DNA of 30,584 nucleotides from the IMG/VR virus record IMGVR_UViG_3300042090_000828, positions 1 to 30,584 of that record; one strand, written 5' to 3'. Source of the DNA: a virus. Below the pieces are notes generated by a model. It was not told the origin of the DNA. It worked only from the letters and a program-made list of their open reading frames with translations, and did not search any database. The position numbers were made by a program, and so were the translations under genes. Shown one piece after another: positions 1-30,584 of the stretch (the first letter of the stretch is position 1; every line of letters starts with the position of its first letter).

Positions 1-2079
1 GATCATTGCCACAAGCCCTCCAAATGGCCGCCGGTCGTCTGCCCCTGGTGCAGCGCGCGCATGTCGCCGGTTCTCGCCAAATGCAAATGGCCTGAAGTAC
101 CGAAGGGGTTCCCGGATGATTACAACCCCGTTGACGACGTGCAAACCATCATGGCCACTCGGTCATTGAAAGTTGTCGAACGCTTCTTTGGCGACGCGTT
201 CCTGACGATTTCCGGATGTGTGCGGGGGATGATCACGGCGGGGCCGGGCAAGGAGCTGATTGCGTCGGACTATAGCGCTATCGAAGCGGTCGTGACGGCG
301 ATGCTGGCCAAGTGCCAATGGCGCATAGACGCGTTCCAGGAGAAGAAGGATATCTATCTGGTCTCGTGCGCGTCGATGAACTTGGGGTTCACCTACGAAC
401 AGTACATCCAATATTACAACGACCATAACCGCTCACACCATTGGCACCGGCAGAAAAAGGGCAAGGTTTCCGAATTGGCTCTAGGCTTCGGCGGTTGGGT
501 CTCGGCTTGGTTGCAATTCGATCCGGACGGCGAAGAGAGCGAAATAAAAAAGACCATTCTCGCATGGCGCGCGGCCTCTCCGGAGATCGTGGAAATGTGG
601 GGCGGCCAAGCGCGTGGACGGCCGTGGGACCGCGATTATCATCTGGAGCGATTTGGTTTCGAAGGGGCCTTCGTTAACGCGATCCAGTATCCAAATCACG
701 TTTTCGAGAGCAACGGCATTAAATTTTACATGCGCGGTGACACGCTCATAATTCGGTTATTGAGCGGCCGAGAGCTGCCCTATGCAAGTCCGCGTCTGTG
801 GGAGAAAGAGGGGCAACCCGGCGTCTTCAACATTACGTATATGACCTGGAACACCAACCCAAAGTACGGCCCCAAGGGTTGGGTTGCCATGAAGACCTAC
901 GGCGGCCGCATCTGTGAAAATTGTATTGCAGAAGGAACGGAAGTTCTAACACAGAGAGGGTGGGTTCCTATCGAAAAAATACAAAAAGATGACCGAGTTC
1001 ATGATGGAGTTGAACTTGTAAATCATCAAGGTCTCCTCTATAAAGGAATTCAAAGTTGTATCTCAATTGATGGGGTACAGATGACTCCAGATCATGAGGT
1101 TCTGACAGATAATGGATGGGAAGTTGCATCACAAAGCCCGAGACCTTACAGACCAACGATTTGGGATGTTGGTAGCTTTATGCCCAGATTATGGGGTAAA
1201 GCGCGGACAAAAAATGGCTTGGGTTTACCGATGCGATTGTGGTCTTCTTTGTCGAAAGGTTGGGACCGACGTTACGAAAACTTACAAAACTGGAGGAACC
1301 CCAAATTGCGGTTGCCAAACCAGCGAGCAAATATCCCAGGCCAATCGAACGCATGGGTTGACATCGCACCCAATGTACGGGGTATGGAATGGCATGAAAC
1401 AAAGGTGCCATTGGCCCGAACACCCGGCGTACTCCCGCTATGGGGCGCGGGGGATTCAAGTGTGTGCACGCTGGCGAAAAAGCTTCGAAGCTTTTTGGAA
1501 AGACATGTCACCTACTTGGAAAAAAGGATTAGATTTAGATCGTCGGGACAACGAGAAAGGATATTCACCGGGGAATTGTCGATGGGTAACAAGATTGGAA
1601 AACAACCAGAACCGTCGATCTACAAAATTCGTGGAAACTCCTATGGGTCGAATGCCTTTGATGCAAGCCGCCCGAACCTACAATCTGAAAAAATCAACTA
1701 TCCATTATCGACTTTCTCATGGTTGGCCGATGGAAACAATGTTTCGGAAACCAGATGTAACCAAACGCGGGTATACGATATCGTGAACTGTGGCCCGCGA
1801 TCCCGTTTTGTGGTTCGGGGGAAGGGAGGGCCCTTTATTGTTCACAACTGCGTTCAGGCCACGGCGCACGACATCCAACGTTACGGGATCGAGAACTTAG
1901 AAGCCGCCGGCTATCCGGTCATCTTGCACGTGTACGATGAAGACGTGGGAGAGATACCAATTGGTTGGGGCAGTTTGGAAGAGTTCGAGCGCATCATGTC
2001 CACAATGCCACCGTGGGCCCACGATTGGCCGGTGAGGGCGTCGGGCGGTTGGCGCGGCCATCGGTATAGGAAGGCATAA
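1..2079 (+). CDS. Family A DNA polymerase, C-terminal part, interrupted by an intein (5' end outside window)
   Basis: The frame is open from base 1, so the gene begins upstream; the ATG at 61 is probably internal. Counting residues from that ATG, motif A is DYSAIE near 70-75, motif B is a Lys-rich stretch ending ELALGFGG near 132-145, and motif C is HVYDED near 623-628 with the metal-binding Asp-Glu. These are the polymerase palm and finger motifs of the DNA polymerase I family, so the product should replicate the phage genome. A Cys/His cluster including CPWC is encoded upstream of the ATG. Residues 288-596 are an intein; joining the flanks restores YGGRICEN-CVQATAHD, a conserved segment just before motif C. 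The TAA is 3 bases before the GTG of the methyltransferase-like gene, so the two are probably co-translated. The family call is strong; the missing N-terminus prevents judging any exonuclease domain. Confidence 0.9.
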   Translation, partial: DHCHKPSKWPPVVCPWCSARMSPVLAKCKWPEVPKGFPDDYNPVDDVQTIMATRSLKVVERFFGDAFLTISGCVRGMITAGPGKELIASDYSAIEAVVTAMLAKCQWRIDAFQEKKDIYLVSCASMNLGFTYEQYIQYYNDHNRSHHWHRQKKGKVSELALGFGGWVSAWLQFDPDGEESEIKKTILAWRAASPEIVEMWGGQARGRPWDRDYHLERFGFEGAFVNAIQYPNHVFESNGIKFYMRGDTLIIRLLSGRELPYASPRLWEKEGQPGVFNITYMTWNTNPKYGPKGWVAMKTYGGRICENCIAEGTEVLTQRGWVPIEKIQKDDRVHDGVELVNHQGLLYKGIQSCISIDGVQMTPDHEVLTDNGWEVASQSPRPYRPTIWDVGSFMPRLWGKARTKNGLGLPMRLWSSLSKGWDRRYENLQNWRNPKLRLPNQRANIPGQSNAWVDIAPNVRGMEWHETKVPLARTPGVLPLWGAGDSSVCTLAKKLRSFLERHVTYLEKRIRFRSSGQRERIFTGELSMGNKIGKQPEPSIYKIRGNSYGSNAFDASRPNLQSEKINYPLSTFSWLADGNNVSETRCNQTRVYDIVNCGPRSRFVVRGKGGPFIVHNCVQATAHDIQRYGIENLEAAGYPVILHVYDEDVGEIPIGWGSLEEFERIMSTMPPWAHDWPVRASGGWRGHRYRKA
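922..1848 (+). other. Intein in the DNA polymerase (309 codons, Cys1 to His-Asn, +1 Cys)
   Basis: The insert starts with Cys (TGT at 922) followed by IAEGTEVLTQRGWVPIEKI, a classic intein block A. Block B is TPDHEVLTDNGWE near 1084-1122, with the expected Thr and His. Block F is VYDIVNCGPRSRFVV from 1771. Block G is FIVHN ending at 1848, with Cys as the +1 extein residue. These are all the residues needed for protein self-splicing, and the splice restores a continuous polymerase. The DNA is visibly AT-richer than the flanking polymerase sequence, which suggests recent acquisition. The roughly 200-residue stretch between blocks B and F has no endonuclease motif in this frame: it is basic, low in recognisable structure, and is the out-of-frame shadow of an HNH endonuclease gene. 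The intein call is firm; splicing activity with such a linker is inferred. Confidence 0.9.
1112..1786 (+). CDS. HNH-type homing endonuclease nested out of frame inside the intein
   Basis: A 224-residue protein is encoded in the +1 frame relative to the polymerase. It has a DLTDQRFGML N-terminal element and a zinc-ribbon-like CDC...CGC (Cys41, 43, 66, 68). A central YGARGIQVCARW segment is followed by the HNH-like LDLDRRDNEKGYSPGNCRW near 140-158, and a C-terminal helix-turn-helix-like region lies near 181-210. This order is typical of complete phage homing endonucleases, which cut an unoccupied target so that repair copies the element in. The ATG lies inside intein block B and the TGA (1784-1786) inside block F. 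An in-frame TGA at 1103 precedes the ATG, so this is the first start. GAGG at 1096-1099 is a weak, rather distant ribosome site. Target site and expression are unknown; the family call is confident. Confidence 0.85.
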   Translation: MDGKLHHKARDLTDQRFGMLVALCPDYGVKRGQKMAWVYRCDCGLLCRKVGTDVTKTYKTGGTPNCGCQTSEQISQANRTHGLTSHPMYGVWNGMKQRCHWPEHPAYSRYGARGIQVCARWRKSFEAFWKDMSPTWKKGLDLDRRDNEKGYSPGNCRWVTRLENNQNRRSTKFVETPMGRMPLMQAARTYNLKKSTIHYRLSHGWPMETMFRKPDVTKRGYTIS

Positions 2080-2082
2080 CGA

Positions 2083-2598
2083 GTGGGCAAGAGAAGCAAG
2101 TTTCCACGCCGCAAGCACGACGGGTATCAGACGCCGCCAAAACCGATTTACCCGCTATTTCATTTCCTTTTGATGGAAGGGATTCGAACGTTTGCCGAAC
2201 CCTGCCTTGGGGAAGGAAAGCTAGCTGCCACGCTCATGGACGCCGGCTTTAAATGTGTTCACGTCGGAGACATTCAGACCGGCCAAGACGCTCTCACCGA
2301 TCCGAGATTGGACATTCTCGACGTAGACGCGATCATAACCAATCCGCCCTGGTCCCGTCATCTCCTGCACCCCATGATTTGGCGCTTTATCGAAATTGCC
2401 CCAACATGGCTGTTATTCGATGCGGCATGGGCTCACACCGCGCAAGCACGTCCTTTCCTTCCCTTTTGCAGTCACATAGTCAGCGTCGGCCGGGTGCGGT
2501 GGATCGATGGCACCAAATGGGGTGGCAAGGACGACGCCGCTTGGTACCGCTTTGAAATGGCGGCGGTTGGTCCACCGAAATTTTATAATCCCGCTTGA
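2083..2598 (+). CDS. DNA adenine methyltransferase-like protein
   Basis: This 171-residue protein begins with GTG three bases after the polymerase stop. It carries DGYQTPP near 13-19, an AdoMet-binding-like FAEPCLGEGKLAATL near 37-51, and the amino-methyltransferase motif IV NPPW at 87-90, preceded by a hydrophobic strand (DAIIT). This combination is typical of class I N6-adenine or amino-methyltransferases that act on DNA. The protein is short and no target-recognition domain is visible. It may be a minimal phage methyltransferase that protects the genome, or a degenerate relative. Co-translation with the polymerase is suggested by the spacing. The last codons overlap the TTGACA of the promoter downstream. 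The fold is fairly sure; substrate and activity are inferred. Confidence 0.75.
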   Translation: MGKRSKFPRRKHDGYQTPPKPIYPLFHFLLMEGIRTFAEPCLGEGKLAATLMDAGFKCVHVGDIQTGQDALTDPRLDILDVDAIITNPPWSRHLLHPMIWRFIEIAPTWLLFDAAWAHTAQARPFLPFCSHIVSVGRVRWIDGTKWGGKDDAAWYRFEMAAVGPPKFYNPA

Positions 2599-2626
2599 CA
2601 CTCCCCCAAAATGACGGTAGCGTCAT
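2595..2626 (+). promoter_or_regulatory. Promoter with overlapping palindrome (copy 1)
   Basis: TTGACA at 2595-2600 is separated by exactly 17 bases from TAGCGT at 2618-2623, a sigma70-like spacing. The -10 region lies inside a palindrome, ATGACGGTAGCGTCAT (2611-2626), with 6-bp arms around GTAG. The same layout occurs at 6031-6062. It would drive the small early genes from 2788 on. The palindrome could be an operator or part of the promoter recognition. The -35 overlaps the stop of the preceding gene. Confidence 0.7.
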
Positions 2627-2640
2627 CTTCGTAGACTTGT

Positions 2641-2681
2641 AGAGGAAACATACCTCTCGCACTTAGGAGGCCATCATGTAG
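2641..2681 (+). promoter_or_regulatory. Leader with perfect Shine-Dalgarno and an ATG-TAG start-stop
   Basis: AGGAGG (2665-2670) is followed after five bases by ATG (2676-2678) and directly by TAG (2679-2681), so a ribosome would initiate and stop at once. Upstream, AGAGG (2641-2645) can pair with CCTCT (2653-2657), while the same CCTC can instead pair with GAGG of the Shine-Dalgarno. This gives two mutually exclusive small hairpins. The site lies in the leader between promoter copy 1 and the first early gene. A regulatory role is inferred. Confidence 0.45.
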
Positions 2682-2707
2682 ATCGCAGCGCGAGGCGCGC
2701 AAAATAA

Positions 2708-2728
2708 ACGGCTTTTCGAATCAGCCGT
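2708..2728 (+). other. Small hairpin in the early leader
   Basis: ACGGCT (2708-2713) and AGCCGT (2723-2728) form a 6-bp stem with a 9-base loop containing TTCGAATC. It lies in the otherwise gene-free leader 2599-2787. There is no T-run after it, so it does not look like an intrinsic terminator. It may shape the leader RNA. Confidence 0.35.
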
Positions 2729-2787
2729 GATCTAATGAAGCTCCTGGGCAAGAGTGGAAAAGGCCCCACAACGAAAGGATATTCACA

Positions 2788-3075
2788 ATGGCACGTACCC
2801 GCCCGCTCGCGGCTCTCAAGGCTTCATCGCTTGGCCTCTTGGTCTCCATGATGAAGCTGCAACCCATCGCCCCTGTCGTCTTCAAACGCCCGCGTGGCAA
2901 GAAGCTGGCTCGTATTCTCGGCCGCACCGGTCGTGACTACCCGTTCTCCAGCAAGCGCCAATGGATGCGCAACGCTCGACAGATCGCCGCCGGCCAACTC
3001 CACATGGCTGGAGTGCCGACGTTCGAAACGGTCAAGGCCGCCAAAGCCTACGCGACCCAGTTCGATGGCGCCTGA
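2788..3075 (+). CDS. Small basic protein of unknown function
   Basis: This 95-residue protein is rich in Arg and Lys, with a KRPRGKKLARILGRTGR stretch near 33-49. No known domain is recognised. The ATG is preceded by AAGGA at a normal distance, which supports this start. It is the first gene after promoter copy 1 and leads a run of small, closely packed or overlapping early genes. A nucleic-acid-binding role would fit the charge but is only a guess. Its stop codon is overlapped by the start of the next tiny gene. Confidence 0.7.
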   Translation: MARTRPLAALKASSLGLLVSMMKLQPIAPVVFKRPRGKKLARILGRTGRDYPFSSKRQWMRNARQIAAGQLHMAGVPTFETVKAAKAYATQFDGA

Positions 3076-3148
3076 TCGTTACGAATTATGGGGATGGCTC
3101 TTTGTCGGGGCCATCGTTGCCGCCTGTCTCGTGCATTATTTCTGGTGA
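3065..3148 (+). CDS. 27-residue single-pass membrane peptide
   Basis: The reading frame starts with ATG at 3065, overlapping the end of the 95-residue gene by 11 bases. It encodes a short polar start (MAPDRYE) followed by a hydrophobic segment (LWGWLFVGAIVAACLVHYFW) to the end, typical of a single membrane helix. No clear Shine-Dalgarno is seen, so translation would depend on coupling with the overlapping gene. It fills the space between two supported genes exactly. Function is unknown; small phage membrane peptides of this kind often act on the host envelope or host regulators. It could still be chance. Confidence 0.5.
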   Translation: MAPDRYELWGWLFVGAIVAACLVHYFW

Positions 3149-3160
3149 AAGGAAACCGCC

Positions 3161-3343
3161 ATGAATGTCATTCTTGCCGCCTTGTTATCCCCGCGCCGGC
3201 CGGCCGTTACCATGGAGGCGGCGATACGCACCATTCAGGTGCAGGATGAAACCATTCGACATCTCAGGGAACACATCCGCGACCTGAACGTCCGCATCGA
3301 CATTTTGGAGCGTGACCGTGTCGGTCTTGAAACTCTCCTCTAA
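3161..3343 (+). CDS. Small coiled-coil protein, unknown function
   Basis: This 60-residue protein has a short hydrophobic N-terminus (NVILAALL). A predicted helix of charged heptads follows, with runs such as IRTIQVQDETIRHLREHI and LNVRIDILERDRV, typical of a coiled coil. AAAGGA lies upstream of the ATG at a good distance. The end overlaps the start of the next gene, which fits translational coupling within the early operon. No family is recognised. Confidence 0.65.
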   Translation: MNVILAALLSPRRPAVTMEAAIRTIQVQDETIRHLREHIRDLNVRIDILERDRVGLETLL

Positions 3344-3500
3344 CTTCGCGGTCGGGCAGGCCGTCAAGCTCTTCGACGGGTGGGGCGAGTTTATCGGTAT
3401 GGGCTTAATCACAGCTCACGCCGGCCCGTATTCCCTCAAGGTCATGACGGTTACCGGTGCGGCCCCTCTCATCAGCACGTCGGGAGTTGAACCACTATGA
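3318..3500 (+). CDS. Small hypothetical protein
   Basis: The protein is about 60 residues, with beta-rich character (VGQAVKLFDGWGEFIGMGLI). A GTG start at 3318 is chosen because GGAG (3307-3310) sits seven bases upstream; a GTG at 3312 in the same frame is too close to that site. It overlaps the previous gene by 26 bases, and its TGA overlaps the next ATG in an ATGA junction. The tight overlaps on both sides support it as a real early gene. No domain is recognised. Confidence 0.6.
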   Translation: MSVLKLSSNFAVGQAVKLFDGWGEFIGMGLITAHAGPYSLKVMTVTGAAPLISTSGVEPL

Positions 3501-3826
3501 GCGCTGAGAATCCCTGGGAAGATGCACCACGCGCGGTGCTGGAACAACAGCTCATGGCGTTTGCGTCGCGGTGTGCCAAGCTTATGAGCGAAAACACTGC
3601 GCTCGAACAGGCTGTGACCAAACTGGTTACCTCTCCGCCACCGTTGCCGCTCGGTCGGCGTGAAGCGTGGCCCGCGTCACCGGCGGATAGCATGTGGTAT
3701 GTCGGCCTTGTGATGAAGCTCCAGGACTTGTTGGCCCGAGAATGCGGCCGGCGCGATCCGGCTCACATCGATAACCACACGCTCCGGGCTTTGACCGAGC
3801 ATATCCTTGAAGGGTCAGCGCCATGA
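3497..3826 (+). CDS. Hypothetical early protein, 109 residues
   Basis: The N-terminal half is helical and charged (LEQQLMAFASRCAKLMSENT), followed by a proline-rich linker and a second helical half. It starts at an ATGA overlap with the preceding stop, with GGGAG upstream, and ends at another ATGA overlap with the next gene. This junction pattern is typical of translationally coupled phage genes. No catalytic motif or family is recognised. Confidence 0.7.
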   Translation: MSAENPWEDAPRAVLEQQLMAFASRCAKLMSENTALEQAVTKLVTSPPPLPLGRREAWPASPADSMWYVGLVMKLQDLLARECGRRDPAHIDNHTLRALTEHILEGSAP

Positions 3827-4035
3827 GATCGCGTCTCAATTATAGCGATCGATTCGCAATGGCGGCCATGGACAAGCTTTTCGCACTTCACCCGGAGCTG
3901 ATGACACATACCTGTTTGCGCGTTCAGCGGGACTACAGCAAGAGCCGTCAAGACGTGCTCGCAACCGGCTGTTTCGGGGAGTACGAATTCATCCTTGGGC
4001 AGCTCGAATTCCAATGCATTCAGTGCGTTCACTAG
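3823..4035 (+). CDS. Hypothetical early protein, 70 residues
   Basis: This small protein contains three cysteines, two of them in a C-terminal FQCIQCVH. The paired Cys-x-x-Cys near the end could bind a metal, but there is no second clear pair, so a zinc role is only a possibility. It overlaps the previous gene by four bases (ATGA) and is followed after a short gap by the next gene. No family is recognised. Confidence 0.65.
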   Translation: MRSRLNYSDRFAMAAMDKLFALHPELMTHTCLRVQRDYSKSRQDVLATGCFGEYEFILGQLEFQCIQCVH

Positions 4036-4047
4036 GAGATTGGCCAA

Positions 4048-4362
4048 ATGGGTGTTGTTATAACGAGATTGGTTACGGGCGAACCGGTACTTTTTAAATG
4101 GGAAGACGCCGGGGAGCTAGAACGAAATCATCAGAAAGCATGGGTTTCTCGATTTGAGATTTTTGATCCGACAACCGGAAAAACTCAAGTAGAAGAATCT
4201 GTAACGCACATCCCTCAGGAGGGGTGCCAAGACCCAATTAAATTGAGGGAAAGCGTGGACATGCATTTCCTGCTGAAGAAAAATATAGACGTAGAACATT
4301 TGCTAAAGGCGATGAATGATGAGCTGGAGCGTGAATCTCAAAAGTATTCACTGACCCGGTGA
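4048..4362 (+). CDS. Hypothetical protein, 104 residues, AT-richer than neighbours
   Basis: AGGAG lies upstream of the ATG, giving a strong start. The protein is mostly polar, with a central FEIFDPTTGKTQVEESV and a helical C-terminus (IDVEHLLKAMNDELERES). Codon use is visibly more AT-rich than in the genes before it, which suggests separate acquisition. It is the last plus-strand early gene, and its 3' end overlaps a convergent minus-strand gene by 15 bases. No family is recognised. Confidence 0.7.
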   Translation: MGVVITRLVTGEPVLFKWEDAGELERNHQKAWVSRFEIFDPTTGKTQVEESVTHIPQEGCQDPIKLRESVDMHFLLKKNIDVEHLLKAMNDELERESQKYSLTR

Positions 4363-4542
4363 CCGCCGGCAATATGCGTGCACCAGAACAGGGAGATCCG
4401 GGCCACAATCCGGGTTGCTCATTTGGTACCCCTGGTCTTGGGGAAGAATAACCACGCGGGGGGCCTCAATCACCCAGAGACAGGAGAAGCCGCTCAGGAA
4501 GGCGGCGACCAGGAGCGCAGCTCCAACCATCTTCACTTCCAT
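4348..4542 (-). CDS. Small exported or membrane protein at the end of the lysis-like cassette
   Basis: The start at 4542 is chosen because AAGGG lies six bases upstream; an ATG at 4548 is too close to it. The 64-residue product has a short charged start (MEVK), a hydrophobic segment (MVGAALLVAAFLSGFSC) and a polar tail with several cysteines. This resembles a signal or anchor sequence; the SGFSC is only a poor lipobox. It overlaps the upstream gene by 10 bases. An outer-membrane spanin-like role is conceivable from position and size but is not shown. Confidence 0.55.
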   Translation of the reverse strand: MEVKMVGAALLVAAFLSGFSCLWVIEAPRVVILPQDQGYQMSNPDCGPDLPVLVHAYCRRSPGQ

Positions 4543-4826
4543 AGCCATCCCTTTATGTAGGCGGCAGCGGCAGCTCCGGCGCCGACGAAGCCGAGAAGCC
4601 AAAAAGCGAAATGCCCGGCACGCCGCATAACCCGAAGGTTCTCCAAGCTACCGTTCAGCACCGTCAAATCATCCTTGCTGAAATTTTGCAGAAGATATTC
4701 CATCGCCTTGTGCTCTTCCTCGCGTAGCTGCAAAAAGAGCTGGAGATTTTTCATTTCAGACGGCCGAACGGAAACCATCACCAAACGCGAATCATCGGAA
4801 GTGTCGGGGGTCTCTGGTTCAGTCAT
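4533..4826 (-). CDS. Tail-anchored membrane protein, possible holin accessory
   Basis: The 97-residue protein has a disordered acidic N-terminus and a charged helical middle (LQLFLQLREEEHKAMEYL and following heptads). It ends in a hydrophobic C-terminal helix (FAFWLLGFVGAGAAAAAYI) and a short WLWK end. This coiled-coil plus C-terminal anchor layout is like XhlA-type phage membrane proteins. The start at 4826 has GGAG upstream. It lies directly after a terminator-like hairpin and before the small exported protein, within a group of membrane proteins. The lysis role is inferred from context. Confidence 0.65.
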   Translation of the reverse strand: MTEPETPDTSDDSRLVMVSVRPSEMKNLQLFLQLREEEHKAMEYLLQNFSKDDLTVLNGSLENLRVMRRAGHFAFWLLGFVGAGAAAAAYIKGWLWK

Positions 4827-4846
4827 TGCATATCTCCGGGTAGATG

Positions 4847-4870
4847 GGAAAACGGCCCCCGAGAGGGCCG
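4847..4870 (-). terminator. Intrinsic-terminator-like hairpin
   Basis: CGGCCC and GGGCCG form a perfect 6-bp GC stem (4853-4858 with 4865-4870) around a 6-base loop, followed on the minus strand by GTTTTCCC. The T-run is short, so termination may be partial. It sits between the holin-like gene and the tail-anchored gene. Confidence 0.5.
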
Positions 4871-4878
4871 CGCAATGT

Positions 4879-5232
4879 TCAGGAGCCAATGGGCTTTTTC
4901 GCTTTGAAACGCCCGTACAGGGCGTACAAGCTACCGGCAATCGGGATCAAGGCCATGATCGCATCAGTGACTTGGCCCTGGATCGCCGCCGGGAAATCGA
5001 CGTGGAAATAATTGAGCCCCACACCAACGGCCGCAACCGTGCTGCCCCAGAACACCCGAGACTGATAGAACGGCTCGCTGTTGGTGGAATTCACGAGCTG
5101 GTCGATAAGGGGTGTCAATGCTTTGACAATTGTGGGTACAGCGTCCACGGTAGCGGGCACGCTAGCCGGCGTCACAGCGCTGGTGACGAGACCGTAGGCT
5201 TGTGCGGTGATTTGCGCCTTTGGATCACTCAT
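4879..5232 (-). CDS. Probable holin (two membrane segments)
   Basis: The start at 5232 is an ATGA overlap with the preceding gene; the longer open frame upstream is not needed. The 117-residue product has a polar N-terminal half and then EPFYQSRVFWGSTVAAVG, a pattern seen at the first membrane helix of many phage holins. Membrane segments lie near 60-76 and 90-107, and the end is basic (RFKAKKPIGS). Holins form the pores that time host lysis. The family was judged by eye only; it could be another small inner-membrane protein. Confidence 0.65.
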   Translation of the reverse strand: MSDPKAQITAQAYGLVTSAVTPASVPATVDAVPTIVKALTPLIDQLVNSTNSEPFYQSRVFWGSTVAAVGVGLNYFHVDFPAAIQGQVTDAIMALIPIAGSLYALYGRFKAKKPIGS

Positions 5233-5621
5233 TGAGCTACCGCCGGCGTTACTGATAAAGGGAGGACGGTTTGAGCCGTGTCCCCCGTCGTCGGTGTGGT
5301 CACAACGGCGGTGACCGGGGCTGGGGTGATTCCCTTGACCGCATTGTAATTTGCGATGGTGGTTGCCCAAGAGGCGTCGAGATCGTTGGACAGGCTGGCC
5401 AGCGTGTTAAGCTGATCGGTCGTCAGATCGCCGCTGTTCTCCAGAACGGAAATAACGGACTTGATCTGATTGACCACATCGGTACCGAGCGTGACCGCGA
5501 TAGGCACGATGTTGATAAGCGCAGCGATGACCTGATTCGCGACGGTGGCCGAGGAGCCAAGCTGCGAAAGGGCCAACTGGAGGAGGGTGAGGATGGTTGT
5601 GAGGAGAGTGGTTACTTCCAT
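5229..5621 (-). CDS. Small phage protein with hydrophobic N-terminal helices
   Basis: The 130-residue product starts with long hydrophobic helices (LLTTILTLLQLALSQLG, then VIAALINIVPIAVTLG). A helical Ser/Asp/Thr-rich middle follows, and then a Pro/Thr/Val-rich tail likely to be disordered. It begins five bases after the lipoprotein gene and overlaps the holin-like gene by ATGA. It belongs to the lysis or envelope cassette by position. No family is named with confidence. Confidence 0.65.
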   Translation of the reverse strand: MEVTTLLTTILTLLQLALSQLGSSATVANQVIAALINIVPIAVTLGTDVVNQIKSVISVLENSGDLTTDQLNTLASLSNDLDASWATTIANYNAVKGITPAPVTAVVTTPTTGDTAQTVLPLSVTPAVAQ

Positions 5622-5626
5622 GGTCG

Positions 5627-6019
5627 TTACTTCTTCACGGTGTAGAGGGAGGAATAGGACGTGAGGGCCGAAGTGGCGGCCACAAGGGCATCATACACGC
5701 CGGCGTCTCCGAGCTGGCCCGGATGCGCGTTGAGGAACGCCAGAAGCGTTTTCTTGGCGGTGATACCGTTGTTGATGGCTGGCTCGATCTTGGTTTGAAT
5801 AGTCACGTCGTCGCAGCCCGCCGGCGGAGCCTTGACCGTGCAGTAGTTGACGTAAGCGATTGCCGGGGCTTCAATCACGTCAAACGCGCTGATGCCGACA
5901 TACAAGGTCTTGGCCGGAATGCTGGAGGTGGTCACCGCCGACAACACGGTGTTGAGCTTCGCGCAACCGGTCATGGCCACGAGGGCGCACAACATGATGG
6001 TGGTAAAAAGGCGTTTCAT
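5627..6019 (-). CDS. Small lipoprotein
   Basis: The start at 6019 is preferred over 6037 because AGGAG precedes it and it gives a clean signal: Lys-Arg, a hydrophobic core (LFTTIMLCALVAM), and TGC as a lipobox cysteine at residue 19. The mature part is about 110 residues with two further cysteines (YC, GC) and helical segments. It would be exported and lipid-anchored in the envelope. It is the first gene of the minus-strand cassette and lies back-to-back with promoter copy 2, whose TTGACA overlaps its leader. Function is unknown; lysis, exclusion or envelope roles are all possible. Confidence 0.7.
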   Translation of the reverse strand: MKRLFTTIMLCALVAMTGCAKLNTVLSAVTTSSIPAKTLYVGISAFDVIEAPAIAYVNYCTVKAPPAGCDDVTIQTKIEPAINNGITAKKTLLAFLNAHPGQLGDAGVYDALVAATSALTSYSSLYTVKK

Positions 6020-6030
6020 TCTCCGTCTCC

Positions 6031-6062
6031 TTGACATTCAGTTAAAATGACAGTAGCGTCAT
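6031..6062 (+). promoter_or_regulatory. Promoter with overlapping palindrome (copy 2)
   Basis: TTGACA (6031-6036), a 17-base spacer and TAGCGT (6054-6059) repeat the exact geometry of 2595-2626. The core AAAATGAC(A/G)GTAGCGTCAT is shared almost base for base. The palindrome ATGACAGTAGCGTCAT (6047-6062) here has 5-bp perfect arms. It faces the 51-codon gene at 6089 and runs against the late operon. Confidence 0.7.
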
Positions 6063-6088
6063 TTTGGTTCTAACGAAAGAGGCATGCC

Positions 6089-6244
6089 ATGATTGCGATA
6101 CTCGTTACCTTCGGCCTTCCGGCTTGGGCGGCTTGTTCAAAGCATCTCCCGGTACAATGGGAGAATTCCAGACTACAAGCCTATTTCATACTTCTCATCA
6201 TTCTCGGCTTTGCAACCGGCTTGTGGCCAGCAATCATTTCTTGA
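6089..6244 (+). CDS. 51-residue membrane protein with its own promoter
   Basis: The ATG at 6089 follows AGAGG at a workable distance and lies just downstream of promoter copy 2. The product has a hydrophobic N-terminus (MIAILVTFGLPAWAAC), a short polar loop (SKHLPVQWENSR), and a C-terminal membrane helix (YFILLIILGFATGLWPAII). It is the only plus-strand gene between the two minus-strand blocks, and its last 11 bases overlap the end of the 1750-aa gene. A self-contained promoter plus a small membrane protein against the operon direction is the layout of a moron gene. The function is unknown. Confidence 0.6.
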   Translation: MIAILVTFGLPAWAACSKHLPVQWENSRLQAYFILLIILGFATGLWPAIIS

Positions 6245-9200
6245 TCTGTTGCCCGGTCGCGCGAGCGTGCTGAAGAACGTACGCATCGCGAGCGATCTGG
6301 GGATACTTCATCAGCATCATGTTGCGGGCTACATTTCGGTTAGCCTCTATCTGGTTATTAACAGCCATTCGGCGCTGGTCGTCTGTGAACCTACGCCAAT
6401 CGGGTGACTTCACTATAACATCCAAACGCTGCTTTGTCAGCCTTCCCGCAAGACGCGAATAATCATCATATTGCTGGTCAGTCAATTTCACGTTTGAGAT
6501 GTTTCCTTCAACTCGTGACGGAAAGATATTGAGCCTATAGAGTGCTTGGTTCACAGGGTCATTGGTGACCTGAGATTCATAGATATTGGTCACGTGACCG
6601 AGACCGTGAGTGTTTGGTACTGGCTCGCCCCAGACATCCCGGCGGGGGTAAAGCCCTTCCGACATGAACGGTATCTTGGCCTTGAGCTTGTCCACAAAGC
6701 CGCTTGCGCGTCGGGAATATGGGTCGATTGCGCGTGATGCCTGAGCCAAGCCGGTGGCATATGGAACAAAGCCAGCAGCCATGTTCGATACCCACGCGGC
6801 GCCATATCGCTTGTCGTCGGTGAGCGCGCGGATGGCATCGGATGCGCCACGCATGAATGATTCATCAATGAGGTTCTGAGCCACGGCATTCACGATAAGG
6901 TGAGCAGCGTCGGCCGCGTGGTCATCCCCAACATCATGGATAACTTCATGCAAATCGGCAGCAACGCCGAATAGGAAACCAAATGGATCGAGGCGCTTAT
7001 AACTATACCAAGTGTTCCCGATCTTGACGCTATATGGTGGTCCTACCGCAAGGCGATAAGCGGCCGCTTGCTTCGGATCGGATGGACCACCGCCGGTGAT
7101 CTTGCCTTGAGCAGCGAGACCCATGACAGCGAGGGAATACATGGTGCCTGTGATCATGCGGGCCTGGGCCATCTGCATGGCACCTCCACCATTCTTGCCC
7201 GTCAAATCGGCGCGAAGTTCGCCGCTCAAGATACCTAAGGGGGTACGCTTGATAACTGATTCATTGATCACGTTGGCGGCAACGCGGGCAAACGGCACGA
7301 TGAAACGGAAAACCGGCGTCTCCCCGAGCAAGGGGATTTCCGGAGCCCAGTTCAGGAGAGGCGTAAGCTTCTGCATCATGGCGCCAGTTTGGCCCATCAT
7401 CGTCAAGTTGGATGCTTGTGGCCGAGCCTTATCCATGAGTTCTTCTGAAGGGTTTTGGCGGATATCAGCGATGCGCTGATGAAACTCGGCTCCGGCCAAA
7501 CCTTCCTGAGATGCAGTGCGGTAGGCCAGCGCGGATTTTTCCATGCTGTAGTTGGCCGCGCGAAAGAAGCTGTCAAATGCGCCAACGCCCCGGCTCGGCA
7601 AACGTGCCAAGGTACCGATGGGTAGGAGGCGGCGCCCGGCTATAGTCACATCCGGAATTTGGCCGGTGGGTGAGTAGTATAGCCCAATGCCGTTGCCTTC
7701 GGCAGAACGCACCGTGAAGGCGTCATAGATGCCTTGCAGGAGACCGTAGGCTTGACCGGTAATGTCATGAAGCCGGGTAGCGTCGTTTTGCAGCTCATAG
7801 CCGAGATGCTGGGGAATGTCCCCCTGATAGAACATCTGGTGCGAACCCTCACCGGGCAACACCGTGCCGACGCCGGTTCGAAGAGCACCTAGCGCGGCTT
7901 CCACCGCTTTAGGTATCCCCTGAACGCCGCCCTGAAGGCGCGCGTAGGCTTCACCGAGCATGACGCGGTCACCCTCATAGCCGGCCATACGGTAGGCTTT
8001 GCCGAGAGCGGCGGCAACGGGTGTAACTGAGATAGCCGTGTCAAGACTGTTCAGGACGTTACCCACAGCATAGGTCATGTGGGAGATAGGACCGGAAATC
8101 AGGTTGTTGACGAAGTATTCGTGCATCATGCGGCCGAACGAACGCTTGCGCGCGTCACGCATGAATTTGGCGATCTGTTCCGGTGTATCCATCTTGGCCA
8201 TTTGCTCGGCCATGCGACGCATTTGAAAGAGATCGCGGCCGGTGGCATCACGGATGACTTGGCCCTCTTGACCTTCGGTTTGACCATGGGGGGACTCACT
8301 GGCAGCATGGGCTTCCGGAGACCAAAATTCTTGGGTCTTGCGGAGCGCACGGAAGGCGCGGGCGATTTCAGCTTGAGCCCCTGAGTAGTAGCCTTGGACC
8401 AGCGCCAAACGTTGTTGAGCGGCGGTGAAGGCTAGTAGATCAGCATCCGAGCCGCTATCAACCGCGACTTTGGCGAGACGGTGGGTTTCGTATTGAGAGT
8501 CAGCTAAGAGTTTTTGGGCGGCTTTAATGTTACTCGAAAGCACCGTCTTTTTGATTGTGCGCGACAATGACATGTCGGGGTCTTCCCCCAACAATTGATT
8601 GGCAAAATCGAGCACCTGGCCGTCACTAATCACACCGCCGCGATCTTCCATGAAATCGCCATTGGCCTTTGCGGTGTCCCGCATGGCCTGTTTGATATCT
8701 TCCGGGCCTTGAATGTTGTCGAGCCGGATGTTGCCTGCCTTGTCTAGGTAGGGGGATTCGCCGGGGGCGAACTGGTCTGTTGGAGTGGGCGCAAGGGGAT
8801 GTTCATTTTCTGTGCTAGATACGGGTCGCTGTTCGGGTCCAGATACGGTTGGTCCTGTTCCTCCGGCGGCTGCGCCAGTTGATCGGTTCCCTCCTGGTAG
8901 TTCAGCGCCTTTTGTCCCAGTTTCATTTCGGCTCGGGATGAGCGTACCATGTTCCTCGCCACCTGTGCCGCCTGGGGGCTGAGATTGGGGCTCGCCGCCA
9001 CTTGGCTCCACTTGTCCATGTCCGCTTGCGCCCGGCTCACCTTCTCCTGAAGGCTGGGCGGCTGCGGTGATTTCTCGGTAGGCGTTTTCGAGTTCATTGA
9101 TCACCTCCGGCGGTTGATCTCGGATGTACTGGTTCTTCTCCGAATTCACGCGATCAAGAGCCGCATCGGCTTCCGCCGGGTGCGTCTCGCGTGCGTCGGC

Positions 9201-11486
9201 TTCATGCATATCCGCCAAGGCAGACGGCAATTCGCGTTCAGGAGCGAATACCGTACGCCGTGGTTCTGTGGCTATCATGCGATCAAATACGCCGGAAATC
9301 TCCGGGCTGATCGGCTGACCTAGACCCTTCAAGGTCTGGTAGATGTTCACAAGCCAATTGCGGAACTGTGCGAACACATTAGCGAGCTTCGGCGTCGGGG
9401 CGATTCCCTCACGCATATACTGCTCAAAGCCGCGTGCGAACTTCTCATGTTGACGCGTCTTGATCGGTTCGCCTTCATTGGCCCCGAGCCAAGTACGCAC
9501 GGTACCCGCATCGGTCTTGAGGGCGTCGGGGGCTGCTTCGTGGCCAGCGTCACGCATCAGCTCTTCAAGCCATTGATGACCAGTCTCATGGACAAAGGTG
9601 GAGGCGTCAGCATTCTTGGCCAAAGTGATGATGGGTTTCACCTCACCGTCGTTCAGGGTGATTTTCCCCTGCATCGTGCGACCTTGAGCCATCTCGGGTT
9701 GTTTGGCACGGCTCTTGCCTGCCTTAATCTCTGGCCCTTCGGTATTGTAAAGCTCTTCTGGCGTACCAAGCGCGCCGCCGAGTCGCTCTGAACGCGTCTG
9801 GTATCTAGCGGCAAGGAGCGCACCGGCGGCGGCGGCTTCATCGGCGGGACGGCCAGCAGCCTTCAGTTTGTCCGCAATATTGCTGGAAATATAGGCAAGC
9901 TGCTCTTCGATAGGGCGCACGGCCGCCGGCGTAGGTGCACCAGGAGCCGCGCCCTCTGTTTCTGGAGCAACACCGGCCGGGACTTCAGCATTAGCCGCAG
10001 GGGCCGCAACGGGGGCTTCGTCGGGGGCCATTGTCTCGGGTTCAATGCCTTGATCGACCATATCTGCCGCACGCCGATACGCCGCCGACACATCTGGAGC
10101 CATGTCACGCATTTGGTAATCGACGGCCAAAAGATGCTGGCGAGCCATCTGCAAATCTGGCGTCTCTTGAGCGCGTCCCTCCGCAAAGGCGGTCTGTCGA
10201 TCTTGAAGCTCTTGAAGAGCGGATTGAGCATCACGCACCTGGGCGCGCAAACGCCGCGCTTCGGGGCCGCCGGTGTATCCGTTCTGGGACTCGACATGTG
10301 CGTCTAGCTGGGCCTGGAGATCGGCTGCGGTCTTTTGGGCAGCGGCGAAATCTTCAGGCGGCGGGTTGTTGTATTCGGCAATCCAGTTGCGGAATTCTTC
10401 ACGCTGCTGAGAGAGAGCGTCATATTTGGTAAACAGGTCCGGTTCGTTCCGGCGTACCAAAGCATGCAAGTCCACTTCGGGGGGTTGCCCCAAGGCGGCG
10501 GTTTCTTCTCGGGCAGCGGCGCTTGAAGTGTCGGCCGCGTTCGGTGCGACCTTCTGGACGCCTTGAAATGTGTCTTCTGTGATACCGGGCCCCATCACGC
10601 CAAGGTCGGCCGCTTGAATAACGGTCGGTTCCGGGGTTGTGGCCACAGCCTCGGTGGGATGCGGTTCGAATGGGGACATGATTGACCGCGCACCAAAACC
10701 CGTGAGAGCTTCACCGAATTTGGTCGGCTGGTTGAAGATCAGACCGAAGGCTGTAGCAATGGCGACCTTGGGCCACTCGATATCGCCGCCGTGAAGTTTC
10801 TCGTTGCCCGCTTCCATACCGCCCATTGCCGCGCCGCCGAAAATGCGACTGGTCATGGGATTGGCCATGAGTTTCTGGAATGAGGTGGCGTTCGCCGGCA
10901 GCGAGGATTCCGCTAGGCTCAATCCGGGCCGCATGGTCAACGCGTATGGCGCGATCCCGCCCAGAAAGGAGGCCATCGGGTGTTGGCTCTCTTCAAGCTG
11001 GCGCTGACGGTCGTCCTGTCCGATAGCCTCTTTCCAGCTATCCGGGGCTTTGGAAAGCCCCCATTCTTGGGCGACACTACCGGTATACGATCCGGCGATA
11101 CCCCCGGATATGCCGCCGACAATACCGCCGACGAGGGCGCCGGCGGCTGTACCTACAACAGGAACCGCGCTACCAATTGCGGCGCCTCCAGCCGCGCCAA
11201 TTTCAGCGCCGGCGCCCATGGCCGGAAGACTGACAGCAGCGGGGAGAAAACCCCGTTCAGCAGAGTGGAGGAAAGCCCCTTCAACGGTGCTTGCCGGCTG
11301 AACGTCCGGCAGCGCCGCGAAAGGATCGGATGATGCTGTAGGAGCACCGGCGCTCTGTTCCGGAGGGTTGATGGGTGGTTGCGTCCCGGCGGCAGGCATA
11401 GCCACGGGCGGGGCGGCTTGGGGGGCAGCACTTCCGGGCGTTCCAACGTCGGGCAGCGCTGCGAAAGGATCGTTCGTGTCAGCCAT
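6234..11486 (-). CDS. Large internal virion / DNA-ejection protein with zincin-like motif
   Basis: The 1750-residue protein is last in the structural operon, the position of T7 gp16-like ejection proteins. The N-terminus is low-complexity with DPFAALPDV twice (near 6-14 and 54-62). A glycine-zipper hydrophobic region near 91-136 could insert in a membrane. A metalloprotease-like HETGH (633-637) is followed by HEKFARGFE (680-688), a pair seen in large polyvalent phage proteins. The rest is mostly helical, including a LDKAGNIRLDN segment. Such proteins enter the cell with the DNA. Start: TAA of the upstream gene is followed directly by ATG. A G/P-rich stretch at about 8770-9060 looks out of frame (see nested frame). 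Role inferred; protease activity unproven. Confidence 0.8.
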   Translation of the reverse strand: MADTNDPFAALPDVGTPGSAAPQAAPPVAMPAAGTQPPINPPEQSAGAPTASSDPFAALPDVQPASTVEGAFLHSAERGFLPAAVSLPAMGAGAEIGAAGGAAIGSAVPVVGTAAGALVGGIVGGISGGIAGSYTGSVAQEWGLSKAPDSWKEAIGQDDRQRQLEESQHPMASFLGGIAPYALTMRPGLSLAESSLPANATSFQKLMANPMTSRIFGGAAMGGMEAGNEKLHGGDIEWPKVAIATAFGLIFNQPTKFGEALTGFGARSIMSPFEPHPTEAVATTPEPTVIQAADLGVMGPGITEDTFQGVQKVAPNAADTSSAAAREETAALGQPPEVDLHALVRRNEPDLFTKYDALSQQREEFRNWIAEYNNPPPEDFAAAQKTAADLQAQLDAHVESQNGYTGGPEARRLRAQVRDAQSALQELQDRQTAFAEGRAQETPDLQMARQHLLAVDYQMRDMAPDVSAAYRRAADMVDQGIEPETMAPDEAPVAAPAANAEVPAGVAPETEGAAPGAPTPAAVRPIEEQLAYISSNIADKLKAAGRPADEAAAAGALLAARYQTRSERLGGALGTPEELYNTEGPEIKAGKSRAKQPEMAQGRTMQGKITLNDGEVKPIITLAKNADASTFVHETGHQWLEELMRDAGHEAAPDALKTDAGTVRTWLGANEGEPIKTRQHEKFARGFEQYMREGIAPTPKLANVFAQFRNWLVNIYQTLKGLGQPISPEISGVFDRMIATEPRRTVFAPERELPSALADMHEADARETHPAEADAALDRVNSEKNQYIRDQPPEVINELENAYREITAAAQPSGEGEPGASGHGQVEPSGGEPQSQPPGGTGGEEHGTLIPSRNETGTKGAELPGGNRSTGAAAGGTGPTVSGPEQRPVSSTENEHPLAPTPTDQFAPGESPYLDKAGNIRLDNIQGPEDIKQAMRDTAKANGDFMEDRGGVISDGQVLDFANQLLGEDPDMSLSRTIKKTVLSSNIKAAQKLLADSQYETHRLAKVAVDSGSDADLLAFTAAQQRLALVQGYYSGAQAEIARAFRALRKTQEFWSPEAHAASESPHGQTEGQEGQVIRDATGRDLFQMRRMAEQMAKMDTPEQIAKFMRDARKRSFGRMMHEYFVNNLISGPISHMTYAVGNVLNSLDTAISVTPVAAALGKAYRMAGYEGDRVMLGEAYARLQGGVQGIPKAVEAALGALRTGVGTVLPGEGSHQMFYQGDIPQHLGYELQNDATRLHDITGQAYGLLQGIYDAFTVRSAEGNGIGLYYSPTGQIPDVTIAGRRLLPIGTLARLPSRGVGAFDSFFRAANYSMEKSALAYRTASQEGLAGAEFHQRIADIRQNPSEELMDKARPQASNLTMMGQTGAMMQKLTPLLNWAPEIPLLGETPVFRFIVPFARVAANVINESVIKRTPLGILSGELRADLTGKNGGGAMQMAQARMITGTMYSLAVMGLAAQGKITGGGPSDPKQAAAYRLAVGPPYSVKIGNTWYSYKRLDPFGFLFGVAADLHEVIHDVGDDHAADAAHLIVNAVAQNLIDESFMRGASDAIRALTDDKRYGAAWVSNMAAGFVPYATGLAQASRAIDPYSRRASGFVDKLKAKIPFMSEGLYPRRDVWGEPVPNTHGLGHVTNIYESQVTNDPVNQALYRLNIFPSRVEGNISNVKLTDQQYDDYSRLAGRLTKQRLDVIVKSPDWRRFTDDQRRMAVNNQIEANRNVARNMMLMKYPQIARDAYVLQHARATGQQIKK
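8744..9097 (-). CDS. Possible nested gene or frameshifted segment inside the ejection-protein gene
   Basis: This +1-frame reading (117 residues) begins at an ATG preceded by GGAGGTGATC (complement of 9099-9108), an almost ideal ribosome site six bases from the start. From about residue 15 it reads as a natural helical protein (SLQEKVSRAQADMDKW, then SPQAAQVARNMVRSSRAEMK), with GC-rich third positions as in genuine genes here. The main frame over the same bases is Gly/Pro/Ser-rich and of low complexity. So the region was probably coded in this frame at some time. Either this is an internal overprinted gene, or two compensating indels (natural or sequencing) moved the main frame out and back. 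Confidence 0.4.
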   Translation of the reverse strand: MNSKTPTEKSPQPPSLQEKVSRAQADMDKWSQVAASPNLSPQAAQVARNMVRSSRAEMKLGQKALNYQEGTDQLAQPPEEQDQPYLDPNSDPYLAQKMNIPLRPLQQTSSPPANPPT

Positions 11487-14174
11487 TTACCTGACGTGTC
11501 CTATGCTCGCGCGCCGCATGGCTGCACGTTGACGGTCCTGCTCCGCAAGGATTTGAACGGCCGGCGGTTCTTGGCCTTCTGGAGTTTGGAGACCATGGAG
11601 GATTTCGTTTGCATCCGCACCGCCGGGACCGAATTTCTTCTGGAAACGCTGAATATTATCCGGTGTCGGGTTGGATAGCAATGTGTTGACTGCGAACGCC
11701 CATTTGTCGGCCGGGTACGGGGAGCCATCCGCCGCGTTTGGCCGCGCCGTGGTCATGGTCTGTTGCCACGCCTTGGTATTGACGTTGGCCGGCGCCGGAG
11801 GCACTTGAACTTGCGGAGCTTGACCCGGTGCGGCAACATCCGGGGAATCGGCGTTTTCGGCCGAAACTTTGTCGGCTGCCATCTGTGCCGGCGGCCGCAT
11901 CCCTTCAACCATCTTGTCAACGTTCTCCTTGGTCATGAATTGCCAGGGGTCTTTCCCCTGTTTCATCCATTGATCGTAGGAGGCCATGAATTTGGGAACA
12001 AAAACCGAATGAAAGATATCTTCGCCCTTGGGGTCTTTGAGCGCGCCGATGCGCATTGGATCGTCATCTTGAAAAGACAACTTGGTCTTGGCGTAGGCGA
12101 GCATGTTCGTACGGGTGGTGTTGACCGCTTCGGCGTCGGGGCTTTTTTGAGCGTCCTTCATAATCTGAGCAGCCTTGTCGAGGCCACCAAGAGTGATATC
12201 TCCGTCCATGGCATGTTTGAGGAGCTGTGGGTAATCCGTGATCTTGTTCGGATCGTCGGCCGGTGCGCTGATGCCTGCTAGGATTTTGGAGAAACCTGGA
12301 CCATAACTTGCCGGCATGCCCTGAGCGTTATTCACGCTTTCCTTGAGCGCGATTTCCCGCAAGCGGATACGCGTTTCCCAATTGATATTGGGGTTATGGT
12401 TGATGTCGTCCATCACCCCGGTAAAATCGCCGCTTTGGACCTTCTGAACAACTTGGTCAGCCGCTTGGTCGTTGGCTTCCTTCTTCGCGCGCTGGTCCTG
12501 TTCATAGGCAATCTGCTGAGACTGAAGGGTTTGGTTCACATATTGAAGCGCATGTTGCCGAGCTTCAATCGACAGTTTTGGGTCTTCCATAATACGCTGA
12601 TATGCGTCGGCTTTCAGCGAGAGCGGGCCGGTTGCCGCCGGCGCGGCCTGAGATGGGGCCGATTGTGCCGGTGGCGCTTGGTCCGTAGAAGTGGAAGGCG
12701 GCGGAGCCGGGGCGTTACCCACACCGGAGAGAAGGGCGAGTTGAGACGTAGACAGGGCGTCGTTGCCCGGTCCTGCCGTAGGCTGAACAGCCATGTTGGG
12801 TACACCGGTTCCTTGCGGACCAGGACTCCCACTGACATGCGTTGCTCCTTGTGTTCCGTTATATTTATTTGCCCACATCTGGACAAACTGCCCAGCGGTC
12901 ATTCCTTCGGTACCGCCGTTTTGAATAATTGCCTTGGTACCGACAAGACTTGCGGCGTTGACGTTCGGGTTGTTTATAAGCTTGGTCGCGCCGGCGCCGC
13001 CCTGTTGGTGGGCAAGATACAATTCCGCGCCATCCGGATCGCGACCGAGACCTAAGCGAAGCTGCTGGGCGTTTTCCACAGCGAGGCGAGCCGCACCATC
13101 TGCCGACGATGAAAAATCGTTCGGGTTGACGTGCATGGTGCGGGCGGTAGACGGCACGAATTGGAAGTACCCAGCAGCCCCGGCTTGGTTGGGGCCCAAA
13201 TTACGGCCGCCGCTTTCAATCTGCATTGTCTTGGCAAGGTATCCCGGCGGCAACGCGTAATGCGTTTCGATGCCGCTGAGAACCTGAGTGGTTTGAGTGT
13301 GTGCTATTCCCGGTGCAGCGGCTTCGGTGGAATCTTTGATGGCGGCGGCGCCAGCCTCCTGTCCGGTCTGTTGGTCTGCACGAGCCCGGAGAGAGTTAGC
13401 CACATTGTCGTAGAGGACGCCCAAAGTATCTTTGTTCTTATCAACCAAGGCCAACGCGCCGGCCGGGTTTTTCACACCCATAGCGTTAGCTTGTGCAACA
13501 ACCGCATCTCGGTCGGCTTTCTGGAGAGCTGCCGTAAAAACCGGATCGCCTGGCTGTGCTCCTTCAAGCTGGGCATTCTTGGCATAGGCATCCCGTAGAT
13601 CATGGATGCCGTTTTGAACCATGACGGGATTGTCAAAATTCGTCGCGATGTGGCCAAGCGCCAAATCGGCGGAATCTTTGTTGACCTGATTGTACCAGAC
13701 GTTTGCCTGTTGATCCGAGTGCTCACCCATCTGGCCTTGGGCCATAGTCAAGTAACGGCGGGAGGCGTTATCGAACTGCAATTGTTGTTCCGGTGTGGTC
13801 AAGCTGCTACGGGTGTTTTTAATCACATCCTGCATCTGCTGATACGCGCCGGGTCGCGCGTCGAGCGCAGCACGGCCCTTTAGCCCCAGATACCCGGTAT
13901 CCGGAATTTGAGTGCCATCCGGCCCGGTAACCATTTTGGTGGGGTCACCATGCATGATGTTATTGATTTTGGAGAAAGCGTCATTCGTTGCGTTGTCTGA
14001 CGCCGCCTGCCCATAAAACAGTGCGGCCTTGGTGGCGCCGGCGCCAAGTTGTTCCAAACCTTGGGCGAGCCCACCGCCGAATTGCTGTGGGTTCGTTTGG
14101 ATGTGCTGGTAGTCATCGGGAACCGAGACTTGCGGCGCTTCCTGGTTTACCCCCGAATATGGAACCTCTGCCAA
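11487..14174 (-). CDS. Virion-associated lytic transglycosylase (gp15/gp16-like internal protein)
   Basis: This 895-residue protein starts with TTG at 14174, supported by AAAGG six bases upstream. The first 300 residues are helical. Residues about 300-440 form an SLT-type transglycosylase domain: ETHYALPPGYLAKTMQIESGG with catalytic Glu320, then GYFQFVPSTARTM, and ELYLAHQQGGAGATKLI. Such domains cut peptidoglycan so that DNA can pass the cell wall. The rest is helical, with a Pro/Ala-rich linker near 490-525. Its place between the gp14-like and giant ejection proteins fits an internal core or ejection protein. Since no separate endolysin is visible, it is the only clear cell-wall enzyme in the window. 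Confidence 0.85.
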   Translation of the reverse strand: MAEVPYSGVNQEAPQVSVPDDYQHIQTNPQQFGGGLAQGLEQLGAGATKAALFYGQAASDNATNDAFSKINNIMHGDPTKMVTGPDGTQIPDTGYLGLKGRAALDARPGAYQQMQDVIKNTRSSLTTPEQQLQFDNASRRYLTMAQGQMGEHSDQQANVWYNQVNKDSADLALGHIATNFDNPVMVQNGIHDLRDAYAKNAQLEGAQPGDPVFTAALQKADRDAVVAQANAMGVKNPAGALALVDKNKDTLGVLYDNVANSLRARADQQTGQEAGAAAIKDSTEAAAPGIAHTQTTQVLSGIETHYALPPGYLAKTMQIESGGRNLGPNQAGAAGYFQFVPSTARTMHVNPNDFSSSADGAARLAVENAQQLRLGLGRDPDGAELYLAHQQGGAGATKLINNPNVNAASLVGTKAIIQNGGTEGMTAGQFVQMWANKYNGTQGATHVSGSPGPQGTGVPNMAVQPTAGPGNDALSTSQLALLSGVGNAPAPPPSTSTDQAPPAQSAPSQAAPAATGPLSLKADAYQRIMEDPKLSIEARQHALQYVNQTLQSQQIAYEQDQRAKKEANDQAADQVVQKVQSGDFTGVMDDINHNPNINWETRIRLREIALKESVNNAQGMPASYGPGFSKILAGISAPADDPNKITDYPQLLKHAMDGDITLGGLDKAAQIMKDAQKSPDAEAVNTTRTNMLAYAKTKLSFQDDDPMRIGALKDPKGEDIFHSVFVPKFMASYDQWMKQGKDPWQFMTKENVDKMVEGMRPPAQMAADKVSAENADSPDVAAPGQAPQVQVPPAPANVNTKAWQQTMTTARPNAADGSPYPADKWAFAVNTLLSNPTPDNIQRFQKKFGPGGADANEILHGLQTPEGQEPPAVQILAEQDRQRAAMRRASIGHVR

Positions 14175-14183
14175 AGTGCACCT

Positions 14184-14753
14184 TTAAGATGTTGCCATGC
14201 CGGTCCAATTTGAACCAAGGGCAGACGACTTTTCGAGATAAGAACCGGTAGCTCCAAAAGCTGCCGAGATGGGAGCGAGAGACGCGGCTGCGCTGTCAAG
14301 CTTGGCTTGCGCTTGGTAATTCGTGGATTGGGTGCGATACCCATATGCCTGCATCTCAGCATTGCGCATCACGTTTTCGGTATCGAGGTGGCCAATCTCA
14401 CGCTCGGATGTTTGAACATCTACAGCGGAACCGGTGTTCACGTCGACACCGTTGGCCGCCTGGGAAGCGACAATAGAACCCATTTGAGCGGCGTTTTTCC
14501 GACTTTCCTGGGCGGCCTGTTGTTCGCCGGCCTGCTCGGCAGCGGTGGCATTTTGTGAGGCAATCGTGGCGTTGTTCTTCGCGACTTCGGCTTGATAATT
14601 CATTTGGCCCATCGTGGCCAAACCGCCCAAGAGCGTACCGCCCGCGCTGATCGCGGCACCGAGACCGCCCAAGCCGCTTGCGGCCCCTGCCGCACCCGCC
14701 GCCGCGCCGCCCCCTATACCCAACGCTGCCGGGATTGCCGCAAGAAAAGCCAT
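14184..14753 (-). CDS. Internal virion protein, T7 gp14-like
   Basis: The 189-residue protein has a Gly/Ala-rich hydrophobic N-terminus (IPAALGIGGGAAAGAAG and onward), followed by a helical region with MNYQAEVAKNNATIASQNA. This is the characteristic pattern of podovirus internal core proteins such as T7 gp14, thought to enter the outer membrane during DNA ejection. Its start overlaps the preceding stop (TAATG). Gene order (GNAT-like, gp14-like, transglycosylase, giant protein) matches the T7-type core cassette. Sequence identity to T7 itself is likely very low. Confidence 0.75.
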   Translation of the reverse strand: MAFLAAIPAALGIGGGAAAGAAGAASGLGGLGAAISAGGTLLGGLATMGQMNYQAEVAKNNATIASQNATAAEQAGEQQAAQESRKNAAQMGSIVASQAANGVDVNTGSAVDVQTSEREIGHLDTENVMRNAEMQAYGYRTQSTNYQAQAKLDSAAASLAPISAAFGATGSYLEKSSALGSNWTGMATS

Positions 14754-15199
14754 TACTCTGCCTCCCCATAAAGCATGACGATTCCCCAGTCTTCAGCCAC
14801 GTCAATTTGTTCGAACCCAAGCCGCGTCGCGAAGCGTACCGAAGGCTCATCGTTCTTCAAAACGGTCGTTATCAAGCTGCGTTTCACTTGCATGATTTCC
14901 GAAATTTGGGCGCGTGCTTCACGCATCACTTTAACGGGATAATGCGTCGCCTCTTCGGAAAGAGCAAGCCAGATGTATCCAACCGGAGAAAGCAGGGAAC
15001 CAGTCACACCACCGAGACCGGCAAGACGGCCGTCAATTATCCACGCCCGGCAAAAATACGAATCATCAAAGCACGCCCTAAGCTGCTTATGGGCGTTGAG
15101 CCCGAGTTTCATAAAAGCGTCGTTGTGATCAATGCGGAGCCGGCGGATAATCTTCCCGCAATGATACGGCTTGCCCGGTTCGAGACAAAACGTTGTCAC
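14753..15199 (-). CDS. GNAT-like protein in the internal-core cassette (gp13-like position)
   Basis: This 148-residue protein starts with GTG in a GTGA overlap with the tail-nozzle gene. It has a beta-alpha layout with YFCRAWIIDGRLAGLGGV, and near the end NDEPSVRFATRLGFEQI, which matches the acetyl-CoA-binding and C-terminal part of the GNAT acetyltransferase fold. Podoviruses often carry such proteins at the T7 gp13 position, where they may serve in assembly rather than as active enzymes. Activity and substrate are not shown here. The fold call is moderate. Confidence 0.65.
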   Translation of the reverse strand: MTTFCLEPGKPYHCGKIIRRLRIDHNDAFMKLGLNAHKQLRACFDDSYFCRAWIIDGRLAGLGGVTGSLLSPVGYIWLALSEEATHYPVKVMREARAQISEIMQVKRSLITTVLKNDEPSVRFATRLGFEQIDVAEDWGIVMLYGEAE

Positions 15200-18100
15200 T
15201 GTTGGCCCCCTTGTTGCTGGCGTGGTGCAGCCTGAGTTTCAGGAGTATCCCCAACAAAGACTTCTGGAATGAATGCCAACACATTCATTGGCAATGGAAC
15301 ATCCTGCTCCATAGCACATTGACCGGCCGTTTGATATCCGCCGAATACCGGAATGCGTATATCTCCGGTGAAGAGAGGGGTCGTCGGGCTGTTATACGGC
15401 TTACGAGCCCGGAGATTGGTCACAGGGGCCGCCGTCATCTGCTGCCATTTGGCGTTGATTTTCATCGGGGTAAACAACGATCCATCTGGTTGATTGGAAC
15501 CGATGGTCATTCCTGCGGAAGCTTCGACACGCGCAGTAATGGCGGCATTTTTTTTACGTTCTCCTTGCACGGTCGGTTGTCCAACGTCAAGATAAACGCT
15601 CTGGAGCTGGACTTTGAAACCGAGGCCGATAGTCACGAATGAGGCGGGGGTGTCAAGCGTAATGGAACCCGTGGCAGATACCGCGCGTGGTGTAATGACG
15701 TTGCCATCAGCCAACCCGGTTACCGTCATTCCAGCCAAATGGGTGAGTCCGGTGATGACTGTCGTTGGGGTGGTCATCGTCCAATTTCCCGCCGTCTGAG
15801 GCTGTGGCACTTCATCATCGTCCCAAAAGACCGAAACAATCGGTGTCGTGATGTTGGCGACGACTTGGGTAAAGCTGACGTACTGGGTGATCGTGGCCAC
15901 GCCGCCGCCCATGCGGATGACCGAGCCAACATTAGTTGGGGCAAAAATCGGAGCAGTCGCGGTGAAGGTAGCGGAATTGTCCAATGTCAAAGTAGCGCTC
16001 GCCCCAGTGCCTGAATTGGTGGGGTCCGCGATAACAAGGGCCGGATAGGTATATCCCGAGCCCGGATTGAGGATATTCACCGCAACAACGACACCCGCGC
16101 TGTTCAGTGTTACGCTCGCCGTCGCCCCCGAGCCGGGTCCAGTGCCATTGTCATCAACAACCGTTGCTGTGGTATGAGTAGAGTATCCGGTACCCCCCAC
16201 CAGACTGGAGACGCCAGAGATCGCACCCAAGCCGGTGGCTGACGAAGCGGTTATTGTGGCATTAGGTGTCCCTTGTGGATATTGTAGACCACAATCAACG
16301 CACCAAGGCTGTTCCGGCGAATTCCATAGACGATCATCCATGCGCTCGATTGTATAGGCTCGGCCAGCGGTGAGATAACGCTCCACACCGACGTAAAGCG
16401 CGTCAACCGGCAATTCGGTAACTGAGCATAGTGTACGGAAAAAACCTCGCGTATCATGTCGAGCCCAGCCGGCCACCTGTTGCGGTTTGTTGAAGGTTAG
16501 GCTCAACAGGACGCCGTCGTTACGCACCGACCACATGATTTTGAAGGGTTCTTCACACCAAGCGTGCTCGCGTGTTGTATAGCTTGTAAAGAGCTGGGGG
16601 GAATTCTGCGTAAGGTCTTCACCGGTGTAGATGTTGGTGAAGAAGTTATAGGACAGGTCTCGATAGATCGAGCCTTTGGCCTGAACATAAAGGATATCAT
16701 AATCGATCTTGATGGGCGGCACGGTCGAAGAACAACCGTTATACGCTTGCGGCTGAGCTTGCTGATTGCTCGGGGTGATCGGTTGGGGGTTCAGCGACGA
16801 ACCACCAACGCCAGTCAACTGCCATGCAGACAGACCGGTGAGAACAACGAGACCGCCGGGCATGGAAACCATGAACTGGATACCGTTGACTTCAACAGAC
16901 CATGGCGTACCGGTGATGGCGTCGGAGGCAATCGTGGGGATGCGTGAATCGAAGTTTTTGAACGCGCCCGGTTGACTCATCCAATAAGTGTCCGGGTTAT
17001 TCAACGAATTTGCGTAAACCCGTCGTTCTTGGAAGTACGCGGGCACAGACGGATAAGTCCCCGTTTGGGGGCCTACGTTAAGAGTCGCCGTCGCTCCCGA
17101 GCCATCTCCCGAGATCGACACGGTATCGCCCGGCGCATAGTTCTCCCCGCCGTCTTGCACAATGATGGCGCCCAGAGGTCCAGGTGCGACGTTATTATTT
17201 CCACCGGATCCGGGTGTAAGAGTGGTATTGACCACAACGGAAAGAACCGCCCCCGATCCTGTCGATGTGGTTATGTTTGCCGTTGCCGTCGTATAGTTCA
17301 CGCCACCGTTGGTGATATACGCCGAGAGAATTTGACCGCGTGCAAATGGATTGGAGTGGATCGGGGGGACTTGGGTAAAGTCGGCAGTGATATTGTTATC
17401 TACAAAGCGGGTGCCAAATACCGTACCAGCATATCCGAAAAGAGCCCCGGCAGGAATTGGGGAGCCGAATGATGGCGTGGCTTTATAAACTCGATATTCT
17501 GTCACGGTGGGTACTTGAGTCCAGGTCAAAGTGACCGATCCGGCTTGACCCGCGATATTCACGCCTTGAACGGTGCCAATGTTGGATGCGATACTTTCGG
17601 TGCCGTCGTTGGGGTCCACCGCCGTCACAACATAGCTGTAATACACTGCCCCCAGTCCACTAATAACCCCGCTGAAAATGGTGGGGGGAGAAATAGAAGG
17701 TTGGGCAATTACAGATGAAAAATTCCAATTACTGTCCGTGACCCGCGTTAGGTCTTGGGGGGCATATTCTGTTTGGGTCTGTTGGTTGACGCAGCACAAA
17801 CTCATCACGTCAGCCGATTGGGTAAATTTTAAGTATTCAAGGTCATTCTCGCTATAGATCGTGGGCAATGTATAAATACGAGAGGCCGCACCTCCCGAGA
17901 TATACGCTGGATATCCTGTCGAGTTTATGGGGTTTCCGTACACATCGTAAAGCGCATATGTTGTCGGAGTTAATTGCTGGACAACGACGGTTTCCCCATT
18001 GAACGGGGTCATGCCATTAAGGTTCGCCAATTCCACCCAATCACCACTATTGAAAGGTGCTGCCGTGGTGGTCGTAACATTGAATTGAACACCGTAACCA

Positions 18101-19149
18101 AAGCCAGAGGTGGAAGCTTGTTGAACGGGATTGGCTGGAAAAGCGGTATAATTGCCGGGGTTCGTGACCACAACAACATTCGGGGCCAAAATAGAAAAAT
18201 GAAATGTGGCGCTGCTACCCGTTCCCGAGGTGGATAATTGGGTAAATTCGCCAGATACCGGGTTAGATGTAAAAACGCCGGCATTTGTGACTGTGTTTTG
18301 CAAAACCCCCATTTTGATATTGAGCGTTGCACCAGTGAGACCCCCGCCTGTTACGGGCTCCGCCGTCAACAGCGTAGGATTGACGGTATAGTTCCCCCCA
18401 AAGGTTATCCCATTAACGGCCGTGATGGCGCCACTGGCAATTGTGACTGTTGCCTGAAAAGGTGTGCCGGTGCCGGTGGTACCGAGGACTGTCGCAGTCC
18501 CGTTCACACCCCCCGTGCCCGCCGAAGCAACGGTTGCGCTGACGACCTGAGTTGAAGCGACCGTGACCACAGCGGGAGTGGTTTGGACACCGCCCGCCAG
18601 ATGGATGGTGTCGCCCGGCACATAGCCCACACCGGGAGCGTACCCCTGCGTCAACAAAAGCAAGGTATTGGTAACAGTGACGACCATGGGGGATGAGAAA
18701 GTACCACCAGCAAGCGTTACAGTATCTCCAGGGGCGTATGAATTCGAAATCCCCGAATCGATCGGTGTTGCCGTCGAACCCGCCGATGCGGTTACTGTGG
18801 TCATGATCGCCGGATTGGCTTGGGAAATATTTGTAATGTCAATGGAGCTGTCAACTACGAACGCGCCGTTGGCGACCACACGCATGTAGTTGTTGCCAAA
18901 TTCAAGAGCGAGCCCTTGATTAATATTAAATTGAAAAGTTATAAGGCGCGGAGGCGCATTACGGCCGGTTTGTTTGGAGAACCCGGTAAATGCCGTGCCA
19001 GCGCGCGAATAGCCGCCGCCTCGATACCCCACGAACATATTGCGCATGGTGGAAGCAGCGGTGTGAAACCGCGCCAAGTCCACATGACCGAAAATGCTTG
19101 GTCCGACTTCACCGCTCGTAAAGCTGGTTTGGATTGCGGGTACAGCCAT
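15196..19149 (-). CDS. Tail nozzle / tubular protein B-like, with large beta-repeat insertions
   Basis: The N-terminus (IQTSFTSGEVGPSIFGHVDL, then MRNMFVGYRGGGYSRAGTAF) is the signature of podovirus tail tubular B or stabilisation proteins, which form the tail nozzle. At 1317 residues it is much longer than T7 gp12 (about 800). The extra length includes several GxxYxPGDTVxLxGG elements (SYAPGDTVTLAGG, GYVPGDTIHLAGG, NYAPGDTVSISGD) and PGSGYTYPALVI-type elements. It also includes a fibronectin-III-like stretch (YYSYVVTAVDPNDGTESIAS). Such insertions usually lie on the virion surface and may bind sugars. It follows three adaptor-like genes in the operon. Confidence 0.8.
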   Translation of the reverse strand: MAVPAIQTSFTSGEVGPSIFGHVDLARFHTAASTMRNMFVGYRGGGYSRAGTAFTGFSKQTGRNAPPRLITFQFNINQGLALEFGNNYMRVVANGAFVVDSSIDITNISQANPAIMTTVTASAGSTATPIDSGISNSYAPGDTVTLAGGTFSSPMVVTVTNTLLLLTQGYAPGVGYVPGDTIHLAGGVQTTPAVVTVASTQVVSATVASAGTGGVNGTATVLGTTGTGTPFQATVTIASGAITAVNGITFGGNYTVNPTLLTAEPVTGGGLTGATLNIKMGVLQNTVTNAGVFTSNPVSGEFTQLSTSGTGSSATFHFSILAPNVVVVTNPGNYTAFPANPVQQASTSGFGYGVQFNVTTTTAAPFNSGDWVELANLNGMTPFNGETVVVQQLTPTTYALYDVYGNPINSTGYPAYISGGAASRIYTLPTIYSENDLEYLKFTQSADVMSLCCVNQQTQTEYAPQDLTRVTDSNWNFSSVIAQPSISPPTIFSGVISGLGAVYYSYVVTAVDPNDGTESIASNIGTVQGVNIAGQAGSVTLTWTQVPTVTEYRVYKATPSFGSPIPAGALFGYAGTVFGTRFVDNNITADFTQVPPIHSNPFARGQILSAYITNGGVNYTTATANITTSTGSGAVLSVVVNTTLTPGSGGNNNVAPGPLGAIIVQDGGENYAPGDTVSISGDGSGATATLNVGPQTGTYPSVPAYFQERRVYANSLNNPDTYWMSQPGAFKNFDSRIPTIASDAITGTPWSVEVNGIQFMVSMPGGLVVLTGLSAWQLTGVGGSSLNPQPITPSNQQAQPQAYNGCSSTVPPIKIDYDILYVQAKGSIYRDLSYNFFTNIYTGEDLTQNSPQLFTSYTTREHAWCEEPFKIMWSVRNDGVLLSLTFNKPQQVAGWARHDTRGFFRTLCSVTELPVDALYVGVERYLTAGRAYTIERMDDRLWNSPEQPWCVDCGLQYPQGTPNATITASSATGLGAISGVSSLVGGTGYSTHTTATVVDDNGTGPGSGATASVTLNSAGVVVAVNILNPGSGYTYPALVIADPTNSGTGASATLTLDNSATFTATAPIFAPTNVGSVIRMGGGVATITQYVSFTQVVANITTPIVSVFWDDDEVPQPQTAGNWTMTTPTTVITGLTHLAGMTVTGLADGNVITPRAVSATGSITLDTPASFVTIGLGFKVQLQSVYLDVGQPTVQGERKKNAAITARVEASAGMTIGSNQPDGSLFTPMKINAKWQQMTAAPVTNLRARKPYNSPTTPLFTGDIRIPVFGGYQTAGQCAMEQDVPLPMNVLAFIPEVFVGDTPETQAAPRQQQGGQQ

Positions 19150-19152
19150 GGC

Positions 19153-20046
19153 TCAGAATACCGATCCATCAGCGAGGGCCAGACCATCCCAACCACTACC
19201 GGACCCCCACCCACCATCACCTCCGCCGCCACCGCCGCCCCAGGGCCCACCCCAGGTGCCTCCACCAACGTTGCGGGCTCGCATCCAATCTACGGAGATA
19301 TCCGAAGAGGAGGTGCTCTCGTTGCCGTCGTTCAAACGGGCCTCAATCAGCTTTTGCTTGACGATTTGGATTTGGGTGTTCCGTGTGGCCATACCGAGCT
19401 TGGGGTCATCATGCAAGGCAAAGGCACATTCGCTACCAAGATATGCGACGAAAGCGGCGCGGAAAAGCGAATCCCACACGCTCGGGTATTCGATGAAGCA
19501 TGTATAGACTAACTGAGCATGCTTTACGTTGGTGAGAATTACCGTTCGACCAATGGGGCTGACGCCTTGGGTTTCCCACCAAATTTGTCCGAGTTGGGGC
19601 GGGTAGTTGCTATCAAAGGCAACCTGAAATCGCGCCGGGCGAATGCGTTGACCGACGCCGGGATTTTGCCCGAGATTAGCCACAATGGGAGTTTGTGGGA
19701 TAGAGATGTTCCCTGGAGGAGAAGGGGAGATTTCACCGCTTCGGTTCCACGGTATATACCGGGCTCGCATGCAGTCGATGGGGTATTCGTACTCAAAGAC
19801 CCACGGTACCGGAACCACTGTTCCCGCTTCCGGGCTTTGGCCGGTGGCGTCGGCAAGCAAAACAAGATCAGCCGTCTTACGGGCGAAATTCCAATTGGCG
19901 GCTCGAAAGAGTTGCTGGAGACATTGGCTATACGCGCGCAAAAGAACTTGCGCCGGCCGGGTGCCCTCCTGGAGATCGCCAATAGTGAATTTCATGCCGA
20001 TGGCGTCAAGCGCCTGATTGGCTACGTCGGCGGCTAGATTGGCCAT
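19153..20046 (-). CDS. Tail tubular protein A-like adaptor (copy 3, longest)
   Basis: This 297-residue protein has the adaptor pattern: N-terminal DVANQALDAIGM, a central NWNFARKTADL, PWVFEYEYPIDCMRARYI, and a helical LFRAAFVAYLGSECAFAL. T7 gp11-like adaptors join the portal to the nozzle. The C-terminus adds a Gly/Trp-rich tail (GGGTWGGPWGGGGGGGDGG and onward) absent from the two shorter paralogues upstream. It starts three bases after the previous stop region and is followed by the nozzle gene, which is the usual order. Confidence 0.8.
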   Translation of the reverse strand: MANLAADVANQALDAIGMKFTIGDLQEGTRPAQVLLRAYSQCLQQLFRAANWNFARKTADLVLLADATGQSPEAGTVVPVPWVFEYEYPIDCMRARYIPWNRSGEISPSPPGNISIPQTPIVANLGQNPGVGQRIRPARFQVAFDSNYPPQLGQIWWETQGVSPIGRTVILTNVKHAQLVYTCFIEYPSVWDSLFRAAFVAYLGSECAFALHDDPKLGMATRNTQIQIVKQKLIEARLNDGNESTSSSDISVDWMRARNVGGGTWGGPWGGGGGGGDGGWGSGSGWDGLALADGSVF

Positions 20047-20049
20047 GCG

Positions 20050-20664
20050 TTACCCCTGTTCGGTTTGGGCAACCTTCATACTAACAGCTTCGTCGCTCGC
20101 TGCCAACTTGGTCGCATCCAGTCCGACAAGCGCCGGAGCTAGGCGCCGGCCAAGAGCGGCGGCAAGTGCTTCCACAAAGTTAGCTTCCCAATCGGTGGGG
20201 TCGGTGATCTGCCCGGTATATGTCAGAATCGCGCTCGGAATGTTGCAAAGAATCACTTTTTGTGGGGGCGTCAAAAACTTATCGTTCTCGACGGAATACA
20301 CGACTGGTTGCGGGTTGAATTCTTGGATGAACACCGGTTCCGCTTTAATGGCCCGTACCTTCAAACAATCGTCGGGGTAGGTATACTCGAAAACCCACGG
20401 GATCGAAGGGTATTGCGGTGACCATCCGCCAACCGAGACATATCCGCCTGGAGGAGCTTGTTTAAGCAACGACATCGATATGTTGCGCTCGGCAAAAGCC
20501 CAGTCGTCTTGACGCAACAATTCGTCACGCGTCTGGGCGTAGATGTCGAGCGCCTTTTTAGCTGCCTTGGAGCCATCATATAGGTTGCCAATACGCATCT
20601 GGAAACCTATGCGCACCAAGGCCAAATTGACCACATCGGCGGGCGAACTAACTGAGACGACCAT
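20050..20664 (-). CDS. Tail tubular protein A-like adaptor (copy 2)
   Basis: This 204-residue paralogue of the flanking genes shares the same landmarks in the same order: DVVNLALVRIGF, DDWAFAERNISM, PWVFEYTYPDDCLKVRAI and ADWxANF-type DWEANFVEALAAALGRRLAP. It lacks the Gly-rich tail of copy 3. The gene is closely spaced with both neighbours. It may be a second adaptor subunit, or one of several rings in the connector. The paralogy is clear by eye; separate roles are unknown. Confidence 0.75.
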   Translation of the reverse strand: MVVSVSSPADVVNLALVRIGFQMRIGNLYDGSKAAKKALDIYAQTRDELLRQDDWAFAERNISMSLLKQAPPGGYVSVGGWSPQYPSIPWVFEYTYPDDCLKVRAIKAEPVFIQEFNPQPVVYSVENDKFLTPPQKVILCNIPSAILTYTGQITDPTDWEANFVEALAAALGRRLAPALVGLDATKLAASDEAVSMKVAQTEQG

Positions 20665-20666
20665 GC

Positions 20667-21233
20667 TTAGCTATCCCTTCCCTCACCAGAGGACTCAAAG
20701 GCCCCGCCACTCTGCAACAGATTTTGAGATGTGTCCGGTTTGGAGAAGATGGCCATTGCCAACTCACTCGAAAGCAGGCGAACCACGGCCTCCCGAAACA
20801 GGGAATCCCAGGTGTTCTCATTCGGCATGTTGTTATAGACGATCTGAGCGTTTGCTTGGTTCGTCTGGATAACGCGGGTTTGTGAACCATTAACGACGTT
20901 GTTCGCCACAACCCAGTTGACGGGCAACGGGTCGTTTATGTCCGTCAGGGTGGCCGGCATGACTTGCCAAATCTGCACGGCGTTGGCCGGGTAGATGTAC
21001 TCGAAGGTCCACGGAAACGGCGCCGTGTTGCCCGAGAGCGAGAGAGGAGCAGTGTTGCGGGCAAAGTCCCAACCAAACTGACGGGCAACTGTCTGGATGC
21101 AAGGGTAGTACAGACTGGAGGCGGCCACACCAGCGGGGCTCGTGTCGAAATTGGGCGCCACGCCACTCACCGGGGGTGTATTGTCCCCGACCATTTGGAG
21201 CGCTTGATTTACGATGTCCGTTGATGTGGTCAT
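20667..21233 (-). CDS. Tail tubular protein A-like adaptor (copy 1, shortest)
   Basis: This 188-residue protein has the adaptor landmarks DIVNQALQMVGD, GWDFARNTAPL, PWTFEYIYPANAVQIWQV and TWDSLFREAVVRLLSSELAM. The last of these closely matches VWDSLFRAAFVAYLGSEC in copy 3. It is the first of three tandem paralogues and follows the tailspike-like gene. The C-terminus is Ser/Gly-rich. A structural role at the head-tail junction is likely; why three copies exist is unknown. Confidence 0.75.
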   Translation of the reverse strand: MTTSTDIVNQALQMVGDNTPPVSGVAPNFDTSPAGVAASSLYYPCIQTVARQFGWDFARNTAPLSLSGNTAPFPWTFEYIYPANAVQIWQVMPATLTDINDPLPVNWVVANNVVNGSQTRVIQTNQANAQIVYNNMPNENTWDSLFREAVVRLLSSELAMAIFSKPDTSQNLLQSGGAFESSGEGRDS

Positions 21234-21236
21234 GGA

Positions 21237-23465
21237 TCACGGACCTTGCAACATCCAGCAGCCAAGGCCGGAATTGTAAAACGCCGTGGCTGTCTGGAAT
21301 TGAGTAAGTGTCATGGCGTTGCAGATCGCAAAACCCGAGCCGCCGACTGCAAAGGTGAGGGTGTTCACAGAGGAGTTACGTAGCTGAATATATCGACCAT
21401 TCCACACGTCGCCGTTGATATTGCTGATCGTGGTTGGCGCGGAAGACGTGAGGAAGATGTTTGGATAGATGCCGGCCGGGATGGTGGTGGCGGCCGTTAC
21501 CGGCGATGGGATAATATCGTCAATACCCCAGTTGTTGTTGATGATCAGGTGCAGATAGTTGGCTGAACCCCCGCCACCGAAGGCGACAGGGTTCGTGACT
21601 GGATAAGCGGAGGAACCAAACGAGTTCCCCGTAATGATCCCCAAATTTGTGCTGCTGGAGGTGAGGGAAACGCCGGTGCCCAAGGTACCGGTGCCAACGA
21701 ATGAATCACAGACCGCAATGCGGTTATTTTCCACCGTGATCTGGCTAACCGAGCCACCAATTGAAATGCCTGTTCCGGACGGCGAACTTGCTTGGGCGCA
21801 AATTGAATTATCCTGAAGGGTAACGTTGGTCCAGGTATCCCCAATGTCAAAAGCCGTTTGATTCGCGGGGACGAATGTCGTCATCGCTTTGAAATATAGA
21901 CCGCCCAAGTTCGGAGAAGCGCCGGTATTGCGGACATGCACGCTACCGCCTGCACCTGTGGAAGCCCACGAGCCGACGAAAGTATTCGAGAACATGATTG
22001 AGTTGGCAGCGCCGGTATCAATCAATAGATCGTACAGACCATCCGAATCCCCCAACACACTGTTGGAAGCTTGGGTGAAATTCACGGCTTGATTATTGCC
22101 TGGGAAAATCTTGGTACCAATGTTGCAACGGTACGAAAAAACATTCCCGTTCAAATAGACACCGCCTGAATCCAGTATCAACAGGCCGGTGCTGTTTAGA
22201 TCACCGCAATATACGGAATTGGATTCAAAGCGAAGATTGCCCGTGTTACCGCCGGTAGACGTTTCCCCCACAACATACGCGGCGCAATTGTTGTTCGACG
22301 CTGGCAAAGCAATGTTATGCGATACCACGCCTTCCAGATTTTGGGCGCTCGGGTTGGTCGCGGAATCGGCCGTAATGCCCACACCGAAACAGGCGTTGTT
22401 GACTTGGTTATTGTAAAAATGCGTCGGTGCAACAATGGGGTTGGAATTCTTCGAATACAGACCGTGACCGGATGAATTCACGATACCGGCAGCTTGGTCG
22501 ATGCAAAGGCTGTCAACGGTACCCCCAACTTGCAGGGTGAGCACGTCGATGTTTGCCGTAGCTTGGCGTAGGCCTGCCGTACAGGTTCGATTATAGATGC
22601 CCTGGCCACCGCCGGCACCAACGATATATGGTGCCGTCGCAGCAACAAGGGAATTGACCGGGTATGGGCCGCCCACGATTAGAAGGCGCGTACCGAGCGC
22701 AGCCGTGGCATTGATGGCAGCCTGCATGCATGTGGTATTGACGGCGGCCGTGTAAGTCGGCCCGCAACCCCATTGACGCGCGTCACCGCCGGAGGCGGGA
22801 AAGTTGGCAATCCAGCACAGGTTATTCGCGGATTTGACTTGCCAGCCATTATCGCCAGCACCAGCATTGAGTGAGCAAGCCGATCCCGAGGCCGTGTAGA
22901 GAAGCGCAGGGGAGTCACCCGGAGTAGCGAAGCTCATTCGCTGAATTTGAGGTGCCGTCGTTGTGGGCAAAGCTTGAAGGGCAGAGTTGTTGATAACGGT
23001 CGTGATGGTCGAACCGCCACCCGAGGTCGGGAACGGATAGGTGATGCCATTGATGAGGAAGTTCAACGATGTGGGCGCGGCGGCACCGCCGCTACCGACA
23101 ACAATTGTCGGAACGCCATTGATGTTCGGGCTGACGCAAAAATAGTGGTAACCGGCGGTATTTGTCAGCGGGGCATCATAATCACAGAGGTTGGTTCCAA
23201 ACGGCCCCGAGCCGGTAGCGTTGGCTGGATATTGGTTCGTCGGGCTCCGCTGCGTGAGCAACAGTTCCGAGAGGCCAAGATTGGTGCCCCCGCCGCCCGC
23301 CGGCCCGCTGTCTTGGACGATGGGCTGTGAATAACCGTTGGGCACATACATGGGGGCGTGTGCGGGCTGCCACGGGCCACCCTGCAAGATCGCCTGTTGG
23401 GCCATTACCCACGCGGGGAAAGACGCCATGACCAGGAGGGTGGCGAGAAAGCGGAGCATCTTCAT
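21237..23465 (-). CDS. Tailspike-like beta-helix protein with an N-terminal signal peptide
   Basis: This 742-residue protein begins with a clear Sec signal: MKMLRF, a hydrophobic core and AWVMA before QQ, with likely cleavage after residue 22. The mature part is rich in Asn, Gly, Ser and Thr, with repeated short strands (NLEGVVSHNIAL, LRFESNSVYCGD, ITVENNRIAVCDSF, LGIITGNSFGSS). This is the look of a right-handed parallel beta-helix as in tailspikes and pectate lyases. The C-terminal domain (YIQLRNSSVNTLTFAV and CWML near the end) resembles that of the 165-aa protein. AGGG lies upstream of the ATG. A signal peptide on a virion protein is odd; see findings. Host-surface binding or depolymerase activity is inferred. 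Confidence 0.7.
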   Translation of the reverse strand: MKMLRFLATLLVMASFPAWVMAQQAILQGGPWQPAHAPMYVPNGYSQPIVQDSGPAGGGGTNLGLSELLLTQRSPTNQYPANATGSGPFGTNLCDYDAPLTNTAGYHYFCVSPNINGVPTIVVGSGGAAAPTSLNFLINGITYPFPTSGGGSTITTVINNSALQALPTTTAPQIQRMSFATPGDSPALLYTASGSACSLNAGAGDNGWQVKSANNLCWIANFPASGGDARQWGCGPTYTAAVNTTCMQAAINATAALGTRLLIVGGPYPVNSLVAATAPYIVGAGGGQGIYNRTCTAGLRQATANIDVLTLQVGGTVDSLCIDQAAGIVNSSGHGLYSKNSNPIVAPTHFYNNQVNNACFGVGITADSATNPSAQNLEGVVSHNIALPASNNNCAAYVVGETSTGGNTGNLRFESNSVYCGDLNSTGLLILDSGGVYLNGNVFSYRCNIGTKIFPGNNQAVNFTQASNSVLGDSDGLYDLLIDTGAANSIMFSNTFVGSWASTGAGGSVHVRNTGASPNLGGLYFKAMTTFVPANQTAFDIGDTWTNVTLQDNSICAQASSPSGTGISIGGSVSQITVENNRIAVCDSFVGTGTLGTGVSLTSSSTNLGIITGNSFGSSAYPVTNPVAFGGGGSANYLHLIINNNWGIDDIIPSPVTAATTIPAGIYPNIFLTSSAPTTISNINGDVWNGRYIQLRNSSVNTLTFAVGGSGFAICNAMTLTQFQTATAFYNSGLGCWMLQGP

Positions 23466-23477
23466 GGGACAGCCCTG

Positions 23478-23786
23478 TTAGTTGGAGTCGTTTTCTTCGT
23501 CTTCGGATTCAATCGTGAGGGCGGTGATCTGGACTTCCACGCGGGCGCAATCCTCGCCTTCCGTGTTCTGGAGAGAACTGACGCTTGTTATTGTGCCCAG
23601 AAAGTGCCCGTGCAAAATACCCCCGACGAAGGCGTCGGAGGAGTCCAAGTTGAGCTTGCACAGTTCAGCGTTCGTGAGGACGATCCGAAGCCCGTAAGGA
23701 TAATCCGGCTTGGGAGCTGGGATGGGTTGAAAAGCGTCAAGCTTCTCTTCATCGTCCAATTCCATGGATGTCATAGGAGAAGCCAC
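23478..23786 (-). CDS. Conserved small virion-cassette protein, possibly capsid-associated
   Basis: This 102-residue acidic protein starts with GTG at 23786, chosen because GGAGG sits eight bases upstream. The motif PDYPYGLRIVLTNAELCKLNLD, with GGILHGHFLGTITSVSS after it, is a pattern I associate with small structural proteins near head genes of podoviruses, possibly a capsid staple. The C-terminus is very acidic (ESEDEENDSN). It lies between a charged coiled-coil protein and the tailspike-like gene. Confidence 0.6.
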   Translation of the reverse strand: MASPMTSMELDDEEKLDAFQPIPAPKPDYPYGLRIVLTNAELCKLNLDSSDAFVGGILHGHFLGTITSVSSLQNTEGEDCARVEVQITALTIESEDEENDSN

Positions 23787-23789
23787 GGC

Positions 23790-24179
23790 TTATTCCTCCC
23801 CGTCAGGCGGTCCACCGGCGGCAGCGGCCGGAGCGGGGGCGCCTTCTTGCGGACCCGGCGGCGGTGTGACCGCTCCGCCCAGCTCGGCATCATGGCGGGC
23901 ATTTAAGTCCTTCAGGGACTTTTCATGGCGGCCGTGCATCTGGCGCATTTGTTCACGGTGATTGCCATGCATGTCGCGGCGCTCGCCCTCATGCGTCTTG
24001 TGCATGGCGGCGCGTTCCTCGGCGTGGCGATCTTGGACCGACTTTTCTTCGCCCTTGGATTCCGCCTTCGAAGGTTCCTCCTTGCGAGGCTCTTCCTTTT
24101 TAGGCTCGGGCTTGCGTTCCTCTTTGCGGGATTCCCCGTAAAGCTTGGAACGGCGTTCCTTTTCCTTATCGTCGGCCAT
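23790..24179 (-). CDS. Highly charged protein with an 11-residue histidine repeat
   Basis: The 129-residue protein starts with a Lys/Glu-rich region containing RSKLYGESRKEE, then four and a half copies of an 11-residue unit with His at units 1 and often 9 (His52, 63, 74, 85, 96 and His60, 71, 82). Hendecad repeats of this type form long, slightly right-handed coiled coils. The C-terminus is Pro/Ala/Gly-rich and probably disordered. AAAGGA precedes the ATG. It lies with the small virion-cassette genes. No enzyme motif is visible. Confidence 0.65.
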   Translation of the reverse strand: MADDKEKERRSKLYGESRKEERKPEPKKEEPRKEEPSKAESKGEEKSVQDRHAEERAAMHKTHEGERRDMHGNHREQMRQMHGRHEKSLKDLNARHDAELGGAVTPPPGPQEGAPAPAAAAGGPPDGEE

Positions 24180-24184
24180 GAGCT

Positions 24185-24415
24185 TTATCCTTTCGAACGT
24201 GGATGCGTGTATAGTTTACTACGTTTGCTGTCGTGATGCATCCCCATAAGAGTTTCTGCCAAACGGGCCTGTTTGCCGAGCTTGCCCGGCGCACTTTCCT
24301 TCTCTTTGGCGAATTCCTTGGTGGTCTCACCGGCGGCTTTCGCCTTGGACGAGAACTGGCCGTGAGCGTCTGCCACCGCCTCTTTGACCCACTTTTTCTT
24401 ACGCTTCTCGGCCAT
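24185..24415 (-). CDS. Small basic helical protein with C-terminal LYTHP tag
   Basis: The start at 24415 (MAEKRKKKWVKEAV) is chosen because AAGGA sits eight bases upstream and this N-terminus matches small KKW-type proteins in other podovirus virion cassettes. The 76-residue product is Lys-rich and helical, with GKLGKQARLAETLMGM near the end. It finishes with RSKLYTHPRSKG, similar to the C-termini of the next gene and of the scaffold. An internal-head or assembly role is suggested by that shared end but is not proven. Confidence 0.65.
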   Translation of the reverse strand: MAEKRKKKWVKEAVADAHGQFSSKAKAAGETTKEFAKEKESAPGKLGKQARLAETLMGMHHDSKRSKLYTHPRSKG

Positions 24416-24461
24416 CGGTGTTGTCCTTGTGGCAGCGTCCAATAACGTGAGGTGAGCCATG

Positions 24462-24635
24462 TCACTTTTTCCGGCTGGACGGGTGATCGTAAATCTTTTT
24501 GCGCTTGTCAACCGCGCGGTCGGCGGCGGCAAAGTCCTTGCCGACCTTTTGCGGTATGCCGGCTTTCGCCGCGAATTTGGGGTCGTGAGCGACAGCTTCC
24601 ATTAGATGATGTTGCTTGTCGCTCACGCTAGGCAT
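24462..24635 (-). CDS. DUF3008-like small protein with C-terminal IYDHPSS tag
   Basis: The start at 24635 overlaps the preceding stop as TAATG and has GGGGAG upstream; an in-frame ATG 15 bases earlier is less likely. The 57-residue product reads MPSVSDKQHHLMEAVAHDPK, then AGIPQKVGKDFAAADRA, the pattern of DUF3008-type proteins common in phages and some bacteria. It ends KKIYDHPSSRKK, nearly the same end as the scaffold. The function of the family is unknown. Confidence 0.75.
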   Translation of the reverse strand: MPSVSDKQHHLMEAVAHDPKFAAKAGIPQKVGKDFAAADRAVDKRKKIYDHPSSRKK

Positions 24636-24976
24636 TAGGCAACTCCCCAAAGGGTATCCGTCAATTTACAAAAAAGGGCTCCCGTATTTGACAAATATTG
24701 TGCCGGATCAGATGTCCCTACAAAGGTTTCTCCCGATGGGGTGAAAACCCAACCAGTACCCCCATATATTTCAAAAACATCTCCGGGGGTACATCCTGAA
24801 GGAAGAGAAATTCCTGGATGAGTAATACCCGTGGAATCTACGAGAACACAGTTATGCGCGGAAGATCGGGAAACACCTCCACCGACTAAAGTACCCGTAG
24901 AGATGTCTCCCGCAGCAACCGTATCAAATGACGGCCCCGAAAGAAGGATGGTTTGACCTGGAAAATAGGTAGTCAT
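24635..24976 (-). CDS. Small decoration- or fibre-like protein (paralogue of the 137-aa protein)
   Basis: The 113-residue protein opens with MTTYFPGQTILLSGPSF and has a beta-rich centre (SRSSAHNCVLVDSTGITHPG, then PGDVFEIYGG), ending FCKLTDTLWGVA. All these landmarks recur in the 137-aa protein two genes upstream. Its start overlaps the preceding stop (TGATG). The short beta-strand pattern resembles virion surface proteins that form part of head fibres or decorate the shell. The role is inferred. Confidence 0.65.
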   Translation of the reverse strand: MTTYFPGQTILLSGPSFDTVAAGDISTGTLVGGGVSRSSAHNCVLVDSTGITHPGISLPSGCTPGDVFEIYGGTGWVFTPSGETFVGTSDPAQYLSNTGALFCKLTDTLWGVA

Positions 24977-25473
24977 CAGACATACCTAACCCAAGCAGAA
25001 AGTGCTGTGCTGTAAAACCAGCAATAGCGGGTGTTGGCCACAAGGGCGGTAATCGGAGTGGCGCCAAGCCCAATAGCCGAAAGGGTCTGATTGGTGTTGG
25101 CGTTGATCGTAATCGCGGTCTGGGTCTGGGTGGAAGACACGCAAAACCGTTGGCCGTCGCCGGGGTTTGCCATCATCGTGAGCGTGCCCGTGGCCAGCGT
25201 GCCGGCCGGGTTCAGATAGAGAAAATCGATTCCGTTGGCAACAGTGATGGTAAATCCCGTCAGAGGGATTTGATACGAATAGTTTTCGATACCCGCCACG
25301 CCGCCGGTCGCCGTGTAAAGGGACTGAGCCGAGGGAGAACCGTTTTTGATAACCTGAACATAATCGCCTTTACCAACCGCCGTGGCGAGAGGGAGCGATA
25401 CGGTCTGGGCGATAGCTACACCGGCAATGGCCGCGAGGCCGAGACCGATGAGATACTTGAACATCTTTTTCAT
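24976..25473 (-). CDS. Exported beta-rich protein with Sec signal peptide, head-fibre-like
   Basis: The start at 25473 is chosen because AAGGAGG lies nine bases upstream; longer forms lack this. The 165-residue product starts MKKMFKYLIGLGLAAIAGVA, then IA before QT, a textbook signal peptide. The mature part is beta-rich, with NANTNQTLSAIGLGATPITA and a C-terminal YCWFYSTALSAWVRYV. This end resembles caps on virion fibres and the tailspike-like protein here. It overlaps both neighbours (ATGA and TGATG), so it is part of the late operon. Whether it is a virion part or an exported factor is open. Confidence 0.65.
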   Translation of the reverse strand: MKKMFKYLIGLGLAAIAGVAIAQTVSLPLATAVGKGDYVQVIKNGSPSAQSLYTATGGVAGIENYSYQIPLTGFTITVANGIDFLYLNPAGTLATGTLTMMANPGDGQRFCVSSTQTQTAITINANTNQTLSAIGLGATPITALVANTRYCWFYSTALSAWVRYV

Positions 25474-25883
25474 GTTTTCGGCCTCCTTAGCCGCGTTTGA
25501 TCGGCTAAGCCGATCACACTCCATAGAGTATCAGTTAATTTCCGAAAGGTCATGTGACCCGTGATGCACGTATTCGGAGAACCTATCTCTAATATAGCTT
25601 CCCCACTTGGAGGGAAGACATAGAGGGGAACTGGGGCATGCAGCTCAAATACATCCCCAGCATCGCATCCAGAAGGGATTTCTACCCCTGGAAAAGACCC
25701 CGCTGAAGAGACATCTACGAGTACGCAGTTATAATTTGAAGACCTCGTTAACCCACCTCCAGAAAGTGTACCTTGGGTTGGGAATGAGAACGGTGATCCC
25801 CCTGGGGTAACAGCCCCGGCGGTCGCATCATCAAAAGTCGGGCCGGGGAGGGTCACCGTTTGCCCAGGAAAAGTTGTGGTCAT
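25470..25883 (-). CDS. Small decoration- or fibre-like protein (paralogue of the 113-aa protein)
   Basis: The 137-residue protein begins MTTTFPGQTVTLPGPTF and contains TRSSNYNCVLVDVSSAG, then AGDVFELHAPVPLYVFPPSG and RKLTDTLWSV. These match the 113-aa protein point by point. It has an extra insertion near residue 25-40 and a basic C-terminal tail (TRLRRPKT) that the shorter copy lacks. The 165-aa signal-peptide gene separates the two copies. GGTGA precedes the ATG. Surface decoration is the likely role. Confidence 0.65.
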   Translation of the reverse strand: MTTTFPGQTVTLPGPTFDDATAGAVTPGGSPFSFPTQGTLSGGGLTRSSNYNCVLVDVSSAGSFPGVEIPSGCDAGDVFELHAPVPLYVFPPSGEAILEIGSPNTCITGHMTFRKLTDTLWSVIGLADQTRLRRPKT

Positions 25884-25886
25884 GAA

Positions 25887-26177
25887 TCACCCGATGATGA
25901 CGTAGTTATAGGTACCGGCACCAGTACCGGTGAGAACGGCTCCGGCACCGGCAATGAGGGTATTTACCGCCAATGGCGCCCCGGAGCCCGACGCTATCGT
26001 AAACAGAAACTGTGATGTAGCCGTGATTGCGGAACTCAAAATTGTGGCCGTTCCACCGGAGAGGGTGACTTGGCCGCTGATCACCTGTAGCGTGGTGTGC
26101 TGTGGGCCGCCGTTGTCGATATAGAGTTTACCCTGGGCTGGCCATGGGGCGTTCTGTTGACCGGGTTGAAATACCAT
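25887..26177 (-). CDS. Small beta-rich virion protein
   Basis: The 96-residue protein is rich in Gly, Thr and Ala with alternating hydrophobic residues (VISGQVTLSGGTATILSSA), typical of small decoration proteins. TAGGAG lies upstream of the ATG. Position between other small virion proteins in the late operon supports a structural role. No family is named. Confidence 0.6.
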   Translation of the reverse strand: MVFQPGQQNAPWPAQGKLYIDNGGPQHTTLQVISGQVTLSGGTATILSSAITATSQFLFTIASGSGAPLAVNTLIAGAGAVLTGTGAGTYNYVIIG

Positions 26178-26195
26178 GACCGACTCCTATCGGGA

Positions 26196-26492
26196 TTAGG
26201 GTGTGATAGCGGCCACTTTTTGACCGGGTGAGACTGCAAACAGTTGGACGACGTTAGCCGGCAGATGAAAGCTTGTCGCTGTGGCCACGGGGGCGCCACC
26301 AAAAGTGACGCCGCACGCCGTATCTGTCGACACCATTACGAGATTGGTAGTGGCGCTGAAAGCATTCGAAGCGACGGAAACCGCTCCGAGCGCAATCGCT
26401 TGGTCCACGATGGACGGTTGCCCCGGTATCGAGCCCTTTTCAGTACCGATAGAGGCAAACCCCGGAAACTCGCTGATATAGAGTGTGGCCAT
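26196..26492 (-). CDS. Small virion protein, probable decoration protein
   Basis: This 98-residue protein begins MATLYISEFPGFASIG and has a beta-rich C-terminus (FHLPANVVQLFAVSPGQKV). It follows the upstream TAA directly as TAAATG, so translation is probably coupled. Proteins with this opening and size are common next to capsid genes in podoviruses. A role on or near the capsid is inferred. Confidence 0.6.
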   Translation of the reverse strand: MATLYISEFPGFASIGTEKGSIPGQPSIVDQAIALGAVSVASNAFSATTNLVMVSTDTACGVTFGGAPVATATSFHLPANVVQLFAVSPGQKVAAITP

Positions 26493-27332
26493 TTAAGCGT
26501 TCGCCCGTTCGCTTGGAGTGCTGCGTTTTGCCGGCGGGGCGAGTGTGCCGAGAACCTGGATTTCTGGCTTGCGCGGATCGTCCGCACCAACGAATTCGAT
26601 TTCGTCATCCTCTTCGTTGACGCCTTTGCCGGTGTTGGCCACAGTGCCACCATCGAAGTCGATCACGTCAGCGTCGGGATGCAGAAGGCCGCGCGCCGTA
26701 GCGGTGGCTGTTGCCTTGAGCAGGACCGTTCCTTTTTCGGTGATCCAAAGCGGCTGGGCCAACTGGCCAATACCGCTCAAAGCTTCCTTGCCCCCGAGCC
26801 AACCAACGAATTCCTTGAAAATCGCCTTGGCCGAGTCATTCACCGGACGCATGCCTGAGCTGGGAACGTTGGCCCAGTAGATTTCATTCTGCACCGTTTT
26901 GTTACCGTCGCCGCGACGGAACGGCTCAATGAAGCGCTCGTTGAGATAGCACTTCGAAATGATCTTGAAACGGGGCTTCTCGTGTTGCGGCAGCTTACGC
27001 GCGGCAAGCACCAGCTCGCCCATGCGCTCCTTGTGAGCTTCACGAGCGGCAAGGATTTCCGGCGCAACACGCTTGCGGTTGCTGCCCTGGTCGGAGATTT
27101 CCGCAATCGAGAGAGCCATCTGACGGAAAAGGGTCTGCACTTCACCTTCGCCGGTGAGCGTGCTGTTTACAGCGGCCGGATTGGCTTTCGCCATCATGGC
27201 GCTGAACTTCATCAGCATTTCATCTTGCACCTTGGCCACGGCGGCGTTGGCAATCTCGGCCGCCTTGGCCTCGACGGCTGCAAGGAAGGCGTCGGTATCT
27301 TGAACCGGGGTCTCTTTGGCGTTCTCGGTCAT
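26493..27332 (-). CDS. Virion-cassette protein of unknown function (279 residues)
   Basis: The start at 27332 (MTENAKETPV) has AGGA five bases upstream. An in-frame ATG at 27413 would add 27 residues with unusual codons (AGA, runs of G/C) over a hairpin, so it is less likely. The N-terminal half is helical (DAFLAAVEAKAAEIANAAVA and onward). The middle holds NEIYWANVPSSGMRPVNDSA, followed by GWLGGKEALSG, and the C-terminus is acidic then basic. It follows the cement gene in the head module. No family is named. Confidence 0.6.
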   Translation of the reverse strand: MTENAKETPVQDTDAFLAAVEAKAAEIANAAVAKVQDEMLMKFSAMMAKANPAAVNSTLTGEGEVQTLFRQMALSIAEISDQGSNRKRVAPEILAAREAHKERMGELVLAARKLPQHEKPRFKIISKCYLNERFIEPFRRGDGNKTVQNEIYWANVPSSGMRPVNDSAKAIFKEFVGWLGGKEALSGIGQLAQPLWITEKGTVLLKATATATARGLLHPDADVIDFDGGTVANTGKGVNEEDDEIEFVGADDPRKPEIQVLGTLAPPAKRSTPSERANA

Positions 27333-27364
27333 GGGTTCCTGTTCCATTTGAACATGTGGGACGA

Positions 27365-27384
27365 AGGGGGCACGGGGCCCCCCT
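27365..27384 (-). other. GC-rich hairpin between the cement gene and the 279-aa gene
   Basis: AGGGGG (27365-27370) and CCCCCT (27379-27384) form a 6-bp stem with an 8-base loop. No T-run follows on the minus strand, so it is not a standard terminator. It could lower downstream expression or protect the upstream capsid mRNA. It would be coding if the longer start at 27413 is used. Confidence 0.4.
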
Positions 27385-27415
27385 GTGTGTCTGCTGGGTC
27401 TACCGCGTCCCATGA

Positions 27416-27955
27416 TTAGGCCACGGTGTAGTTGTTGGCCATGAACTTGTTGGCCAGATCGTCACGAACGAGCGTGACCGGAGCCTGTACCGCACCGGCG
27501 GTCATGTTGGCGCCGGCAATGACGAAGTTCAGGCGGAGGTATCGCGGCAGGAAGTTTTCCGGCAGCGACGGGGCGAAATCATAGCGGGCCAGTTTGGCGT
27601 TGAGGCCAAGGTTGGCGAGTGCGACGGCGCCCGTTTCCTCCAGCGTGACCCATGTGCCCGGCTGATAGCCGCCACCCACGCCCGTATCAGCCGCGCCCTG
27701 GTACTGGACGTTTAGCGTGCCGGCACCGCCGGAAGTGAACGCCTGAGTAACGAGAACTTCGAACTGGGCACGGAGGCCGCCGATACCGACATCCTCACCG
27801 AACAGCGTCCGGTTACCGATGATATTCGGCGGGGCAGTGCCAACGCCCGAGCCCATGATATCGATGGTCTGGGGCGACGGAACGGCTCCCACCGGGACAG
27901 CCAACGATAGCGGCTGGCCGATGGGGATGAAGTTGAGAAGTGCATCTGTGATCAT
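27416..27955 (-). CDS. Capsid cement protein, Bbp16-like
   Basis: The 179-residue protein opens MITDALLNFIPIGQPLSLAV and continues with SPQTIDIMGSGVG, then EDVGIGGLRAQFEVLVTQAF. This layout matches the BPP-1 cement protein Bbp16, which clamps the capsid lattice. A later beta-rich part includes LPRYLRLNFVIAGANMTAG. AAGGAG lies nine bases upstream of the ATG. It follows the major capsid gene directly, as in the BPP-1 order. Confidence 0.8.
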   Translation of the reverse strand: MITDALLNFIPIGQPLSLAVPVGAVPSPQTIDIMGSGVGTAPPNIIGNRTLFGEDVGIGGLRAQFEVLVTQAFTSGGAGTLNVQYQGAADTGVGGGYQPGTWVTLEETGAVALANLGLNAKLARYDFAPSLPENFLPRYLRLNFVIAGANMTAGAVQAPVTLVRDDLANKFMANNYTVA

Positions 27956-27967
27956 TGCGACGGCTCC

Positions 27968-29014
27968 TTAGGTAAGTGCGGACTCAGTATTCACTAATTG
28001 ATCCACAATCTTGACGGGTATTCCGCGCCAGCCAGTTACCGGCTTACCGGCGTAGTCGGTGAGCTGGAGGAGCACGTTGCGGTCACGCATGGACTGCACG
28101 TCCATCCAGTGACGGACGGTACGGTTGCAGTACCAGACGAAGCGCTTGCCGCCCTGGTCGGACATCGGCGCGTCGGTCTTGGTGATGCCCGACAGTGCCA
28201 TGTTGGTATCCGGCGGCAGCATGATCGCCTGGGCCATCGTGGCGAAGATATCGAGCGGGTTCGGGCCAGCGAGACCGGCCGTCGTCGTGTCGATATTGCC
28301 GATACGGACGGCGTAACGCCAATCCTTCGGGCAGAGCGCGGCCTGTTGGCGGAACCAGGAAGTGTAAGCTTCGAAGCGGTTGCCCACGGAGTCGAAACCG
28401 GGGACGATATCGCCCTTGTCTTCCATATCGAGGCCGGCCTTGGAACCCTGCGGGAATACCGCAAAGATCGTGTCCGGGTGCCAGCCGATCAGCCACAGTG
28501 AAGCATTGCTGTTGCCGACGCCGCCGCCGTTGATGACGTTCGCGGCGTTCTGGGCAGTGTTGGTGTTGATCGTATTGTAGAAGGGCGAGAAGCCCATGAA
28601 CTCCGCCGGAGTGGCGACGGTGTTGCCGTAGAAGAAGGTCTGCGCGATGGTCTGCGACATGCCTTCCATAAAGGCGACATCTTCCGATTCACGGAACCGT
28701 TCGCGGTCGCCGGAGTGTTCAGCAAGGGCGCGGTCGACCTGGGAATAGTCCTCCAGCATGCCGATACCCACACGGGCCTTGCCCGTGGTCGACTTGCTGT
28801 AAGGCACGCCCATGTTGTACTGACGCCAGGAGCCGGCCGGGATAGACGTGCGGAACACGAATTCATGGCCGGTGTGTGAGTTTGCTTCGACCCAAGGCAA
28901 ATCGTCAGCGTAGTCGTTGGCCTGGGACAGCATTTCCGCAATAATCGGAATCTTGCCGTCCGGATCAAGCCGGGTAGAAAGGTCTAAAAGGGTAGGCCAC
29001 TGGCCGGTCGCCAT
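27968..29014 (-). CDS. Major capsid protein, BPP-1 (Bbp17)-like
   Basis: The 348-residue protein contains WPTLLDLSTRLDPDGKI near the start, then IAEMLSQANDYADDLPWVE, TGHEFVFRTSIPAGSWR, YSKSTTGKARV and TIAQTFFYGN. These are the landmarks of the BPP-1 type major capsid protein, an HK97-fold shell protein. AAGGAG precedes the ATG. It is followed at once by the cement gene. Upstream, a homing endonuclease gene on the opposite strand separates it from the scaffold gene, which is normally adjacent. Confidence 0.9.
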   Translation of the reverse strand: MATGQWPTLLDLSTRLDPDGKIPIIAEMLSQANDYADDLPWVEANSHTGHEFVFRTSIPAGSWRQYNMGVPYSKSTTGKARVGIGMLEDYSQVDRALAEHSGDRERFRESEDVAFMEGMSQTIAQTFFYGNTVATPAEFMGFSPFYNTINTNTAQNAANVINGGGVGNSNASLWLIGWHPDTIFAVFPQGSKAGLDMEDKGDIVPGFDSVGNRFEAYTSWFRQQAALCPKDWRYAVRIGNIDTTTAGLAGPNPLDIFATMAQAIMLPPDTNMALSGITKTDAPMSDQGGKRFVWYCNRTVRHWMDVQSMRDRNVLLQLTDYAGKPVTGWRGIPVKIVDQLVNTESALT

Positions 29015-29029
29015 ATCAGTAACTCCTTG

Positions 29030-29058
29030 TTGACAGATGGGGTTGAGGTGGGATAGAT
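29030..29058 (+). promoter_or_regulatory. Candidate promoter of the free-standing homing endonuclease gene
   Basis: TTGACA (29030-29035) is a perfect -35, followed by ATAGAT or TAGATC at a spacing of 17 or 18 bases. It faces the endonuclease gene at 29088 and lies just upstream of the capsid ribosome site on the other strand. The -10 is weak, and the palindrome of the other two promoters is absent. Confidence 0.4.
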
Positions 29059-29087
29059 CTAATCCAGTTTGTCAAAAGGAAAAGAAA

Positions 29088-29624
29088 ATGCCCAAAAAGA
29101 TCAAAGAAGAAATTTCCGTAAAGCATCTTTACGAACGTCTCGACTATGACCCGAATACCGGACTTTTCAAATGGTTGCCCAACCCCACCTATGGAAAGAA
29201 TTGGAACACCCGCCGCGCCGGTAAGGCGGCGGGAAATATTGATAAGAAACACGGAGCTGTTACGATCCGACTGGAGGGAAAGCTTTATCTCGCCCACCGT
29301 ATGGCCGTGGCGTATATGAATGGCAGTTGGCCAAAATTGGTAATTGACCACATTAATGGAAACCCTGTGGATAATCGCATCATCAATCTTCGAGAATGCA
29401 CCCAATCTGAAAACATGCGAAATCGCTCTGTTCAGAAAAATAACAAGGGCGGACTCCTTGGTGTGAGGTTTCGCCCCCACCATGGGAAATGGGAAGCCCG
29501 CATCAACGCTGGCGGGAAAACCGTCTGGCGTCAATACTTTATGAGCGCACAAGAGGCCGTTGAAGCCCGTCGTGCTATTCTTCCTCAATTTCATGGTGAA
29601 TTTATTCGGCATTCTTCGGATTAA
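29088..29624 (+). CDS. HNH homing endonuclease with AP2 domain, between scaffold and capsid genes
   Basis: The start at 29088 is chosen for AAAAGGA upstream and the natural MPKKIKEEIS opening. The 178-residue protein has the HNH core AHRMAVAYMNGSWP, then VIDHINGNPVDNRIINLRE (His70, Asp87-His88, Asn100). An AP2-type DNA-binding domain near 121-165 (GLLGVRFRPHHGKWEARI) follows. Such enzymes are free-standing homing endonucleases in phages. It is antisense to the operon; its TAA overlaps the scaffold TAA in TTAA, so neither neighbour is cut. It belongs to a different family from the intein-nested enzyme. Confidence 0.9.
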   Translation: MPKKIKEEISVKHLYERLDYDPNTGLFKWLPNPTYGKNWNTRRAGKAAGNIDKKHGAVTIRLEGKLYLAHRMAVAYMNGSWPKLVIDHINGNPVDNRIINLRECTQSENMRNRSVQKNNKGGLLGVRFRPHHGKWEARINAGGKTVWRQYFMSAQEAVEARRAILPQFHGEFIRHSSD

Positions 29625-30409
29625 CCTTTCTGTGACGATGGGTGATCGTACAGAGAGCTACGCCCCTGTTTCGGTGCCTTGCCGATATCGTTCGGAGGCT
29701 GTGGGTTTGGCGGCGGCGGTCCGGCTTCATCAAAACGCCGTGCAACATTGTGCAGCATGCGGAGAAACGCGGGATGATCACCGGCACCGGTCACACGCAA
29801 AAATTCAGTGAACCCGGCGCGCTCGGCCTTGGGGACGAACAAATCACGCATACGCGCAATCGCCGCCTGGGTTGTTTGGTAGCCTGGGCCACCTAGCTGT
29901 TCATCGGCCTTGACGGCGTCGCGCCAAGTCTGACGAGTTTCATTCCATGCCTTGACCTGATTTTCCAAGGTCTTGTCGGCAAATTCCTGCATCTTGGCCG
30001 CATGCAGATCAAGCAAGGCTTGCGCGCCTTCGGTCGGATTGGTGCGGAACGTGTCAAGCGCCGAATGCAACTCGGCACGCTGGGTATCGTCCACGGTGAG
30101 CGTTGTCGGCAGCTCATATTTATAATCGAATGGCGGTGCGGGCTCGGCCGGCGGAGGCGCCTGTTCCCCGAAGGTCTCAAGAAGGGATTTCTCGGGCTCG
30201 ACAGCCGGCGCGGCCGGGGCTTCCGGTACAACGGGCGCCGGTTCGGCAGCGGGCGCAACGACGGGTGCCGGGGCTTCAACGGGTACCGCTGGCGCGGCGG
30301 GTACTGGAGTGACAACGACCGGAGCCGCACTCTCTGTCACGACAGGAGCCGCACTCTCTGTCACGACAGGAGCGGCGGGCGTAGGATTCGGTTGTTCAAT
30401 CTCGGCCAT
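29621..30409 (-). CDS. Head scaffolding protein (probable)
   Basis: The start at 30409 (MAEIEQ) has AGAGGA upstream; a start at 30454 is less likely. The 262-residue protein has a long Pro/Ala/Val-rich acidic N-terminal region, probably disordered, and then a helical half. It ends SSLYDHPSSQKG. Size, composition and place before the major capsid gene fit a scaffold, which guides shell assembly and leaves or is cut. A 24-bp tandem repeat lies in its 5' part. The shared C-terminal end with two small proteins is discussed in the findings. The call rests on context and composition. Confidence 0.7.
   Translation of the reverse strand: MAEIEQPNPTPAAPVVTESAAPVVTESAAPVVVTPVPAAPAVPVEAPAPVVAPAAEPAPVVPEAPAAPAVEPEKSLLETFGEQAPPPAEPAPPFDYKYELPTTLTVDDTQRAELHSALDTFRTNPTEGAQALLDLHAAKMQEFADKTLENQVKAWNETRQTWRDAVKADEQLGGPGYQTTQAAIARMRDLFVPKAERAGFTEFLRVTGAGDHPAFLRMLHNVARRFDEAGPPPPNPQPPNDIGKAPKQGRSSLYDHPSSQKG
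30321..30368. repeat. Exact 24-bp tandem repeat in the scaffold gene
   Basis: Two identical 24-base units (30321-30344 and 30345-30368) encode AAPVVTES-type octapeptides twice. The repeat keeps the frame. It probably arose by slippage in the disordered Pro/Ala/Val region. Confidence 0.85.
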
Positions 30410-30584
30410 TCGTTTTCCTCTTTCTTGGTTTAGCAAAACGGGAATCGTTTTCACGCTGCATCAGCATGACGCCTTCGGGATCGATTTGATGCCACGATTG
30501 GTAGAGGCGTAACCCTAGCTGCTGTTCCCCGGCTTTAAACCAAGTCGCTTCGGGTTGTGGAAACCCGGACGGACCACAGGCGAA
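30396..30584 (-). CDS. C-terminal part of an unknown late gene (start outside window)
   Basis: From base 30584 leftward the frame is open for 62 codons to TGA at 30396-30398, overlapping the start of the scaffold gene by 14 bases. It reads EATWFKAGEQQLGLRLYQSW, then HQIDPEGVMLMQREND and a basic tail (KPRKRKTNGRD). It is probably the last part of a gene between portal and scaffold. I recall similar segments in podovirus head modules but cannot name the family. The overlap with the scaffold gene suggests coupling. Confidence 0.6.
   Translation of the reverse strand, partial: FACGPSGFPQPEATWFKAGEQQLGLRLYQSWHQIDPEGVMLMQRENDSRFAKPRKRKTNGRD

What the first reader, a model, noticed from the sequence alone, without database searches (positions are those of the whole stretch)
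922..1848. Intein whose homing endonuclease is encoded in another reading frame
Seen: intein blocks A, B, F and G are intact in the polymerase frame, and a complete HNH-type endonuclease (1112-1786) fills the gap between B and F in the +1 frame. Its ATG lies in block B and its TGA in block F. The polymerase frame stays open across about 600 bases of overlap, so the intein linker is the shadow translation of the endonuclease. Known: in ordinary large inteins the endonuclease is in frame and made as part of the precursor; in split-intein loci the endonuclease is free-standing between the halves. This locus would be an intermediate: one continuous protein still splices, while the endonuclease is made on its own. 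I know of no described example of this exact layout.
Basis: partly seen in the sequence, partly recalled or inferred. Interest (0 to 1): 0.92.

Follow-up and report, generated by a model that had tools for sequence, protein, structure and literature searches.

The report
Intein with endonuclease in another frame
A self-splicing insert in a phage DNA polymerase carries its DNA-cutting 'spreading' enzyme in a second, overlapping reading frame; the layout is not an error but a conserved, widespread design in phages (including over 100 Salmonella phages), and two relatives have already broken into split inteins.

Summary
At 922-1848 an intein interrupts a phage family-A DNA polymerase, and a 224-aa HNH-type endonuclease (HEN, 1112-1786) fills the space between splicing blocks B and F in the +1 frame. 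The polymerase frame has no stop; synonymous shuffling of the HEN predicts about 10. This is not a local oddity. Of 80 viral inteins fetched by their splicing domain alone, 49 have the HEN in +1, 24 in +2, none in frame, and 7 have no recognised HEN. Codon periodicity switches to the HEN frame inside the overlap, the HEN start has a Shine-Dalgarno-like site in nearly all loci, and the intein catalytic residues are kept. The linker is predicted disordered and diverges fast: a passive shadow of the HEN. Jersey-type Salmonella phages have intein and empty alleles in exteins about 92% identical, as expected of a mobile element. Closest precedent found: the out-of-frame HNH 'ShiLan' insertion in a methylase, without an intein. 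Splicing, HEN expression and cleavage remain untested.

The parts
1..921 (+). N-extein of a phage family-A DNA polymerase (5' end cut by the contig edge)
   Evidence: PHROG 10285/17 DNA polymerase E 6.5e-39 and 1.9e-35; tblastn to SFCi1 and other phage polymerases
922..1161 (+). N-terminal Hint (splicing) part of the intein, residues 1-80: C1, block A CIAEGTEVLT, block B T55-x-x-H58
   Evidence: AF2 pLDDT 96-98 in the first eight 10-residue blocks; Hint fold, best match Mtu RecA mini-intein; C1, T55, H58 invariant in 50 relatives
1096..1099 (+). GAGG, Shine-Dalgarno-like site of the HEN, spelled by the intein codons H58-E59-V60 region; 12 nt before the ATG, a long spacing
   Evidence: duplex energy with anti-SD -6.3 kcal/mol; 97% of 58 +1 loci reach -5 or better against 37% of matched controls
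1103..1105 (+). TGA that closes the HEN frame upstream, spelled by block B codons L61-T62; rules out a HEN fusion that starts further upstream
   Evidence: sequence; stop at or near this place in most +1 loci
1112..1786 (+). HNH-type homing endonuclease, 224 aa, +1 frame (alternative start TTG 1124); stop TGA 1784-1786 in block F
   Evidence: PHROG 374 and 3377 HNH endonuclease E 4.5e-51 and 1.1e-50; profile match to I-HmuI 1u3e E 0.006; AF2 mean pLDDT 90.9
1162..1761 (+). Intein linker in the polymerase frame (residues 81-280): shadow translation of the HEN, predicted disordered
   Evidence: AF2 pLDDT mostly 42-50, up to 66 around one helix (182-199); changes follow the HEN frame
1762..1848 (+). 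C-terminal Hint part: block F VYDIVNCGPRSRFVV and block G FIVHN, penultimate His and terminal Asn
   Evidence: AF2 pLDDT 96-97; D286, G291, N309, C310 invariant, V307 and H308 nearly so
1849..2079 (+). C-extein of the DNA polymerase, starting with Cys+1; insertion inside the conserved motif EN|CxQAxAxD
   Evidence: PHROG 7766 DNA polymerase, residues 610-691, E 6.1e-30; phage polymerases that align in two pieces either side of the intein

Best explanation
This is a mobile intein that works on one strand in two frames. Shown by sequence: the polymerase frame codes an intact class-1-type intein; the +1 frame codes a free-standing-type HNH HEN with its own start and stop; both frames are open and conserved across many phages. 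Inferred: the ribosome reads polymerase-intein-polymerase as one chain and the intein splices itself out, its long disordered loop being only the by-product of the HEN gene. A second initiation at the internal start (ATG 1112, helped by GAGG at 1096-1099) makes the separate 26-kDa HEN. The HEN cuts polymerase genes that lack the intein, and repair copies the whole unit in. Because the HEN keeps its own stop codon, it cannot lie in frame without truncating the polymerase; only +1 or +2 placements with a stop-free shadow survive. If a start codon arises before block F, the shadow may gather stops and the intein becomes a split intein with the HEN as a middle gene (L211, L241).
For: Window anatomy. 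Same +1 layout in SFCi1, APSE, Caulobacter RW, about 40 IMG/VR loci and two Alicyclobacillus contigs; +2 layout in MR14, Vibrio phage 97.13, EBPR siphovirus 2 and Jersey-type Salmonella phages. Splicing-domain-first survey: 49 at +1, 24 at +2, 0 in frame, 7 without HEN. Stops in the host frame: 0 in 55 +1 and 19 +2 non-redundant loci, expected 5.95 and 3.42. Codon position of changes: third position in extein (46%), N-Hint (55%) and C-Hint (54%), but host position 1 (=HEN position 3, 51%) in the overlap; HEN pattern equals that of free-standing relatives. In the Jersey pair S10/Ent1 changes in the overlap sit mostly at HEN position 3 (18 of 33), with 10 HEN against 25 linker amino-acid changes. 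SD at the start. Hint fold and disordered linker. Catalytic residues kept. Exact empty sites in exteins about 92% identical to intein carriers. Split relatives.
Against: No direct evidence of splicing, of HEN translation or of cleavage. The window's SD spacing (12 nt) is longer than usual. The residue at the place of the I-HmuI catalytic His is Arg in this family, so the nuclease chemistry is not certain; Foldseek found no convincing PDB match for the HEN model. For the window itself no empty-site relative closer than about 47% was found; presence/absence polymorphism is shown for the Jersey-type relatives, not for this phage. The survey seeds came from out-of-frame members, so in-frame cousins outside this splicing-domain family may be under-sampled.
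Confidence: 0.87

Rival explanations
1. The HEN is made by programmed ribosomal frameshifting from the polymerase-intein frame, as a polymerase-N-intein-HEN fusion, not from its own start.
For: Both frames are on one mRNA and overlap; a fusion would need no internal initiation.
Against: A stop in the HEN frame in or just before block B closes it a few codons upstream of the start in the window and most +1 loci, leaving only about 3-13 codons for a shift; start codon plus SD is found in nearly all loci.
Confidence: 0.06
2. Decay product: the HEN frame is a relic and only the intein (or only the HEN) still works; the double-open frame is left over from a recent insertion.
For: Some relatives do have broken or partly deleted HENs with the intein frame intact (L026 HEN stop-to-stop of 52 aa; L182 stop in the HEN match; L170 and L192 large deletions).
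Against: In 55 and 19 non-redundant loci both frames are open at divergences down to about 40% HEN identity; HEN codon-position pattern is that of a gene under purifying selection.
Confidence: 0.06
3. Sequencing or assembly error: a pair of indels hides an ordinary in-frame HEN.
For: A priori common in single metagenome contigs; no tool result supports it here.
Against: The same frame relation recurs in isolate genomes and many contigs; 0 of 73 HENs in frame; an in-frame HEN would put its own stop codon into the polymerase.
Confidence: 0.01

Closest known systems
ShiLan domain and Pacc40 insertion (Arsenault, Gosselin, Gogarten 2025, PMC11855218)
   Same: HNH endonuclease hidden out of frame in a phage gene, host frame open through the insertion, patchy distribution that suggests homing, question of how the HEN is translated
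   Different: No Hint domain and no splicing there: the loop stays in the methylase. Here a complete splicing domain brackets the HEN, an SD-like site is present, host genes are polymerases and helicases, and the layout covers a whole intein family in two frames.
Large (full-length) inteins with an in-frame homing endonuclease, e.g. PI-SceI
   Same: Hint fold, blocks A, B, F, G, HEN between B and F, homing
   Different: There the HEN is a domain of the precursor in the same frame (own knowledge); here it is a separate protein in another frame and the linker has no domain.
Split inteins with a free-standing HEN between the halves ('fractured genes', Dassa et al. 2009, own knowledge; the phrase is held in PMC3229294 and PMC6801210)
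   Same: Free-standing HEN gene between N- and C-intein; L211 and L241 have this layout
   Different: In the window and most relatives the host protein is one chain and the HEN overlaps it completely.
Intein-containing DNA polymerase of Jersey-type Salmonella phages (e.g. vB_SenS-Ent1 gp37)
   Same: Same kind of element, +2 frame; 163 phage records hold it
   Different: Annotated in Ent1 as an intein 'encoding splicing domains' only; different insertion site and HEN branch from the window.
APSE phage P45/P46
   Same: Same +1 layout at a site 9 bp upstream; P46 is annotated as an HNH endonuclease inside P45 in NC_000935
   Different: Only the later part of the HEN is annotated; no paper found that discusses the overlap.

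Membership tests
Class 1 intein (Hint domain) | Nucleophile at position 1, block B TxxH, penultimate His, terminal Asn, Cys/Ser/Thr at +1 | tested here: met
   C1, T55, H58, H308, N309, C310 in the window; C1, T55, H58, N309, C310 invariant and H308 nearly so in 50 relatives
Class 1 intein (Hint domain) | Hint fold | tested here: met
   Model of the two ends at pLDDT about 97; the leading PDB matches are inteins or other Hint-type domains, best Mtu RecA mini-intein, probability 1.0, E 4.5e-3
Class 1 intein (Hint domain) | Inserted exactly in a conserved extein motif, absent from homologues | tested here: met
   Polymerases without the insert align in two pieces; exact empty sites in Jersey-type phages
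Class 1 intein (Hint domain) | Protein splicing | not testable with these tools
   needs expression
Full-length intein with in-frame HEN | HEN domain in the same frame as the splicing domain | tested here: not met
   HEN in +1 in the window; 0 of 73 HEN-bearing inteins in frame
Split intein with free-standing HEN (fractured gene) | Host gene broken into two reading frames with separate N- and C-intein | tested here: not met
   Window frame open 1-2079; met only in L211 and L241
HNH homing endonuclease (I-HmuI-like) | Sequence similarity to phage HNH endonucleases | tested here: met
   PHROG 374, 3377; I-HmuI profile match E 0.006
HNH homing endonuclease (I-HmuI-like) | Catalytic His of the motif (DH in I-HmuI) | tested here: not met
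   Family has Asp-Arg at this place; Asn and Trp downstream kept, so it is filed as HNH-related, not as a proven HNH nuclease
HNH homing endonuclease (I-HmuI-like) | Cleaves the empty homing site | not testable with these tools
   needs purified protein
ShiLan-type out-of-frame HNH insertion | Out-of-frame HNH with open host frame | tested here: met
ShiLan-type out-of-frame HNH insertion | No splicing domain | tested here: not met
   Hint domain present

The most novel reading that the evidence does not exclude
An unrecognised, widespread class of phage inteins in which the homing endonuclease is always overprinted out of frame, with its ribosome-binding site and start built from conserved splicing-domain codons, and which is a natural route by which continuous inteins become split inteins without any chromosomal break.
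Probability: 0.6. Interest if true: 0.9.

Novelty: new variant of a known kind. Interest (0 to 1): 0.82.

Why it matters
Inteins are taught as either carrying their endonuclease in frame, having lost it, or being split around it. Here is a fourth state, common in phages and present in well-studied Salmonella phages whose polymerase intein was annotated without an endonuclease (Ent1). It suggests how a free-standing HEN gene with its own stop codon can invade an intein without killing the host protein, implies that a splicing domain tolerates a 200-residue disordered loop, gives a new set of long overlapping genes, and makes the origin of split inteins testable within one family.

Tried and rejected
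(1) Group I intron or other RNA element in the region: no Rfam match in 1-3000 up to E 1, and no room between block B and block F. (2) Sequencing error: rejected by recurrence. (3) Linker under its own protein-level selection: changes fall as in free-standing HENs, so no sign beyond stop avoidance. (4) Single-protein scan of viral contigs with the window HEN found nothing; the alignment scan worked. (6) Foldseek of the HEN model against PDB gave no convincing match; only the profile search did. (7) Eight HENs labelled free-standing but with an open shadow were looked at: six proved to be inteins missed by my motif filter, one is only 96 codons long, one (L157) is open in the +2 shadow, as 61% of its shuffles are. 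(8) L097_489, labelled +1 by the filter at a contig edge, is not counted as an origin. (9) Direction of cis-to-split change could not be settled by the tree.

Full report
What is there. The window is a 30.6-kb virus record whose left end holds a phage family-A DNA polymerase, open from base 1 to 2079. Residues coded by 922-1848 form an intein: C1 and block A CIAEGTEVLT, block B GVQMTPDHEVLTDN, block F VYDIVNCGPRSRFVV, block G FIVHN followed by Cys+1. In the +1 frame ATG 1112 to TGA 1784-1786 codes a 224-aa protein that matches phage HNH endonuclease families (PHROG 374, E 4.5e-51) and, by profile, I-HmuI (E 0.006). The ATG lies at the end of block B and the TGA inside block F, so the endonuclease (HEN) occupies the whole linker.

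Chance. Keeping the HEN protein and its codon usage but shuffling synonymous codons, the polymerase frame would hold 10.2 stops on average; none of 500 shuffles was open. Over non-redundant relatives, 55 HENs in +1 have 0 stops in the host frame (expected 5.95) and 19 in +2 have 0 (expected 3.42). The related HENs labelled free-standing average 12.7 stops in the frame that would be the host's for +1; eight of 87 had an open shadow, and six of these were inteins missed by my filter.

Conservation of the layout. Tblastn found the same arrangement in Shewanella phage SFCi1 (HEN 53% identical), APSE phages and Caulobacter phages, each with the HEN in +1. A profile scan of IMG/VR gave about 40 more, all +1, none in frame. 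To avoid fetching by the HEN, I searched with the first 71 residues of the splicing domain: of 80 inteins, 49 have the HEN in +1, 24 in +2, none in frame, 7 have none found (one of these is cut by a contig end). The +2 class sits mainly at another polymerase site (GKA|CELGLG and like, motif B region) and includes Pseudomonas phage MR14, Vibrio phage 97.13, EBPR siphovirus 2 and Jersey-type Salmonella phages. Further host genes are helicases and a Holliday-junction-resolvase-like gene. Two bacterial contigs (Alicyclobacillus) carry the +1 form.

Which frame is selected. Among 14 independent +1 pairs, differences fall at host codon position 3 in the extein (46%), N-Hint (55%) and C-Hint (54%), but in the overlap 51% fall at host position 1, which is HEN position 3. 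The HEN pattern (27/22/51%) equals that of free-standing relatives. In Salmonella phages S10 and Ent1 the overlap has 33 differences, 18 at HEN position 3, giving 10 HEN and 25 linker amino-acid changes. So the HEN is under purifying selection, the splicing ends are too, and the linker is a shadow held open only by the need to avoid stops. AlphaFold2 agrees: ends at pLDDT about 97, linker mostly 42-50 with one weak helix, while the HEN frame folds at 90.9. The ends match mini-inteins in the PDB.

Expression of the HEN. In 58 +1 loci the best start, near the end of or just after block B, has a Shine-Dalgarno-like site with duplex energy of -5 kcal/mol or better in 97%, against 37% of matched controls; in 29 +2 loci 100% against 72%. 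In the window GAGG (1096-1099) is spelled by the block-B codons around H-E-V; its 12-nt spacing is long, and TTG 1124 is a possible second start. In most +2 loci the start and its SD lie in the conserved WDGxEWV codons. A stop in the HEN frame in or just before block B (TGA 1103-1105 here) leaves little room for a frameshift origin.

Mobility. Jersey-type phages: 163 records hold the intein, 374 hold the downstream extein. Phages PST-H1 and TUMS_E15 have exact empty sites (GKA|CELGLG) in polymerase genes 92% identical to an intein-bearing one. Broken or partly deleted HENs in intact inteins (L026; L182; L170, L192) and mini-inteins (L174, L228, L233, L235, L240, L247) fit the usual homing cycle of gain, decay and loss (inference).

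Split derivatives. In L211 the N-intein ends at a stop after residue 84, the HEN has its own SD and an ATG overlapping that end, and the C-intein begins with an ATG overlapping the HEN stop, in the original frame; the shadow between has five stops. L241 is alike with a frame change. These are split inteins with a HEN between, the known 'fractured gene' layout, inside this family. The tree puts both with the main +1 group but unresolved. It also shows the +2 class as one group (support 85) and a separate small +1 pair (L172_1095, L203) beside it, so out-of-frame placement probably arose more than once. I think cis-to-split is likelier than the reverse, because stops gather easily while removing many is hard; this is inference.

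Why never in frame. The HEN has its own stop codon, as its free-standing kin do. In frame it would cut the polymerase short; out of frame it is tolerated if the shadow is open, which shuffling puts at about 1-2% for a HEN of this make-up. This is a logical argument, not a test.

Known or new. The closest published case found is the ShiLan element: an out-of-frame HNH in a phage methylase, without a splicing domain (PMC11855218). Ten paper searches found no report of an intein with an out-of-frame endonuclease; the library lacks most subscription papers. GenBank shows that the parts were seen but not connected: APSE-1 P46 lies inside P45, and the Ent1 polymerase intein is annotated as splicing domains only. 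I file it as a new variant of a known kind: an intein, failing the in-frame-HEN feature of full-length inteins and the broken-host feature of split inteins.

Open points. Splicing, HEN synthesis and cleavage are unshown. The place of the I-HmuI catalytic His is Arg in this HEN family. No near-identical relative of the window phage was found, so its own homing is inferred from kin.

Noticed in passing
L211:4001-5185 and L241:4001-5192: Natural split inteins of the same family in a phage polymerase, with a HEN gene between the halves and overlapping start/stop signals; candidates for new trans-splicing inteins.
   Followed up: partly
L015, L187, L218, L026/L206: One polymerase gene carries two inteins of this kind, a +2 one at the motif B site and a +1 one near the motif 'CENxxQA'.
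   Followed up: no
window 898-922; L002, L003, L030, L033 and others: The +1 inteins sit at slightly different points of one polymerase motif (YGGK|CVENxCQA, GGKL|CENxxQA, EN|CxQA), 9-12 bp apart.
   Followed up: partly
window 1112-1783, HEN residue 144: The HEN family has Asp-Arg where I-HmuI has Asp-His; nuclease chemistry may differ from classic HNH.
   Followed up: partly
window intein residues 182-199: The disordered linker holds one weakly predicted helix, the shadow of a conserved HEN motif (SFExFWxDM region); a few columns nearby are nearly invariant. Probably a by-product, function not excluded.
   Followed up: no
L226, L038, L039, L048, L055, L227, L194, L236, L195, L204: The same intein-HEN unit occurs in phage helicases at more than one site, in a Holliday-junction-resolvase-like gene and in an unidentified gene.
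   Followed up: partly
L250:4054-5097 (Salmonella phage Ent1): The same phages carry a second, ordinary intein annotated with a LAGLIDADG endonuclease in their helicase, a ready control inside one genome.
   Followed up: no
window 15196-19149 (- strand): A 1317-aa tail protein matches a 712-position family end to end, so it holds about 600 extra, glycine- and threonine-rich residues; no intein blocks found in it.
   Followed up: partly
window 2083-2598: A methyltransferase-like gene (PHROG 799) directly follows the polymerase.
   Followed up: no
window 901-1800: The intein region is lower in GC (about 0.43-0.53) than the flanking polymerase (about 0.54-0.60), as expected of a transferred element.
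   Followed up: no
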